A program made the translations under genes and the position numbers. The notes beneath the pieces were generated by a model. The model was not told where the DNA came from and ran no database searches. It worked only from the letters and a program-made list of their open reading frames with translations. A stretch of 64,000 nucleotides of DNA, taken from assembly GCF_027625995.1 (NCBI RefSeq), contig NZ_CP115396.1:2170001-2234000 (forward strand). The letters run 5' to 3'. The DNA is from Hymenobacter yonginensis (GTDB taxonomy: Bacteria > Bacteroidota > Bacteroidia > Cytophagales > Hymenobacteraceae). Position 1 is the stretch's first letter; each line of letters starts with the position of its first letter. Of this stretch, positions 1 through 64,000 are shown in pieces.

Positions 1-2
1 CC

Positions 3-572
3 TTCACGGGTCTGGCGTGGTCGTTTGAGTGGTTCAACAAAGGCATCTACGCCGTCACGAACTCACCGATGGACCGGCCCGAGCCGCCTGTATCGGTGGT
101 GCCGGCCGGCGCGGCTGCCTTGATGCCCGCCGCATCAGCCGCTTCGGCAGAATCAACCCCAGCCACCGCCACCGGCCTCACGGCCGATGCCACGCTGGTC
201 CAGGCCCGGCAGCTGGCCCCGATGGCCGTGTACTACTCGCTGCAGTTGCCGAAAGACGCTGCGGGAAGCATCAAAGTGGCCACGCTGCGGCCGAATGCGG
301 TGTATGACAACGCTACCGACGAGGTATACCTGGACCAATACTCCGGCAGCGTGCTCAAAAGCCAGACCTACGAGCAGCGCAACCTGGGCCAGCGCGTGCG
401 GGGTCTGTTCAAGCCGGTGCACACGGGCGCCATCTTCGGCTGGCCCTCCAAAATCGTGAGTCTGGTGGTGTGTCTGCTGGGCGTCACGTTCCCGATTACG
501 GGTACCATCATGTGGCTGAACCGGCTGCGCAAAGGCCGTAAAAAGCAGCGCAAGCTGGCCACGGCGGCCTGA
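3..572 (+). CDS. PepSY-associated TM helix protein (5' end missing)
   Basis: The frame is open from the window edge and ends at TGA 570-572, so only the C-terminal part is present. The first codons read FTGLAWSFEWFNKGIY, typical of a PepSY_TM protein between membrane helices. A soluble PepSY-like stretch follows, with 'VYLDQYSGSVLKSQTYEQ'. The end has the family signature PVHTGAIFGW, one hydrophobic helix and a basic Lys/Arg tail. In Bacteroidota these inner-membrane proteins often accompany siderophore or TonB uptake genes and are thought to act in iron-linked reduction; that role is family knowledge, as the upstream neighbour is outside the window. An Ala/Pro/Thr-rich linker lies near residues 30-60 of the visible part. 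Confidence 0.85.
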   Translation, partial: FTGLAWSFEWFNKGIYAVTNSPMDRPEPPVSVVPAGAAALMPAASAASAESTPATATGLTADATLVQARQLAPMAVYYSLQLPKDAAGSIKVATLRPNAVYDNATDEVYLDQYSGSVLKSQTYEQRNLGQRVRGLFKPVHTGAIFGWPSKIVSLVVCLLGVTFPITGTIMWLNRLRKGRKKQRKLATAA

Positions 573-623
573 TGCGCTGGTAGCGGGCCCAACCCCTGAC
601 CCGGCCTCTGCGTATTGCCAGCA

Positions 624-658
624 AGCGTCAGACTACAGTAGTCTGACGCTTTTCTTTT
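624..658 (+). terminator. Intrinsic terminator after the PepSY gene
   Basis: A perfect 12-bp stem (624-635 with 639-650) has a CAG loop and runs into a T-rich tract at 650-658. It lies 52 bases after the PepSY stop and just before the next start codon. Confidence 0.8.
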
Positions 659-667
659 GCTTTGCCC

Positions 668-1738
668 ATGCTGCAGCCCACCCCTCCGCCCCTCTCTCCC
701 GCGCCGACTGCGCCGCCTGAAAACCGGCTGCTGGCGCTGCTCCGCCGCGCCGGCCTGCTCGACTGGTTTCTACTGGGCCTGGTGGGGGCCGTGGCGCTGG
801 CGTATCTGGTGCCCGGAGTCGGGAGCAAGAGCAGCCCCATTCCCTGGAAAATAATCACCACGGCCGGCGTGGCCCTGATTTTCTTTTTCTACGGCCTGCT
901 CCTGAGCGCCGAAAAGCTCACAGCCGGCCTGCGCAACTGGCGGCTGCACGTGGTGGTGCAGGGCATTACGTTTCTGGCGTTTCCGCTGCTGGCGCTGCTG
1001 GCCCGGCCGCTGTTTGAGGGCCTGAAAGGCGAGCAACTCTGGCAAAGCATTTTCTTCCTATGCACGCTGCCCAGCACGGTGTCCACGTCCGTCGTGATGG
1101 TGAGCATTGCGCGGGGCAACCTGCCGGCGGCCATCTTCAACGCCAGCATCAGCAGTCTGCTGGGCATTGTGCTCACGCCGCTCTGGACCAGCCTGTTCCT
1201 GAACACCAGCGCCGACGGCGGCCACCTCTGGAGCCTGGCCCTGAGCCTGGTGTGGCAGGTAATTCTGCCAGTAGTGGCCGGGGTGCTGCTCAACCGCCGC
1301 TACGGTGCTTTTGCCGAGCGCCACAAGGGTACCTTACGCATCTCCGATCAGATTGTGATTCTGCTGATCGTGTTTACCGCTTTCTGCGAGTCGTTTGCAG
1401 AAGGCATCTTCCGCAGCTACGCGCCCGCCGATGTGGCGCTGCTGGCCCTGGGCATGGTAGGATTGTACGCGGCCATTTTCGGGCTGGTGTGGGGTTTGAG
1501 CCGGCTGTTGGGCTTCTCGCGCGAGGACCGGATTACGGCTTTGTTCTGCGGCTCCAAGAAGTCGTTGGTGCATGGCAGCGTAATGGCTAGCCTGCTGTTT
1601 CCGGGTATGGCCGCTACGGGCTTGCTGCTGCTGCCGCTCATGCTTTACCATGCCCTGCAAATCATTCTGGCCAGCATGATGGCCCAGCAGATGAGCCGCC
1701 AGCCCGACGGCAGCCCGGCAGTGGCCGCCGGCAGCTGA
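668..1738 (+). CDS. Bile acid:sodium symporter family transporter
   Basis: The 356-residue protein is almost wholly hydrophobic, with about ten predicted membrane segments, and matches the SBF-like bacterial branch (YfeH type) of the bile acid:sodium symporters. Typical features are the early 'FFFYGLLLSAEKL' helix, the broken-helix stretch around 'LPSTVSTSVVMVSIARGN', and 'FCGSKKSLVHGSVMA' near residue 300. It probably couples Na+ entry to uptake or export of an organic anion; the substrate cannot be read from sequence. ATG 668 is preferred over an in-frame TTG six bases upstream. The gene follows a strong terminator, so it is probably transcribed alone. Confidence 0.88.
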   Translation: MLQPTPPPLSPAPTAPPENRLLALLRRAGLLDWFLLGLVGAVALAYLVPGVGSKSSPIPWKIITTAGVALIFFFYGLLLSAEKLTAGLRNWRLHVVVQGITFLAFPLLALLARPLFEGLKGEQLWQSIFFLCTLPSTVSTSVVMVSIARGNLPAAIFNASISSLLGIVLTPLWTSLFLNTSADGGHLWSLALSLVWQVILPVVAGVLLNRRYGAFAERHKGTLRISDQIVILLIVFTAFCESFAEGIFRSYAPADVALLALGMVGLYAAIFGLVWGLSRLLGFSREDRITALFCGSKKSLVHGSVMASLLFPGMAATGLLLLPLMLYHALQIILASMMAQQMSRQPDGSPAVAAGS

Positions 1739-1772
1739 AGCCGCCAGTTGCCGGCGGCCACTGGCGGTTTTA
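1739..1772 (+). terminator. Intrinsic terminator after the symporter
   Basis: The inverted repeat CCGCCAGT (1741-1748) / ACTGGCGG (1760-1767) is followed by TTTTAT, directly after the TGA at 1736-1738. Confidence 0.7.
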
Positions 1773-1791
1773 TAAAAATTCTTTCACCCGA

Positions 1792-2082
1792 ATGAAACTA
1801 TCCAACACAACTACGCATTGGGCCCATGAAACCCACTTAGCTGAAATGCTTGATAAACAACTTACTAACGCTGGATTTTACGAAATAGCCTCCCCCGACA
1901 ACTCCCCTACCGGCATCACGCTCATCCGGCCCGGCCGGCGTGAGTCGGTGCGGGTGTTTCTGCCCCACGATTCCACGGAGGTAGAGGTGTACACCGGCTC
2001 GCTGCGCGACGGGCGCCTCGTGTACCAAGGCCCGGCCGAAATGGCCGCCCAGCTCACGCTTCTCACCGACCGCAGCAACTAG
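1792..2082 (+). CDS. Small hypothetical protein (96 aa)
   Basis: I do not recognise this family. The product is 96 residues, mixed alpha/beta in appearance, with no signal peptide or membrane segment. A helix-like N-terminal half (HETHLAEMLDKQLTNAGF) is followed by short strand-like stretches (GITLIRPGR, SVRVFLPHD, EVEVYTGSLRDGRLVYQG). The ATG at 1792 is the first in frame, with no clear ribosome-binding site, as is usual here. The gene stands alone between the symporter terminator and a bidirectional terminator. It is probably real because its codon use matches the neighbours and the spacing is clean. Confidence 0.6.
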   Translation: MKLSNTTTHWAHETHLAEMLDKQLTNAGFYEIASPDNSPTGITLIRPGRRESVRVFLPHDSTEVEVYTGSLRDGRLVYQGPAEMAAQLTLLTDRSN

Positions 2083-2107
2083 CGGCGCACTTATCACCTT
2101 TCCTACG

Positions 2108-2184
2108 CAAAACAGCGGTCCGTTTGCCGCTAAGCAGCCAGCACGTGCGCCGGGATGCTTAGCGGCAAATGGGCCGCTGTTTTG
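2108..2184. terminator. Long bidirectional terminator between convergent genes
   Basis: Two 29-base arms (2108-2136 and 2156-2184) pair except for two G-T wobbles. The outer ends are CAAAA and TTTTG, giving a T tract on either strand. It lies between the 96-aa gene on the plus strand and the glycosidase on the minus strand. Confidence 0.8.
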
Positions 2185-2201
2185 CTGTAAAACCGGTGGG
2201 C

Positions 2202-4847
2202 TTACTGGCCGCTGAGCTGCAACAGGCGCACCACTAGGCCGGTCCAGCCGGTTTGGTGGCTGGCGCCGAGGCCGTGGCCGGCGTCGCCGTGGAAGTATTC
2301 GTGGAAGAGCAGGTTGTCCCGGAAGTGCGGGTCAGTTTGCAGCAGCTCGTTGTCGCCGAAGGCGGGGCGGCGGCCGGTTTCATCTTTGAGCAGCAGCCGG
2401 GTGAGGCGGCCGGCCAGGGCCTCCGATACCTGCTGCAGGTTGAGCAGCTTGCCGGAGCCGGTGGGGTACTCAATCTTAAAATTGTCGCCGTAGTAGTGGT
2501 GGTAGCGCTGCAACGACTCGATGATGAGGAAGTTGATGGGCAGCCAGATGGGGCCGCGCCAGTTGCTGTTGCCCCCAAACATGCTGCTTTCGGCCTCGCC
2601 GGGCACGTACTGCACCGTGAAATCGGTTTCGGGGGTGCTGTAGATGTAGGGGTGCTCCAGATGGTAGCGCGACATGGCCCGGATGCCGTAGTCGGACAGG
2701 AACTCAGTTTCGTCGAGCATGCGGGTGAGCAGCTTCTTGAGGCGCGGGCGGCGCAGCAGCCCCAGCAGGTGGCGGGCGCCCTTGCCGGGCTCCTGCCAGC
2801 GCGTGACGAGCTGCGCCAGGTGCGGCCGGTGCCGGATCAGCCAGGTGGCGCGGGCCGTAAACTCGGGCAACGCGTCCAGAATATCCTGCTCCACCACTTC
2901 CACCGCAAACAGCGGAATCAACCCCACAATGGAGCGCACCTTGAGCTTGGTGCGCACGCCGTCGGGGGTGTGCAGCACGTCGTAGTAGAAGCCGTCGGCG
3001 TCGTCCCAGAGGTTGAACTGGCCGTCGCCGCCGCGGGTCATGGCGTCGGCGATGTAAAGGAAGTGCTCGAAGAACTTGCCGGCCATTTCCTGGTACACGC
3101 GGTTGGACTTGGCCAGCTCCATGGCCATGCGCATCATGTTGAGGGCAAACATGGCCATCCAGCTGGTGCCGTCGCTCTGCTCGATGAAGCCGCCGGTGGG
3201 CAGCGGCGCGCTCCGGTCGAACACGCCGATGTTGTCGAGGCCCAAAAAGCCGCCCTCAAAGATGTTCCGCTCGCTCTTGTCCTTGCGGTTCACCCACCAC
3301 GCGAAGTTCAGGGCCAGCTTATGAAACATCACCTCCAGAAACACGGTGTCGCCGAGGCCGTGGTGGAGCTTTTTGTCCATCTGGTACACGCGCCAGGTGG
3401 CCCAGGCGTGCACGGGCGGGTTCACGTCGGAGAAGTTCCACTCGTAGGCCGGCAGCTGGCCGTTGGGGTGCATGTACCGGTCTTTGGTGAACAGACGCAG
3501 CTGCAGCTTGGCAAACTCGGCGTCGACCATGGCCAGCGGGATGCAGTGGAACGCGAGGTCCCAGGCCGCGTACCACGGATATTCCCACTTGTCGGGCATC
3601 GAGATGATGTCGGCGTTGTAGAGGTGGTGCCAGGTGCTGTTGCGGCCGGCGCGGCGGCTGGCCGGGGCCTTGCTCATGGCCGGGTCGCCCTTCAGCCACT
3701 GGTTCACGTCGTAGTAGTAGAACTGCTTGCTCCAGAGCATACCCGCGAAGGCCTGGCGCTGCACGTTGCGCACGTCGGGGTCGGCGGGCAGGCTTTCCTG
3801 CAGGCAGTTGTAGAACTCGTCGGCCTCGGTCTGGCGCAGGTAGAACTGGTGGTCGAAGTCGTGGAAGGGCGCGTCCTGCCAGGGCTGGCTCAGGCGCAGC
3901 CGCACGGTGCGGGCCTCGCCGGCGGGCACGGTCAGCTGATACTGGGCGGCCACTTTGGTGCCAGCCTGCTCGTCGTTGATGGCCGCCGCCTCACCGTTCA
4001 CCACGTAGTCGTTGATGCCGTCCTTGAAGTGGCGGCCCTCGGCGGGCAGGCTGTAGAGGCGGGCGCCGTTGGTGTCGTTTTCGCAGAACAGCAGGCGGGG
4101 CGGCTCGGCCGTGCCGTGCGGCTCGCAATAGAGGTGGTAGTGGCCCAGCTCGGGGTGCTGGGCGTGCACCGCGCCGGGCTGCGACTCGCGCATACTGGGT
4201 CGGGTGGACTTGCCGTCCCAACTCCAGGTGTTGCGGAACCAGAGCTGCGGCAGCAGCTGCACGCTGGCCTTTTTGGGGCCGCGGTTGTGCACCGTGAGCT
4301 TGATGAGCACGTCTTCGGGGCCGGCCTTGGCGTACTCCACGTACACGTCGAAGTAGCGGCTCTGGTCGAAGATGCCGGTGTCGAGCAGCTCGTATTCGGG
4401 CTCTAGGCGGGTGCGGCGGCCGTTTTCGCGCACCAGCTTGCCGTACGGAAACTTGCCCTGCGGATACTTGTAGAGCATCCGCATGTAGGAGTGCGTGGGC
4501 GTACTGTCGAGGTAGTAGTACTGCTCCTTCACGTCCTCGCCGTGGTTGCCCTGGCCGTTGGTGAGGCCGAACAGGCGCTCCTTCAGCATCTCGTCTTTGC
4601 CGTTCCAGAGGGCCACCGCAAAGCACAGCAGCTGCTGGTCGTCGGAGATGCCGCCGATGCCTTCCTCGCCCCAGCGGTAGGCCTTGCTACGGGCCATGTC
4701 GTGGGTGATGTAGTCCCAGGCGTTGCCTTCGGCCGAGTAGTCTTCACGCACCGTGCCCCACTGGCGCTCCGTGAGGTAGGGTCCGAACTTCTTCCATGGG
4801 GCTCGCCCGGCGTTGGCCGCGGCTAAGCGTAGTTGTTCCTGCGTCAT
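2202..4847 (-). CDS. GH63-like (MGH1-type) glucosidase
   Basis: The 881-residue protein resembles bacterial glucosidases of family GH63, the relatives of eukaryotic mannosyl-oligosaccharide glucosidase. The N-terminal part carries the conserved [17 protein letters not shown] and '[14 protein letters not shown]' segments. The C-terminal (alpha/alpha)6 barrel carries '[19 protein letters not shown]', '[19 protein letters not shown]' and '[19 protein letters not shown]', the aromatic and acidic stretches expected around the sugar site. No signal peptide is visible, so it is probably cytoplasmic and may act on short alpha-glucosides or trehalose-type sugars. ATG 4847 is chosen over a TTG nine bases upstream. 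It is monocistronic by layout. Confidence 0.85.
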
Positions 4848-5161
4848 AAACTTCAAGCTCAGGCCTGGCTGAGTATACGCGTCAGCGCAACTTCAGGTAG
4901 CCACCGGTTGGGGGCGCGCCGGGTGGCGGTTTCCCAAAGGTCGGGCCATTTCTGTTGGCAGGCCCCGCATACTGGCTGGGTGAAGGTCAGGCGTACTGCG
5001 TATCCGGGGCCAGGGTTGCCGCCGGGCGGCGATATTCCGGGCGGTTACCCGGTCCCAAATGGCCCGTTCTTCTGCCCCCGCAGCCCTCAGCAGCAGCGCG
5101 CCGCATCAGGACCGAGGGTTTTGTGGCCGCCTGCCGAGTGCATTGAGGGTTCTGAAACGGT
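4848..5161. other. Intergenic stretch with no recognisable gene
   Basis: This GC-rich region lies upstream of the glycosidase start. I see no reading frame with coding character, no RNA gene, and no clean promoter on the minus strand. It leads into the palindromic repeat block at 5162. Confidence 0.5.
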
Positions 5162-5416
5162 GTAGAGACGCGTATTCGCGTCTCGTTGTTGAACGATCCG
5201 GAAGTGTGCGGTTTGAACAATGTCAGCAACGACGAGACGATGTAGAGACGCGACACTTCGCGTCTCGGCGTTGAACGGTTCGGAAGTAGGCAGCCTGAAC
5301 AACATCAGCAACGACGAGACGCGAAGTGTCGCGTCTCTACACCGGTCAGGCTTGTCGTTGCCGGCATTGTTTGGGTGCCGGTCGTTCAACGACGAGACGC
5401 GAATACGCGTCTCTAC
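5162..5416. repeat. Nested palindromic repeat block, GTAGAGACGC family
   Basis: Two inverted pairs are nested. The outer pair is 5162-5184 with 5394-5416 (23 bases); the inner pair is 5242-5266 with 5316-5340 (25 bases). Each arm is itself a hairpin, GAGACGCG/CGCGTCTC with a short variable loop (TATT/AATA outer, AC-ACTT/AAGTGT inner). A shared flank, AACATCAGCAACGACGAGAC or close to it, occurs at 5218-5240 and 5300-5320. The same element with the same flank lies at 22838-22879, and a decayed one at 15338-15380. The last bases of the block form the stop codon of the aminopeptidase gene. Confidence 0.85.
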
Positions 5417-7884
5417 TTGGCGGCTTCGATTTCGGCTACGGCAGCGGTTACTTGTTGCGCCACCAGGGCCGCGTTGGGGCGGGTGGCTTGCTGCTGCTCG
5501 ATCTGGCGGAGCAGGCCGATGAGGCGGGAGGCATCGATATAGGCTTTGTAGCGCACGGTCAGGTCCTTGATGCGGGCGATGCCTTCGGTGAGGGCCGCGG
5601 CATCGTCGGTGCGGCCCATCATGCTGCCGACGCTGGCCAGCAGACTGAAGCGGCTGGGTGGGTCGGCCGCGTCGTACTTGGTGCGCATCAGGGGCCACTG
5701 GGCGGGGCTGCCGGCCTGGCCGTACACCTGCACCAGCGCCACGGTGAGGGCCCCTCGGTTGTCGGCTTCGAAAGCGGCGGCGCGGGCCAGGGCCTGTTCT
5801 GGCCGCAGCGGCAGCAGCCCCAGCAGCGCTGCGCCCTGCACCCGATACGAGGGGTTGGCCAGGGCCTGCGTGAACAGCGGCAGGTACTGCTTGTTCTTCA
5901 GGGAGCCCAGGGCCGTGAGGGCGGCGGCCCGCACCTGCACTGAGGCATCGGTGGTGGCCAGCCGGGCCAGCGCGGGGGCGGCGGCTTTGCGCTGGACGGG
6001 GTTCTGCAGGTCGAGGGCTTCGATGGCGAACTGGCGCAGTACCGGCGACTTGTCGGTGAGGCCAGCCGTCAGCAGCTGGCGGGCCAGCGCGTCGGTGGGC
6101 TGGGCTTTGAGCTGGGTTTGGGCGGCGGCCAAGACTTCGCGCCGGTCAAGGTAGCGCGGGGCGAGGCGGAGCTGGGCGGCGTACTCGGGGAGGGGCTTGT
6201 TGTCAGATTTTTGCCAGAGCAACACCTTGTCGGCGTCCACGTTCACCAACTCGGGCCGGGTGGCAGCTGGGAATCGGAAGGTTTCGGCGGCCTGGCGCAC
6301 GGTAATCTGGTGGCGCTGCGGCTTGCCATTCAGGTACACATCCACCGCCAGCGGCAGCTGGTACGCGGGGCCGGATTGGGTTTGTTTGATGGTCACGGTT
6401 TGCTCCCGGCGGGCGGCGTCGTAGGCGTAGTCGATGCTGACCACGGGGTGGCCGGGGCGGTAGTACCACTGGTCGAAAAACCAGTTCAGATCCTGCCCCG
6501 ACGCCTGCTCCAGCGCCAGCCGCAGCTGATGCGGCTCCCCGGTCCCGAAGGCGTTCTGGGTCAGGTAGGTTTTCAGGCCATTGAAGAAAACCGCCTCGCC
6601 CAGGTAGGCGCGCAGCATGTTCAGGATGCTGCCGCCCTTCTGGTAGCTCACGTTATCGAACATGTCCTCCTTGTCGGCGTACTGATAGCGGGCCAGGGGC
6701 TTGGTGTGGTTGCTGGGGTCGGCGAGGTAGGTACGCAGGCTGCGGTAGGCCTGGGCAGCGCCGGCGTCGGGGCCGTACTCATGCTCGGCCCAGAGCACCT
6801 CCGAGAAGTTGGCGAAGCTCTCGTTCACGGTCAGGTTGCTCCAGCTTTCGGCCGTCACGTAGTCGCCGAACCACTGATGGAACAGCTCGTGGGCCACTTC
6901 GCGCTCCACACCGGCGTACTCCCAATCGAGCAGCTCGCGGGCCGAGCCCTGGGCCTGGGGCCCGAACAACGAGGCCGAAGTATTTTCCATGGCCCCGGCC
7001 ACGTAGTCGCGCACCACCACCTGGGCGTACTTGTTCCACGGAAACTCCACCCCGAGCCGGTTGGAGAAAAACTCCAGCATCCGCGGCGTCTTGCCGAAAA
7101 CGGCCCGCGCCTGCCCGGCGTACTGCGGCTCCAGGTAGTAGCTGACCTCCCGACCCCGCCAGGTGTCGGTGGTTTTGCGGAAGTCGCCCACGGCCAGCAT
7201 GAACAGGTAGGGCGCGTGCGGCTGGTCCATCTTCCAGGTGTCCGTGCGCAGACCCGCGCCGGCCGGCTTCTGGCTGACGAGGGCCCCGTTGCTGAGCGTG
7301 ACGTACTTGGCGGGCACCGTCAGGCTGATTTCGGAGGTAGATTTCTGGTTGGGCTTGTCGATGGTGGGAAACCAGGCCGAGTTGGATTCCGTCTCGCCCT
7401 GCGTCCAGATCTGCACCGGCTTGCCCGCCACGGCGCTGTCGGGGTTCACGAAGTACAGGCCCTTGGCGTCGCCGATGGCGGCGCTGCCCTTGGCTCCCAG
7501 CTCATCGGGCTTGGCCACGTACTCCACGTACACCGTGTAGGCCTCCCCTGCCGGCACCACGCGGCCCAGTTGCACCAGCAGCTGCTGCCGGTTGTAGGTG
7601 AATTTCAGCGGCTGCGGCGCGCCGTTCTGCACCAAAATCACCTGCTTAATATCCATGCCCTTGGCATCGAGCCGCAGCGAGTCGGTGGCGTAGCCGTGAG
7701 GCTTCAGCGTCACCCAGGCCTGCCCGTAGGCGTAGCGCTTGGCGTAGTCGAAGCGCAGATCCAGTCGGGTGTGCACCAGGTCGTTGACTTTGCGCTCGGC
7801 GGCGCGGTAGGTGGTGGCGGGCGTCTGGGCGGTAGTGGCCGTGGCGGCGGTCAGGCTGAGCAGCAGCGGGAGGAGTTGGCGCAT
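5413..7884 (-). CDS. M1 family aminopeptidase with C-terminal HEAT-like repeats
   Basis: This is a secreted zinc aminopeptidase of 823 residues. An N-terminal signal peptide (MRQLLPLLLSLTAATATTAQ) fixes the start at ATG 7884, although the frame is open upstream. The N-terminal beta domain is followed by the exopeptidase motif GAMEN and the zinc site HELFHQWFGD at residues 332-341. The third ligand is Glu355, the exact HEXXH-X18-E spacing of M1 enzymes. The last 200 or so residues are helical HEAT-like repeats (for example 'VQVRAAALTALGSLKNKQY'), as in longer Bacteroidota M1 proteins. It probably trims peptides in the periplasm or outside the cell. The TAG stop lies inside the repeat block. 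Confidence 0.93.
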   Translation of the reverse strand: MRQLLPLLLSLTAATATTAQTPATTYRAAERKVNDLVHTRLDLRFDYAKRYAYGQAWVTLKPHGYATDSLRLDAKGMDIKQVILVQNGAPQPLKFTYNRQQLLVQLGRVVPAGEAYTVYVEYVAKPDELGAKGSAAIGDAKGLYFVNPDSAVAGKPVQIWTQGETESNSAWFPTIDKPNQKSTSEISLTVPAKYVTLSNGALVSQKPAGAGLRTDTWKMDQPHAPYLFMLAVGDFRKTTDTWRGREVSYYLEPQYAGQARAVFGKTPRMLEFFSNRLGVEFPWNKYAQVVVRDYVAGAMENTSASLFGPQAQGSARELLDWEYAGVEREVAHELFHQWFGDYVTAESWSNLTVNESFANFSEVLWAEHEYGPDAGAAQAYRSLRTYLADPSNHTKPLARYQYADKEDMFDNVSYQKGGSILNMLRAYLGEAVFFNGLKTYLTQNAFGTGEPHQLRLALEQASGQDLNWFFDQWYYRPGHPVVSIDYAYDAARREQTVTIKQTQSGPAYQLPLAVDVYLNGKPQRHQITVRQAAETFRFPAATRPELVNVDADKVLLWQKSDNKPLPEYAAQLRLAPRYLDRREVLAAAQTQLKAQPTDALARQLLTAGLTDKSPVLRQFAIEALDLQNPVQRKAAAPALARLATTDASVQVRAAALTALGSLKNKQYLPLFTQALANPSYRVQGAALLGLLPLRPEQALARAAAFEADNRGALTVALVQVYGQAGSPAQWPLMRTKYDAADPPSRFSLLASVGSMMGRTDDAAALTEGIARIKDLTVRYKAYIDASRLIGLLRQIEQQQATRPNAALVAQQVTAAVAEIEAAK

Positions 7885-7995
7885 ATGGAGGACAAGGTAG
7901 AAAACCTGTGCTTCGCCAGATGCCGCCTGTGGCGCAGGCGTTGCCTGAGACCTGAAGAACGTCAACTACAGACCCAAATCAACGCCTCTCACCTT

Positions 7996-8829
7996 CTACC
8001 CTACCACAAACGTGCGCATGCTCAGGCCGCCGTATTCCACGGCTTCGTAGGCGTGGCGGATGTCGTCGTCGGGTTCGGCCAGGGCTAGGCTGTAAAGCAG
8101 CGGGATGTAGTGGTCGGGGGTGGGTACGGCGAGGGGGCCACTGGCGCCGGCCTGCTGGTAGTGGGCCAGCGCGTGCAAGTCGCGCTGGTCGATTTTGCGC
8201 TTGGCCCACTCGTCGAATTCCGCGGCCCAGGCGTAGGGCGTGGGGTCGTCGGCCATGAGCTTGGGCATGCTCTGGCGCAGGTTGTGCACGATGTTGCCGC
8301 TGCCCAGAATCAGTACGCCGCGGCGGCGCAGAAACTGCAGCTGCCGGGCCAGCTCGGCGTGGTAGGTCATCGGCTGGTGGTAGTCGATGCTAAGCTGGAA
8401 CACCGGAATGTCGGCCTCCGGAAACACATGGTGCAGCACCGTCCAGGTGCCGTGGTCGAGGCCCCACTCGTCGGTGGGGTGCGCGTCGGGCAGGGCCTGC
8501 AGCACCTCCTGGGCCACGTCGGGGGCACCGGGCGCGGGGTACTGCATATCGAATAATTCCTGGGGGAAGCCGCCGAAGTCGTGGATGGTTTCGGGCCGCT
8601 CGTTTACGGCCACGAAGGTGCCCCGCGTGAGCCAGTGCGCCGATACCACCAGTACCGCCCGGGGCGGCTGCCGGTTGCGGATATCCAGGCCCAGCTGGTG
8701 AAGGGTTTGGGTGAAGGGGTTATCGGCCAGCGCGTTCATCGGCGAACCGTGGCCCACGAACAGCACGGGCATTTTGGCGGTGGTCTGGAAGCTGCGGGCG
8801 GTGTTGTGGAAGTCTTGCAGGGAGTTCAT
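7996..8829 (-). CDS. ygiD: 4,5-DOPA-extradiol-type dioxygenase (class III)
   Basis: The 277-residue protein matches the YgiD/DODA group of class III extradiol ring-cleavage dioxygenases. Four conserved histidines are at the expected places: His27 in VGHGSPMN, His65 in VSAHW, His182 in GSGNIVHN and His240 in TPDHYIPLL. These hold the metal (Zn or Fe) and act in catalysis. Family members open catechol-type rings such as DOPA; the natural bacterial substrate is usually unknown. ATG 8829 is used; Met20 (MPVLFVGHG) is a possible shorter start. It is divergent from the large adhesin gene and has no operon partners. Confidence 0.9.
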   Translation of the reverse strand: MNSLQDFHNTARSFQTTAKMPVLFVGHGSPMNALADNPFTQTLHQLGLDIRNRQPPRAVLVVSAHWLTRGTFVAVNERPETIHDFGGFPQELFDMQYPAPGAPDVAQEVLQALPDAHPTDEWGLDHGTWTVLHHVFPEADIPVFQLSIDYHQPMTYHAELARQLQFLRRRGVLILGSGNIVHNLRQSMPKLMADDPTPYAWAAEFDEWAKRKIDQRDLHALAHYQQAGASGPLAVPTPDHYIPLLYSLALAEPDDDIRHAYEAVEYGGLSMRTFVVG

Positions 8830-9191
8830 GGCGAGGGCGATGGGTAGCGTGGCGGGCAGTTGCCGAAACGGGTGGCGTTACTTGGTTAACAGTGCAAGGA
8901 CCCCAAAAGTACCGAAAGGCGCAGGACAGCGCCAGGAGTGGCCAGACACGGCTGCGGCCCAGGTCTGTGGCAGCCTGCTTTGAGCTATGCCTTCTTCGTC
9001 GGTGCCTTACCGCTGCTGCAATCTGCACTATACATATATTGCTTTGCACAAACCTGACAGCCAGGGCGTAGCTTTGAGATAACGGCTTTTCGGCAATAGG
9101 TTGACTTACTGCTTCGTTTACTATTTGCAGCCAACCGGCACTTTTTGTTTTGTCCGGGACTTGTCTGACTAGCACCCTCCCTCGCTCCTCT
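8830..9191. other. Divergent intergenic region, no gene seen
   Basis: This 362-base spacer separates two divergently transcribed genes. It is lighter in GC toward the adhesin side (around 9020-9150) and holds the promoter candidate listed separately. I see no RNA gene or open frame with coding character. Confidence 0.5.
9043..9076 (+). promoter_or_regulatory. Bacteroidota-type promoter candidate for the adhesin gene
   Basis: TTTG (9043-9046), 22 bases, then TAGCTTTG (9069-9076) fits the -33/-7 consensus TTTG...TAnnTTTG. It lies about 115 bases upstream of ATG 9192. Confidence 0.4.
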
Positions 9192-12100
9192 ATGCTCACA
9201 GAGCTACTGTCTCCCGCCCTGCCCACCTCTTCTGCTCCCAACCCGAACGTTTCTCCGCCGGACCAATGGCGCCGCTGGCGGGCCCGCCCGGTAGCCGGAT
9301 GGCTGCTCACGCTCCTGCTGCTACTGCTGAGCGGCGCGGCCACTACGGCCCTGGCCCAGGGCACGCCCCCTCCCACCTCGCCCGAGTGCGCGGCCGACGA
9401 GAAGTTTGCCAACACGTGGTATTTCGGCTTTAAGGCGGGGCTGGACTTCAACCAGGCCTCGGCCGACTCCCTGCCGACAGTGCTTACGGATGGCGCCATG
9501 GACGCCCCCGCCGGCTCGGGGGTGATGTCGGACCGGGACGGCCGGATTCTCTTCTACAGCAACGGCGAAACCGTATGGAACGGCGACGGCACCGTGATGA
9601 CCAACGGCACGGGGCTGGCGGGCAACCGCTTCACCACCGACGGGCCCCTGCCTATCCGGCTGCCGGGCATACCCGGCACGGGCCAGCCGACGCGCTACCT
9701 GCTCTTCACCCTGAACAGCACCGTAGGCCTGAGCTACTCCGAAATACAGATTCCCGCGGGTGGCGGGCCGGGCACAGTCATTGCCGCCACCAAAAACACG
9801 CCCCTGGCCCGCGGCACGGCCGAGAAGCTAACGGGCGTATTTCATAAAAACGGCTGCGACATCTGGGTCATCACCCACGGCTGGGGCACTGCCACGGCCG
9901 GCAACGACAACCGGGGCGACGCCTTTCTGGCCTACCGCGTGCGACCAGCCACCGGCGGCTACTTGGGGCCGGTTCTGATTGAAACGCCTGTTGTTTCGGC
10001 CATCGGCAGCCTGCACGCGCCGAGCGTGGCGGCCCTGGGCTATAAGGGTCAGATGAAGGTAACGCCCGATGGCCAGCGGCTGGCCCTGGCCCGCTACAGC
10101 GAAGTGGTAGCGGCAGGCGATAGCAGCAGCACTGTTGAGCTGTTTGGGTTTGATACCGGCACGGGCAATGTTACCGCCAACCCGCAGGTTCCGTTCATCG
10201 TGGCCCGCGGCGAAGGGAAGTACTACGGGGTGAGCTTTTCGCCCGGCAGCTACCTCTACGCCACCGTGTAAAACCCACCCAAGCTGCTGCAGTTCAATAT
10301 CAGCGGCAACGGGCCGGTGACCCGGGAAGAAATCCCGCTCAATCAGCAAACGCCCGCCGACCTGGGCTCCATGCAGGCCGCCCCCGATGGCAAGATTTAC
10401 GTGGCCCGCAACAACCAGCCCGCCCTGGGCTTCATTGCCTACCCCGACTCGCTGGGCGCGGCGGTGGGCTACGCCGATGACAGCCTGCAGCTGGGCGGCA
10501 GCCGCCTGAGTGGGCTGGGCCTGGTCAACTTCAACCAAAGCTCTTTGCTGCGCGTGGGACCCAGCGCGGAGATTACGGGTTGCCGGCAGATTTCCTTCAA
10601 GTCCCCGCCCATTGACTTCGACGGGAAGACGTATGCCTGGACTTTTGGCGACGGTACTACCTCGACGCTGGAGAACCCAGTACATACCTACGCGACGCCC
10701 GGCACCTATACCGTAACGCTGCGCATCACCACCGAATGCTTCTGCCGCGAAAGCACGGGCCGCATTTTGGTGCCGGATTTACCCGTGCCGGGCAGCATTG
10801 CGGCTTCCCAGACGGTGTGCGCCGGCACCGCCCCAGCCGCCCTTACCAGCACCGCCCCGGCCACGAGCGACGGCGGCCTGCCAGTCACTTACCAATGGGA
10901 AACCTCAACGGATAACACCACCTGGACGAACGTTGCGGGCGCTACGGCGGCCACATACCAGCCTTCCGGCACGCTGCCAGCGGGCATCACCTATTTCCGG
11001 CGGCGCGTTCAGCTCCTGCTGCCCAACGCATCAGGTCCTTACTGCACACCTACTTTCACGGATCCGGTGGAAATAACGGTGGTGCCCGCGCTAACGGCCG
11101 GCACCATTGCCGCCGACCAGACCGTGTGCGCCGGCAGCCCCGCCGCGCTCCTCAGTAGCAGTGCCCCCGCCACCGGCGGCACCGGCACGGTCGCCTACCA
11201 GTGGCAATCATCGCCGGATGGCACCACCTGGAGCAATATTGGCGGGGCCACCGCCGAAACCTATGCCCCGGGCGCACTGGCCGCTACTACCCTATTCCGC
11301 CGCCTGGCTAGCTCCGGGCCCTGCACGGCCGTCTCGAACGCCGTGACCATTACGGTAGCGCCGGCGCTGGCCGCCGGCACCATTGCCGCCAACCAGACGC
11401 TGTGCAACGGTGCCGTGCCCGCTGCGCTTACCAGCACCGCCGCCGTGGGTGGGCCGGGTCCGGTGACGTATCAGTGGGAGTCGTCCGGGGATAATGCCAC
11501 CTGGACGGCCATTGCGGGAGCCACCAACCCCGAGTACACGCCCGGCCCGCTGACGGCTACCACCTACTTCCGCCGCCGCGTCAGCTCCGGCAGCTGCGGC
11601 CCGGTCTACTCCAATGTGGTGACGCTGACCGTGGCCCCGGTGCTCACGGCCGGCACCATTGCCGCCGACCAGACCCTGTGCCCGGGCGCCGCTCCGGCCC
11701 CACTCACCAGTACCGCCGAAGCCGCCGGAGGCACAGGCCCGGTAGCGTATCAGTGGGAATCCTCACCTGACAATGCCACCTGGGTTGCCGTGCCAGGTGC
11801 CACCAGCGCCACTTACGCGCCGGCTTCCCTGGCGGCTACCACCTACTTCCGGCGCGCCGCGACGGCCGGAGCCTGCGGACCGGTGTACTCCAACGTGGTG
11901 ACGCTGACCGTACTGCCCACCCTCACGGCTGGCAGCATTGCCGCCGACCAGACCCTCTGCAACGGCGCCACGCCCGCGCCGCTGACCAGCAGCGCCGGGG
12001 CCGCGGGGGGGACGGGCACATTTGCGTATCAATGGGAAGCCTCGCCGGATAACGTCACCTGGACGGCTATCAGCGGCGCTACGGCTGACACCTACGCGCC

Positions 12101-14078
12101 CGGCCCACTGACCATCACTACCTACTTCCGCCGCCGCGTGACCTCCGGTAGCTGCGGCCCCGAGTACACCGCCTCCGTGCTGATTACCGTGGCCCCGGTG
12201 CTGACCGCCGGCAGCGTTGGCGCCGACCAGACGCTGTGCCCCGGCGCCACGCCGGCCCCGCTGACCAGCGGCCAGCCAGCCACTGGCGGCCTTGGCGCGG
12301 TTGCTTATCAATGGGAAGTTTCGGCCGATAACGCCACCTGGACGGTCATTCCTGGCGCCACCAGCGCCACCTACGCGCCGGGTCCGCTCACGGCCACCAC
12401 CTATTTCCGCCGCCAGGCCACGGCCGGGGCCTGCGGGCCGGTATCGTCGAACGTGGTAACGCTGACCGTGCTGCCGGCCCTCACGGCGGGCACCATTGCC
12501 GCCAACCAGACGGTATGCCCGGGCGCGGCCCCGGCCCCGCTTTCCAGTGCGACCAATGCTATCGGCGGCACGGGCACGTTTACCTATCAGTGGGAAACCT
12601 CGCCGGATAACGCCACTTGGACGGCCATCGGCGGGGCCACCGGACCTACCTTATCCCCCGGCCCGCTGACGGCTACCACCTACTTCCGCCGCCGCGTCAG
12701 CTCCGGCAGCTGCGGCCCGGAATTCTCCAACGTGGTAACCCTGAACGTGCTGCCCGCCGTCACGGCCGGCACCATTGCCGCCGACCAGGACATTTGCGCC
12801 GGCACGGCACCCAGCCCCCTGAGCGGCGGCAGCGCCACCGGTGGCACGGGCTCCTATATATACCAGTGGGAAGCCTCGCCGGACAACGCCACCTGGGCGG
12901 CCATCGGCGGGGCTACCGGCGCCACCTACGCGCCAGGCCCGCTCACGACCACCACCTACTTCCGCCGCCGCGTTACTTCGGGCACCTGCGCCACGGAGGT
13001 TTCCAACGTGGTAACGGTGCGGGTGCAGCCCCGCGTGACGCCTACCGTTACGCTGGCGGCGCCGCCCGTGGAGTGCCCCGGCACTCCGCTCACCTTCACG
13101 GCCGTAGCCACCAACGCGGGACCCACGCCCACCTACCAGTGGTTCGTCAACAACGTGGCCGTGGCCAGCGGGCCCACTTTCACCAGCAGCACCCTCGTCA
13201 CCGGCGACCTGGTGCGGGTGGAAGTAACGCCTTCGGCGGGCCTGTGCAGCACGGGCCCGGCCGTGGCCTCGGTCACCGTTACGCGCACTCCTACGCCTGC
13301 GCCTACTCTCACCATTGCAGTGCAGCCGGGCGGACCGGTGTGCTTGGGCGCCCCGCTCACGTTCAGTGTTGCCAGCGTAACCGGGGCCGGGCCCGCGCCT
13401 CAGTACCAGTGGCAGGTGAACGGGACCGACGTGGCGGGCGCTACGGGCCCGGTGTTCACCAGCACCACCCTGCGCGAGGGGCAGTTGGTAACGCTACGTC
13501 TGCGCACCACCAACACCTGCGCCCAGCCCGTGACGGCCGTTTCCAACGCCATTACCGTGCGCATTCAGCCACCCGTGGACGTGGACGCCGGCCCCGACAA
13601 GGAGATTCTGGCTGGTACTTCCGTGACGCTGGAGGGCCGCGCCGATGGCCGCTACTCTGTCCGCTGGACACCTTCCCAGACGCTACGTTTCGTGGGCGAC
13701 TCACTGCAGCCCGCGGCCTCGCCCCTCGTCACTACCACCTACACGCTGTCGGCTGGCAGCGGGGGCTGCGCCGATTCCGACGAGGTGACGGTGGTGGTGC
13801 GCCCGCCCATCCGGATTCCGAACGCCTTTACGCCCAACGGCGACGGCCGCGACGATACCTGGCAGATTGAGTTCATCGAGCAGTTCCCCGACAACACCGT
13901 GACGATATTCAACCGCTGGGGCAGTAAGATCTTCTCGGCCAACAACTACAGCCGGGCCAACGAGTGGCGCGGCGACATCAACGGCCAGCCCGCCCCGGTA
14001 GGCACCTACTACTACGTTGTCGTCACGAGGGGCCCGCTGGGCAGGTCCTATAGTGGGTCGATTACGATTCTGTACTAA
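9192..14078 (+). pseudogene. Giant T9SS type B (CHU_C) surface protein, broken by an in-frame TAA
   Basis: ATG 9192 opens a frame with a long n-region signal peptide cut near TALAQ, then a beta-propeller-like domain (FYSNGETVWNGDG, GSLHAPSVAALGYKGQMKV). The frame stops at TAA 10269-10271 and continues in the same frame, with no frameshift, for another 1269 codons. Across the stop the sense resumes naturally (YATV-stop-NPPKLLQF), so TAC or TAT (Tyr) is the likely ancestor. Downstream are a PKD domain (YAWTFGDGTTS...HTYATPGTYTVTL), eight Ig-like repeats, two further Ig-like units and a C-terminal CHU_C sorting domain (IPNAFTPNGDGRDDTWQIE...GTYYYVVV) that directs export by the type IX system. 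Intact length would be 1628 residues. Either it is recently inactivated or the base is an assembly error. Confidence 0.85.
10790..13030 (+). repeat. Eight tandem Ig-like coding repeats of about 93 codons
   Basis: Copies begin with G(T/S)IAA(D/N)QT(L/V)C near 10790, 11099, 11376, 11652, 11931, 12210, 12489 and 12768. Spacing is about 309 bases for the first and 276-279 for the rest. Each holds YQWE(S/T)S.DN.TW, GAT...Y.PG and YFRRRV(S/T)SG.C, with two cysteines that could pair. DNA identity is highest in the middle copies, so copy number could change by recombination. Confidence 0.85.
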
Positions 14079-14080
14079 CT

Positions 14081-14119
14081 CCGGAAGCCGGCCGCGCCTC
14101 TTGCGCGGCCGGCTTCCGG
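14081..14119 (+). terminator. Strong hairpin after the adhesin gene
   Basis: Perfect 17-bp arms (14081-14097, 14103-14119) are joined by a CTCTT loop, four bases after the TAA. No T tract follows, so it may protect the mRNA end or attenuate rather than fully stop transcription into the PorP/SprF gene. Confidence 0.5.
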
Positions 14120-14146
14120 CCATCCATCACCCACCGCACCATCCTC

Positions 14147-15121
14147 ATGACGGGTATGAAACGAGCTTTACCACTGCTGCTGCCGCTGTTGCTGCTGGCC
14201 GCTCTGCCGGCCCTGGCCCAGCAGCAGGCCCAGTACAGCCAGTACATGAACAATAACTACATCCTCAACCCCGGCGCTACGGGCGTGGAAGACTACATCG
14301 ACGTGAAAGCCAGCTACCGCACCCAGTGGGCGGGGCTGGAGGGCGCGCCCAAAACCTACTACCTCAGCGCCAGTTCCTCGCTGGGCAAGTGGCGCACCAC
14401 CAGCAAACGCACTCTCAATGACCGGCGCCGGCCCTTCCACGCCATCGGCGGGCTGGTCTACAGCGACCAGACCGGCCCCACCAGCCGCCGGGGCGCCTAT
14501 CTGTCCTACGCCTACAACCTGGTGCTGCGGCCCAACCTGCGGGCGGCCCTGGGCGCGTCGGTGGGCATGCAGCAGTTTGCGGTGGATGGGCAGCAGCTCC
14601 GGTTTTTTGACCCCACCACCGTGGCCGCCAGCGACGCTTCCCGGGTCCCTGATGCCTCCGTGGGCCTGTGGGTGTACAGCTCCGATTTTTACGTGGGCGT
14701 GTCCGGGGCGCAGCTGCTGGCCAACAAGCTCAACTTCTCCTATGGCCCCACTCTGGCCGAGGGCGCGGGCAACTTCCTGAAGCGCCACTACTTCGCCACG
14801 GCCGGGGTGCGCGTGCCCCTTTCCGACGACTGGTCCCTGGTGCCTTCGGTGCTGGTGAAGGCCGTGCAGCCGGCCCCTCTGTCCGTCGACCTCAACGCCA
14901 AGCTCAAGTACCAGGACCTGCTGTGGGGCGGGGTGTCGTGGCGAGCGTTTGACTCGTTTGTGGCGTTGGTGGGCCTGAACTACGAACAGTTTACGTTTGG
15001 CTACTCCTACGATGCGGGTACCTCGGAGCTGGCCGGCTACAACAGCGGCAGCCACGAGATACTGGTCGGCCTACGCCTCAAGAAAAAGGCCCAGGTGGTC
15101 TGCACCAACCGGTTCTGGTAA
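14147..15121 (+). CDS. PorP/SprF family type IX secretion membrane protein
   Basis: The 324-residue protein has a signal peptide (LPLLLPLLLLAALPALAQ) and the family opening AQYSQYMNNNYILNPGATG, followed by 'IDVKASYRTQWAGLEGAPKT' and amphipathic beta-strands ending in GLRLKKK. These outer-membrane-associated proteins are needed for export or surface anchoring of their neighbouring type B cargo, as SprF is for SprB. Here it directly follows the CHU_C protein, with 68 bases between, which fits a cargo/partner pair. ATG 14147 is used; ATG 14156 (MKRALPL) is equally plausible. If the cargo gene is truly broken, this gene has lost its partner. Confidence 0.92.
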   Translation: MTGMKRALPLLLPLLLLAALPALAQQQAQYSQYMNNNYILNPGATGVEDYIDVKASYRTQWAGLEGAPKTYYLSASSSLGKWRTTSKRTLNDRRRPFHAIGGLVYSDQTGPTSRRGAYLSYAYNLVLRPNLRAALGASVGMQQFAVDGQQLRFFDPTTVAASDASRVPDASVGLWVYSSDFYVGVSGAQLLANKLNFSYGPTLAEGAGNFLKRHYFATAGVRVPLSDDWSLVPSVLVKAVQPAPLSVDLNAKLKYQDLLWGGVSWRAFDSFVALVGLNYEQFTFGYSYDAGTSELAGYNSGSHEILVGLRLKKKAQVVCTNRFW

Positions 15122-15141
15122 GGGCTACTTTTGAGGCCATT

Positions 15142-15292
15142 ATGCAGAGGCGCAGCCGAAGCATCTCGCATACTGACGTTGTGGAAAGTAACCGTCATGC
15201 AGAGGCGCAGCCGAAGCATCTCGCGTGCTGACGTTGTGGAAAGTAATCCAGACATCAGCACGCGAGATGCTTCGGCTGCGCCTCTGCATGAC
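15142..15292. repeat. Palindromic repeat cluster, GCAGAGGCGCAGCCGAAGC family
   Basis: Two direct copies of a 28-base core (15142-15169, 15197-15224; 55-base period) are followed by one inverted copy (15262-15289). Copy 2 and the inverted copy pair over 38 bases (15195-15232 with 15255-15292) around a 22-base spacer. A decayed relative is at 22742-22811. The cluster lies just after the PorP/SprF gene. Confidence 0.85.
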
Positions 15293-15337
15293 GTTCAGGG
15301 GTGTTTGGTTGGTTTTCAACAAATGCCCTCCGGCTAA

Positions 15338-15380
15338 ACAACCTCAGCAACGACGAGACTCCAGCTACTGCGCCTCTACC
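15338..15380. repeat. Decayed GTAGAGACGC-family element
   Basis: AACCTCAGCAACGACGAGAC and the following ...GCCTCTACC keep the flank and both ends of the element seen at 5162-5416, but the inner palindrome is degraded. Confidence 0.6.
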
Positions 15381-15462
15381 TTGTGCACTAAGGGGCTGGG
15401 GGAGCCGGCCAACCGGCCGATTTGGGTACTTTCGCGGCTCTCCCACTCTCTCGCCCGCTCTC

Positions 15463-16632
15463 ATGTCCCGTACTCTTCCCACCATTGTGGGGGCGCAGTT
15501 TTGCTGCACCTCGCTGTGGTTTGCCGGCAATGCCGTGGCGCCCGAGCTGGCGGCGCGGTTTCAGCTGCCGGCCGGCTTTGTGGCCTCGCTCACCAGTGCC
15601 GTGCAGCTGGGCTTTATCAGCGGCACGCTGCTGTTTGCGCTGCTGGCCCTGGCCGACCGGTTTTCGCCCTCGCGGGTGTTTTTTGTGAGTGCGCTGGCGG
15701 CGGCCACGGCCAACCTGGGAGTGCACCTGAGCGGCCTCGGGGCCGAAGGGCTGCTGGCCTGCCGCTTCCTGACGGGCTTTTTCCTGGCTGGCATCTACCC
15801 GGTGGGCATGAAAATAGCCGCCGACTACTACCAGGAAGGGCTGGGCCGCTCGTTGGGCTGGCTGGTGGGGGCGCTGGTGCTGGGCACGGCGTTTCCGCAT
15901 TTGCTGCGCAGCGTTACGGGGCACTTGCCGTGGTACTACGTCACGGGCGCTACCTCGGCGCTGGCGGTGCTGGGCGGGGTGGCGCTGCTGCTGCTGGTGC
16001 CCGATGGCCCTTTCCGCCGCCCCGGGCAGCGGCCCCAACTCACGGTGTTTCTGGCGGGGTTCCGGCAGCCGCAGTTTCGGGCGGCGGCGCTGGGCTACTT
16101 CGGGCACATGTGGGAGCTGTACGCGTTCTGGGCGTTTGTGCCGGTGGTGCTGGCGGCGTTTCAGGCGCGGCACCCGGCGGCGGCGCTGCCGGTGCCGCTG
16201 CTCTCGTTCGGCATTATTGGCGGGGGCAGCCTGGCCTGCGTGGGCGCGGGGCTGCTGGCCCGGCGGCTGGGCCCGGCGCGGGTAGCCACCACGGCGCTGG
16301 CGCTGTCGGGGGCGTGCTGTGTGGCTTCGGGGCTGGTGCTGGGCGGCGGCTCGGTGGTGGGACTGGTGGCGTTTCTGGCATTCTGGGGGCTGGTGGTGGT
16401 GGCCGACTCGCCCATGTTTTCCACCCTGGTGGCCCGGCACGCCCCCGCCGAATCGCGCGGCGCGGCCCTAACCATCGTCAACTGCCTGGGGTTTGCCCTC
16501 ACCATCGGGAGCGTGCAGCTCACCGGCTGGCTGGCCCCGCGCCTGCCGCCTCAGCTGCTGCTGCTGCCCCTGGCCATCGGCCCGGCGCTGGGGCTGTGGG
16601 CGTTGTGGCGGGGAAGTAGGGTGGCAGGCTAG
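15463..16632 (+). CDS. MFS transporter
   Basis: The 389-residue protein has about 12 membrane helices and no soluble domain. Visible features include 'FCCTSLWFAGNAVAPELAAR' at the start, the loop 'LALADRFSPSRVFF' between helices 2 and 3 (the usual MFS motif A position), and 'FLTGFFLAGIYPVGMKIAAD' in helix 4-5. It is a single-polypeptide secondary carrier; the substrate is not predictable. ATG 15463 is chosen because the upstream part of the open frame runs through repeat sequence. TACTTTCG at 15426-15433 is a weak -7 match. It borders the AT-rich island downstream. Confidence 0.85.
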   Translation: MSRTLPTIVGAQFCCTSLWFAGNAVAPELAARFQLPAGFVASLTSAVQLGFISGTLLFALLALADRFSPSRVFFVSALAAATANLGVHLSGLGAEGLLACRFLTGFFLAGIYPVGMKIAADYYQEGLGRSLGWLVGALVLGTAFPHLLRSVTGHLPWYYVTGATSALAVLGGVALLLLVPDGPFRRPGQRPQLTVFLAGFRQPQFRAAALGYFGHMWELYAFWAFVPVVLAAFQARHPAAALPVPLLSFGIIGGGSLACVGAGLLARRLGPARVATTALALSGACCVASGLVLGGGSVVGLVAFLAFWGLVVVADSPMFSTLVARHAPAESRGAALTIVNCLGFALTIGSVQLTGWLAPRLPPQLLLLPLAIGPALGLWALWRGSRVAG

Positions 16633-16774
16633 GGAGTTTCGCTTATATTGCCTACCTACGGTAGATATAGAAGAAAACCCCCACTCGCGGGATAAGCAGA
16701 TATATACAGAATAAAACCACTGTTGCCGATTACAGCAATAGTAATACTTCGCATCATACTAAATCTAAAACCTC

Positions 16775-17647
16775 ATGAGCGTATCAAATTGGTTTGAAAC
16801 TTTTAATAACAATATTCAAATCTCAAACCCAACTGTCGAGACTATAGCTTATAGGTATAAGCGCATGACGAGACAATTGAACAGAGACTTTTGGATTACA
16901 GAATCTGAAACTGCACATAGCCTTTATGTGGGTTCTTATGGACGAGATACAGATATCCATGTTAGTGATATAGATATGTTATTCCAACTACCTTATTCGG
17001 TTTACGAAAGATACAATGCCTATACTAACAATGGACAATCTGCATTATTACAAGCAGTTAAAAATTCAATAGAAAAGACCTACAAGTCATATATGAAAGC
17101 TGATGGACAAGTAATTGTCATAAGTTTTGATGACGGAATAGTATTCGAACTGGTGCCAACATTTATTAATAAAGATGACTCTTATACATTTGCTGACTCA
17201 AACAACGGGGGAAGTTGGAGAATAACAAATCCTAAACCCGAAATAACTGAAATTAGAAAAAAGAATGATGAATGGAATAAAAATTTAAAAAGACTTGCAA
17301 GAATGGCTAAATCATGGAAGGATAAGTGGAGTGTGCCGATGGGTGGTCTTTTAATCGACACAATGGCTTATAATTTTTTGAGCACTTGGCCTTATAGAGA
17401 TAAATCATATATGTACTATGATTGGATGAGCAGAGATTTTTTCAAGTACCTTTCTGGGTTAAATGACCAACAAGATTATTGGCTGAGTCCAGGAGCGAGA
17501 CAGTATGTTTGGCGAAAAGGAAATTTCACAAGCAAGGCTAAACAATGCTATAATCTTGCATTAGAAGCCATTGAAAAAGAAACAACATATCCAACAACAT
17601 CTAAAAGCAAGTGGAAAGAAATATATGGAACAAAATTCCCCTCATAA
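16775..17647 (+). CDS. CD-NTase (cGAS/DncV-like nucleotidyltransferase, SMODS), CBASS-type
   Basis: The 290-residue protein has the nucleotidyltransferase core of bacterial cyclic-oligonucleotide synthases. GSYGRDTDI (residues 53-61) is the G-S nucleotide loop. Asp65 and Asp67 in SDIDM are the paired metal-binding acids, and Glu125 in FELVP sits at the third acid position. A helical C-terminal half (FLSTWPYRDK, 'RQYVWRKGNFTSKAKQCYNL') fits the lid domain. Such enzymes make cyclic di- or trinucleotides on phage infection to activate an effector. The product cannot be called from sequence. The next gene starts inside this one and is probably the effector. No Cap2/Cap3 (E1/E2-JAB), HORMA or TRIP13 genes accompany it. 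Confidence 0.85.
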   Translation: MSVSNWFETFNNNIQISNPTVETIAYRYKRMTRQLNRDFWITESETAHSLYVGSYGRDTDIHVSDIDMLFQLPYSVYERYNAYTNNGQSALLQAVKNSIEKTYKSYMKADGQVIVISFDDGIVFELVPTFINKDDSYTFADSNNGGSWRITNPKPEITEIRKKNDEWNKNLKRLARMAKSWKDKWSVPMGGLLIDTMAYNFLSTWPYRDKSYMYYDWMSRDFFKYLSGLNDQQDYWLSPGARQYVWRKGNFTSKAKQCYNLALEAIEKETTYPTTSKSKWKEIYGTKFPS

Positions 17648-18194
17648 CGAACTTGAAATACTAGAATCTCAACTTCGTGAAAACTACGGAAAGATTGTCT
17701 ACTCCCACAAAACACAAGAGAAATGTGCAGATATTCTAACCAGCAGAAATAACAAAATAAAAAATTCTCAAATTATACTATCTGCATTAGTCACGACAGG
17801 TTTATTAGTTAGGGTATTCAAAGGACATGACTGGGCGTTGATTGTTAGCACAATACTATCCGCATTACAATTTGGCCTAACAAGTTTCCTCAAAGAATAC
17901 AACTTGGGTGAAACGATTCAAAAACACGCCACAGCTGCACTAGAGTTATTAGACATTAGAGAAAAATATCTATCCTTGTTAACTGATGTAAAAGCCAAAA
18001 TTATTACACCAGCTGAAATAGTTGTCAAACGAGAAGAGCTACAAGACAGTCTTTCAAAAACTTATAAAGGCTCACCAAGAACATTTAGCAATGCTTATTC
18101 TTCAGCCCAGAAAGCATTACAAAAAAATGAAGAATTAACCTTTAGTGACAAAGAAATTGACAATTTTCTTCCAAAACCTTTACGCAAGACGTAA
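17625..18194 (+). CDS. SLATT-domain two-TM protein, probable CBASS effector
   Basis: ATG 17625 (MEQNSPHNELE) gives 189 residues and overlaps the CD-NTase by 23 bases; a TTG at 17571 is a less likely start. An N-terminal helix is followed by two closely spaced membrane helices (about residues 47-63 and 69-88) and a long cytoplasmic helical region 'ETIQKHATAALELLDIREKY'. This is the SLATT layout (SMODS- and SLOG-associating two-TM effector). SLATT proteins are predicted to form membrane pores or disrupt the membrane when a nucleotide signal is made, killing the infected cell. The overlap and shared AT-rich composition argue for co-translation and co-inheritance. The exact SLATT subtype needs a profile search. 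Confidence 0.78.
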   Translation: MEQNSPHNELEILESQLRENYGKIVYSHKTQEKCADILTSRNNKIKNSQIILSALVTTGLLVRVFKGHDWALIVSTILSALQFGLTSFLKEYNLGETIQKHATAALELLDIREKYLSLLTDVKAKIITPAEIVVKREELQDSLSKTYKGSPRTFSNAYSSAQKALQKNEELTFSDKEIDNFLPKPLRKT

Positions 18195-18364
18195 GCACAA
18201 ACGCATAATTAATACTTTGTAATAGTGTCACTTACAAGCAAAGACTAGGTATTAGAATCATATTTTGTTTTTTTTGCACGAGGTTTGGGCTGACGGAATT
18301 TTATTAATCACCATCACAAACCTCTCACCTGCTGCCAGTAGTAGATTGACCCACCCACACAAAG

Positions 18365-18397
18365 ACGCCCCGCAACCTCACGGTTACGGGGCGTTTT
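18365..18397. terminator. Hairpin terminator between the island and the paoC-like gene
   Basis: ACGCCCCG (18365-18372) pairs with CGGGGCGT (18387-18394), with inner AACC/GGTT pairing. TTTT follows on the plus strand and CTTTG on the minus strand, so it could serve both convergent units. Confidence 0.7.
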
Positions 18398-18419
18398 GCG
18401 TTACGGAAAGCGGCAGCGG

Positions 18420-20651
18420 TTACAGCAGCTTGTCAATCGTAATTGGCAGGTCGCGGACGCGCTTGCCGGTGGCGTGGTGGATGGCGTTGGCCACGGCGGC
18501 GGCTACCCCCAGCATGCCTACTTCCCCAATGCCTTTGGCGCCCAGCGGGTTCACCACATCGTCTTCCTCATCCACGAAGATGACGTCGATGTCGTGAATG
18601 TCGGCGTTGACGGGCACGTGGTACTCGGCAAAGTTGTGGTTCATGTAGCGCCCGAACTTGTGGTCCATCACGGTTTCCTCCATCAGAGCCGCCCCAATGC
18701 CCCACACGACCGAGCCCAACACCTGCGAGCGGGCCGTTTTGAGGTTGATGATGCGGCCGGCGGCAATGGCATTCACCACCCGCGTCACGTGCACCGTGCC
18801 CAGGTCCTCGTCTACCTTCACTTCCACAAACACGGCGTTGTGGGCGTGCAGCGAGTACTGCTTCTGCTTGAGCATGTTGGGCATCGTAGAGCCATCGGCT
18901 TCCACTTTGGCCTCACCGCTGGCCTGCAGCACGTCGCGGATTACCACCGACTGGTTGTGGTCGGCGCGGAGGCGAATCTGGCCGTTGAGAAATTCCACAT
19001 CCTCGAACTTGGCATCCTTGAGCGGGGAGTCGTCCTGCTTCTGGGCCAGCTTCAGGATTTTACCGGCCAGGTCCTGGCACACGCTCTGGATGGCCGTGCC
19101 CACGGAGGCCGCCGTCCAGGAGCCGCCTTGCAGCGGCGCTTCGGGCTGGTCGGTGTCGCCGAGCTTGAACGATACGGCCTCCAGGGGCAGGCCCAGGGTT
19201 TCGGCCGCAATCTGCGTCATGATGGTGTAGGTGCCGGCGCCGTTTTCGCCGGCGCCGCTCAGCACCGTCAACTTGCCATCGGCCGTGATAGAGGCTTTGG
19301 CGGCCGATTTCTGCTGGGTGGCATCCCAGACACCGCCGGCCATGCCCCAGCCCACCAGCATCTTGCCGTCGCGCATGGAGCGCGGCTCCTGGCTGCGCTG
19401 GTCCCAGCCGAACTTGGCGGCAGCCTGGTGGTAGCATTCGCGCAGCTTCTTGCTGGAGAAGGGCTTATCTACGTTCTGGTCGCGGTCAGCGTAGTTGCGG
19501 AGGCGGAACTCCAGCGGGTCGAGGCCGGCGGCGTAGGCCATTTCGTCCATGGCCACTTCCAGCGCAATGCTGCCCGAGGCGGCGCCGGGGGCGCGCATAT
19601 CGAGAGGCGTAAACACGTCGAGCTTGGCAATCTGGTAGCCCAGCTTCACGTTTTCGCACTGGTAGAGCATGCCGCTCCAGTTCACCACATTCTCGGTGTA
19701 GTCCTCGAAGTGGGAGGTTTCGTGGAGGGCATGGTGCTGCAGGGCGGCCAGCGTGCCATCGGGGTTGGTGGCCAGCTTCACAGTCTGGAGCACGTGGGGC
19801 CGGTGGCCGAAGCTGAACATCTGCTGGCGCGTGAGCGTGAGGCGCACCGAGCGGCGCAGCTCCAGCGAGGCCAGCACGGCTAGGTACACCGAGTACTGCG
19901 GCCGCAGGCCCGCGCCGAAGCCGCCGCCCATGTATTCGTTCACCACGCGCACGTCGTCCTTCTTCAGGCCGAACACGCCTACCAGGTAGTTTTTCACGTT
20001 GAAAACGCCCTGGGTTTTGTCGTAGGCCGTAATCTGGCCTTCGCCGCGCCACTCCACCGTGGTGCTGAACAGCTCCATGGGGTTGTGGTGCTGGGTGCCG
20101 TGCACGTACTCGGCCTCCATGCGGTGCTCGGCGGCACCCCAGGCTTTGTCGGGGTTGCCGCGGGGCGGTGGCGGTGGCTGGAAGCCGGTTTTGCCGCTGC
20201 CCGGCTCGTAGCCTTTGGCGCGCTGGGTTTCGAGGTTGGTTTCGTGCTTTTCTTCGTCGTACTCGATGCGCAGCACCGAGGCCGCGTAGCGGGCCAGCTC
20301 AAAGGAGTCGGCCACCACGAGGGCCACCGGCTGCTGGCTGAACTGAATTTCGGGGTCTTGCAGAGCCCGAAACGGCGAGCCGCCGGGTGCTACCAGATCC
20401 TTGTGCTTCTTGTCGAGCCAGGCCACGGAGGGCACGTTCTCGTGCGAAAACACCTGGATAACGCCGGGCAGCGCCAGCACCTCGTCGGCGTGGATCTTCG
20501 TGATTTTGCCCTTGGCAATGGGGCTGCTCACCACGTAGGCATACGCCATGTTGGGCAGGTGGTACTCGGCGGCGTAGGTGGCCGTTCCCGTCACCTTGGC
20601 CGGCCCGTCGACGCGGCTGGTGGCGGTGCCGATATAGTTAGTGGTGCTCAT
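18420..20651 (-). CDS. paoC: Molybdenum-cofactor subunit of aldehyde oxidoreductase (PaoC-type)
   Basis: The 743-residue protein belongs to the xanthine oxidase family molybdopterin subunits. It starts with 'GTATSRVDGPAKVTGTATYA', has cofactor-binding glycine stretches ('EYMGGGFGAGLR', DMRAPGAASGS, 'GGSWTAASVGTA') and ends with GAKGIGEVGMLG. Glu710 there is the catalytic base that deprotonates the Mo-OH ligand. The enzyme would oxidise aldehydes or related carbonyls to acids, passing electrons to the FAD/Fe-S partners. It lies 5 bases after the PaoB-type gene and is last in a three-gene operon. The PaoC assignment rests on the four-cysteine PaoB partner and subunit sizes; substrate is unknown. 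No Mo-cofactor maturation (XdhC/PaoD) gene is in the window. Confidence 0.88.
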   Translation of the reverse strand: MSTTNYIGTATSRVDGPAKVTGTATYAAEYHLPNMAYAYVVSSPIAKGKITKIHADEVLALPGVIQVFSHENVPSVAWLDKKHKDLVAPGGSPFRALQDPEIQFSQQPVALVVADSFELARYAASVLRIEYDEEKHETNLETQRAKGYEPGSGKTGFQPPPPPRGNPDKAWGAAEHRMEAEYVHGTQHHNPMELFSTTVEWRGEGQITAYDKTQGVFNVKNYLVGVFGLKKDDVRVVNEYMGGGFGAGLRPQYSVYLAVLASLELRRSVRLTLTRQQMFSFGHRPHVLQTVKLATNPDGTLAALQHHALHETSHFEDYTENVVNWSGMLYQCENVKLGYQIAKLDVFTPLDMRAPGAASGSIALEVAMDEMAYAAGLDPLEFRLRNYADRDQNVDKPFSSKKLRECYHQAAAKFGWDQRSQEPRSMRDGKMLVGWGMAGGVWDATQQKSAAKASITADGKLTVLSGAGENGAGTYTIMTQIAAETLGLPLEAVSFKLGDTDQPEAPLQGGSWTAASVGTAIQSVCQDLAGKILKLAQKQDDSPLKDAKFEDVEFLNGQIRLRADHNQSVVIRDVLQASGEAKVEADGSTMPNMLKQKQYSLHAHNAVFVEVKVDEDLGTVHVTRVVNAIAAGRIINLKTARSQVLGSVVWGIGAALMEETVMDHKFGRYMNHNFAEYHVPVNADIHDIDVIFVDEEDDVVNPLGAKGIGEVGMLGVAAAVANAIHHATGKRVRDLPITIDKLL

Positions 20652-20656
20652 GCGGG

Positions 20657-21679
20657 TTAGGGATTGGAGTTCTGAAATACGTCGGAAGCCTTCTGCGAGC
20701 CGTCGGCGGCCTGCTTGAGAGCCCGCACGATGGCGCGCTGGGCCAGCGCAATCTTGAAGTCGTTGGAGCCCTGGCCTTTGGCGTCGGCCACAACTTGGGC
20801 GGCCACGCGGCGGAAGGTATCCTCGGTGGCGGGCTGGCCTTTCAGCATGGCTTCGGCCTTCTGGTCGCGCCAGGGCTTGTGGGCTACGCCGCCCAGCGCC
20901 AGGCGGGCATCCTTGATGGTGCCACCTTCCAGCTCCAGCCCTACCGCCACCGAAATCAGGGCGAAGGCGTAGCTGTTCCGGTCGCGCAGCTTCAGGTAGC
21001 TGAAGTTCTTCTCAAAGCCTTTCTCCGGCAGGTCGAGGCTGATAATCAGCTCGCCGGAAGCCAAGGTGTTGTCTTTCTCGGGCTGATTTTCGGGCAGGCG
21101 GTGGAAGTCGTCGAAAGCAATGCTCCGCTCGCCGTTGGGTCCGCTCACGCGTACCGTAGGAGCCAGCGCCGCCAGGGCCACACACATATCCGACGGGTGG
21201 GTGGCAATGCAATGCTCACTGGCCCCAAAAATGGCATGAATCCGGTTGAAGCCCCCGATGGCCGAGCAGCCGGTGCCCGGCTCGCGCTTGTTGCAGGGCG
21301 TGGCCAAGTCGTAGAAATACAGGCAGCGGGTGCGCTGCATGAGGTTGCCGCCGTTGGTGGCCGCATTGCGCAGCTGGGGCGAGGCGCCGGCCAGGATGGC
21401 TTGGTTGAGCAGCGGGTAGCGGCTTTTCACGTCCTCGTTCCAGGCCGTGTCGGCGTTGGTAGCCATGGCGCCCAGGCGCAGGCCGCCGTCGGGCAGGCTT
21501 TCGATGGCAGCCAGCGGCAGCTTGGCCACGTTCACGAGGTGGGTGGGGCGCTCCACGTTTTCCTTCATCAGGTCGATGAGGTTGGTGCCGCCCCCGATGT
21601 AGGCCGAGCCCTGGTGGCTGGCCTGGTCCCGCACGGCATCCTCAACGGCCGTCGCGCGGTGGTAGGTAAATGAGTTCAT
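20657..21679 (-). CDS. paoB: FAD-binding subunit with extra Fe-S site (PaoB-type)
   Basis: The 340-residue protein is the FAD subunit. It has the family FAD loops 'IGGGTNLIDLMKENVERP' near residue 28 and ATNGGNLMQRTRC near residue 107. Unlike most xanthine-dehydrogenase FAD subunits it has a cysteine insertion, with Cys119, Cys129, Cys138 and Cys156. In E. coli PaoB such an insertion holds a [4Fe-4S] cluster. It carries electrons from the [2Fe-2S] subunit to FAD and onward to an acceptor. ATG 21679 is the clear start. The gene lies between the Fe-S and Mo subunits, in the order usual for these operons. Confidence 0.9.
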   Translation of the reverse strand: MNSFTYHRATAVEDAVRDQASHQGSAYIGGGTNLIDLMKENVERPTHLVNVAKLPLAAIESLPDGGLRLGAMATNADTAWNEDVKSRYPLLNQAILAGASPQLRNAATNGGNLMQRTRCLYFYDLATPCNKREPGTGCSAIGGFNRIHAIFGASEHCIATHPSDMCVALAALAPTVRVSGPNGERSIAFDDFHRLPENQPEKDNTLASGELIISLDLPEKGFEKNFSYLKLRDRNSYAFALISVAVGLELEGGTIKDARLALGGVAHKPWRDQKAEAMLKGQPATEDTFRRVAAQVVADAKGQGSNDFKIALAQRAIVRALKQAADGSQKASDVFQNSNP

Positions 21680-21690
21680 GGTGTAGGGTG

Positions 21691-21796
21691 ATGAGGTGAT
21701 GAAGTGACTTGTGATGAGGTAGTACAGGAGAAGCAGTTGCTGTTCGCCGGGAGCAAACAGGGCCTTACTTCATTCCCAGTTACTTCCTCACCTCAT
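21691..21796. repeat. Imperfect palindrome spanning the paoA stop codon
   Basis: The arms 21691-21709 and 21778-21796 (19 bases each, two mismatches; core ATGAGGTGA) enclose about 68 bases. The right arm encodes the last residues of the PaoA-type protein (NEVRK) and its TAA. It lies inside the operon, between the first and second genes, and could fold in the mRNA. Confidence 0.65.
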
Positions 21797-22319
21797 TACT
21801 GCCTTTATCCACCACTTCCTTCACGGCATTCAGGATGCCTACGTAAGCGCCGCAGCGGCAGAGATTGCCGCTCATGTGCTCCCGGATTTCGTCTTCGGTG
21901 TGGGCTTTGCCTTCGTTAATGAGGCCCTGGGCCGAGCAGATCTGGCCGGGCGTGCAGTAGCCGCACTGGAAGGCGTCGTGGTCGACGAAAGCTTGCTGCA
22001 GCGGGTGCATGGCCTCCGGGGTGCCCAGGCCCTCGATGGTGGTGATGTCGTCGTCGTCGTGCATCACGGCCAGGGTCAGGCAGCTATTCACGCGCTTGCC
22101 GTTTACCAGCACCGTGCAGGCGCCGCACTGGCCATGGTCGCAGCCCTTTTTGGTGCCCGTGAGGCCGGCGTACTCGCGCAGGGCGTCGAGCAGGGTGGTC
22201 CAGGGCGCAATCTGGAGGGTGTGCTGCTGCCCGTTGATAGTAAGATGCACCGGGCTGGTGGGCGGCGGCGCAGCTACCCCACCGGCGCTGGCGGCTGAGG
22301 GAATCGGTTGCTGGATCAT
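21780..22319 (-). CDS. paoA: [2Fe-2S] subunit of aldehyde oxidoreductase (PaoA-type)
   Basis: The 179-residue electron-transfer subunit carries the plant-type ferredoxin site GCDHGQCGACTV...C and the second helical-domain site CGYCTPGQI...CRCGAY. Together they bind two [2Fe-2S] clusters. The first in-frame ATG is 22319 (MIQQPIPSAAS); a TTG at 22358 is unlikely. A short Ala/Pro-rich N-terminus precedes the ferredoxin fold; no twin-arginine signal is seen, unlike E. coli PaoA, so the complex is probably cytoplasmic here. It is the first gene of the operon paoA-paoB-paoC. Its C-terminus is written by a palindromic repeat arm. Confidence 0.92.
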   Translation of the reverse strand: MIQQPIPSAASAGGVAAPPPTSPVHLTINGQQHTLQIAPWTTLLDALREYAGLTGTKKGCDHGQCGACTVLVNGKRVNSCLTLAVMHDDDDITTIEGLGTPEAMHPLQQAFVDHDAFQCGYCTPGQICSAQGLINEGKAHTEDEIREHMSGNLCRCGAYVGILNAVKEVVDKGSNEVRK

Positions 22320-22625
22320 AGAAAGAGCATTGTGGTGTTGGAGTGGAAACGCGGGCAAGCCCAGCCTGACCGAATTAGCAAGGCAGACTTATTGGGTTAC
22401 GCGAGCTTCCGCACCAGCGTTATGCTTTCGGCCGTATTTCTCCTGTACAAAATCCTATCCTTTTCCTCAGCCCGCACCTACCACTTGGTTTTTCAGCGGA
22501 TTAACTCCATATCAAGACTTAATCTAAACAAACCCGCTCCTCGGAATGCCAGCAGCAAGGTCAGGATCTATCTTTCCTTATATTTTACAAAACACAACGC
22601 TCGGGGCCGGCTTCCGATTCTGCAT
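22320..22625. other. Upstream region of the molybdoenzyme operon, no gene seen
   Basis: This region is lighter in GC than its surroundings and lies upstream of the minus-strand paoA start. A plus-strand frame (22308-22640) exists but has no coding character. I could not identify a confident -7 box. Confidence 0.4.
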
Positions 22626-22733
22626 CTAGCTCCCCGTTAACTCCCCCCGCCCCCGCTCGGCCCGGATGCGGCTCAGAGACTCGGGCGTGATGCCCAGATA
22701 AGCCGCAATATGCCGCTGCGGCAGACGCCGGGC
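22626..22733 (-). pseudogene. Remnant of a Crp/Fnr-family regulator (HTH end only)
   Basis: About 35 codons (RRLPQRHIAAYLG, ITPESLSRIRAERG) match the C-terminal helix-turn-helix of Bacteroidota Crp/Fnr regulators, which usually read close to LPQ..IA.YLGITPETLSRIR. The cyclic-nucleotide-binding domain and all upstream sequence are missing. The frame continues upstream only into repeat-derived DNA (22742-22811). This looks like a gene truncated by repeat insertion or deletion. Confidence 0.7.
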
Positions 22734-22741
22734 CAGCGTGG

Positions 22742-22811
22742 GCATTACCATTGCAACGAAGCGGTTGAGATGCTTCGGCAAGCGGACGCCAGATGAAGCA
22801 TGACGTTCTGT
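22742..22811. repeat. Diverged GCAGAGGCGCAGCC-family element
   Basis: GAGATGCTTCGGC and GCATGACGTTC match the inverted copy at 15262-15292, with substitutions between. It abuts the truncated regulator. Confidence 0.5.
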
Positions 22812-22837
22812 ATGTGGCAACTAACTTTCCGACAACT

Positions 22838-22879
22838 CCAACATCAGCAACGATGAGACGCAACATATTGCGTCTCTAC
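22838..22879. repeat. GTAGAGACGC-family palindrome at the TonB receptor stop
   Basis: The conserved flank AACATCAGCAACGATGAGAC leads into the hairpin GAGACGCAA...TTGCGTCTC (22857-22876 region) and ends CTCTACA. The TAG stop of the receptor (22876-22878, minus strand) lies within the terminal GTAGAG. Confidence 0.8.
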
Positions 22880-25446
22880 AGCCCGTACGTAACCTGCAGG
22901 TAGTACAGCCCGCCTACGCTGGGGCCGCCGAGGTAGCTTGCGTAGTAATGGTTGAGCACGTTGCTGGCGCCTAGTTTGAAGCGCAGGTTGGGCTCGGACA
23001 GGCGGTAGCTGAGCTGGGCGTCGAGGGTGCCGTAGGCGGGCACGTAGCCGGTTACCAGGAAGGTTTGGGAGTAGTAGCGCTGCTGCCAGCGGTAGTTGAG
23101 GCCGAAACCGAAGTTCTTCACCACGTTTTCGTTGCCCAGGCTCACGTTGGCGGCCCAGCGCGGGGTGTTGAAGCCATCCTCCAGTCCGTCGCCCAACTCA
23201 GTGCGGCGCAGGCGGGCGTAGGTGGCGCTGGCCCCGGCCAGATAGCCGCCGGCCACTTCGTAGCGCAGGCCCAGGGAGCCGCCGTAGTTGTACACCCGGC
23301 TGCGGGAGTTGGTCCAGAGGCGGTAGCGGGCCTGGCCGGCTCGGGCGCTCAGGGCGGTGGCGACGGCGTTCAGGTCGGAGCCGGCATTCAGCGGCTGGCC
23401 GGTGGCATCCAGGGGCACGTAGGCTTCTACCTGAGCAATAAAGTCGCGGTAGGTGTTGGAGTAGAAATCCACGTCGGCCAGCAGCCGCCCGCCCGGCAGC
23501 AGGGCCGCTTTGTAGCCCAGCTCGATGGAGTTGATGTGCTCGGGCCGCAGGTAGGTGTAAGGATTTTTCTGCAGCAGGCCCTGGTTCTGGCTGATGGCCT
23601 GGCTGCGCGAGAGGCCGCCGGTGTTCACGCCCCGCGTCACGGCCGCGTTGAAGGCATCAATGGAGCTGCGCAGGTAGCTGTTCTCAAACACTCCGTCCGA
23701 CATCACCCGGAGCCCGCCGATGCGCTTCACCTGCCCGCTGTTCACGTTGGAAAACCCCTCAAACAAGCTCGGAAACCGGTAGCCGCTCTGGTAGCTCACC
23801 CGAAAGTTGTGGCGCTGGATGGGCGAATACACGGCCGTGAGGCGCGGGTTGAAGCGGGTGCTGAAATAGTGGTTCTTATCGGCCCGCAGCGTGGCCGTCA
23901 GGCGCACTTTCTCCTGCCACAGCCGCGCCCCGGCCTGCACGAAGCCGCCGGTTTTGCCGTAGGTGAGCGTGCTGTAGGGGTCCTCCCCCGCTTCGGGGTT
24001 GATGAAGTAGTTGCCGTCGGGTTGGATGAAATAGGTGCGGTGGTCGAGGCCCAGCAGCACGTCGGTCCAGGCGGGCAGGCGTTTGCCGCCACCCCGGCGC
24101 AGGGCTTCGCCGAGGTTCAGTTGGCCTTCCAGATGCAGCAAATCGGCCTGCACGCGCAGGGCCGCGCCCTGGTCCCAGTTGTTGATATCGGCCAGTTCGT
24201 GCAAGCGCTGCTGGAACTCCGGCGCGCCGGGCTGCAGGCGGCCGGCATCGGCGGCGGCGCGGGCCGTGGCGTGCGCCTGAGCTACCGTCTGCCTGTCGGC
24301 CACGGCCTGGTTCCAGGCGGCGGTGTAGTCCTGGTTCCAGCGGGCATCAGGCTTGAAGCTGCGGTCCAGGTTTTCAGCCATGCTGCGCAGGTTGTAGCTG
24401 CGGCCGGTGTTTTCCTGGGTGAAATAGGCTCGGGCCTGCACCACGGGGCCGGTGAGCTGCAACGCGTGCTGCTGCAGGTGGTAGTTGTCGAGCCGGAACC
24501 GGTTGCTGCGCTGGTACACGTTGTCGAAGTTGGCCCCGCGGTAGGTGTAGGCCAGCTCCGTTTTGTCGGTGAGCTTGTAGTGCAGGGCCGCGTCGTACTT
24601 GAGGGTTTGCAGCTGGTAGTCGGTCACGTCCTGCTCCCGGTAACCGGTGCGGGCCACCTGGTAGCTTTTGCCCCCCAGCGTCAGCGTCGAGCGGTTCGAC
24701 GATTCGTTGCCGTAGCTGCTCACCGGGTCGCGGGCGGGGTTATCGACCCCCAGCAGGCCGGTGGTGGCATTGCCGTTGGGGTTGATGTCGGTCGGGTCGC
24801 GGGCAATCCAGTCGTAGCCGCGCAGGTAGGTGCCGTTCACCTTCACCGCCCACTTCGGGCCCAGCACCCGGGCGTAGCGCACACTGGTTTCGGAAAAGGC
24901 GTGCGCGCCGGTGGCCGGGTCGTTGAGGTGATTGACGCCCGTCTTCTGCTGCACGCTCAGGCCGGGGCTGCGGAACGGGTTGCGGGTGCTGAAGTTGGCC
25001 AGCCCGTTGATGGCGTTGAGCCCGTATAGCGCCGCGGCCGTGCCCGGCACCAGTTCCACGGCCTGAATATCCAGGTCGCTCGGCCCCAGTACGTTCCCGA
25101 TGGGCCCGCCAATGTGCGGAGCCTGGTTGTCGATGCCGTCCACGAGTTGGGCGAAGCGCACGTTGGTGGTGTTGCTGAAGCCCCGGGCATTCAGCACCCG
25201 AAACCCCAGGCTGGGCGTTATCATCTGCACGCCCTTCAGGTGCTCGATGGCATCGAAAAACGAGGCCGCGGGCGTGAGCCGCAGCTGCCGGGCGTTGAGC
25301 TTCTCCACCGTTACGGGCGACTGCAGGATGCTTTCCTCCACCTTCGAGGCCGTTACCACCACCTCCCCCAGCCGCGTGGTGTCGGCGGGGGCCTGGGCGT
25401 GGGCCAGTATCGGAAGCAGCAACAGAGCGGGCGTAACGTGTTTCAT
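22876..25446 (-). CDS. TonB-dependent outer-membrane receptor
   Basis: The 856-residue protein has a signal peptide (MKHVTPALLLLPILAHAQA), an early TonB box (GEVVVTAS), a plug domain (NARGFSNTTNVRFAQLVDG, 'VELVPGTAAALYGLNAING') and a 22-strand-type barrel ending in aromatic strands with terminal TYGL. It lacks the N-terminal CarboxypepD_reg domain and SusD partner of polysaccharide systems, so a small ligand is more likely. The next gene upstream encodes a ModE-like regulator and a molybdoenzyme operon lies downstream, which suggests uptake of molybdate or a Mo chelate; this is inference from context. A TATGTTTG box is 15 bases upstream of the start. The stop codon is inside a palindromic repeat. 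Confidence 0.93.
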   Translation of the reverse strand: MKHVTPALLLLPILAHAQAPADTTRLGEVVVTASKVEESILQSPVTVEKLNARQLRLTPAASFFDAIEHLKGVQMITPSLGFRVLNARGFSNTTNVRFAQLVDGIDNQAPHIGGPIGNVLGPSDLDIQAVELVPGTAAALYGLNAINGLANFSTRNPFRSPGLSVQQKTGVNHLNDPATGAHAFSETSVRYARVLGPKWAVKVNGTYLRGYDWIARDPTDINPNGNATTGLLGVDNPARDPVSSYGNESSNRSTLTLGGKSYQVARTGYREQDVTDYQLQTLKYDAALHYKLTDKTELAYTYRGANFDNVYQRSNRFRLDNYHLQQHALQLTGPVVQARAYFTQENTGRSYNLRSMAENLDRSFKPDARWNQDYTAAWNQAVADRQTVAQAHATARAAADAGRLQPGAPEFQQRLHELADINNWDQGAALRVQADLLHLEGQLNLGEALRRGGGKRLPAWTDVLLGLDHRTYFIQPDGNYFINPEAGEDPYSTLTYGKTGGFVQAGARLWQEKVRLTATLRADKNHYFSTRFNPRLTAVYSPIQRHNFRVSYQSGYRFPSLFEGFSNVNSGQVKRIGGLRVMSDGVFENSYLRSSIDAFNAAVTRGVNTGGLSRSQAISQNQGLLQKNPYTYLRPEHINSIELGYKAALLPGGRLLADVDFYSNTYRDFIAQVEAYVPLDATGQPLNAGSDLNAVATALSARAGQARYRLWTNSRSRVYNYGGSLGLRYEVAGGYLAGASATYARLRRTELGDGLEDGFNTPRWAANVSLGNENVVKNFGFGLNYRWQQRYYSQTFLVTGYVPAYGTLDAQLSYRLSEPNLRFKLGASNVLNHYYASYLGGPSVGGLYYLQVTYGL

Positions 25447-25460
25447 GCGTTATATTTTTT

Positions 25461-25468
25461 CAAACATA
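25461..25468 (-). promoter_or_regulatory. -7 promoter box for the TonB receptor
   Basis: TATGTTTG on the minus strand fits TAnnTTTG and lies 15 bases before ATG 25446, implying a short leader. No clear -33 element is seen. Confidence 0.4.
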
Positions 25469-25569
25469 ACGAATAACCGGGCGAGAGGTTTTCGCGCAGT
25501 GGTTCGGGGTGGCCGTTCACTGCGAGACCCTGCGCAAACCACCTCGAGCCACTGCGTGAGAAACCAACG

Positions 25570-25926
25570 CTAGAACAGCCGCGCCGCCTCCGCCGCCAGA
25601 AACGCCTGAAACCGCGCCTGCAAAGCCTCAAACTCCTGAATGAGCTTCTCCCCTTCTGCCGTTACCACGGTGCCGCCGCCGCGCTTGCCGCCGGTTTGGG
25701 TCAGCACCAGCGGCCGGGCGCTCTGGGCATTCAGAGACGACACCAAATCCCAGGCCCGCTTGTACGACATGCCCATTTCCTGCGCCGCCTTTGAGATGGA
25801 GCCGTGCTGCTGAATCTGGCACAGCAGCTCCAGCCGCCCGATGCCCATGAACCGGTCGTCCGCGGATTCCACCCACAGGCGGCCGGTGAGGCGGAAGGTC
25901 AGGTCGGGGCGCAGCAGGTCTTTCAT
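25570..25926 (-). CDS. ModE-like winged-helix regulator (DNA-binding domain only)
   Basis: The 118-residue protein is a LysR/ModE-type winged HTH. 'GSISKAAQEMGMSYKRAWDL' (from about residue 42) is the helix-turn-helix, followed by the wing with QTGGKRGGGTVVT, a hallmark of the ModE N-terminal domain. The C-terminal molybdate-binding MOP domains of E. coli ModE are absent, as in many one-domain relatives, so how it senses its signal is open. ATG 25926 is preferred; an open upstream extension runs into a repeat. The position just upstream of the TonB receptor suggests it controls that gene and perhaps the pao operon. Confidence 0.85.
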   Translation of the reverse strand: MKDLLRPDLTFRLTGRLWVESADDRFMGIGRLELLCQIQQHGSISKAAQEMGMSYKRAWDLVSSLNAQSARPLVLTQTGGKRGGGTVVTAEGEKLIQEFEALQARFQAFLAAEAARLF

Positions 25927-25951
25927 ACGGGCAATTTTACGCAAAAGCCGC

Positions 25952-26051
25952 CGTATGGCTGTGGCGCGGACTTCAGTCCGCAGCCCCTGCAAACCGCGCC
26001 GCTTGCCCTGTCAATCGGGCGGCGGACTGAAGTCCGCGCCACAGCCATACG
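25952..26051. repeat. Perfect 30-bp inverted repeat, GGACTTCAGTCC family
   Basis: The arms 25952-25981 and 26022-26051 are exact reverse complements around a 40-base spacer. Each arm has an inner GGACT/AGTCC hairpin. Related arms (GGACTGAAGTCCGTGCCACA and variants) occur at 33692-33709 and 33795-33818. It lies 25 bases upstream of the ModE-like start. Confidence 0.85.
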
Positions 26052-26068
26052 AAGCAGCCGGGGCACAA

Positions 26069-26104
26069 AAAAAGCGTCAGCCGTTGCCGACTGACGCTTT
26101 TGAA
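26069..26104 (-). terminator. dnaB: Intrinsic terminator of dnaB
   Basis: AAAGCGTCAG (26071-26080) pairs with CTGACGCTTT (26091-26100). On the minus strand the stem is followed by a run of T, ten bases after the dnaB stop. Confidence 0.85.
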
Positions 26105-26114
26105 GCTTGAAGTT

Positions 26115-28754
26115 TTAGAATGGCGGCGGGCCGTCGTCGAAGTTGCTGCGGGGGAAGGCCTGGGCGGGCGGCGGGCTGTCGTTGTTGAGGCGCGAGCCCA
26201 GCCGGATGGTGTTGGGCGTGAAGCCGGTCTGCTCGTCGAAGCTGCTGGGCGGGAAGGCGCTGGGGTTGAAGCCCGCGTCGCCGAAGCCGCCTGCGCCGTC
26301 GAGGTCGGCGAACTTGGTGAACTTGCCGATGAACTTGAGCTGCACGGTTTCCAGGGAGCCGTTCCGGTGCTTGGCAATGATAACCTCGCCGGTGCCCTGC
26401 GTGGGGTTGCCCATCTCGTCCTCCGTAATCTTGTAGTACTCGGGGCGGTACAGGAAGATAACCATGTCGGCGTCCTGCTCGATGGAGCCGGATTCACGAA
26501 GGTCACTCAGCTGCGGCTTCTTGTCGCCGCCGCGGGTTTCCACGGAGCGCGAAAGCTGCGACAGGGCCAGCACCGGCACGTTCAGCTCCTTGGCAATGCC
26601 TTTGAGCGCCCGCGAAATCGAGGCAATTTCCTGTTCGCGGTTGCCGCCGCCTTTGCCATCGGTGTTGCCGGTCATCAGCTGCAGATAGTCGATGATGATC
26701 ATCGAAATATCGTGGTGAGCCTTGAGGCGGCGGCACTTGGTGCGCAGCTCCCGGATGCTGAGGCCGGGCGTGTCGTCGATGTAAATCGGGGCCGACGACA
26801 AACTGGAAATCTTGTGGTTGAGCTGGGCCCACTCGTGGTCGGCGAGGTTGCCCTTCTTGATCTTCTCGGAGTCCAGCTCCGCCTCCGCCGAAATCAGACG
26901 ATTCACGAGCTGCAGCGAGGACATTTCCAGCGAGAAAATGGCCACCGGCTTCTTGAACTCCACCGCCGCGTTGCGCATGGCGGATACCACGAAAGCCGTG
27001 TTGTGGGTCACGGTCATGTCCTGGAGCAGAAACAGGCGGTTGCCGTCGATGCTGAAGCCGTAGTAATTGTCCTCGCCGTCAAACTCCACCGAAATGCCGG
27101 TCATGCGCCAATCCACGGGGCTGCGCCAAGGCTGGGCCTGCTTGCGGGCCACGCGCACCGGCACCCGGTTGATATCGCCGTAGATGCGCACCCGGTACAC
27201 CTCGCTTTCGTAGCCGATGGCACTGATGGCGGCCCGCTTCTTCTTCAGGGAAGTGCGGAAGCCCAGCGAGTCGGCCAGAAACTTGATTTGCCGGGCTAGG
27301 CGGTGGTTTTTCTGGGTGATTTCGTAGCCGTTGGACACCGGGTCGAGGTGGCCGTCGGAGTCGATGAGGCCGGCCAGCAGGCGCAGGCGGTTGTCGGTGC
27401 TGTTGCTCAGGTACGACTGCGGAATGTGCTTGTCGCCGAGCACGCCCAGCTGGCGCAACTCGTCCTGCAGCGAGTACTGGGCGATGCTGCTGCCCTGCCG
27501 GCCGCGCGTGATGCCGTAGCTGTTGCAGCGGTCCGCCACTACGCCTACGGTCACCTGCATGTCCAGCTCGGCAGCGTACTGGTGCAGATACTCGATAATT
27601 TCCGGGTCCTGGCCCGTGATGCGGCAGTTGTCGGAAGCACCGTCGCCGAGCCACACGCCCAGGAAATACGGATCAACCGGCACTTCCTGCGCGGCAAACT
27701 CTACGGGCACCTTGTAGCCCTTATAGTTGGAGCGGAACTTGGCCGACTTGCCGAGCCAGTCCTTCACCGTGATGTTGAGCACGTCGCCGTGGCGGTGCGG
27801 GCCCTCGGTGCGGCTGCGCTTCAGCGAGAGGATGTGGCTTTCGTTGACGCGGTAGGCCTCGCCCTTGTTCTGACGCACCCAGTACATGTTTTCGCGGCCC
27901 CGGGCAATGCTGAGCACCCGGCGCGGGGTGGAGTCGTCGCCCATCAGCAGCTCGCCGGCCTGTACGTCTTCCACGTTGCGCAGCGTGCCGTCGTACATCA
28001 GCACCTTGGTGCCTTTGCCAAGGCACTTACCCATGCCGGGCCGCGCCGCAATAATCACCAGGTCAGATGGTTGCCAACCTGACGTTACACGGTCCAGGGC
28101 CGAGAAGCCGGAGGGCACGCCGGTGAGACCGTCCTTCTGGTCTTTCTTTTCTTCCAGCTCCTTGATGGCCTTGCCCATCAGGCTGCGCATGTCGTCGAAG
28201 TTCTTGCGGATGTTCGACTCCGATACCTCAAACAGGGCCTGCTCGGTGCTGTCGAGGAGGTTGAACACATCGGTGGTGTCCTCGAAGGCGTCGCGCTGGA
28301 TGGTGCTGGCAATGTTGATCAGCTCCCGCTTGATGGCGTTTTCGGTGATGATGCGGGAGTGGTACTCGATGTTGGCCGCCGAGTTGACCTTGAACGTGAG
28401 GTTGGCCACGTAGTGCGCACCGCCGGCGGGCTCCAGCTCGCCCATCTCGCGCAACTCGTGCGTAACCGTCAGAATATCAATTGGCTCCGACTTATCAAAC
28501 AGATTCAGGATAGCCTTGAAGATGCGCTGGTGGCCGTCCTTGTAGAAGCTTTGGGGCTTCAGGATGTCGATAACCGTGGTGAGGGCATCTTTTTCCAGCA
28601 TGAGGGCGCCCAGCACGGCGGCTTCCAGCTCCAGGGCCTGGGGCGGCAGCTTACCCGCGGGCCCGCCCATAGGCAGCTGCGCGGGGCGGCTGCTCCAGGC
28701 GGCTTTGGCGCGCGAGGCCGAGAGTTTCAGGCGGTCATCCATCCGGTCGTTCAT
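26115..28754 (-). CDS. dnaB: Replicative DNA helicase DnaB with in-frame intein
   Basis: The 879-residue precursor contains a normal DnaB of about 537 residues split by a 342-residue intein. The N-terminal domain ('LELEAAVLGALMLEKDALTT') leads to a linker and the RecA-like helicase domain. The Walker A motif ARPGMGK-T is interrupted exactly after Lys by the intein. Downstream extein motifs are IFSLEMSS, IIIDYLQLM (Walker B) and 'SQLSRSVETRGGDKKPQLSD'. The C-terminus is an Asp/Pro/Phe-rich tail. Splicing should restore an active hexameric helicase that unwinds DNA at the fork. ATG 28754 is preferred to a TTG three bases earlier. TAGCTTTG at 28841-28848 is a likely -7 box, and a strong terminator follows the stop. 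Confidence 0.95.
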   Translation of the reverse strand: MNDRMDDRLKLSASRAKAAWSSRPAQLPMGGPAGKLPPQALELEAAVLGALMLEKDALTTVIDILKPQSFYKDGHQRIFKAILNLFDKSEPIDILTVTHELREMGELEPAGGAHYVANLTFKVNSAANIEYHSRIITENAIKRELINIASTIQRDAFEDTTDVFNLLDSTEQALFEVSESNIRKNFDDMRSLMGKAIKELEEKKDQKDGLTGVPSGFSALDRVTSGWQPSDLVIIAARPGMGKCLGKGTKVLMYDGTLRNVEDVQAGELLMGDDSTPRRVLSIARGRENMYWVRQNKGEAYRVNESHILSLKRSRTEGPHRHGDVLNITVKDWLGKSAKFRSNYKGYKVPVEFAAQEVPVDPYFLGVWLGDGASDNCRITGQDPEIIEYLHQYAAELDMQVTVGVVADRCNSYGITRGRQGSSIAQYSLQDELRQLGVLGDKHIPQSYLSNSTDNRLRLLAGLIDSDGHLDPVSNGYEITQKNHRLARQIKFLADSLGFRTSLKKKRAAISAIGYESEVYRVRIYGDINRVPVRVARKQAQPWRSPVDWRMTGISVEFDGEDNYYGFSIDGNRLFLLQDMTVTHNTAFVVSAMRNAAVEFKKPVAIFSLEMSSLQLVNRLISAEAELDSEKIKKGNLADHEWAQLNHKISSLSSAPIYIDDTPGLSIRELRTKCRRLKAHHDISMIIIDYLQLMTGNTDGKGGGNREQEIASISRALKGIAKELNVPVLALSQLSRSVETRGGDKKPQLSDLRESGSIEQDADMVIFLYRPEYYKITEDEMGNPTQGTGEVIIAKHRNGSLETVQLKFIGKFTKFADLDGAGGFGDAGFNPSAFPPSSFDEQTGFTPNTIRLGSRLNNDSPPPAQAFPRSNFDDGPPPF
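27000..28025 (-). mobile_element. DnaB intein with LAGLIDADG homing endonuclease
   Basis: The element runs from Cys (28023-28025) to Asn (27000-27002), 342 residues; the +1 extein residue is Thr. Splicing motifs are present: block A CLGKGTKVLM; block B NESHILSL (the usual TxxH histidine kept, Thr replaced by Asn); block F YYGFSIDGNRLFLLQD; block G MTVTHN with penultimate His and terminal Asn. The endonuclease has both dodecapeptides, FLGVWLGDG (intein residues 121-129) and LLAGLIDSDG (216-225), with acids in place, so homing activity may be intact. Insertion in the P-loop is typical of inteins in ATPases. It has no separate start or stop and matches the host's GC and codon use, so it is not a very recent arrival. 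Confidence 0.93.
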
Positions 28755-28840
28755 CAATAGGGGGGCACTACAAGGTAAGCAGGTTGAGCCGGTCTGGCCA
28801 GAATTTCTTCCGTAGCGGCCCGTTTTTCTGGAAAGGGGTA

Positions 28841-28848
28841 CAAAGCTA
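28841..28848 (-). promoter_or_regulatory. -7 promoter box for dnaB
   Basis: TAGCTTTG on the minus strand matches TAnnTTTG and lies 86 bases upstream of ATG 28754. Confidence 0.4.
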
Positions 28849-29059
28849 ACGGCTGGGCTTCACAAGTGAGGGCTGGGCAAAAAGGTTTCTTTTGCGTAGA
28901 ATGAGCAGGGGTAGCATCCGCTTCCGCCCGTGCCGTTTTGCCGATGAGCTGCAGGCCGTAAGTTGCACGCAGCTAGCAAAATGGCAGGAGTGAAAAAGCT
29001 TGCGGCTTACGGCTCTCAGCTCTCCAGCCGGCACAAGCCAAAGCTTAGGCACCATGCCC

Positions 29060-29067
29060 TACCTTTG
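29060..29067 (+). promoter_or_regulatory. -7 promoter box for mpl
   Basis: TACCTTTG matches TAnnTTTG and is 23 bases before ATG 29091. The same octamer precedes the transketolase and aminotransferase genes. Confidence 0.45.
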
Positions 29068-29090
29068 CCGCCTGCTTACTTATTCTGTAA

Positions 29091-30476
29091 ATGGCCGCTA
29101 CTCCTTCTTCGCTCCAACGCCTGCACCTGATTGCCATCGGGGGCAGCATCATGCACAACCTGGCCCTGGCCCTGCACAAAAGCGGCGCCCACGTCACGGG
29201 CTCCGACGACGAAATATTTGAGCCCGCCAAAGGCCGGCTGGCCAAAGCCGAGCTGCTGCCTGCCGCCGAGGGCTGGTTTCCGGAAAAAGTAACCGCCGAC
29301 CTCGACGCCGTGATTGTGGGCATGCACGCCCGCGCCGACAACCCCGAGCTGCTGCGCGCCCAGGAGCTGGGCTTGCGGGTGTACTCGTTTCCGGAGTTCA
29401 TCTACGAGGCTTCCAAGGACAAGCAGCGGGTGGTAATTGGCGGCTCGCACGGCAAAACCAGCATCACCTCGCTGATTCTGCACGTGCTGCGCTACCATGG
29501 CCGCAAGTTCGACTACGCCGTGGGGGCCCAGCTGGAAGGCTTCGACCTCATGGTGCAGCTCACCGACGACGCGCCCATCATCATTATTGAGGGAGACGAG
29601 TATTTGTCGTCGCCGATTGACCGGCGGCCTAAATTCCACCTGTACCAGCACCACATCGGCGTGATTTCCGGCATCAGCTGGGACCATATCAACGTGTTTC
29701 CTACCGAGGAAATCTACCGCGAGCAGTTCAAGATCTTCGCCGACATGACGCCCAAGGCCGGCACGCTCATCTACGACCGCGACGACGAGCAGGTGCAGCT
29801 CGTGACCGTGCCCAGCAGCCCCGACGTGGCCTACGTGGGCTACGGCCCGCACGAGCACGTCATCCGGGACGGCAAAACCTATCTGCTCAACAAGAAGGAC
29901 GAGGAAGTGCCGGTGCAGGTGTTCGGCGAGCACAACCTGCGCAACATTTCGGCGGCCAAGGAAGTGTGCAAGTGCCTGGGCATTAAGGGCAAGGATTTTT
30001 ACGAGGCGCTGGGTTCCTTCAAGGGCGCGGCGCGGCGGCTGGAACTGGTGCGCGAAGGCGCAGGCTCGGTGGTGTACAAAGACTTCGCCCACGCCCCTAG
30101 CAAGCTCAAAGCCACGGCTACTTCCTTTAAAAAGCAGTTCCCACAGCGCAAGCTGGTGGCCTGCCTGGAGCTGCACACCTTCAGCTCGCTCAACCCGGCC
30201 TTCCTGCCGCAGTACGCCCACACCTTCGACGCGCCCGATGTGGCCGTGGTGTACTTCAACCCCCACGTGCTGGAGCACAAGCGCCTGCCGGCCCTCCCGC
30301 CGGAAGCCGTGCAGCAGGCCTTCCAGCGCCCCGACCTGCGCGTGTTTACGGATAGCCGCGAGCTGGCCGCCTTCCTGCATGCCCAGGACTGGCACGAAGC
30401 CAACCTGCTGATGATGTCGTCGGGCACGTTCGACGGGCTGGATCTGGCCGAGCTGGCCGAAAAAGTGGTCCGCTAA
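29091..30476 (+). CDS. mpl: Mpl-type Mur ligase (muropeptide recycling)
   Basis: The 461-residue Mur ligase family protein has an N-terminal Rossmann start LHLIAIGGSIMHNLALAL, the ATP loop GGSHGKTSIT near residue 120, the central IIIEGDEYLSS, the MurC-like HINVFP stretch, and a C-terminal domain with KDFAHAPSKLKAT. That HAP segment is typical of Mpl rather than MurC. Mpl joins the recovered tripeptide L-Ala-gamma-D-Glu-meso-DAP to UDP-MurNAc in the cytoplasm and so recycles peptidoglycan. The ATG is 23 bases after a TACCTTTG box. The next gene starts three bases after its stop, so the two form an operon. Confidence 0.9.
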   Translation: MAATPSSLQRLHLIAIGGSIMHNLALALHKSGAHVTGSDDEIFEPAKGRLAKAELLPAAEGWFPEKVTADLDAVIVGMHARADNPELLRAQELGLRVYSFPEFIYEASKDKQRVVIGGSHGKTSITSLILHVLRYHGRKFDYAVGAQLEGFDLMVQLTDDAPIIIIEGDEYLSSPIDRRPKFHLYQHHIGVISGISWDHINVFPTEEIYREQFKIFADMTPKAGTLIYDRDDEQVQLVTVPSSPDVAYVGYGPHEHVIRDGKTYLLNKKDEEVPVQVFGEHNLRNISAAKEVCKCLGIKGKDFYEALGSFKGAARRLELVREGAGSVVYKDFAHAPSKLKATATSFKKQFPQRKLVACLELHTFSSLNPAFLPQYAHTFDAPDVAVVYFNPHVLEHKRLPALPPEAVQQAFQRPDLRVFTDSRELAAFLHAQDWHEANLLMMSSGTFDGLDLAELAEKVVR

Positions 30477-30478
30477 CC

Positions 30479-31201
30479 ATGCAGGCTCCACTCAAACACC
30501 CGGTTCTGCTGCTGCACGGCGCACTGGCCAGCGAAAAACAGCTGCGCCCCTTAGCCCGCGAGCTGGCCGCGCACTACACGGTGCGCACCTTCAGCTTCGA
30601 CGGGCACGGCGGCCAGCCGCTGGAAACGAACGTGTTTTCCATGCGCCATTTTGCGGGGCAGGTGACGCAGTTTCTGGATGCGCAGGACTGGGAGTCGGCG
30701 CACGTGTTTGGCTATAGCATGGGCGGCTACGCGGCGCTGGCGGCGGCGGTGGCCGCCCCACACCGGTTCCGCAGCATCACTACGCTGGGCACCAAGCTCG
30801 ACTGGTCGCCGGCCACGGCCGCGCTGGAAACCCGGTTTCTGGACGTAGAGAAGATGCGGGAGAAGATTCCGCAGTTTGCCGCGCAGCTGGAGCAGCAGCA
30901 CGCCCCCACGCCCCTGCCGGCGCTGCTGGCCGCCACAGCCGGCCTCATGCGCGGCCTCGGCGACGTGCCGCTGCTCACGCCCCAGAACCTGTCGGGGCTG
31001 GAAGTGCCGGTGCAGGTGCTGGTGGGCGAGCTGGACAAAACGGCCGGCGTGGATGCCTCCCGCCACTTCGCCGACTTCATGCCCCGCGCCACCTTCGAAA
31101 TCATCTTCAACACCCCGCACCCGCTGGACAAGGTGAACCCGGACTTGCTGACGAGCCGCATTGCGCGCTTTGTGGAGCAGACGGAAGACCAGCGCCGCTA
31201 G
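30479..31201 (+). CDS. Alpha/beta hydrolase
   Basis: The 240-residue alpha/beta-hydrolase fold protein has the oxyanion-hole start VLLLHGALAS, the nucleophile elbow GYSMGG (Ser near residue 80), an acidic residue in VLVGELDKTAG and a late His in 'NTPHPLDKVN', which complete the triad. No signal peptide is present, so it is cytoplasmic. It follows mpl by two bases and must be co-transcribed with it. A link to cell-wall metabolism is only suggested by that position. Substrate is unknown; esterase, thioesterase or lactonase activity would all fit. Confidence 0.85.
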   Translation: MQAPLKHPVLLLHGALASEKQLRPLARELAAHYTVRTFSFDGHGGQPLETNVFSMRHFAGQVTQFLDAQDWESAHVFGYSMGGYAALAAAVAAPHRFRSITTLGTKLDWSPATAALETRFLDVEKMREKIPQFAAQLEQQHAPTPLPALLAATAGLMRGLGDVPLLTPQNLSGLEVPVQVLVGELDKTAGVDASRHFADFMPRATFEIIFNTPHPLDKVNPDLLTSRIARFVEQTEDQRR

Positions 31202-31221
31202 CCTAGCTAGATTTCCGGCCA

Positions 31222-31256
31222 CAAAAAAGGCCCGCCTTACGAGGCGGGCCTTTGCG
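31222..31256. terminator. Bidirectional terminator
   Basis: AGGCCCGCCT (31228-31237), loop TACG, AGGCGGGCCT (31242-31251). It is preceded by six A and followed by TTT, so it can serve both the mpl operon and the convergent protease operon. Confidence 0.85.
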
Positions 31257-31258
31257 GT

Positions 31259-31387
31259 TTATTCCGGTTTCATATCCGGCTCTGGCGGCACGGGTGGCGC
31301 GGCGGCTGGCCGTCTGCGCCGGTCGGTGGTGACCAATAGGGCCAGGCCGGTGAGGGCCAGACGCAGCATCCATTTACGGCTCAGCAT
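31259..31387 (-). CDS. Probable 42-residue membrane microprotein
   Basis: ATG 31387 to TAA 31259 encodes 42 residues. A basic start (MLSRKW) is followed by one hydrophobic helix (MLRLALTGLALLVTT), an Arg-rich patch and a Pro/Ala-rich tail. The start codon comes two bases after the lipoprotein gene's stop, and the stop codon is just before a terminator. This spacing supports a real third gene of the operon. No homologue is recognised. The base pattern is consistent with coding use but the length is too short to be certain. Confidence 0.5.
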   Translation of the reverse strand: MLSRKWMLRLALTGLALLVTTDRRRRPAAAPPVPPEPDMKPE

Positions 31388-31389
31388 GG

Positions 31390-31962
31390 CTAGCGGTTGA
31401 GAAGCAGGGTGTTGGTTTCCTCGACGCGCAGGTCGCAGCTGCTGCCGCCGGTGTTTTCCTCGCAGCTCGTGCCCACAATGTCGTTGTTTTCAAAATTGAA
31501 GAAGCAGAACGTGCAGCCCACGCCGTTGATGATGTAGCGCGAGGCGCTGGTGCTCAGGTACAGGTCGTTGTCGGTGGTCAGGTTCAGGGGGAGGGCCATG
31601 CCGCGGAACATGCCATTGCGCAGCCCTAGGCCCACCAGGTAGTACATGGCCGGGTCTTTGGGCTTGCCCTGCACCTTACGCACCATGGTTTTGTCGATGC
31701 TGGTGCCGTCGCCGAACTGCCGGCTGAAGGCCAACGCCAGTTGCTCGCGGGGCACCTCATACTTAATCAGGCCCCGGTCGCCGACGGAAGCTACCAGCTT
31801 GCTGGTTGGTTCGCGGCGGCGGCGGCTGGCCTCGCTGGTTTCGCCGTCGGGCGAACTCATTTCCGGAAAGCCACGCTTGGTGGTTTCGCAGGCAGGCAAG
31901 GAAGCAGTGAGCAAGCCTGCGGCCAGCAGCAGGCGCCAGAATGGCCGGGGGGAACCTATCAT
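31390..31962 (-). CDS. Hypothetical lipoprotein
   Basis: The 190-residue protein has a lipoprotein signal: a hydrophobic stretch ending LTASLPAC, with Cys25 as the lipidation site. An Arg/Glu/Ser-rich linker follows (EASRRRREPTSK), then an alpha/beta domain without recognised motifs. Five cysteines in the C-terminal third (GVGCTFCFF, TSCEEN, SSCDL) could form disulfides. It lies 24 bases downstream of an M48 lipoprotein protease gene and two bases upstream of a microprotein gene. A role at the outer membrane with the protease is inferred from operon context only. Confidence 0.7.
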   Translation of the reverse strand: MIGSPRPFWRLLLAAGLLTASLPACETTKRGFPEMSSPDGETSEASRRRREPTSKLVASVGDRGLIKYEVPREQLALAFSRQFGDGTSIDKTMVRKVQGKPKDPAMYYLVGLGLRNGMFRGMALPLNLTTDNDLYLSTSASRYIINGVGCTFCFFNFENNDIVGTSCEENTGGSSCDLRVEETNTLLLNR

Positions 31963-31986
31963 AGGAAACAGAATAAAACGAGGAGA

Positions 31987-32781
31987 TTAACGAGCGGTAT
32001 AGTACTTGCGGGCTTCGGGCAGGTCGCGCTGAATGTCGGCGATACGCGTGCCGTTGGAGGGGTGGGTGGAGAGGAACTCGGGGGGCGAGGCCTGGCCGTC
32101 ACGGGCGTCCATGCGCTGCCAGAACTGCACGGCCCCATCGGGGTTGTAGCCCGCCATGGCCATAAAGATAAGGCCCAGGCGGTCGGCTTCCGACTCCTGG
32201 CTGCGGCCATACTTCAGCAACCCCAGCTGCGAGCCGGCCCCTACCACCTGCAGAAACACGTTCTGTGTAGCCGTGGGGTTCTGGCCGGCCGAGGCCGATA
32301 GCACGCCGCCCAGGCCCTGCGCCGCCATCTGCTGGCTCATGCGCTCCGAGCTGTGCTTGGCTACGGCGTGGGCAATTTCGTGGCCCATTACCACGGCTAG
32401 GCCGTTTTCATCCTGCGTGATGGGCAGGATGCCGGTGTACACGGCCACTTTGCCGCCGGGCATGCACCAGGCGTTTTCCTGCTTATCGTTGATCAGGTTG
32501 AACTCCCAGGCGTAGCCCTCCAGCTGAGTTTGGGCGTTCTGCTGGCGGAAGTAGGTGTCTACGGCCTGCTGAATGCGCTGGCCCACGCGCTTCACCATGG
32601 CGGCCTGCTCGCCGCTGCTCACCACCTGGCTGGAGGCCAGCACCTTCTGGTATTCGGTGGCGGCCATTTGGTTCATTTCCGTGTCGGAAACGAGGCTAAG
32701 CTGGCGGCGGCCCGTGATGGGCACCGTGGAGCAGGCGGCAGTAATTAACAGGCAGCTGGCGAGGGCGAGGTTGCGAAGCAT
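31987..32781 (-). CDS. M48 family lipoprotein metalloprotease
   Basis: The 264-residue protein has a lipobox (LLITAAC, Cys17), a helical region, and the zinc-protease motif HEIAH at residues 134-138. The third ligand is in 'RSQESEADRLGLIFMAMAGY', which also carries the conserved ExEAD of the family. The C-terminal 'FLSTHPSNGTRIADIQRDLP' is standard for LoiP/BepA-like M48 proteases. These act in outer-membrane protein quality control. It is first in an operon with a lipoprotein and a microprotein. Confidence 0.92.
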   Translation of the reverse strand: MLRNLALASCLLITAACSTVPITGRRQLSLVSDTEMNQMAATEYQKVLASSQVVSSGEQAAMVKRVGQRIQQAVDTYFRQQNAQTQLEGYAWEFNLINDKQENAWCMPGGKVAVYTGILPITQDENGLAVVMGHEIAHAVAKHSSERMSQQMAAQGLGGVLSASAGQNPTATQNVFLQVVGAGSQLGLLKYGRSQESEADRLGLIFMAMAGYNPDGAVQFWQRMDARDGQASPPEFLSTHPSNGTRIADIQRDLPEARKYYTAR

Positions 32782-32950
32782 GGGAAAGAGAGGCTTGGGG
32801 AATGAGAGAGGGCGCGGGCCCGGCCTGTCGACAGAGTCGGCCCGAGGCTTCTATACGTTGCCGGGCAACAAAAATGTTTATTTCACCCCGATTGGGCGGC
32901 GGCGTACCCGTTTTTTGCCGTTTCTTCGTTCTGCCGCTACGAATTAGCGG

Positions 32951-32958
32951 TAGTTTTG
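32951..32958 (+). promoter_or_regulatory. Possible -7 box for the FAH-family gene
   Basis: TAGTTTTG matches TAnnTTTG but lies 110 bases upstream of ATG 33068, implying a long leader. Confidence 0.3.
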
Positions 32959-33067
32959 ACTTTTGGGCGGCGGCCAGCCGGCAGCGCCCGCCTGTACGTA
33001 TCCCCTGTTTCTGCGCTCCGGCCGCCACCCGCCGCCGGGCCCTTTCCTCTCCCCTGCTTTTTACGCT

Positions 33068-33682
33068 ATGAAAATCCTCTGCATTGGCCGCAACTACACC
33101 GAGCACATTGCCGAACTCCAGAACGAAACGCCCGACGCCCCCGTCATCTTCGCCAAGCCCGACACGGCGCTGCTACAGCGCAACCAGCCGTTCTTCGTGC
33201 CTGATTTCTCGCAGGACATTCACCACGAGATAGAGCTGGTGCTGCGCATCTGCAAAAACGGCAAGAACATCGAGGAAAAGTTTGCGCCCACCTACTTCGA
33301 CGCCATCGGCCTGGGCATCGATTTCACGGCCCGCGACCTGCAGAGCAAGCTCAAGAGCAAAGGCCTGCCCTGGGAGCTGGCCAAAGGCTTCGACGGCTCG
33401 GCCCCGATTTCGCAGGAGTTCAAGCCCGTGGCCGACTTCCCCGACCTGAAGAACATCAACTTCCGGCTGGAAGTGAACGGGCAGGTGCGCCAGCAGGGAA
33501 ACTCCAGCCTGATGCTGCACGACTTCAACAAAATCATCAGCTACATCTCGCAGTTCATCACCCTGAAAATGGGCGACCTGATCTTCACGGGCACGCCCAG
33601 CGGCGTAGGCCCGGTGCAGCCCGGCGACCAGCTCACGGGCTATATCGAAGACCAGCAGCTGCTGAACCTGGCCGTGAAGTAG
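33068..33682 (+). CDS. Fumarylacetoacetate hydrolase family protein
   Basis: The 204-residue protein opens MKILCIGRNYTEHIAEL and carries the FAH-fold features: the metal-binding 'HHEIELVLRICKNGKNI', 'DAIGLGIDFTARDLQ' and 'GDLIFTGTPSGVGPVQPGD'. Members hydrolyse, decarboxylate or isomerise 2-oxo acids (acylpyruvate hydrolase, oxaloacetate decarboxylase, 2-hydroxyhepta-2,4-diene-1,7-dioate isomerase). At this short length the acylpyruvate/oxaloacetate type is most likely. ATG 33068 fits the family start; an open upstream extension is not conserved-looking. It stands alone between divergent and repeat-bearing spacers. Confidence 0.9.
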   Translation: MKILCIGRNYTEHIAELQNETPDAPVIFAKPDTALLQRNQPFFVPDFSQDIHHEIELVLRICKNGKNIEEKFAPTYFDAIGLGIDFTARDLQSKLKSKGLPWELAKGFDGSAPISQEFKPVADFPDLKNINFRLEVNGQVRQQGNSSLMLHDFNKIISYISQFITLKMGDLIFTGTPSGVGPVQPGDQLTGYIEDQQLLNLAVK

Positions 33683-33691
33683 CCCCTGTAG

Positions 33692-33818
33692 TACGGACTG
33701 TAGTCCGTAGCTCGCAGCAACCACGCTACTCGGCGTTTGGTGTTAAGAATTGTGGCCCACGGGCTGCACTCCGGTATTGTGCCCGTATAGTAGGCTACGG
33801 ACTGAAGTCCGTGCCACA
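33692..33818. repeat. GGACTTCAGTCC-family palindrome pair
   Basis: TACGGACTGTAGTCCGTA (33692-33709) and an arm with TACGGACTGAAGTCCGTG (33795-33812) plus CCACAG bracket about 85 bases. They match the arms at 25952-26051. The block starts ten bases after the FAH-family stop. Confidence 0.7.
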
Positions 33819-33844
33819 GACTGCCGCCTACATTTCCTTTTTGA

Positions 33845-35857
33845 ATGCCCAATACATTGTTTATCGGCTTTTCGCGTCGGCTGCTGAGTGTGGCGGCGCT
33901 GCCGCTGCTGCTCACCTGGCCGCCCACGTCCTGCGAAGGTCAGGCGCCTGATTCGTCGGCCCCGAAACCAGCCCCGACGGCCACTACCGTTACCCGGCAT
34001 CCGGCCGTGGCGGATGGCTACTTTCTGTTTCCTATTAAGCCTGGTGTGCAGAACTACCTGGCCGGCAGCATGGGCGAGCTGCGCCCCAACCACTTCCACG
34101 GCGGCCTCGACATCAAAACCGACGGCCGCGTGGATTTGCCGGTGTACGCCGCCGCCGACGGCTACATCTCGCGCATGAAGCAGAGCAGCTACGGCTACGG
34201 CAACGTGCTCTACATCACCCACCCCAACGGCCTGACGACGGTATACGGCCACCTCAACCACTTCAAGGGGCCGGTGGCCGCCGAGCTGCTGCGCCGCCAG
34301 TACGAGAAGCAGACCTACGAGCTGGAGCTGTTCTTTGACAAGGGCCAGTTTCCGGTGAAGCGCGGCGAGGTGGTGGCGCTGTCGGGCAACACGGGCGGCT
34401 CGGCGGGCCCGCACCTGCACTGGGAAGTGCGCACCCCCGACGACCACCAGCTGAACCCGCTGCAGTTTGGGGGCTTCACCGAAATCCAGGACCACGTGGC
34501 GCCGCAGCTGCAGGCGTTTGCCGTGGAGGCCCTGGGCATTGAGGCCCGCGTGCAGGGGCGTTTCGGCAAGAGCATATTCGTGCCGAAAGCGCCGATGCTG
34601 CCCAACGGCGGCGGCTACGTGTGGGCCGATACCATTGCCGCCTTCGGGCAAGTGGGGCTGCTGGTGCAGGGCTTTGATAGGTTCGACGGCGTGTGGAACA
34701 AGAACGGCCTGCAGCGCGTGGACGTGCGCGTGAACGGCCAGCCGCTTTACACCCACGTCGTGGACGATATTCCGTTTCCGGAAGGCTCGCGCCAGATCAA
34801 CCGGCACGTGGACTACGAGTGGCGCGCCACCCAGGGCCGGCAGCTGGAGCGCCTGTTCGTGGACGACGGCAACGACCTGAGCATGTACAAAACCGGCCCC
34901 GCCAAGGGTAAGCTGCGCGTGGAAGCCGGCAAGCTCTACGCCGTGGAAATCATGCTAGCCGACTCCTACGGCAACCGCACGCCGCTGCGCTTCGTGCTGC
35001 GCGGCGAGCAGCCGGTGTACTACAAAACCCGCTCGGCACTGGTGAAAAAGCCCACCCTGCGCTACGACATCAGCCGCAACCTGCTGGTGGCCACGGCCGC
35101 CGACCCCGACACGGCCTCTGTAGGCGGGCCGCTCACGCTGTACAAAGGCAACCGCCGCCTCACGCTACGGCCCAGCTACACGGTGCAGAGCGAAAACACC
35201 TACCTCTACGACCTGCGCGCCGGCCTGCCCGACTCGCTCAGCTTCCAGGGCGTCACGCGCCGCTTCGACCGGCAGGGCAGCATTCCATCGGGCCGGGACT
35301 TTGCCTTTTCCACCAGCCACCTGCAGCTGGGCTTCGCGCCCAAAACGCTGTTTGACACGCTGTATGTGCAAACCAGCTACGCCGCCGGCCTCTGGACGGT
35401 GCACCTGCCGCGCACGCCGCTCTACGAAACCCTGCGCCTCACGCTCCGGCCCGAAACGCCCGTAGCCGACCCGCGCCGCACCGCCATCTACAGCATAGCG
35501 CCCAACGGCGGCAAAGGCTACGTGGGCGGCAAGTGGGCCGCCGACAACACCACCGTGTCGGCCCCCATCAAAACCTTCGGCCGCTTCCGCCTGCTCACCG
35601 ACACCATTCCACCTTCGGGCCGCCTGCTCAGCAAAGGGGCCGGCGGCGTAGTGTTTAAGGTCGGCGACGACCTGTCGGGGCTGGCCAGCTACCGGCTGGA
35701 AGTGAACGGGCAGTTCCACCTGCTGCGCTTCGAGCACAAAAACAGCACCCTGTTCTCGGAGCGCGCCGATACGCTGGGCCCGGCCCTGCGCGGCCCCGCC
35801 ACGCTCCGCCTCACCGACCAAGCCGGCAACGAGAAGGTACTGAACGTGGTGTTGTAA
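33845..35857 (+). CDS. M23 family metallopeptidase (LytM-type)
   Basis: The 670-residue exported protein has an N-terminal hydrophobic signal and an early M23 domain: 'NHFHGGLDIKTDGRVDLPV' (His85 and Asp89 as zinc ligands), 'GYGNVLYITHPNGLTTVYGH', and GPHLHWEV (His190, His192). The active-site set is complete, so it should cleave peptidoglycan cross-bridges. The remaining 450 residues are mostly beta-rich with Ig-like stretches and no T9SS sorting tail. Cys30 follows the hydrophobic segment but lacks a proper lipobox (PTSC). It is followed by its own hairpin terminator. Confidence 0.9.
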   Translation: MPNTLFIGFSRRLLSVAALPLLLTWPPTSCEGQAPDSSAPKPAPTATTVTRHPAVADGYFLFPIKPGVQNYLAGSMGELRPNHFHGGLDIKTDGRVDLPVYAAADGYISRMKQSSYGYGNVLYITHPNGLTTVYGHLNHFKGPVAAELLRRQYEKQTYELELFFDKGQFPVKRGEVVALSGNTGGSAGPHLHWEVRTPDDHQLNPLQFGGFTEIQDHVAPQLQAFAVEALGIEARVQGRFGKSIFVPKAPMLPNGGGYVWADTIAAFGQVGLLVQGFDRFDGVWNKNGLQRVDVRVNGQPLYTHVVDDIPFPEGSRQINRHVDYEWRATQGRQLERLFVDDGNDLSMYKTGPAKGKLRVEAGKLYAVEIMLADSYGNRTPLRFVLRGEQPVYYKTRSALVKKPTLRYDISRNLLVATAADPDTASVGGPLTLYKGNRRLTLRPSYTVQSENTYLYDLRAGLPDSLSFQGVTRRFDRQGSIPSGRDFAFSTSHLQLGFAPKTLFDTLYVQTSYAAGLWTVHLPRTPLYETLRLTLRPETPVADPRRTAIYSIAPNGGKGYVGGKWAADNTTVSAPIKTFGRFRLLTDTIPPSGRLLSKGAGGVVFKVGDDLSGLASYRLEVNGQFHLLRFEHKNSTLFSERADTLGPALRGPATLRLTDQAGNEKVLNVVL

Positions 35858-35891
35858 AGCCTTCGTCTTCTTCCTTCACTGTCTGGCAAAA

Positions 35892-35955
35892 ACGGCCGGC
35901 AGCCCCAACAGCAGCGCCCTTGTGTGCCGCTTTTCAGGGGCTGCCGGCCGTCTTT
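35892..35955 (+). terminator. Terminator of the M23 gene
   Basis: Perfect 15-bp arms (35892-35906, 35937-35951) with a 30-base loop are followed by CTTT. Confidence 0.6.
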
Positions 35956-36045
35956 GCTGCCGGGCTGGCACAGTGCTTGTTAGTATGCCGGCCGGCTGCG
36001 GCCGGTCATTTCCTTTTATTCACCTTTTCCTTACTGCATGTTGCT

Positions 36046-37752
36046 ATGATTACTCGATTTATGCGTGTCTGCCTGCGGCCGTCGGGGTTCCTGACGGGCG
36101 CGGCCCTACTGGTATCGGCCCTGCTGCCCCGGGCCGCCGCGGCTCAAACCTGGCAAAAGACCCTGGCGGCCGGGTCCGCCAGCACCGGCTTCTCGGTGGC
36201 CCTGGAAACGGCGTCCGCTCCTGGTGGCGACGTGTACGTGGCCGGCGAGTTTTCAGGCTCGCTGCAGCTGGGCGCTACCACTCTGGTCAGCGCGGGCCTC
36301 AAGGATGTATTTGTGGCCCGGTGGAGCGCGGCCGACAACCGCTTTGTGTGGGCCCAGAGGGCCGGCGGCCCCGAGGATGAATTTTTCGGCGGAGTGGCCG
36401 CGGCCGGCACCAGCGTGTATCTGGCCGGCACCTTCGGCAGCAGCACCGCCAGTTTCGGCACCATCAGCCTGCAGAACGCCGGCGCCTACAACCTGTTTGT
36501 GGCCAAGCTCACCGATGCCGGCAGCGCCGCCTCGTTCACCTGGGCCCAGCGCGCCGGCGGCCTCCGCGACGACGAGGCCTTTGACGTGGCCGTGAGCGGC
36601 ACCAGCGTGTACGTGTCGGGGGCGTTCAGCAGCTCCAGCGTGGCTTTCGGCGCCTCGCAACTCAACCTCAGCAGCTTCTACGACCTGTTTGTGGCCAAAC
36701 TAACGGACGCCGGTAGCACCGGCAGTTTCGTGTGGGCGCAGCAGGCCACGGGCACCGGCTCCGAAGAAGGCGTGAGCCTGGCCGCCGAAGGCTCCGACGT
36801 GTACGTGTCGGGCGTGTTCAACGGCCTCACGGCCCGCTTCGGCAACACCTTGCTGACTAACAGCGGCGACACCGACGGCTTTCTGGCCCGCCTGACTGAC
36901 AACGGCCCCACCGGCTCGTTTGTGTGGGCCCAGTCGCTGAACGGTATCGGGTCGGACTTTGCCGATGCGGTGGCCGTGAGCGGCGACAACGTGTACGTGG
37001 CCGGCTCCTTCGCCAGCCCCACCCTGGCGGTGGGCGCCGCCACGCTGACTTCCGCCGGACTCAGCGACGCTTTCGTGGCCAAGTTCACCCGCGGCGGCAC
37101 GTTCGGCTGGGCGCGGCGCGCCGGCGGCTCCGGCGACGACCAGGCCTCCGGGATGGCCGTGCAGGGAAGCCGCGTGTACGTGACCGGTGTTTTTGAAAGT
37201 ATCGACGCCGACTTTGGCAGCGCCACGCTGGCCTCAATCGGCAGCTACGACGTATTTGTGACCCGGCTGCAGGACGCCGGCAGCAGCAGCAGCTTCCAGT
37301 GGACGCAGCGGGCCGGCGGGCCCGCCGAAGAGTTTGCCAGTGGCCTGACCGTAGACGGCGCCAACGTAAGCATCAGTGGCGGCATCGGCGGGCCCGCCAC
37401 CTTTGGCAGCCAGAGCATGGCGCTGCCCGCCGCCTCCGTAGCCGCCGCGTTTGTGGCCCGCCTCACTGACGCCGGGGCGCTGGCTATGGCGGAACCTGCC
37501 TGGGCGGCTGGCCTGCAGCTCTACCCCAACCCTGCTCCCACACAGGCCACCGTGCGCCTGGCCGGCGCCACCGGCCCGGTGCAGGTGCAATTGCTCGATG
37601 CCGTGGGCCGGGTGGTGCACACGGCCGCAGCCAGCCCCGCCCAGGCCGCTCAGGGCCTGACGCTGCCTCTCACCCATCTGGTCCCAGCCCTCTACCGCCT
37701 GAGCGTGCGCGCTGGCGGGCAGCAGGTGTTCCGGCAGCTGGCCGTGCAGTAG
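36046..37752 (+). CDS. T9SS type A sorted beta-propeller-like surface protein
   Basis: The 568-residue secreted protein has a signal peptide (about residues 1-30, ending AAAAQ) and eight or so repeats of roughly 50-60 residues. Each runs like 'YVAGEFSGSLQLGATTL'... DVFVA(R/K)...FVWAQ.AGG..D, the SBBP-type beta-propeller pattern. The C-terminus from about residue 490 ('LQLYPNPAPTQATVRLAG' ... YRLSVRAGGQQVFRQLAVQ) is a type A sorting domain that sends the protein through the type IX system to the surface or medium. ATG 36046 is used; the upstream part of the frame lies in the terminator. No enzymatic motif is seen, so binding or adhesion is likely. Confidence 0.88.
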   Translation: MITRFMRVCLRPSGFLTGAALLVSALLPRAAAAQTWQKTLAAGSASTGFSVALETASAPGGDVYVAGEFSGSLQLGATTLVSAGLKDVFVARWSAADNRFVWAQRAGGPEDEFFGGVAAAGTSVYLAGTFGSSTASFGTISLQNAGAYNLFVAKLTDAGSAASFTWAQRAGGLRDDEAFDVAVSGTSVYVSGAFSSSSVAFGASQLNLSSFYDLFVAKLTDAGSTGSFVWAQQATGTGSEEGVSLAAEGSDVYVSGVFNGLTARFGNTLLTNSGDTDGFLARLTDNGPTGSFVWAQSLNGIGSDFADAVAVSGDNVYVAGSFASPTLAVGAATLTSAGLSDAFVAKFTRGGTFGWARRAGGSGDDQASGMAVQGSRVYVTGVFESIDADFGSATLASIGSYDVFVTRLQDAGSSSSFQWTQRAGGPAEEFASGLTVDGANVSISGGIGGPATFGSQSMALPAASVAAAFVARLTDAGALAMAEPAWAAGLQLYPNPAPTQATVRLAGATGPVQVQLLDAVGRVVHTAAASPAQAAQGLTLPLTHLVPALYRLSVRAGGQQVFRQLAVQ

Positions 37753-37804
37753 CGGGCAACGCCCCGCACCGCCACAACGCTTCCTTATCACTCCCGTATT
37801 TGGT

Positions 37805-37860
37805 AGCCCTGCTCCTGCCCCGCCGGTACGCGCCGGGGCGTGGGCAGGGCTGCTCTTTTT
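37805..37860 (+). terminator. Terminator after the T9SS protein gene
   Basis: AGCCCTGC (37805-37812) pairs with GCAGGGCT (37844-37851), with inner GCCCCG/CGGGGC, followed by CTCTTTTT. Confidence 0.75.
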
Positions 37861-37879
37861 CCGCTTTTCCCCTACTCTC

Positions 37880-38464
37880 ATGCCCAACAACCTGCTCAAG
37901 CGCCGCAAGCCGGTGCTGCTGGCCTCCGTAGCCGCGGCCGTAGCTACCGGCGTGGCCGCCTACGCCTTCGCCCGCCGCAAGCTGCACCCGCCCCTGCCCA
38001 CCGTGGCCCACGTGGATCTGCACAAGTACATGGGCCTCTGGTACGAGGTGGCCCGGCTGCCCACGCGCTTCGAGAAAGGCTGCCAGCACGTGACGGCCGA
38101 GTACACGCTGCGGCCCGACGGCAAAGTAACCGTACGCAACACCTGCCACAAAGACGGCCTGAACGGCCCCGTGGAAACCGTGACGGGCACGGCCCGCGTG
38201 GTGGATGCCGCCACCAACGCCAAGCTGAAAGTGAGCTTCTTCTGGCCGTTTGAAGGCGACTATTGGATCATTGCCCTCGACCACTCCGACTACCGCCACG
38301 CCCTGGTAGCCGGCGGCCCCGACCGCACCAACCTGTGGCTGCTGAGCCGCACGTCGCACATGGAGCGCAACCTGCGCGACCAGTATCTGGCCAAGGCCCG
38401 CGAGCTGGGTTTTGACGTGGACCGCATCCTGTTCACGCCCCAGCCCATTGCCGGCAAGCCGTAA
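37880..38464 (+). CDS. blc: Bacterial lipocalin
   Basis: The 194-residue protein matches the Blc group. An N-terminal membrane anchor (residues about 12-33) precedes the lipocalin signature 'VDLHKYMGLWYEVARLPTRFEKGC'. Strands with VTAEYTLRPDGKVTVRNTC, 'FFWPFEGDYWIIALDHSDY' and LWLLSRT follow. Unlike E. coli Blc it has no lipobox, so it would be held by an uncleaved helix. Lipocalins of this group bind fatty acids or lysophospholipids and help maintain the envelope. ATG 37880 directly follows the upstream terminator. The Bcp gene follows 50 bases later, behind its own -7 box. Confidence 0.9.
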   Translation: MPNNLLKRRKPVLLASVAAAVATGVAAYAFARRKLHPPLPTVAHVDLHKYMGLWYEVARLPTRFEKGCQHVTAEYTLRPDGKVTVRNTCHKDGLNGPVETVTGTARVVDAATNAKLKVSFFWPFEGDYWIIALDHSDYRHALVAGGPDRTNLWLLSRTSHMERNLRDQYLAKARELGFDVDRILFTPQPIAGKP

Positions 38465-38489
38465 CCGTGCCCGGCACGCGGCGGCGCGC

Positions 38490-38497
38490 TATATTTG
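38490..38497 (+). promoter_or_regulatory. -7 promoter box for bcp
   Basis: TATATTTG matches TAnnTTTG and lies 17 bases before ATG 38515. Confidence 0.45.
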
Positions 38498-38514
38498 CCG
38501 CAAATCCCAGCCTT

Positions 38515-38964
38515 ATGCCCATTCCCCAGATCGGCGACGCCGCCCCCGCTTTTGAAGCGCCCGACCAGCACGGCACCCTGCACCGCCTCCAGGACTACGC
38601 CGGCCGCAAAGTGGCCCTCTACTTCTACCCCAAAGACGACACCAGCGGCTGCACCGCCCAGGCCTGCGACCTGCGCGACAACTACCAGAGCCTGCAGGCC
38701 GCCGACATTCAGGTGCTGGGCGTGAGCATCGACAGCGAGAAGTCGCACAAGAAGTTCGCCGACAAGTATGAACTGCCGTTTCCGCTGCTCGTGGATGAAG
38801 ACAAAAAGCTGGTGGAAGCCTACGGCGTTTGGCAGGAGAAATCCATGTACGGCCGCAAATACATGGGCACCATGCGCTACACCTTCTTGATCGACGCCGA
38901 CGGCCGCATCGAGAAGGTCATCACCAAAGTCGACACCAAAAACCACGCGGCCCAGTTGCTGTAG
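38515..38964 (+). CDS. bcp: Thiol peroxidase of the Bcp/PrxQ type
   Basis: The 149-residue cytoplasmic peroxiredoxin has the thioredoxin-like start 'IGDAAPAFEAPDQHG' and the active site DDTSGCTAQACDLRD. Cys46 is the peroxidatic cysteine and Cys51 the resolving one, the CX4C spacing of the alpha-type Bcp subgroup. It reduces hydrogen peroxide and organic hydroperoxides using thioredoxin. The start is fixed by the family start and the -7 box just upstream. It ends before a very strong terminator, so it is monocistronic. Confidence 0.95.
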   Translation: MPIPQIGDAAPAFEAPDQHGTLHRLQDYAGRKVALYFYPKDDTSGCTAQACDLRDNYQSLQAADIQVLGVSIDSEKSHKKFADKYELPFPLLVDEDKKLVEAYGVWQEKSMYGRKYMGTMRYTFLIDADGRIEKVITKVDTKNHAAQLL

Positions 38965-38972
38965 GCCCTGTT

Positions 38973-39002
38973 AGCCCCGCCAGTTTGGCGGGGCTTTTTT
39001 TT
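38973..39002 (+). terminator. Strong intrinsic terminator of bcp
   Basis: AGCCCCGCC (38973-38981), loop AGTTT, GGCGGGGCT (38987-38995), then eight T. Confidence 0.92.
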
Positions 39003-39023
39003 CGCGCGCCTCGCCCAAGTTCC

Positions 39024-39031
39024 TACCTTTG
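39024..39031 (+). promoter_or_regulatory. -7 promoter box for the transketolase N subunit
   Basis: TACCTTTG matches TAnnTTTG and lies 24 bases before ATG 39056, right after the bcp terminator. Confidence 0.45.
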
Positions 39032-39055
39032 CTTTCCCTCAACTTCATAGAATTC

Positions 39056-39961
39056 ATGTCGCACGACGCCTCTTCCTTCGCCGCTTCTTCCGAAACCCAC
39101 GCCCCCGAAGCCACCAAGTCGGTGGCCGAGCTGCAGCAGATTGCCGCGCAGGTGCGCCGCGACATTGTGCGCATGGTGCACGCCGTGAACTCCGGCCACC
39201 CCGGCGGCTCGCTGGGCTGCACCGACCTGCTGGTAGCCCTGTACTTCAAGGTGATGAAGCACACGCCCCAGCCCTTCGACATGAACGGCACCGGCCAGGA
39301 CCTGTTTTTCCTTTCTAACGGCCACATTTCGCCGGTATTCTACTCGGTGCTGGCCCGTTCCGGCTACTTTCCGGTGAGCGAGCTGGCTACGTTCCGCAAG
39401 CTCAACTCGCGGCTGCAGGGCCACCCCGCCACCCACGAGCACCTGCCCGGTGTCCGCATTGCGTCGGGCTCACTGGGCCAGGGGCTGAGCGTGGCCACGG
39501 GCGCGGCCCAGGCCAAAAAGCTCAACGGCGACGACCGCACGGTGTTCGTGCTCATGGGCGACGGCGAGCTGCAGGAAGGCCAGATCTGGGAAGCGGCCCT
39601 CTACGCCCCGCACCATAAAGTCGACAACCTGATTGCCTTCGTGGACCGCAACGGCCAGCAGATCGACGGCCCCACCGACAAGATCGGCGGCCTAGGCGAC
39701 CTGCGCGCCAAGTTCGAGAGCTTTAACTGGCAGGTGCTGGAAACCAACGGCAACGACCTGACCACGCTGCTGGCTACCATCGAGGAAGCCCAAAGCCTGC
39801 TCGGCCAGGGCCGCCCCGTGATGGTGCTGATGGATACCCAGATGGGCTTCGGCGTCGACTTCATGATGGGCTCGCACAAGTGGCACGGCGTAGCGCCCAA
39901 CGATGAGCAGCTGGAAAAAGCGCTGCAGCAGTTGCTGGTAGAAGAAGCCGGCGACTACTAA
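39056..39961 (+). CDS. Transketolase, N-terminal subunit
   Basis: The 301-residue protein is the thiamine-diphosphate-binding half of a split transketolase. It carries NSGHPGGSLGCTDLLVALYF, 'GHPATHEHLPGVRIASGSLGQ' and the ThDP motif GDGELQEGQIWEAAL...N. Together with the C-terminal subunit (41695-42651) it forms the enzyme that moves two-carbon units in the non-oxidative pentose phosphate pathway. The extra N-terminal tail (MSHDASSFAASSET) is not part of the fold. The partner gene is not next to it: a vWA-protein gene lies between. A start at ATG 39056 gives the usual subunit length. Confidence 0.93.
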   Translation: MSHDASSFAASSETHAPEATKSVAELQQIAAQVRRDIVRMVHAVNSGHPGGSLGCTDLLVALYFKVMKHTPQPFDMNGTGQDLFFLSNGHISPVFYSVLARSGYFPVSELATFRKLNSRLQGHPATHEHLPGVRIASGSLGQGLSVATGAAQAKKLNGDDRTVFVLMGDGELQEGQIWEAALYAPHHKVDNLIAFVDRNGQQIDGPTDKIGGLGDLRAKFESFNWQVLETNGNDLTTLLATIEEAQSLLGQGRPVMVLMDTQMGFGVDFMMGSHKWHGVAPNDEQLEKALQQLLVEEAGDY

Positions 39962-40173
39962 ACCGCAGATGTTGCAGATAAAAAGGGGATTTTGCTGATC
40001 AAACCGCCGGTTTAATGTCTGGCTTGTGTTTGTAAGCGGAGGCCTTTTTATACAGGCATTAGTCTGTTGAGCGTTGCTGCTATGGGCCTCGCGGCAGGTT
40101 GCTGCTGCTGGTGCCGTACCCGCTGACATTTGGCTTCCCCGCGTTTTGTGGGGGAGCTGCTGTTTCCTTTCTT

Positions 40174-41577
40174 ATGCGCCGCTTGGCCGTTTTTGTATGC
40201 GTGCTTGTGAGTCTGGCTACTTGGCCGGGCGCGGGGCTGCGTGCCCAGAACGCGCCGCCGGCCAAGCCGCGTGTCACGCGTATCCTGTTTCTGCTGGATG
40301 CCTCGGGCTCGATGCTGGCGCCCTGGGAAGGGCGGGCGCGCATGGAGGTGGCCAAGGGCCTGCTGGCCCGCATGGTCGATTCGCTGAACGCCTACCCTAA
40401 CCTGGAGCTGGGCTTGCGCGCCTACGGCCACCTGCACGACAAGTCGGAAAACAACTGCGAGGACTCCAAGCTGGAAGTGGCTTTCGCGCCCAAAAACGCG
40501 GCAGCCATCAAGGCCAAACTCAAAACCATTGAGCCCCGCGGCAACACGCCCATCACCTTCTCGCTGCTGCAGTCGGCCGGCGACTTCCCGACCGACAAAA
40601 CGGCCCGCAACGTGCTGATTCTGATTACCGACGGGCTGGAATCGTGCAAGGGCGACCCGTGCGCCACCTCGCTGGCGCTGCAGCGGAAGCGGGTGTTTCT
40701 CAAGCCCTTCGTGATTGGCATCGGGGCCGAGCGGGAGTTTGGCAAGCAGCTCGAATGCCTGGGGCAGTACTACAACGCCGCCGACGTGAAGACCTTCCGC
40801 ACCATCCTCAACGACGTGGTGGCCCAGACGCTGGCCAAAACCACCGTGGCCGTCAACCTCACCGACGAGGCCGGCCGGGGCGTGGAAACGAACGTGAACC
40901 TGACGTTTCTCAACAACGTCACGGGCCTGTCCGAGTACAACTACGTACACTACCGCGACGCCAAAGGCCAGCCCGACGCCCTCGACATCGACGCGCTGCA
41001 GAGCTACGACCTGGTGATAAACACCGTGCCGCCGGTGCGCCAGGAAAACCTGCAGATCCGGCCGGGCAAGGCCAATGTGCTGACCTACAAAACGCCGCAG
41101 GGCACGCTCTGGCTGCAGAATCCCAACGTGACGCCCAACCCCTACGGCACGGTGCAGACCGTTATCCGGCAGCCCGGCAAAGACGGCACGCTGCTGGCCC
41201 TGCCCTTCGGGGCGCGGCAGAAGCTGCTGGCCGGCACCTACGACGTGGAGCTGCTGACGCTGCCCCGGCAGGTGCGGCGCATCAGCATCCGGCAGGGCCA
41301 GGAAACCACCGTTACGTACCCGGCGCCCGGCATCCTCAACATCGTGTCGGACCTGAAAGGCTACGGCAGCATCTACCGCCTCAACGACGACGAAACCCAG
41401 ACCTGGCTCTATAACCTGCCCGACGGCGGCAGCAGCAAGATCAACGTGCCGATGCAGCCCGGCGCCTACCGCCTCATCTTCCGCACCAAAACCGCCACCG
41501 GCAGCCAGTTCACCGACGTGCGCAACTTCACCATCCGCTCGGGCCAGACCAGCTCGGTTAGCATCTTCGGCCGATGA
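40174..41577 (+). CDS. Secreted von Willebrand factor A domain protein
   Basis: The 467-residue protein has a signal peptide (MRRLAVFVCVLVSLATWPGAGLRAQ) and a vWA domain with an intact MIDAS site: Asp42-x-Ser44-x-Ser46 in LLDASGSM, Thr in 'PRGNTPITFSLL', and ITDGLESC. The C-terminal half is beta-rich with repeated carboxypeptidase-regulatory or Ig-like modules ('KLLAGTYDVELLTLPRQVRR'). It resembles periplasmic metal-dependent adhesion or scaffold proteins; no enzymatic site is seen. It sits between the two transketolase subunit genes, on the same strand, with 212 and 117 bases of spacer. Whether it is co-transcribed is unclear. Confidence 0.88.
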   Translation: MRRLAVFVCVLVSLATWPGAGLRAQNAPPAKPRVTRILFLLDASGSMLAPWEGRARMEVAKGLLARMVDSLNAYPNLELGLRAYGHLHDKSENNCEDSKLEVAFAPKNAAAIKAKLKTIEPRGNTPITFSLLQSAGDFPTDKTARNVLILITDGLESCKGDPCATSLALQRKRVFLKPFVIGIGAEREFGKQLECLGQYYNAADVKTFRTILNDVVAQTLAKTTVAVNLTDEAGRGVETNVNLTFLNNVTGLSEYNYVHYRDAKGQPDALDIDALQSYDLVINTVPPVRQENLQIRPGKANVLTYKTPQGTLWLQNPNVTPNPYGTVQTVIRQPGKDGTLLALPFGARQKLLAGTYDVELLTLPRQVRRISIRQGQETTVTYPAPGILNIVSDLKGYGSIYRLNDDETQTWLYNLPDGGSSKINVPMQPGAYRLIFRTKTATGSQFTDVRNFTIRSGQTSSVSIFGR

Positions 41578-41694
41578 TCAGCACAGCAACTACCATGAAC
41601 GGCCAGCCCTGGCAGCAAGCGCGCTACTGCGGTAGCACCTTTGCCTGACGCTTTTCTTACTTCTTCGAAACCTTACTTCCCTCTACCATACAGC

Positions 41695-42651
41695 ATGAAA
41701 GACTTTCCCTACACCGAATCGAAGGACACCCGCAGCGGCTTTGGGGCCGGCCTGCACGAGCTGGGCAAAACCAACGCCAACGTGGTAGCGCTGTGCGCTG
41801 ACCTGATTGGCTCGCTCAAGATGGATGCCTTCGTGAAGGACTTCCCCGAGCGGTTTTTCCAAGTGGGCATTGCCGAGGCCAACATGATGGGCCTGGCCGC
41901 TGGCCTCACCATTGGCGGTAAAATCCCGTTCACGGGCACGTTCGCCAACTTCAGCACCGGCCGCGTCTACGACCAAATCCGGCAGAGCATTGCCTACTCG
42001 GGCAAGAACGTGAAAATCTGCGCCTCGCACGCCGGCCTCACGCTGGGCGAAGACGGCGCCACTCACCAGATTCTGGAGGATATCGGGCTGATGAAGATGC
42101 TGCCCCACATGTGCGTCATCAACCCCTGCGACTACAACCAGACCAAAGCCGCCACCCTGGCCATTGCCGACTACGAGGGCCCCGTGTACCTGCGTTTTGG
42201 CCGCCCCGTGGTGCCCAACTTCACCCCCGCCGACCAGGAGTTTGAAATCGGCAAGGGCGTGGTGCTGAACGAAGGCACCGACGTGAGCATCTTCGCTACG
42301 GGCCACCTGGTATGGAAGGCCATTCTGGCGGGCAAGCTGCTGGCCGAGAAAGGCATCAACGCCGAAATCATCAACATCCACACCATCAAGCCACTGGATG
42401 CGCAGCTTATTCTGGAGTCGGCGCGCAAGACGCGCTGCGTGGTGACGGCCGAAGAGCACCAGATGAACGGCGGCCTCGGCGACTCCGTGGCCCAGCTGCT
42501 GGCCCGCGAGGAGCCCCTGCCGCTGGAAATGGTAGCCGTGAACGACTCATTCGGCGAATCGGGCACGCCCGACCAGCTGATGGAGAAGTACGAGCTCAAC
42601 GAAGCCGCCATCGTGCGCGCCGTGGAGAGGGTAATGGCCCGCCGGAAGTAG
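41695..42651 (+). CDS. Transketolase, C-terminal subunit
   Basis: The 318-residue protein is the pyrimidine-binding plus C-terminal half of a split transketolase. It has 'FFQVGIAEANMMGLAAGL' with the catalytic Glu, 'SHAGLTLGEDGATHQILED', and a transketolase_C domain with AEIINIHTIKPLD and VVTAEEHQMNGGLG. It must pair with the N subunit encoded 1.7 kb upstream. ATG 41695 (MKDFPYTESKDT) is preferred over an open upstream extension. A hairpin follows the stop, and a larger palindromic repeat follows that. Confidence 0.93.
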   Translation: MKDFPYTESKDTRSGFGAGLHELGKTNANVVALCADLIGSLKMDAFVKDFPERFFQVGIAEANMMGLAAGLTIGGKIPFTGTFANFSTGRVYDQIRQSIAYSGKNVKICASHAGLTLGEDGATHQILEDIGLMKMLPHMCVINPCDYNQTKAATLAIADYEGPVYLRFGRPVVPNFTPADQEFEIGKGVVLNEGTDVSIFATGHLVWKAILAGKLLAEKGINAEIINIHTIKPLDAQLILESARKTRCVVTAEEHQMNGGLGDSVAQLLAREEPLPLEMVAVNDSFGESGTPDQLMEKYELNEAAIVRAVERVMARRK

Positions 42652-42678
42652 GTTTCTGGTAGCTGCCCCCAAATGTCC

Positions 42679-42713
42679 AACGCCCCGGCCGCACGTGTTG
42701 CAGCCGGGGCGTT
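42679..42713 (+). terminator. Hairpin after the transketolase C subunit
   Basis: AACGCCCCGGC (42679-42689) pairs with GCCGGGGCGTT (42703-42713). The T tract (TTTTA) comes only nine bases later, so strength is uncertain. Confidence 0.6.
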
Positions 42714-42738
42714 GTGGCGTTTTATGGACTAAGGATAG

Positions 42739-42865
42739 TTCCCCTCTTTGGAAAGGAGGGGCTAGGGGTGGTTGATGGACGTCAGAACGGTTTTTAGAAA
42801 CTAACTCTAGTATCGTTCCAATGCAAGGTCAACCACCCCTAGTCCCTCCTTTCCAAAGAGGGGAA
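42739..42865. repeat. Large palindrome, TTCCCCTCTTTGGAAAGG family
   Basis: 37-base arms (42739-42775, 42829-42865) pair with one wobble around a 53-base spacer. Each arm holds an inner CCTCTTTGGAAAGGAGG hairpin. It lies between convergent genes and may end transcription on both strands. I recall this arm sequence as common in Bacteroidota intergenic DNA, but could not check it. Confidence 0.85.
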
Positions 42866-42900
42866 TTAGCTTTCTAGTTCTAATCTGCCGCTCAGACTAT

Positions 42901-43368
42901 TTAAGCAACCGTCGGGGCCAGAATATCGGTGATGATGGCGACATGGTGGCGGGTGTGGATTTCCAGAAACTGCAGGGATTGGTCGCGCCGTAGGTTGCCG
43001 AAGTAGGGATGGTGGAAGTAGCTGTCCGCTGGCAGGGCGGCCAACTGGGGCAACATAGCACGCGTGCGGGCCAAGTGTGCCGTCAGCTTTTCGGCTGAGA
43101 TGGGGCCTTTGGGCAGCACCACTTCCGGCGACTTGGCCCGGCCGCGCGGAATCCGCTTGAACGTGAAAAACACCAGCCGCCTCAGGCTGAACCGCCACCG
43201 GTAGCGGGCGGGGTCGGAGGCGGCCAGTACCTGCTGGATGCCGTTGAGCGTGAGCAGCGTGTGCTCGATGTGCCAGCCTACCGAGGCCTGGGAAACTGCA
43301 TGGTTCAGGGTTTCGTGGCGGACAATGCTTTCCTCAAGCTGGTGCAGTAAGGTTTCGAGCTGGATCAT
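42901..43368 (-). CDS. DinB-like / DUF1569 protein
   Basis: The 155-residue helical protein fits the DinB/YfiT four-helix superfamily, DUF1569 branch. Three histidines lie where the superfamily places its metal ligands: 'SVGWHIEHTLLTLNGI' near residue 32, 'HHPYFGNLRRDQSLQFLE' and the IHTRHHVAII end. Family members bind a divalent metal and act in thiol-dependent transferase or stress roles; the exact function is unknown. It is a single gene on the minus strand. Confidence 0.75.
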   Translation of the reverse strand: MIQLETLLHQLEESIVRHETLNHAVSQASVGWHIEHTLLTLNGIQQVLAASDPARYRWRFSLRRLVFFTFKRIPRGRAKSPEVVLPKGPISAEKLTAHLARTRAMLPQLAALPADSYFHHPYFGNLRRDQSLQFLEIHTRHHVAIITDILAPTVA

Positions 43369-43486
43369 CTGATTTGTTCCATTGGCACATTACCGTTGCA
43401 GAGTTAGGCGCCGTATGCGGGCACTGAAATTGGTTTTCGAGCCGGCCAACGTATTCCCTGCGCGGCACCGAGCGGTACGACAGCTG

Positions 43487-44137
43487 CTATTGCTTGGCCC
43501 CACACCCAGCGCAGAACTTCTGGCCGGGCTTTACGGAGGCGCCACAGTCGCCGCAGAATTTCTCTTTGGGCGCGGCGGCGGCGCTGGCGGTGCCGCACTC
43601 GGGGCAGAACTTCTGGCCGGGCTGCAGGCGGGCCTGGCAGTTGGGGCACTGCTCTACCTTGGCTTGGCCCAGAAAATCGAGGTCCTGGGTGTAGTTGTGC
43701 TCCCGGGTTTTGGCCTGGATCTGCTCGCGGGCGGCTTGGCGTTGCTGGGCGGCCAGCTCCTCGTGCTCGTCGGGGGCGCAGTCTTCGCAGAGGCCGGCGG
43801 TGTGGTTCCAGCACACATCGGGGCATACCCAGTGGCCGCAACGGGTGCATTGCTTGAAATAGGTTTTACCTTCCTGCACGGCCGTTTCCAAGGCATCGTC
43901 GTGGGCCTTGCCGCCGATGGCGCGCTGCACGTGGTAGGCGGCGGTGCCGGCATCGTAGAAGCGCCCGCCGAACAGGCTGCCGGCGGCCCGCATCAGCTCC
44001 CCGGCAATCCCGATTTTGTTGGGCAGGAAGCGCGACATATGGCCGTTGCGGCACTTGTCGCAGTAGAACTTGAACTGGAAGCCCTTGTCGGTGCTAAGGT
44101 CGTCGTGGTTAGCCACGAAGTGAATCATGCTGCTCAT
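43487..44137 (-). CDS. Zinc-ribbon protein
   Basis: The 216-residue cytoplasmic protein has four or five CxxC zinc sites. CDKC lies in the first 30 residues. A central cluster (CTRCGHWVCPDVC, then GLCEDC) looks like a treble-clef pair. Two C-terminal rubredoxin-like knuckle pairs follow: CPNCQARLQPGQKFCPECG, and KFCGDCGASVKPGQKFCAGC. A charged helix (about residues 125-150) links the halves. The C-terminal double zinc ribbon is of the DZR type found in many proteins of unknown role. Nothing in the neighbourhood points to a function. Confidence 0.75.
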   Translation of the reverse strand: MSSMIHFVANHDDLSTDKGFQFKFYCDKCRNGHMSRFLPNKIGIAGELMRAAGSLFGGRFYDAGTAAYHVQRAIGGKAHDDALETAVQEGKTYFKQCTRCGHWVCPDVCWNHTAGLCEDCAPDEHEELAAQQRQAAREQIQAKTREHNYTQDLDFLGQAKVEQCPNCQARLQPGQKFCPECGTASAAAAPKEKFCGDCGASVKPGQKFCAGCGAKQ

Positions 44138-44233
44138 AGCGGTAGTGGTATGTGCGAGGGCTGAAATTAGCGTTTTACTATATCTGCACCGCTTTTTTCT
44201 GCTCTTACCTTTCTGCGCTAGCCGGGCCCTGGC

Positions 44234-46522
44234 CTACCGCCCGGCCGGTTTGCGCACCGCTGGTCGGGTGGCCGGCTTGCGCACTGTCGGCTTCCCGGCC
44301 GCTGGCTTGGCCGCCGCCGGCCGGCCCAGCGGTTTCGGGGCTTCGTCTGGCAGCCAAGTGGCCCGAAACCCATAGTCGGGCGCGAAGGGCGGGCGGCCCA
44401 GCGGACGCAGCGGCGGCACCGTGAACGTGAGCTGGCCGGCCGCATCGGTGCGCACCTCGGTGGTAAACTGCGTGATGCGCCCGCCCTGCGCCACCGGGCC
44501 GCCGGCGCTGAGGGCGTAGAACGGGTATGTGCTGAAAAACTCCAGGCGGTAGCGGCCCGGGCGGGCCATGCCGGGCAGGCTTACGGTCTGGCCTACCAAA
44601 GACGGAATGCTGTCGGGGGTGCTGGGCTGGTTGTCGTTGAAAAGCAGGCAGGAAGTATCGGTGAACGAGCCGGCTTGGTGGGGCAGCTGGTACCAGTAGC
44701 TAGCCCGGTTGTGCACCCAGCCCAACACCCGCGCCGGGCTGCGTAGGGCAAACACTTCCAGGCGCGCATCAGACGTGAAAGCCCCGCCGGGCTCCAGCGA
44801 AACAGTGTCCTTGACGGGGCCGCCGCCGGCCCACACCGGCACGCAGTTCCCGGGCGTAGTGGGCGTGTGCGGGGTGTCTTTGGGGCCGGCTGTGCCGGGG
44901 CAGGCGCTGGCCAGTACCTCGTAGTCTTCACTGAAAATAGGGCTACCGGCCAGAAATAGCTGCAGCGGCTTGAAATAGTGGTACTGCCCGCCGTAGCAGA
45001 GCCCGAAAACCTGGTTGGCCCACCAGTACAGCGCCGCCCCGCCCGAGCCGTTGAACGCCGACGACCAGAGCGTGTTGTGCATCTCAATCAGGTCGTGGTA
45101 GCGGACGCCGGGCGGGTAGCGCGGGGCCGTGAAGTTGGAGCTGCCGTACCAGCACTGCTTTTCGATTCCCAAGCCAAATTCGGCCAGCTGGTAGGGCTTG
45201 CCGGGGAAATGCACACCCGCCCGCCGGGCCAGGTAGGCGCGCTGGTGCTCCACGTTCAGGTCGGAGCTGTAGTAGTGGTCCTGCACGAAATCCAGCTCCG
45301 GGGCCTGGTAGAGCGGCTTGCCATCGGGGCCCGGGTAGTCGCCGCTGAAGGCGTAGCCCAGGGAACTGGTGTAAAGGTACTGCGGGGCCAGGGTACGGGC
45401 GTAGGCTATCATCTCGCGCACCCAGCTGCCCACGCGGGCCGAGTTGCCGGGGTTCCAGAAGTTGTCGGCGCTGCCTCCGAACAGGTCGGCCTCGTTCATC
45501 ATTTCCAGCCCGAAAATGGCCGGCGAGTAGCCCCAGCGGGCCACCACGTAGCGAATCCGCTGCCGGAACAGCTGCCGGCTCACGGAGTCGGTGAAGAAGC
45601 GGATGGGCGGCGCGTCCGAGCCCAGCCGCTGCCGGTACGGGTGCCGCTCCCAGGCCTGGCCTACTTCCCCATTGTCCGATATATCCGTGACCGAGGACAG
45701 GGCAATCTGCAGGTACACGCGGCGGCGGGCGGCCTGCTCCACCAGCGCGTCGAGGTCGTAGGCGCGGTTTTGGCGGGTATCGTAGCGGCCGGCGGGGCCA
45801 TCGGAGCCCTCGGGGCTGAACTGGCCGGGCATCAGCATCAGGCGGGCGAAGTTGCCGCCGTTGTCGGCTATTTTGCGGATACCGTCGCGCACGTCCTGGT
45901 ACGGCAGGCGGGTGTAGCGGTCCTCCACCCCGTTGTTCACTACGTTCATGCCCAACGGAAAGAATATGCGGCCATCGGCAAACGCGAAGTTGCGGCCGTT
46001 GGGGTGCACCCGCACGAAGCCGGGGTTGTCGGCGGCGGCTACGGTGAAGTAGGTAGGCGCGCTGACGGTGCTGGAATCGAGGTGGCGCACCAGCAGGCGG
46101 TAGCTCCAGCGACCGGCCTCGGGCGGCGCAAACCGGATGCGCCAGGGCAGGCGTGTGGGCACGGGCACAAGGTAGCGCGGGTCTTCGGGGCAGGTGGTGC
46201 AGTAGGTGCAGGTGTCGGTGACGCTCTGGCGCGGAAACGGGGCGCAGGTGGTGCAGCGCCGGAAATCCTGGTACCAGAAGCCCACCGCCCGGTGCACCAC
46301 GCCGCTTGGGCTGGTAAACTCGGCGCCCACCGTTATTTCGGCGGGGTCGTAGGGGTTTTGCACCGGGGCCGTGGCCAGCGCCAACCCCAGCTCCAGCTTC
46401 TGCAGCCGCGTCGGCGGCGGCGCGCCCACGCGGCGGTGCTCGGTGATGCGCAGGGCCAAGGCCGGGCCGCTTGCCAGGCCACTCAGCCATACACACAGGA
46501 TAAAATACAGCAGCAGCTTCAT
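44234..46522 (-). CDS. Secreted DUF5060 glycoside hydrolase (clan GH-A-like)
   Basis: The 762-residue protein has a signal peptide (MKLLLYFILCVWLSGLASG), an N-terminal Ig-like DUF5060 domain (NPYDPAEITVGAEFTSP ... 'RIRFAPPEAGRWSYRLLVRH') and a TIM barrel. The barrel has FFPLGMNVVNN near residue 190, the acid/base candidate in GLEMMNEADLF and the nucleophile candidate in LAEFGLG. Unusual points are a Cys cluster inside DUF5060 (FRRCTTC ... CTYCTTC, residues about 88-108) and a C-terminal tail of about 30 residues made of Lys/Arg, Pro and Ala. No T9SS sorting domain is present. It probably acts on a plant or algal polysaccharide at the cell surface. Confidence 0.82.
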   Translation of the reverse strand: MKLLLYFILCVWLSGLASGPALALRITEHRRVGAPPPTRLQKLELGLALATAPVQNPYDPAEITVGAEFTSPSGVVHRAVGFWYQDFRRCTTCAPFPRQSVTDTCTYCTTCPEDPRYLVPVPTRLPWRIRFAPPEAGRWSYRLLVRHLDSSTVSAPTYFTVAAADNPGFVRVHPNGRNFAFADGRIFFPLGMNVVNNGVEDRYTRLPYQDVRDGIRKIADNGGNFARLMLMPGQFSPEGSDGPAGRYDTRQNRAYDLDALVEQAARRRVYLQIALSSVTDISDNGEVGQAWERHPYRQRLGSDAPPIRFFTDSVSRQLFRQRIRYVVARWGYSPAIFGLEMMNEADLFGGSADNFWNPGNSARVGSWVREMIAYARTLAPQYLYTSSLGYAFSGDYPGPDGKPLYQAPELDFVQDHYYSSDLNVEHQRAYLARRAGVHFPGKPYQLAEFGLGIEKQCWYGSSNFTAPRYPPGVRYHDLIEMHNTLWSSAFNGSGGAALYWWANQVFGLCYGGQYHYFKPLQLFLAGSPIFSEDYEVLASACPGTAGPKDTPHTPTTPGNCVPVWAGGGPVKDTVSLEPGGAFTSDARLEVFALRSPARVLGWVHNRASYWYQLPHQAGSFTDTSCLLFNDNQPSTPDSIPSLVGQTVSLPGMARPGRYRLEFFSTYPFYALSAGGPVAQGGRITQFTTEVRTDAAGQLTFTVPPLRPLGRPPFAPDYGFRATWLPDEAPKPLGRPAAAKPAAGKPTVRKPATRPAVRKPAGR

Positions 46523-46624
46523 AGGCACGAAGGACGGCCGTAAGTTTGGGGCCGCCGGCAAAACGGGAAGAAACGGGTTTTTCCGCGGTTTTACGGTTTG
46601 CCGGCTGTGCTATTTCCTTTGCTT

Positions 46625-47365
46625 ATGCGCCTATCTTTCCTCCTGCTCCTGCTCGTTGCGCTGCTGCCCGCCCGCCGGGCCCAGACCCAGAACCAGCAGC
46701 AGCCCGACACCACGCTCATCGTCTACAACACCCAGCTGACGGGCGCCTACAGCCGCGGCGGCGTCAACCGCACGCTGCTGTCCACCACCCAGAGCCTCAC
46801 GTTCACGCGCGGCCAGCACTTCGGGTTGCCCCTGACTGGCAGCTTCATCTTTGGCCGGCAAGATAAGCGGCTGCGCGAGCGGGAGCTGCTGCTCAACGCC
46901 ACGCCCTACTACTACAAAGGCCGGTTCCGGGCCTACGCCCTTGGCGGGTTCGAGCAAAGCAACCTGCGCGGCATCACCAGCCGCACGCAGGTGGGCGCCG
47001 GGCCCGGCTGGGCCTTCTACTCCGATACGCTGGGCCGCGAAGTGTCGGTCAGCAACCTCATCATCCGGGAGCAAACCAGCTTCCTCGACGGCCGCCGCCA
47101 GATAACTGCCCGCAACTCGGTGCGCCTGAAGGCCGCCTGGTCGGTGCGGATTCTGACGCTGGCCTCCACCACGTTCTACCAGCCTTCCCTGGCTGATTTC
47201 GGCAACTACCGCTTCAGCAACCTCACCACCGCCGCCCTCAAGCTCACGCGCCAGCTGGCCGTCAGCTTCTCCTACAACTACTCCTTCGAAAGCCAGTTCA
47301 GCGAAGGCCGGGTGCCGGAAAACACCAACGTCACGGTGGGTTTGTCGTACAGCACGCGCCGGTAG
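46625..47365 (+). CDS. DUF481 family outer-membrane protein
   Basis: The 246-residue exported beta-barrel protein has a signal peptide (MRLSFLLLLLVALLPARRAQ) and alternating amphipathic strands: 'YNTQLTGAYSRGGVNRTLLS', 'FRAYALGGFEQSNLR', AVSFSYNYSFESQF and the terminal 'NTNVTVGLSYSTRR'. This fits DUF481 (salt-stress-induced outer-membrane protein YdiY type). Its function is not established. ATG 46625 is chosen because the signal peptide starts there. It is divergent from the DUF5060 glycosidase. Confidence 0.75.
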   Translation: MRLSFLLLLLVALLPARRAQTQNQQQPDTTLIVYNTQLTGAYSRGGVNRTLLSTTQSLTFTRGQHFGLPLTGSFIFGRQDKRLRERELLLNATPYYYKGRFRAYALGGFEQSNLRGITSRTQVGAGPGWAFYSDTLGREVSVSNLIIREQTSFLDGRRQITARNSVRLKAAWSVRILTLASTTFYQPSLADFGNYRFSNLTTAALKLTRQLAVSFSYNYSFESQFSEGRVPENTNVTVGLSYSTRR

Positions 47366-47501
47366 CGGCGCCGGCCAGTCAGGTGCCGGGCGCCTAGTAC
47401 GGCTCAATTATTTTCTTTCGTCCCTGATTAAACCCCGGCCAGCCCGGCCACTCTAATCGGCCAACCGCTCGCTCTCCGCCCCGCCTAACCCCATCTTCTG
47501 C

Positions 47502-48044
47502 TTGGAAGACCAGGACATCCTCCGCAAGTTCGCAGACCCGGCCTCCCGCAACGTGGCCTTCAACCAGCTGGTGCGCAAGTACCAGACCAAGGTGTATTGG
47601 CACGTGCGCAAGATGGTCATCGACCACGACGACGCCGACGACCTGACGCAGGACGTGTTTGTGAAAGTGTGGAAGCACCTGGAAAACTTCCGGCAGGATG
47701 CCTCGCTCTACACCTGGATTTACCGCATTGCCACCAACGAGTGCCTGAACTTCCTGCAAAGCAAGCGCCGCAAGTTCTTCCTGCCCATCCACGATGTAGC
47801 GGCCGAGCTCACGGCCAAAGTGGAAGCCGATCCGGGCCTGGCCGGCGACGAAATCGAGCTGCGCCTGCAGAAAGCCATCCTCACGCTCCCCGACAAGCAG
47901 CGCCTCGTGTTCAACCTGCGCTACTACGACGAAATGCCCTACGAGCAGATGGCCGAAGTAACCGGCACCAGCGTAGGCGCCCTGAAAGCCTCCTACCACC
48001 ACGCCGCCAAGAAAATCGAAGCCTACATCACGAATGCTGAATGA
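47502..48044 (+). CDS. RNA polymerase ECF-type sigma factor
   Basis: The 180-residue protein has sigma region 2 ('DHDDADDLTQDVFVKVWKHL', TWIYRIATNECLNFL) and region 4 ('LPDKQRLVFNLRYYDEMPYE' ... 'MAEVTGTSVGALKASYHHAA'). It would direct RNA polymerase to a small regulon. The start appears to be TTG 47502 because no in-frame ATG precedes the conserved EDQDILRKF. A hairpin and 92 bases separate it from a membrane protein gene at 48137 that is probably its anti-sigma partner. A Spy-like periplasmic protein gene follows, completing a typical envelope-stress unit. Confidence 0.92.
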   Translation: MEDQDILRKFADPASRNVAFNQLVRKYQTKVYWHVRKMVIDHDDADDLTQDVFVKVWKHLENFRQDASLYTWIYRIATNECLNFLQSKRRKFFLPIHDVAAELTAKVEADPGLAGDEIELRLQKAILTLPDKQRLVFNLRYYDEMPYEQMAEVTGTSVGALKASYHHAAKKIEAYITNAE

Positions 48045-48053
48045 GTGGAGTAG

Positions 48054-48090
48054 TTGTTCGTTGTCAGTGTCGATATCCACCAACGAACAA
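48054..48090 (+). promoter_or_regulatory. Hairpin between sigma and anti-sigma-like genes
   Basis: TTGTTCGTTG (48054-48063) pairs with CAACGAACAA (48081-48090) around a 17-base loop. No T tract follows, so it may lower read-through or stabilise the upstream mRNA, giving less anti-sigma than sigma. Confidence 0.4.
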
Positions 48091-48136
48091 ATAATATCAC
48101 GATTAAACCTTACTGCCTGAGTTGCTTCTAAGTGCC

Positions 48137-48601
48137 ATGAAAACTCCTTTTCGTCTGGATGAACATCCGCGCCGGCCGCAGCCGCTGGCACCGCCGCCGG
48201 ACGGCTATTTCGATAAGCTGCCGATGCGCGTGATGCAGCGCGTGGAGCCGCATGCCGCGGCTGCTGCTGGTCCGCTGGCCGTGCCGAGCTGGCTGGCGGC
48301 CCTCTCGGCGCCGCTGCGCACGGCCCTGGCCTCTACAGTGGTGCTGGGCGGCTTCGCGGCGTCGTTTCTGCTGAGTGGGCCCGGCGCGGTGCCCTCCGCG
48401 CCGGCCGCCGGCACGCTGGCCAGCGTGCCGCGCACCGAACTGGTAGAGTACCTGCTGGCCAACGAGCAGCGCATCACCCTCACCGACCTGGCCGAGCTGC
48501 CCGCCACAGCCCAGGCCCTGCCCGAAAGCTACCTGCAGGCCTCTTCCGCCGAGTTGCAGGACGTGCTCGATGCCCAGCCTACCGACGAAACCTATCTATA
48601 A
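48137..48601 (+). CDS. Putative single-pass anti-sigma-like membrane protein
   Basis: The 154-residue protein has a cytoplasmic Pro-rich N-terminus with PDGYFDKLPMRVMQRVE (the 'GYFD.LP..V..R' element seen in many Bacteroidota anti-sigma-associated membrane proteins), one membrane helix (about residues 60-78, STVVLGGFAASFLLSG) and a short periplasmic domain. Its place right after an ECF sigma gene suggests that it controls that sigma factor, though no ASD zinc motif is visible. Confidence 0.65.
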   Translation: MKTPFRLDEHPRRPQPLAPPPDGYFDKLPMRVMQRVEPHAAAAAGPLAVPSWLAALSAPLRTALASTVVLGGFAASFLLSGPGAVPSAPAAGTLASVPRTELVEYLLANEQRITLTDLAELPATAQALPESYLQASSAELQDVLDAQPTDETYL

Positions 48602-48634
48602 TTCGCCTTGTCTTCTCTCCCGACTTTCACTCCC

Positions 48635-49114
48635 ATGAACTACCTCTTCCGCACGCTGCTGCTGCTGTGCCTGCTGGCCGCCGTGCCGGCCGCGGCCCAG
48701 AAAGGCGCCCGCCCGGGTGGCCGCCTGAGCCAGCTCGAAAACGCTAAAATCGCCTACCTCACCGAAAAAATAGCGCTTACCCAGGACCAGGCCCAGCGCT
48801 TCTGGCCCGTCTACAACGAATTCACGCAGAAGCGCCGCGACCTGAACCGCCGCATGCGCCTGCTCCGCACCGACGAGCCCGACGGCCTTTCCGACGCCCA
48901 GATCAAGGACAACCTGACCCAGGCCTTGGCCTTGCGCCAGCAGGAAGTGAACCTGGAGAAAGAGTACTTCGATAAGTTTCAGAAGGTGCTCACCATCCGG
49001 CAGGTCGGCAAGCTGTTCGTGGCCGAGCGGCAATTCACCCGCGACGTGCTCAAGCGCGTGGCCGACCGGCGCGGCGGCCTGCCCCCCGGCGGCGGCCCCG
49101 GCCTCGACGACTAA
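48635..49114 (+). CDS. Spy/CpxP-like periplasmic helical protein
   Basis: The 159-residue exported protein has a signal peptide (MNYLFRTLLLLCLLAAVPAAAQ) and a long helical region. 'LTEKIALTQDQAQRFWPVYN' and 'LNRRMRLLRTDEPDGLSDAQ' resemble the LTxxQ-containing helices of Spy/CpxP chaperones and metal-sensing ZraP/CnrX proteins. A Gly/Pro-rich tail ends the protein. As third gene of the sigma operon it probably works as an envelope chaperone or sensor. A strong terminator follows. Confidence 0.7.
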   Translation: MNYLFRTLLLLCLLAAVPAAAQKGARPGGRLSQLENAKIAYLTEKIALTQDQAQRFWPVYNEFTQKRRDLNRRMRLLRTDEPDGLSDAQIKDNLTQALALRQQEVNLEKEYFDKFQKVLTIRQVGKLFVAERQFTRDVLKRVADRRGGLPPGGGPGLDD

Positions 49115-49124
49115 CTTCTCCCAC

Positions 49125-49152
49125 AAAAAAGGCTGCCGCGGCAGCCTTTTTT
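49125..49152 (+). terminator. Terminator of the ECF sigma operon
   Basis: GGCTGCC/GGCAGCC with a minimal loop is flanked by A6 and T6 (49125-49152). Confidence 0.9.
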
Positions 49153-49192
49153 GTTGCCCGTTTGTTGCCTGCTACCTACCCGGGGCCGGCCG

Positions 49193-49219
49193 TTGGCCGC
49201 GGCCGGTGCCGTACCTTTG
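49193..49219 (+). promoter_or_regulatory. Promoter candidate of the aminotransferase gene
   Basis: TTG (49193-49195), 16 bases, TACCTTTG (49212-49219), six bases before ATG 49226. Confidence 0.45.
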
Positions 49220-49225
49220 CCGCAT

Positions 49226-50416
49226 ATGCTTACCACTCGCCAGCTTTTTCTGCGCCACCAGGCCCAAACCTCCGATTTTCCGCTGCTGCTGGAAATTGAG
49301 CGGGCCGAAGGCGTATACATGTACGGTCCCGACGGCCGCCGCTACCTCGACCTGATTTCCGGCATCGGCGTGAGCAACGTCGGCCACCGCCACCCCCGCG
49401 TCATCGAGGCCATCAAAAACCAGCTCGACAAGTACCTGCACCTGATGGTGTACGGCGAGTTGGTGCAGGCCCCGCCGGCCCTGCTGGCCGAGGCCCTGCA
49501 CGCCACCCTGCCCGCCAACCTCGACGCGGTGTACTTCACCAATTCCGGCACCGAGGCCATCGAAGGCGCCCTGAAGCTGGCCAAGCGCCACACCGGCCGC
49601 ACCGGCTTCATCAGCTGCCACAATGCCTACCATGGCTCCACGCACGGCGCGCTCAGCATCACCGGCTCCGAGGGCTTCAAGAACTCCTACCGCCCGCTGC
49701 TGCCCGACGTGCAGCACTTCCGCTACAACCACTTAGAGGATCTGGCCCTGATAACCGAGCACACGGCCGCTGTCATCGTGGAAACGGTGCAGGGCGAGGC
49801 CGGCGTGCGCGTGGCCGAGCCCGGCTACCTGCCCGCTTTGCGCCAGCGCTGCACCGAGGTAGGCGCTCTGCTCATTCTCGACGAAATTCAGTGCGGCTTC
49901 GGGCGCACCGGCACGCTCTGGGCCTTCGAGCAGTTCGGCATCACGCCCGATATTCTGGTGTGTGCCAAAGGCATGGGCGGCGGTATGCCCATCGGGGCGT
50001 TCATCTCGTCGCAGGAAATCATGGCGGGCTTCAAAACCAACCCCATCCTGGGCCATTGCACCACGTTTGGCGGGCACCCGGTGTCGTGCGCGGCCTCGCT
50101 GGCTACGTTGCAGGCCATTCAGGAGGAAGGCATGCTGGCCGGCGTGGCCGAAAAGGCCGCCCGTTTCCGGCGGCAGCTGGTGCACCCGGCCATCCGGGCG
50201 GTGCGCGGCTGCGGCCTGCTGATGGCGGTGGAGTTCGACTCGTTCGAGGTCCTCAAGCCCATCATCGACCACGCCCTGGAGCACGAAGGCATCCTCACCG
50301 ACTGGTTCCTGTTCTGCGACAATTCCCTGCGCCTGGCCCCGCCCCTCATCATCACCAACGAGCAAATCGACGAGGCCTGCGCCGCCCTACTCCGGGCTGT
50401 TTCGGCCATTGTATAG
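49226..50416 (+). CDS. Class III PLP aminotransferase (acetylornithine/aspartate-family)
   Basis: The 396-residue protein has the class III fold. 'GVYMYGPDGRRYLDLISGIG' starts the domain, NSGTEAIEGALKLAK binds the cofactor phosphate, LILDEIQCGFGRTG holds the Asp that contacts the pyridine ring, and the Schiff-base Lys is in VCAKGMGGGMPIG. The closest common annotation is aspartate aminotransferase family or acetylornithine transaminase. No arginine genes are nearby, so the amino donor is uncertain. The start is fixed by the promoter box just upstream. The gene ends at a long shared terminator. Confidence 0.9.
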   Translation: MLTTRQLFLRHQAQTSDFPLLLEIERAEGVYMYGPDGRRYLDLISGIGVSNVGHRHPRVIEAIKNQLDKYLHLMVYGELVQAPPALLAEALHATLPANLDAVYFTNSGTEAIEGALKLAKRHTGRTGFISCHNAYHGSTHGALSITGSEGFKNSYRPLLPDVQHFRYNHLEDLALITEHTAAVIVETVQGEAGVRVAEPGYLPALRQRCTEVGALLILDEIQCGFGRTGTLWAFEQFGITPDILVCAKGMGGGMPIGAFISSQEIMAGFKTNPILGHCTTFGGHPVSCAASLATLQAIQEEGMLAGVAEKAARFRRQLVHPAIRAVRGCGLLMAVEFDSFEVLKPIIDHALEHEGILTDWFLFCDNSLRLAPPLIITNEQIDEACAALLRAVSAIV

Positions 50417-50498
50417 TAAGAATCAGGCATAAAAAATTGGCCGTTCAACGATTCCCAAACGGGGCGTTGAACGGCCAATTTTTTATACCTGATTCTTA
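50417..50498. terminator. Very long bidirectional terminator
   Basis: 34-base arms (50417-50450, 50465-50498) pair with one wobble around a 14-base loop, with A6/T6 runs inside the arms. It starts at the base after the aminotransferase stop and ends four bases before the TerB-like stop. Confidence 0.85.
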
Positions 50499-50502
50499 CT
50501 TT

Positions 50503-50928
50503 CTAATTAAGTAAAGCCTGCGTGTCAGTTTTGATGCTGTCCCGGTCCATGCCGTCTTTCACGCCTTGCGAAATCTGCTTGATGAGCAGGCCGACCACGT
50601 CTTTGCGGAAGCCCAGCTTCTCGGCCATGATGGTGCAGAAGTCCATTTCGTTATCATCCACGATGCCATCGGCCAGCATCATGTCCACCATGTCAAAAAT
50701 CTGGTCGAAGCGCTCAGAGTCGTTGTCGGGCACGATCATGCGGCTGTTGGCGCTGTTGGCTACCAGCGTCCGGATTTCGTCGGCTCGGATACCGTTTTTC
50801 TTGCCCACGGCCACGATAAAGCTCATCTCCCGCTCGTCGATGTGGCCATCGGCCTTGGCCAGCGCCGCCAGGTTCTGAATATGGCTCTTGACTTTGCGGG
50901 TTTGCTCGTTTTCAAAAAAACCAAACAT
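50503..50928 (-). CDS. TerB-like protein
   Basis: The 141-residue helical protein starts MFGFFENEQTRKVKSHIQNL. It contains the acidic 'AKADGHIDEREMSFI' and 'MLADGIVDDNEMDFC', two copies of the TerB-type D-G-x-(I/V)-(D/x)-x-x-E loop that probably binds metal. TerB-like domains occur in tellurite resistance and membrane or phage-response systems, but no other ter genes are present here. ATG 50928 is chosen; the open frame further upstream has no similarity. It is convergent with the aminotransferase and divergent from pfkA. Confidence 0.8.
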   Translation of the reverse strand: MFGFFENEQTRKVKSHIQNLAALAKADGHIDEREMSFIVAVGKKNGIRADEIRTLVANSANSRMIVPDNDSERFDQIFDMVDMMLADGIVDDNEMDFCTIMAEKLGFRKDVVGLLIKQISQGVKDGMDRDSIKTDTQALLN

Positions 50929-51076
50929 AGGTGGGTGCGGCTTAGGAAGGGCAGACGGGAAAGAAACAAAAAAACCGCCCGGCCGGGGGCGGCAAGTGGA
51001 AGTTACTAGGCTTGGCACAGGTTTGCAACTGCTGGGCATACGCAGCCCGAAAAAAAACAGATAGCCGGCTTTGCCA

Positions 51077-51084
51077 TAATTTTG
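51077..51084 (+). promoter_or_regulatory. -7 promoter box for pfkA
   Basis: TAATTTTG matches TAnnTTTG, about 100 bases before the pfkA start, in an otherwise GC-rich spacer. Confidence 0.35.
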
Positions 51085-51185
51085 TTGCTGTTCCCAAATT
51101 CGGAGCGGCTTTTCGCTATTGATTTGCCACCTTTGCCCGTTCTGCCCTCCCGGGGAGGGCGGAACGGGCATTTTTGACAAGAAGT

Positions 51186-52160
51186 ATGATGAAGCGTATT
51201 GCAGTTTTCACCAGCGGCGGCGACGCACCGGGCATGAACGCCTGCATTCGGGCCGTGGTGCGCACGGCCGTTTACCACGGCATTGAGGTGTATGGCATCA
51301 TGCGCGGCTACAGCGGCATGATCAAGGGCGAATTCGTGCGCCTCGACTCGGCCTCGGTGGCCAACACCATCCAGAAGGGCGGCACCATTCTCAAGTCGGC
51401 CCGCAGCCAGAAGTTCATGACCAAGGAAGGCCGCCAGCAGGCGTTCGACCAGTTGGTTAACAACGGCATCGAAGGCCTAGTGGCCATTGGCGGCAACGGC
51501 ACCTTCACCGGCGCCACCCTCTTCGAGCAGGAGTTCGGCATCCCAACCGTGGGCGCGCCTGGCACCATCGACAACGACCTGTTTGGCACCGACTACACCA
51601 TCGGCTACGACACGGCCGTGAACACGGCCCTGGAAGCCATCGACAAGATCCGGGACACGGCCGACTCGCACGACCGCTGCTTCTTTGTGGAAGTGATGGG
51701 CCGCGACTCCGGCTACATTGCCATTCCGTGCGCTATCGGTGGCGGGGCCGAAATTGTGATGATTCCGGAAACCCAGATGAGCACTGAGGCCGTGATTGAC
51801 TCGCTGCAAAACAGCTGGCGCCGCTCCAAAACCTCGTTCATCGTGGTGGTGGCCGAAGGCGAGGAAGAAGGCAACGCCCACACCGTGGCCCAGCGCGTGA
51901 AGGAAGCCATTCCGGAGCTCGACACCCGCGTGACCATCATCGGGCACATCCAGCGCGGCGGCGCCCCTTCCGCTGCCGACCGCATGCTCGCCTCGCAGAT
52001 CGGCATTGCTGCCGTGGAGGGCCTGCTCAACGGCATGCGCAACGTCATGGCCGGCATCGTGGACCGCAAGCTGGTCTACACGCCTTTCTCCGACACTATC
52101 AACAAGAAGAAACTCATCAACCAGAGCTTCATGCGCATGGTAGAGATTCTGAGTGTTTAA
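51186..52160 (+). CDS. pfkA: ATP-dependent 6-phosphofructokinase
   Basis: The 324-residue protein (323 from the second ATG at 51189) is a canonical bacterial PfkA. It has TSGGDAPGMNA, the catalytic PGTIDNDLFGTD (Asp129), 'VEVMGRDSGYIA' and the fructose-6-phosphate site GHIQRGGAPSAADR. It phosphorylates fructose 6-phosphate in glycolysis. One point of note is GGNGT at residues 102-106, where E. coli has GGDGS; the replaced Asp helps hold Mg2+. The stop codon TAA lies in the first arm of the nested repeat block that follows. Confidence 0.95.
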   Translation: MMKRIAVFTSGGDAPGMNACIRAVVRTAVYHGIEVYGIMRGYSGMIKGEFVRLDSASVANTIQKGGTILKSARSQKFMTKEGRQQAFDQLVNNGIEGLVAIGGNGTFTGATLFEQEFGIPTVGAPGTIDNDLFGTDYTIGYDTAVNTALEAIDKIRDTADSHDRCFFVEVMGRDSGYIAIPCAIGGGAEIVMIPETQMSTEAVIDSLQNSWRRSKTSFIVVVAEGEEEGNAHTVAQRVKEAIPELDTRVTIIGHIQRGGAPSAADRMLASQIGIAAVEGLLNGMRNVMAGIVDRKLVYTPFSDTINKKKLINQSFMRMVEILSV

Positions 52161-52405
52161 TGGTTGAATAGTTAGTTGACTGGCCTAGCGTCTGGCCGTT
52201 CTTATAGCCCTGGAGGGGCGATATATCGGTAGGTAACAGCCGCTTCTACATAGAAAAAGCCCCAGCGGGGCGACACCTTGTCCACGCGGACAGGGTGTCG
52301 CCCCGCTGGGGCTTTTGTCATTTCGGGCGGGCCGGATGGCTAACAACGTGCCGCCCCTCCGGGGCTAACAGCATAGCTAGCCATTCAGCCATTCAACAAT
52401 TCAAC
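52156..52405. repeat. Three-layer nested palindromic block between pfkA and miaA
   Basis: From outside in: an outer imperfect pair, TTTAATGGTTGAATAG near 52156-52180 with its inverse near 52377-52405; a middle pair AGCCCTGGAGGGGCG (52206-52220) with CGCCCCTCCGGGGCT (52352-52366); and an inner 29-bp stem with a four-base loop (52255-52283, 52288-52316) carrying CCCCAGCGGGGCGACA and outer AAAA/TTTT, a strong bidirectional terminator. The outer arms contain the stop codons of both pfkA and miaA. Confidence 0.85.
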
Positions 52406-53308
52406 CCACTGATACTCCGCGTCGCGGCGGAGCCAGGTGAGCTGGCGCTTGGCGTAGTGCCGGGTGTTGCGCTTGAGCAGGCGCACGGCTTCTTCCCAGT
52501 CGTAGAGGCCGTCGAGGTAGCCAAAGATTTCCTGGTAGCCCACGGTTTGCAGGGCGTTGTGGTGGCGGAAGGGCAGCAGGCTTTCCACTTCGGCGAGCAG
52601 ACCAGCAGCCAGCATCTCGTCGACGCGCTGGTTGATGCGCGCATACAGCACTTCCCGCTCGCGGGTGAGGGCCGTTTTGATGATGCGGAAGGGCCGGCTG
52701 GCCACCGTGCGCCCGGTCTGGAAGCTGCTGAACGGCTGCCCGGTGGCGCGGCACACTTCCACGGCCCGCAGCACGCGCTGGTGGTTTTGCCTGTCGATGC
52801 GGGCGTGGGCCACGGGATCGAGGCGGGCCAGCTCTGCTACCAGCGGCGCGAGGCCGGTGGTGGCCAGCTCCTGCTGCAGTTGGGCGCGCAAAGCCGGGTT
52901 GGAGGTTGGCAGCTCGTCGAGGCCATCGGTGAGGGCCTGCAGGTAGAGGCCGGAGCCGCCCGTGAGCACCACCACCTGGTGGCGGCCAAACAGCTCGCCC
53001 AGCACTTGCAGCGCATCGGCCTCGAAGCGGCCGGCGCTGTAGTCTTCCGTGATGCTGTGCGAGTCGATGAAGTGGTGCGGCACGTCCTGCATCTCGGCAG
53101 GCGTGGGCTTGGCCGTGCCGATGCTCATCTCCCGGAAAAACTGCCGCGAGTCGGCCGACACGATTTCGGTGCGGAAATGCTGGGCCAGCTGCACGCTGAG
53201 GGCCGTTTTGCCCACGGCGGTGGGGCCGGCCACCACCACCAGCGTAGGGCCGGGGGCGGCGGCCAACTGCAACTCCAGCGTGGCTATCAGATCAGAAAGA
53301 ACACTCAT
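52385..53308 (-). CDS. miaA: tRNA dimethylallyltransferase
   Basis: The 307-residue protein has the P-loop GPTAVGKT at residues 28-35, VSADSRQFFREMSIGTAKP, 'DVPHHFIDSHSITEDYSAG', TGGSGLYLQAL and 'TVGYQEIFGYLDG' with the zinc/tRNA-binding end KRNTRHYAKRQLTWLRRD. MiaA adds a dimethylallyl group to A37 of tRNAs that read codons starting with U. Its start overlaps the stop of the upstream glycosyltransferase gene by four bases (ATGA). Its last codons and stop are part of a repeat arm. Confidence 0.96.
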   Translation of the reverse strand: MSVLSDLIATLELQLAAAPGPTLVVVAGPTAVGKTALSVQLAQHFRTEIVSADSRQFFREMSIGTAKPTPAEMQDVPHHFIDSHSITEDYSAGRFEADALQVLGELFGRHQVVVLTGGSGLYLQALTDGLDELPTSNPALRAQLQQELATTGLAPLVAELARLDPVAHARIDRQNHQRVLRAVEVCRATGQPFSSFQTGRTVASRPFRIIKTALTREREVLYARINQRVDEMLAAGLLAEVESLLPFRHHNALQTVGYQEIFGYLDGLYDWEEAVRLLKRNTRHYAKRQLTWLRRDAEYQWVELLNG

Positions 53309-54447
53309 GCGGAAACAGGTTGGGGAGGACCGACCAGCGCAGCATACAGCGCCAGCAGCCGGGTTTCTTCGTGCTGCCAGCTAAGCTGCGGGCGGGCCAG
53401 CCGGCAGTTTTCAGCCAGCTGGTGGTAGCGGGCAGCCTCGCCACCGGGCAGCAGGCGGTTGAGGGCGGCAGCCAGAGTGGCGGGCCGCAGGTCGGGCACC
53501 AGCTCGGCCACGTCGTACTGCTCGTTGAGGGCGCGGTACTCCGGAAAGTCGGTAACCACCTGCGGAATGCCGGCGTGCAGGTAGTCGAAGAACTTGTTGG
53601 CCAGCGAATAGTAGTAGCTCAGGCCCCTATTTTCAAGCAGGTTGAGGCCCAGGCCGGCGTAGCGCGTAATCTCGCGCAGCTCATCGGGCAGCACAAAGCC
53701 CCGGAACTCCACCTGCCCGCTCTGGGTGAGGCCCAGCGCCGCCGCCTGCGCCCGTAATGCCTCCGACAGGTCGCCTTCGCCGCAAATCACCAGCCGGCCC
53801 GCCACGGCAGGCATGGCCGCCAGCAGCTGCTCCAGCCCGCGCCCGGCGTTGAGGGCACCCTGATAGAGAATGTAGCCGCCCTCGGGCGCGGCGGCTGGTG
53901 CGGGCGGCAGCGGCGTGGCGTCTAGGCGGCTAATGTTGCGGATCACCTCAAACGGCCGGCCGTAGCGGCTCTCAAACAGCCGGGCCAGTGCCGGCCCCAC
54001 GGTATAGGCCAGGGCGGCGCGCGGCACCACAAACCGCTCTACGGCGCGCCAGAGGCGCTGCACGGCCGGGCGCGCCACCACCTCGGGCACTTCCGTAAAC
54101 AGCTCGTGGGCGTCGTACACCAGCGGCTGGCCCGCCAGGCGGGCCCGCAGCCACACGGGCAGCGCCGTATCCAAGTCGATGGCGCACCAGGCGGCGGCGC
54201 GCTGGCCCCACAGGTAGCCCAGCAGCCGCAGGTTGAACTCCAGATAAAACAGCTTGCCGCGCTGGAAGCGGCAGCGCAGCCGGTACTGCTCGTAAGGCTG
54301 CGGCGTGAGCGGCCGCGAAGTGCTCCACTCCCGCCCCACCAGCACCACCGCGTAGCCGGCCCGTGCCAGCGAGCCGCAGATGCGCTGCATCCGCTGGTCG
54401 TAGTTCAGGTCGGTGGTAACAGTGAAAAGCAGGCGCGGTGCAGCCAT
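53305..54447 (-). CDS. Glycosyltransferase (GT4-like)
   Basis: The 380-residue protein has a GT-B fold: an N-terminal acceptor domain ('VTTDLNYDQRMQRICGSLA') and a C-terminal donor domain with 'GGYILYQGALNAGRGLEQLL', 'LVICGEGDLSEALRAQA', VEFRGFVLPDEL, and 'SLANKFFDYLHAGIPQVVTD'. It probably uses an activated sugar for cell-surface glycan or exopolysaccharide assembly. ATG 54447 is the likely start, as the open stretch upstream is not GT-like. It is translationally coupled to miaA through a four-base overlap. Confidence 0.88.
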   Translation of the reverse strand: MAAPRLLFTVTTDLNYDQRMQRICGSLARAGYAVVLVGREWSTSRPLTPQPYEQYRLRCRFQRGKLFYLEFNLRLLGYLWGQRAAAWCAIDLDTALPVWLRARLAGQPLVYDAHELFTEVPEVVARPAVQRLWRAVERFVVPRAALAYTVGPALARLFESRYGRPFEVIRNISRLDATPLPPAPAAAPEGGYILYQGALNAGRGLEQLLAAMPAVAGRLVICGEGDLSEALRAQAAALGLTQSGQVEFRGFVLPDELREITRYAGLGLNLLENRGLSYYYSLANKFFDYLHAGIPQVVTDFPEYRALNEQYDVAELVPDLRPATLAAALNRLLPGGEAARYHQLAENCRLARPQLSWQHEETRLLALYAALVGPPQPVSA

Positions 54448-54587
54448 AGAGCGAGGCGCGGGGCCCGGCCGGCAAGGGCTCCAGGCGAAAAGCGCAGGGG
54501 TTTGGGATATTTTCGACAAATTTAACGGTTAAACCTGGCCCCGGCGGTAGTTTCTTGTCGTTGCCGCCGACGCCACTGCCTTCCCTC

Positions 54588-58676
<4,089 letters not shown>

Positions 58677-58745
58677 GTTCCTTTTTGACTGCGCAGCGCC
58701 TGAGCCTTTTCTTTGCCCTACCAACTCTCCATTCTTCTTCCTCCC

Positions 58746-59123
58746 ATGAGCGACACGAAAACAATACTGATTGCGGAAGACAGCTCTGTCATTCTGAATC
58801 TGACCAAGAAAATTCTCGAACTCCAGCAATACCGCATCGTGTCGGCCAAAAACGGTGGTGAAGTCATCAAGCAGGTGGAAAGCCAGCCCATTGACTGCGT
58901 ACTAATGGACATCAACATTCCGGTGAAAGACGGCATGGAGTGCACCCGCGAAATCCGGGCGCACCAGGACGAGCGCATCTCCAAGATTCCGATTATTGCC
59001 ATCACCGGCAACGCTAACAACTATTCCATGGAGCAGTTCCGCGAAGCTGGCGTCACCGACTATCTGCCCAAGCCGCTGGACTTCGACGCCCTAGTGCGCG
59101 TGGTGAAGCAGTATGTTGGCTAG
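58746..59123 (+). CDS. Single-domain response regulator
   Basis: The 125-residue protein is a lone receiver domain. Acidic residues Glu11 and Asp12 are in IAEDSS, the phosphorylation site is Asp55 in VLMDINIPVKDG, the Thr is in IAITGNANN, and the Lys is in YLPKPLDF. There is no output domain, so it acts by protein contact or as a phosphate relay. It lies 69 bases downstream of the hybrid kinase with an HPt domain, which suggests HPt-to-receiver transfer. Confidence 0.93.
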   Translation: MSDTKTILIAEDSSVILNLTKKILELQQYRIVSAKNGGEVIKQVESQPIDCVLMDINIPVKDGMECTREIRAHQDERISKIPIIAITGNANNYSMEQFREAGVTDYLPKPLDFDALVRVVKQYVG

Positions 59124-59129
59124 ATGCCA

Positions 59130-59212
59130 AATGGCTGAATTGTTAAATGGTTAGATGGTTGGCTGTTTTAACGACTTGTTGAACAACCAACCATTTAACA
59201 ATTCAACCATTA
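59130..59212. repeat. Palindrome of the ATGGTTGAATTGTT family
   Basis: GAATTGTTAAATGGTT (59137-59152) pairs with AACCATTTAACAATTC (59189-59204). The sequence matches the outer arms of the block at 52156-52405. It fills the space between the receiver stop and the MBL start. Confidence 0.75.
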
Positions 59213-59216
59213 AGCA

Positions 59217-59990
59217 ATGCAGATTACCTTCCTTGGCACGGGCACGTCGCAGGGCGTGCCCGTGATTGGGTGCCACTGCGATGTATGCCGCTCGCTCGAT
59301 TACCGCGACAAGCGGCTGCGGGTGTCGGTGCATCTGCAGGTGCAGGGCAAGAGCCTCATCATCGACTCCGGGCCCGATTTCCGGCAGCAGGCGCTGCGCG
59401 AGCAGATCGACCACCTCGATGCGCTGGTGTTCACGCACGAGCACAAAGACCATACGGCCGGCATGGACGACATCCGGGCCTACAATTTCAAGCAGCAGCA
59501 GGACATGCCGGTGTATGCCGAGCCGCGCGTGCTGGAGCAGCTGCGGCGCGAGTACGCCTACATCTTTTCGGAGCACAAGTACCCCGGCGTACCGCAGGTA
59601 CAAACCATCCCCATCCTCAGCGACACCACCCCGTTCGACGTGCAGGGCGTGCCGTTTCAGCCGATCCGGGCGTTGCACTACAAGCTGCCGGTGCTGGGCT
59701 TTCGGGTGGGCAATTTCACCTACGTCACGGACGCCAACCATCTGTCGTCGGCCTCGCTGGACCTGATGCGCGGTTCCGACGTGATTGTGCTGAACGCCCT
59801 GCGGCAGGAAAAGCACATTTCGCACTTTTCGCTCTCGGAGGCCGTGGCCGTGCTGGAGGAGCTTTCCCCGCGCCGCGCCTACCTCACCCACATCAGCCAC
59901 CTGCTGGGCCGCCACCGCGAGGTAGAAGCTACCCTGCCCGACTTCATCCGGCTGGCCTATGACGGGCTGCGGCTGGATATTCAAGCCTGA
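59217..59990 (+). CDS. MBL-fold metal-dependent hydrolase (PhnP/lipB-associated type)
   Basis: The 257-residue protein has the metallo-beta-lactamase motif HTHEHKDH...G at residues about 72-82, an early 'FLGTGTSQGVPVIGCHCDVC' with a Cys/His site like that of PhnP, SGPDFR, VTDANHLS and the late His in LTHISHLLG. The family includes phosphodiesterases acting on cyclic or small phosphodiesters. The first ATG lies right after a palindromic repeat. The stop overlaps the start of the next gene (TGATG), so the two are translated together. Confidence 0.88.
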   Translation: MQITFLGTGTSQGVPVIGCHCDVCRSLDYRDKRLRVSVHLQVQGKSLIIDSGPDFRQQALREQIDHLDALVFTHEHKDHTAGMDDIRAYNFKQQQDMPVYAEPRVLEQLRREYAYIFSEHKYPGVPQVQTIPILSDTTPFDVQGVPFQPIRALHYKLPVLGFRVGNFTYVTDANHLSSASLDLMRGSDVIVLNALRQEKHISHFSLSEAVAVLEELSPRRAYLTHISHLLGRHREVEATLPDFIRLAYDGLRLDIQA

Positions 59991-60496
59991 TGCGCTTTTA
60001 CCCTGACGTTACGGAGCAATTTCACTCGACTCTCTCACCAGACGAGATTTTGCAACGTGTACAGGCGAATCTGGCGCCCGGCTTCTCGTGGCGTGACCTT
60101 TTTAAGAGTAAATCAGCTGCCCCGTTTCAAGGAGCAGTGTATTCCGACTCTTTTGAGATACAACGTGTCATCAGCTCCCGTAATTCGTGGCTGCCACAAA
60201 TCAAAGGCCGGGTGGAAGGTGCACCAACTGGGCAGGGCAGCGTTGTGACGATACGGCACAAATTGCATTCGTTCACGTTGGTGTTCAGCTCTATTTGGAT
60301 ACTTGGCGTGGGTGCGGCTTCAGTCGGTGCTGTCTGGAGCTCTTTGGCTACTGGCACTATCAACTTTGCCGGGCTGGTTCCGCTACTTATGCTGTTTTTT
60401 GGCTTGGCCTTGTTTACCGTGCCCTTCTGGCTTGAAGTAGCCCAATCGAGGCCCCTACTTACCAGAATTTTAGCACTCGAACAACCCAAGCCGTAG
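59990..60496 (+). CDS. Hypothetical two-TM protein
   Basis: The 168-residue protein has a soluble N-terminal half (about residues 1-95) and two hydrophobic helices (about 96-118 and 124-146) before a short tail. The N-terminal half has strand-like segments such as FQGAVYSDSFEIQRV and 'GSVVTIRHKLHSFTLVF'. I recognise no family with confidence; it resembles small DUF-type membrane proteins with a PH-like domain. Its base composition is clearly lighter in GC than its neighbours. It overlaps the MBL gene by one base and precedes rqcH by 22 bases. Confidence 0.65.
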   Translation: MRFYPDVTEQFHSTLSPDEILQRVQANLAPGFSWRDLFKSKSAAPFQGAVYSDSFEIQRVISSRNSWLPQIKGRVEGAPTGQGSVVTIRHKLHSFTLVFSSIWILGVGAASVGAVWSSLATGTINFAGLVPLLMLFFGLALFTVPFWLEVAQSRPLLTRILALEQPKP

Positions 60497-60518
60497 CCAG
60501 GTCTTCTGCCCCTCTTTC

Positions 60519-62102
60519 ATGCACACCAACTACTATTTCCTGCGCCAGCTGGCCCCCGCCCTCACGCAGCAGCTGGCCGGCTACCGGGTGGTGGCGTGCT
60601 TTTCGCAGGAAAAGGATGAGCTGGTGCTGGGCCTGACCAACGGCACGGCCGAGTTCTGGCTGAAAGCCCAGCTGTCGGCCACCTTCACGGCGCTGGCCCT
60701 GCCCGAAACCTTCCACCGCGCCCGCGCCAACTCCGTAGACCTGCTGCCCGACCTGCTGGGCCAGCAGCTACGCGACGTGACGGCCGCGCCCCACGACCGG
60801 GTGCTGCAGCTGCGCTTCGAGAGTGGCGCCACGCTGCTGCTGAAACTCTATAGCTCCCGCCCCAACGCCGTGTTCCGCCTCCGGCCCGAGGGCCCGGCCG
60901 AGCTGTTCCACCAGCGCTACACCACCGACGCCGACCTGCAGCCGGTGTTCACAGCCGCCGCCGACCAGCCGGCCGGCCCCGCCGCTACGGCCCCGCACCC
61001 ACTCAAGCGCTACCCCGCCCTGGCCGACCTGCCCGCCCGCTACCTGCGCGCCCACGGCTACGACCAGGCCACCGCAGCGCAACAGGAGCAATTGGTGCAG
61101 CAGGTGCTGCGGCAGCTCGAAAACCCGCCGGCCTTCTACCTGACCACGCTGGAAGGCCGCACCCGCCTGAGCTTGCTGCCCATCGGCGAGATGGAGCGGG
61201 AGCTGCCTGCCGCCGACCCTATAGCGGCCCTGCGCGCCTTCGTGCCGCTGGCCCTGAGTCGCCGCGCCCACGAGCTGGAGCTGCGGCAGCTGCGCCAGAC
61301 GCTGGAGCGCCGGGCCGAGGAAGCCAGCACCAGCGCCAGCATGGCCCGCCGCCGGCTCTACGCCCTGGAGCATACCGTAGGCTACCGCCAGACGGCCGAC
61401 CTCATCATGGCACACCTCAGCCAGATTCCGGCCGGCGCCAGCAGCGTGGACGTGGTGGATTTCTACCAGGACAACCAGCCCCGCACCATCAAGCTCAAGC
61501 CCAGCGAGACGCCCCAGCGCACGGCCCAGAACCTGTACCGCAAAGCCAAAAACCAGCAGCTGGAAACCCGCCAGCTCTCGGAGCGGGCCGAGCGCCGCGA
61601 AGCCGAAGCCTTCTGGTGCCTGGAGCGCCTGGAAGAGCTGCCCCTGCTCCCACCCGATCTGAAAACCCTGCGCGCTTGGCGCAAGCAGCACCAGCTGGAG
61701 CCCGAAACCAAAGCCAAGGCCGCCACCGAACTGCCGTTCAAAGTATTCGAGGACTCCGGCTTCACGATTCTGGTGGGCCGCAACGCCCAGAACAACGATT
61801 TGCTTACGCAGCGCTACGCCCATAAAGACGACCTCTGGCTGCACGCTAAGGATGTAAGCGGCTCGCATGTTGTTATCCGGCACCGGGCGGGCCAGCCGGT
61901 GCCGGAGCCCGTGGTGGAGCGCGCCGCCCAGCTGGCCGCGTGGTACTCGCGCCGCCAGAACGACTCGCTCTGTCCGGTGACGGTGACGCCCAAAAAATTC
62001 GTGCGCAAGCCCAAAGGCGCCCTGCCGGGCCAGGTGCTGGTCGAGCGTGAAAAGGTGGTGCTGGTAGTGCCGCTCAACCCGTTCGAGCGCAACGGCGGGT
62101 AA
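60519..62102 (+). CDS. rqcH: Ribosome quality-control factor RqcH (NFACT family)
   Basis: The 527-residue protein has an NFACT-N domain ('TNYYFLRQLAPALTQQLAGY'...), a long charged coiled-coil middle (about residues 230-380) and a C-terminal NFACT-R domain (FTILVGRNAQNNDLLT, 'HKDDLWLHAKDVSGSHVVIR', 'LPGQVLVEREKVVLVV'). RqcH binds obstructed 50S subunits holding peptidyl-tRNA and drives addition of C-terminal alanine tails to mark the chain for degradation. Earlier names for the family were fibronectin-binding or DUF814 proteins. The gene ends at a strong terminator before tRNA-Leu. Confidence 0.9.
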   Translation: MHTNYYFLRQLAPALTQQLAGYRVVACFSQEKDELVLGLTNGTAEFWLKAQLSATFTALALPETFHRARANSVDLLPDLLGQQLRDVTAAPHDRVLQLRFESGATLLLKLYSSRPNAVFRLRPEGPAELFHQRYTTDADLQPVFTAAADQPAGPAATAPHPLKRYPALADLPARYLRAHGYDQATAAQQEQLVQQVLRQLENPPAFYLTTLEGRTRLSLLPIGEMERELPAADPIAALRAFVPLALSRRAHELELRQLRQTLERRAEEASTSASMARRRLYALEHTVGYRQTADLIMAHLSQIPAGASSVDVVDFYQDNQPRTIKLKPSETPQRTAQNLYRKAKNQQLETRQLSERAERREAEAFWCLERLEELPLLPPDLKTLRAWRKQHQLEPETKAKAATELPFKVFEDSGFTILVGRNAQNNDLLTQRYAHKDDLWLHAKDVSGSHVVIRHRAGQPVPEPVVERAAQLAAWYSRRQNDSLCPVTVTPKKFVRKPKGALPGQVLVEREKVVLVVPLNPFERNGG

Positions 62103-62133
62103 GCCCCCTGCCGGAGGGCGCCGCAAACGGACA

Positions 62134-62172
62134 CAAAAAAGCCGCTCCAGCTAAGCTGAAGCGGCTTTTTAT
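62134..62172. terminator. Bidirectional terminator (rqcH / tRNA-Leu)
   Basis: AAAAAGCCGCT (62135-62145) pairs with AGCGGCTTTTT (62160-62170), with inner AGCT pairing. It ends both rqcH and the convergent tRNA transcript. Confidence 0.85.
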
Positions 62173-62177
62173 TGGAG

Positions 62178-62259
62178 TGCGCGCGGGGAGATTCGAACTC
62201 CCACACCCGAAGGCACCACCCCCTCAAGATGGCGTGTCTACCAGTTTCACCACGTGCGC
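62178..62259 (-). tRNA. tRNA-Leu(GAG)
   Basis: The 82-base minus-strand gene folds as a class II tRNA. The D arm reads GTGAAACTGGTAGAC, the anticodon stem/loop CCATC-TTGAGGG-GGTGG gives anticodon GAG (codons CUC and CUU), a variable arm has a TTCG-capped stem, and the T arm reads GGGAG-TTCGAAT-CTCCC. CCA is not encoded. The acceptor stem has an A-C mispair at position 5-68. Confidence 0.9.
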
Positions 62260-62533
62260 AGATTGGCAAGCACTCCTTTCAAACTTGCTCAAGCCGAAGC
62301 CTGAGGCCTTACTGAGGTGGTAAAGCGAGAGCAAAAGTAGGGACTCTGACCGGGTGGCGCAAGCCCCATCCCGTATTTTTTGCTGATTTTGGCCGCCCCG
62401 CCCCCTAGTGCTTCCCGTTGTGCACTCAGGATCAGCGAAAAGCCGACTCATTAAAATTTCATACTACTGCACTCATTTTGCCGAAAAGCGGCTGCGCTGG
62501 CATGCTGGACAAGCGTTTCACCTCCACTTACTG

Positions 62534-63016
62534 ATGCTTATGCACGACTTACTGCCTGCCGGCTCCTCGCACGGCAACTTTTTCGCTCGGTTTGCGGGCC
62601 GGGTTACGGCGTGGTCGGGCACGACGCTGGCCTTCTGCCTGGCGCTGGGCACGGTGGTCGTCTGGGCCCTAACCGGCCCTATTTTCCAGTATTCCGAAAC
62701 CTGGCAGCTGGTCATTAATACCAGCACCACCATCATCACCTTTCTGATGGTGTTCCTGATTCAGCGGGCACAGAACAAGGACTCCCTGGTGCTGCACCTC
62801 AAGCTCAACGAGCTCATTGCCGCGCACAAAGGCGCCAGCAACCGGCTCATCAATGCCCAGGACTTTTCGGAAGAGGAAATCCATCTGCTCCACCGCTACT
62901 TCACTAAGCTGGCCGAAATGGCCCGGCAGGAGCACAATCTGGGCCGGACGCACAGCGTGGAGGAAGCCGAGGAAAACCACGAAACCAAGCTGCAGGCCGG
63001 CCATCAGCCCCGCTAG
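62534..63016 (+). CDS. Low-affinity iron permease family protein
   Basis: The 160-residue protein has two membrane helices ('WSGTTLAFCLALGTVVVWAL' and 'INTSTTIITFLMVFLIQRAQ') followed by NKDSLVLHLKLNELI and an acidic/His-containing tail. This is the pattern of the low-affinity Fe permease family (PF04120 type), where the 'STTIITFLMVFLIQ..QN.D..A..KL.E' segment is diagnostic. The transport role in bacteria is not well proven. ATG 62534 is used, with ATG 62540 as an alternative. It is close to Dps and a VIT1/CCC1 gene, which fits metal handling. Confidence 0.85.
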   Translation: MLMHDLLPAGSSHGNFFARFAGRVTAWSGTTLAFCLALGTVVVWALTGPIFQYSETWQLVINTSTTIITFLMVFLIQRAQNKDSLVLHLKLNELIAAHKGASNRLINAQDFSEEEIHLLHRYFTKLAEMARQEHNLGRTHSVEEAEENHETKLQAGHQPR

Positions 63017-63020
63017 GGCA

Positions 63021-63061
63021 CAAAAAAGCCGGCCCGCTTCAGGAAGCAGACCGGCTTTTCT
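63021..63061. terminator. Terminator after the iron permease gene
   Basis: AAAAAGCCGG...CCGGCTTTT with an inner GCTT/AAGC pairing, T-rich on the plus strand and A-run-led on the minus strand. It lies between convergent permease and Dps genes. Confidence 0.8.
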
Positions 63062-63084
63062 TGGTGCCTTTAGCAGGCGGGCGC

Positions 63085-63762
63085 TTACTCGGCGCGGGCC
63101 AGTGGCGTGTCCACCACGTGCTCCGACACGAACCACACCTGCAGCTCGTTGAGGCGCATTACGTCGCTCACGGCCAGGTCATTCGTGCCGTCGTCGCCGG
63201 CGTCGTCGGCTTCTTTGGCAAACTTGTGGCAGTTCTTGAGAATGATCTGGTGGGCTTCCAGCAGGCGGCCTACCTGAATAGGAGCCTCTTCCCGGTCGCG
63301 GGGAGGGCGCGGAATGCTGGTCAGCTCGGCTACGTCGTGGGCCATTGCCACAGCCACGCCACCCAGAATCTGGATGCGCTCGGCAATGGTGTCGACCAGC
63401 GTGCTTTGCTCTTCATAATGCTTGTCGTAGAGCAGGTGCAGTTGGTAGAAGGTAGGGCCTACCACCTGCCAATGGTGCTTTTTGTACAGGTCGCGCAGCG
63501 TAATGGTGTCGGCCAGCAGCTGGTTGAGGTTGGTCACGCTCTGCTGACGGGTTTTCTCGTCGAGGCCGATGGGCAGGCGCTGGGATACGGTGCCGTATTT
63601 CTGCAGCGGCGCCGGGGCGTGGAACTGCTGGTTGAGGATGGGCTGCACGCTGGGAGCAGCTTGTTCTGAAGCGGAAGAGGTGCCGGCTTTGCGGGCAGAC
63701 GAAGCCTTGGAAGTAGCTGGCGCAGCAGGGGCGGCAGGTTTCTTGGCGGGAGCTTTGGCCAT
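63085..63762 (-). CDS. dps: Dps family ferritin-like DNA-binding protein
   Basis: The 225-residue protein has a Dps core with the ferroxidase-site motif 'DLYKKHHWQVVGPTFYQLHL', then DKHYEEQSTLVDTIAERI, which together supply the His/Asp/Glu ligands at the dimer interface. The first 60 residues are an unusually long Lys/Ala/Pro-rich tail (MAKAPAKKPAAPAAPAT...), a likely DNA-binding extension. The protein would store iron, use up hydrogen peroxide and shield DNA. ATG 63762 is chosen; an upstream ATG at 63828 would add a stretch with no Dps similarity. Confidence 0.93.
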   Translation of the reverse strand: MAKAPAKKPAAPAAPATSKASSARKAGTSSASEQAAPSVQPILNQQFHAPAPLQKYGTVSQRLPIGLDEKTRQQSVTNLNQLLADTITLRDLYKKHHWQVVGPTFYQLHLLYDKHYEEQSTLVDTIAERIQILGGVAVAMAHDVAELTSIPRPPRDREEAPIQVGRLLEAHQIILKNCHKFAKEADDAGDDGTNDLAVSDVMRLNELQVWFVSEHVVDTPLARAE

Positions 63763-63879
63763 GGGAAAAAGGAAGCGAGGTAAGGTCTGAAGAAAGTTGC
63801 CAGCCAGGGGCCGACAATGTGCATCCATACGCTTGAAATCAAATTTGGGTTAGCTTACATCCTATATTTACTCCATCTC

Positions 63880-64000
63880 ATGCAGCACGCCCACACGCAC
63901 CCCCACCCCGAAGACCATCTGACCAGCTCGGCCATGCTGCAGGACATCGTTATCGGCCTGTCCGATGGCCTGACGGTGCCTTTTGCGCTGGCGGCCGGCC
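63880..64000 (+). CDS. VIT1/CCC1 family metal transporter (3' end missing)
   Basis: Only the first 40 codons are inside the window. A His-rich start (MQHAHTHPHPEDH) is followed by SSAMLQDIVIGLSDGLTVPF, the conserved first helix of VIT1/CCC1 Fe2+/Mn2+ carriers (DxxxGLxDG type). The gene is divergent from dps with 117 bases between, consistent with shared metal control. TATATTTA at 63863-63870 is a weak -7 match. Confidence 0.85.
   Translation, partial: MQHAHTHPHPEDHLTSSAMLQDIVIGLSDGLTVPFALAAG

Follow-up and report, generated by a model that had tools for sequence, protein, structure and literature searches.

In silico analysis of a 64,000-nt stretch of the Hymenobacter yonginensis genome (hereafter, the window) revealed a small AT-rich island whose two overlapping genes encode a CD-NTase and a SLATT_4 protein. 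We consider it likely that this pair represents a minimal CBASS of a type I-like kind in which SLATT_4 is the effector, that it was acquired horizontally, and that its site is a recurrent cargo slot. Both protein families could be recognized, the catalytic residues are intact, linkage and overlap are conserved, the base composition is foreign, and relatives carry different cargo, or none, at the same place. Judged by family membership and linkage, the pair is probably an anti-phage system. The pair belongs to a kind already known, and what is added here is the site as a cargo hotspot; a literature search by titles and abstract starts, which covered few subscription papers, found no study that deals with a SLATT_4 CBASS or with this slot.

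The upstream gene (16775..17647, + strand) encodes a 290-aa CD-NTase (SMODS nucleotidyltransferase). The first-pass annotation had named this family from the letters of the sequence, and profile searches bore it out, with an E-value of 1e-50 for SMODS, far above the Pfam cut-off, and 1.8e-133 for the PADLOC cyclase model. The GSYGR motif and the DID acids that it had pointed to are indeed present, at residues 53-57 and 65-67, respectively. G53, S54, D65, D67, and E125, which we take to be catalytic as judged by motif, were invariant in all 18 aligned CD-NTases, including that of the window. Against NCBIfam CBASS_cyclase_b the protein gave an E-value of 1.7e-29 but a score of 103.3 bits, short of the curated equivalog cut-off of 200, and was therefore not filed there. 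Fold comparison placed CdnD and CdnB closest, and the CdnD of P. aeruginosa (6p82, 6p8j, and 6p8u) is among the closest known proteins. Assignment to the CdnD clade, to which both profile and fold pointed, was considered and rejected; since CdnB lay just 1.5 Z units lower and identity was about 20%, we give the enzyme neither a clade nor a product.

The downstream gene (17625..18194, + strand) encodes a protein of 189 aa when counted from a conserved ATG at 17625; the mechanical ORF list begins earlier, at a TTG at 17571. The SLATT identity proposed for it was likewise upheld, and the protein can be described as a SLATT_4 2TM effector, with matches to PF18186 (E 1.5e-61; 207.4 bits against a curated cut-off of 27), to SLATT NF033632 (140.8 bits against a cut-off of 55), and to the PADLOC 2TM Effector model PDLC00696 (E 1.1e-72). 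Two adjacent membrane helices and a helical tail had been read from the translation, and two methods agree with that architecture: the hydropathy profile has two adjacent hydrophobic helices, at about 47-65 and 70-90, and the AlphaFold model is predicted to be all helical, with a helical tail. A Pfam scan of the SLATT_4 protein gave no further domain above cut-off able to bind a ligand, and SAVED, NUDIX, and other sensor domains were absent from it. No solved relative was found by sequence or by fold; comparison of the model with the PDB returned helical matches that were all unspecific (best E 0.22), which is no evidence for a new fold.

The SLATT gene had been reported to start 23 bases inside the CD-NTase gene, and this overlap was confirmed. 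It forms part of a coupling zone (17611..17647, + strand) consisting of a purine-rich stretch and the SLATT ATG within the 3′ end of the CD-NTase gene, and it is kept in relatives: of 17 SLATT_4 loci, 14 have an overlap of precisely 23 bases, the exceptions being L076 (17 bases), L077 (32 bases), and L079, in which the SLATT start was not located. A purine-rich run, as judged by eye, occurred 5′ of the SLATT ATG in most of these loci and would fit translational coupling of the two genes.

Type I CBASS is described as one synthase gene and one effector gene in the available portion of PMC10419184. At the window's locus, a SMODS enzyme with intact catalytic residues is followed by an overlapping effector gene in the same operon, and the genes on either side are an MFS transporter and an oxidoreductase rather than ancillary genes. 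The description of the locus as a two-gene CBASS-like system thus stood, as the two proteins match the PADLOC CBASS cyclase and 2TM effector models; so did the reported lack of Cap2, Cap3, and HORMA regulators, as no Cap2, Cap3, HORMA, or TRIP13 gene lies within the island, where there are two ORFs only. The pair has in common with type I CBASS of the 2TM-effector kind a single SMODS cyclase and a single 2TM effector gene in an operon. It differs in that its effector is a SLATT_4 protein, all helical in the model and free of SAVED, NUDIX, or other sensor domains by Pfam.

The island stands out by its composition. G+C is 0.34 over about 16.65-18.3 kb. To the left it is 0.66-0.73 and to the right 0.61-0.66, with 0.61 reached already at 18.5-19 kb; across the whole window no other place falls below 0.5 in 500-base windows. 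An abrupt fall in G+C had been placed at 16640-18290; the fall is evident from the G+C plot, whereas the edges proved to be slightly wider, running from about 16616 to the vicinity of a hairpin at 18365-18394. The only ORFs within it are the two described above (16775-17647 and 17625-18194), both intact and on the + strand. On the left, the island adjoins the gene for an MFS transporter (15301..16632, + strand; PF07690, E 1e-22), and comparison with the nearest relatives, G001 and G013, showed that unrelated sequence begins inside the last MFS codons (about 16616). The left edge and AT-rich leader, as delimited by comparison with relatives, extend over 16617..16774 (+ strand), and a portion of the leader is common to G023 and to a second copy in G085, both with different cargo. 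On the right, unrelated sequence stops near the hairpin (18365..18394, - strand), which is terminator-like, has a 13-pair stem, and follows the gene for a xanthine-dehydrogenase-like molybdopterin subunit (18420..20651, - strand; PF20256/PF02738), referred to here as the oxidoreductase gene. The scan flagged this hairpin on the - strand only, and it is retained, with changes, in those close relatives whose edges were compared. Nowhere in the leader was the promoter pattern assumed for Bacteroidota matched in full; the sigma-70 promoter scan is ill suited to this phylum. Of 120 genomes of the genus, 66 gave a match to the MFS gene and 118 a match to the oxidoreductase gene. A neighbouring PorP/SprF gene is 81% identical to one of Hymenobacter volaticus, which makes Hymenobacter the probable genus. 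For the MFS ORF, the GTG at 15301 that is listed as its start is probably too early; in many relatives the match does not begin before about residue 35-55, and the true start is perhaps the ATG at 15463. Upstream of this gene, at 15137-15293, is a REP-like region with a 55-base tandem repeat (93% alike) and a 42-base inverted repeat (98% complementary).

The gap between the MFS and oxidoreductase genes was examined in 30 relatives that have the two together, plus two in which they are split over contig ends; the remaining genomes with the MFS gene, such as G115 and G031, lie outside this survey. An AT-rich island, taken as 200-base windows of <0.42 G+C over at least 400 bases, was present in 27 of the 30 relatives, or in 28 of 31 spanning gaps when the window is included. 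Three gaps had no such island (G022, G027, and G053), and that of G053 is a bare site, with about 120 bases and one hairpin between the two protein matches. If ORFs of 100 aa or more are counted, the gaps contain 34 that are AT-rich, including the two of the window, and these fall into 26 sequence families. Only one of them, 105 aa long and located in the 10-kb G120 gap, is not on the MFS strand (33/34), an orientation bias to be read as descriptive, since the ORFs in part share ancestry. For comparison, 400 kb of a single genome (G001), sampled as 20 pieces of 20 kb each, contained three ORFs of this kind; under a slightly stricter island rule (500 bases or more), 3 of the 20 pieces had an island. 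G001 also has a 5-kb stretch below 42% G+C (L134, 1-5100), for which the ORF list shows none that is both 100 aa or longer and below 42% G+C.

In close relatives the edges are sharp; divergence sets in within the final MFS codons or directly behind them and stops just before the hairpin. The nearest relatives, G001 and G013, have in the same place a gene whose 295-aa product contains a TIR domain of the CAP12/Pycsar type (PF10137, E 7e-40 in the copy scanned, that of G001; the G013 copy is 98% identical). Extra MFS 3′ ends were found in three gaps (G085, G054, and G002), and extra oxidoreductase 3′ ends in at least four (G060, G067, G005, and G036; weaker in G088), as would be expected from repeated recombination in the flanks. 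Integron-like site-specific recombination was considered and set aside; the edges are sharp, yet no core common to the left and right edges was seen by eye. Among the 120 genomes of the genus there were two CD-NTase matches, each 26% identical, and no close relative of the enzyme. The horizontal acquisition proposed in the first-pass annotation is well supported by the foreign composition, by the lack of a close CD-NTase relative in the genus, and by the other genes or bare site found in relatives. The comparison of the locus that was meant to reveal an empty site found one in G053 and different cargo in other relatives. The opposite pattern, in which all relatives have the pair at the same place with host-like composition, was looked for and did not occur.

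Next to the pair itself, the cargo of the slot was scanned with PADLOC (29 cargo proteins from 26 relatives). Nine of the 29, in eight genomes, matched candidate-defence models at ≤1e-5 over at least 80% of the profile, namely PDC-S35 (G001 and G082), PDC-S56 (G070), PDC-S42 (G054, G071, and G060), PDC-M19A together with PDC-M19B (G088), and PDC-M04A (G061); PDC presumably denotes a phage-defence candidate. As 20 of the 29 had no PADLOC match at 1e-5, the slot is not exclusively a defence site. Among the controls, one of seven GC-rich window proteins and one of three AT-rich G001 ORFs also matched at E ≤ 1e-5, each over a small part of the profile; at a coverage of at least 80% the counts were 9/29 for cargo and 0/10 for controls, and the contrast is clear at this coverage only. 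Pfam, applied to 27 of the 29 proteins, found DUF3800, RDD, DUF4919, MBOAT, DUF6678, or hydrolase domains in some of them. In relatives the slot holds other foreign genes, a part of them defence-like.

Several further genes recur in the gaps. A GC-richer, toxin-antitoxin-like pair encoding a DUF433 and a PIN-like protein (DUF5615 just below cut-off) was present in 6 of the 31 spanning gaps, those of G082, G037, G054, G022, G067, and G005 (L092, L093, L088, L094, L104, and L108, respectively). The gene for a 155-aa lipocalin-like lipoprotein was observed in five (G071, G120, G112, G027, and G025; L090, L107, L106, L097, and L100, respectively). In L084 and L091 the slot is filled by a 343-aa family (64% identical) that had no PADLOC match at 0.01 and, for L084, Pfam matches below cut-off only.

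We tentatively propose, without as yet calling it probable, that the genus has, behind its MFS gene, a recurrent and orientation-selective slot. AT-rich cargos that are unrelated to one another and comprise one or two genes, in many cases for defence, would be swapped there by flank recombination without an integrase of their own, and would be co-oriented with the MFS gene so as to extend its transcript; the CBASS pair would then be one plug-in. No integrase was found among the cargo proteins scanned, a set that includes little of the 10-kb G120 gap and none of the GC-richer gap ORFs.

The linkage of the two genes extends well beyond this site. A scan of species genomes yielded 18 CD-NTase loci, and a SLATT gene lies downstream in 18/18 (17 SLATT_4-like and one SLATT_6). 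The SLATT_6 locus, in Pinibacter (L066; PF18169, E 3e-66), has this gene in place of SLATT_4 and has no SLATT_4 start codon within the CD-NTase end; its CD-NTase is 79% identical to that of the window, the highest value among those aligned. Of 395 genomes of the phylum, nine matched the CD-NTase profile and four had SLATT_4, in each case with an adjoining CD-NTase. On viral contigs, CD-NTase was upstream of SLATT_4 in 13 of 14 loci, and the remaining one (L161) begins at a contig end. CD-NTase matches occurred in 163 plasmid records, and an annotated SLATT gene adjoined in all eight that were opened. Among these eight, the annotated SLATT of the Arcobacter plasmid was not matched by the window's SLATT at 1e-4 and may represent another subfamily. 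When five more plasmids were opened from a list of 83 records with SLATT, a nucleotidyltransferase adjoined in three; the SLATT gene of an Arthrobacter plasmid has unnamed neighbours throughout, and a Pediococcus plasmid has a short SLATT gene next to an IS, with no nucleotidyltransferase. One of the three with a nucleotidyltransferase, a Paenibacillus larvae plasmid (L172), shows the reversed order, with the SLATT gene followed by that of a 446-aa nucleotidyltransferase.

SLATT proteins have been predicted to be nucleotide-responsive pore-formers, according to the accessible text of PMC7159879. In the mechanism that we envisage, the island would have arrived horizontally between the MFS and oxidoreductase genes, the CD-NTase would make a cyclic oligonucleotide upon a phage cue, and this molecule would switch on the co-translated SLATT_4 protein. 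The latter would oligomerise in the inner membrane and permeabilise it, and the infected cell would be killed or arrested.

CBASS signals activate. In the reverse arrangement, which is Panoptes-like or antitoxin-like and which we regard as unlikely, the CD-NTase would constantly supply a nucleotide that silences a toxic SLATT protein, and phage interference with this nucleotide would release the toxin. Panoptes likewise consists of two genes, for a nucleotide synthase (mCpol OptS) and a 2TM effector (S-2TMbeta OptE), and its effector is held off by its nucleotide, as far as the available portion of PMC12657218 describes. Synthase and effector belong to other families, however; Pfam gave SMODS and SLATT_4 for the window's pair rather than mCpol and S-2TMbeta, and the window's effector is all helical in the model. 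Inhibition has also been raised for the SLATT protein of DRT10 (reverse transcriptase, ncRNA, and SLATT), and deletion of its SLATT gene abolishes defence, in the part of the preprint seen (PMC12632851). What the pair shares with DRT10 is a SLATT-domain protein; the window's island has no reverse transcriptase, the sole partner in it being the SMODS nucleotidyltransferase. The tight overlap of the two genes, too, resembles that of toxin-antitoxin pairs. Against an inhibitory signal is a locus of Terrimonas (L080), in which the CD-NTase is without residues of about 44-180, including all the catalytic acids, and a small inverted remnant is left, while the SLATT gene is intact (189 aa, 80% identical to that of the window). 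A SLATT protein that is toxic without its signal should not persist there, and the locus therefore argues, albeit weakly as a single case in a draft assembly, against inhibition. The Pediococcus SLATT that lacks a CD-NTase is truncated and tells nothing about the direction of the signal.

The numerous plasmid records with CD-NTase matches, the pairs in viral contigs, and the recombinase genes that adjoin some pairs would also suit a role in stabilising plasmids or islands, or in competition between mobile elements. We regard such a role as very unlikely, as the pair lies inside type I restriction-modification operons on an Aeromonas plasmid and the Arcobacter plasmid, as in Microcystis it is flanked by the gene for an N-6 DNA methylase, accompanied by a small ORF, and by one related to helicases, and as the slot in relatives holds other candidate defence genes. 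It is more improbable still that the window carries a decayed or silent remnant of a CBASS-like system; the foreign composition and the lack of a full match to the assumed promoter pattern would accord with this, but both frames are intact and the catalytic residues and the overlap are kept. An activating, CBASS-like pair is thus the reading that we prefer.

For the genus, the slot offers a short list of co-located AT-rich genes that are candidates for defence functions. SLATT proteins accompany unrelated signal makers, CD-NTases as well as reverse transcriptases; a SLATT protein with a reverse transcriptase is also mentioned in the available text of PMC9122126. The compact pair described here, with relatives in which the effector has been swapped (SLATT_6) or the enzyme lost, would be a test case for whether the signal switches SLATT on or off.
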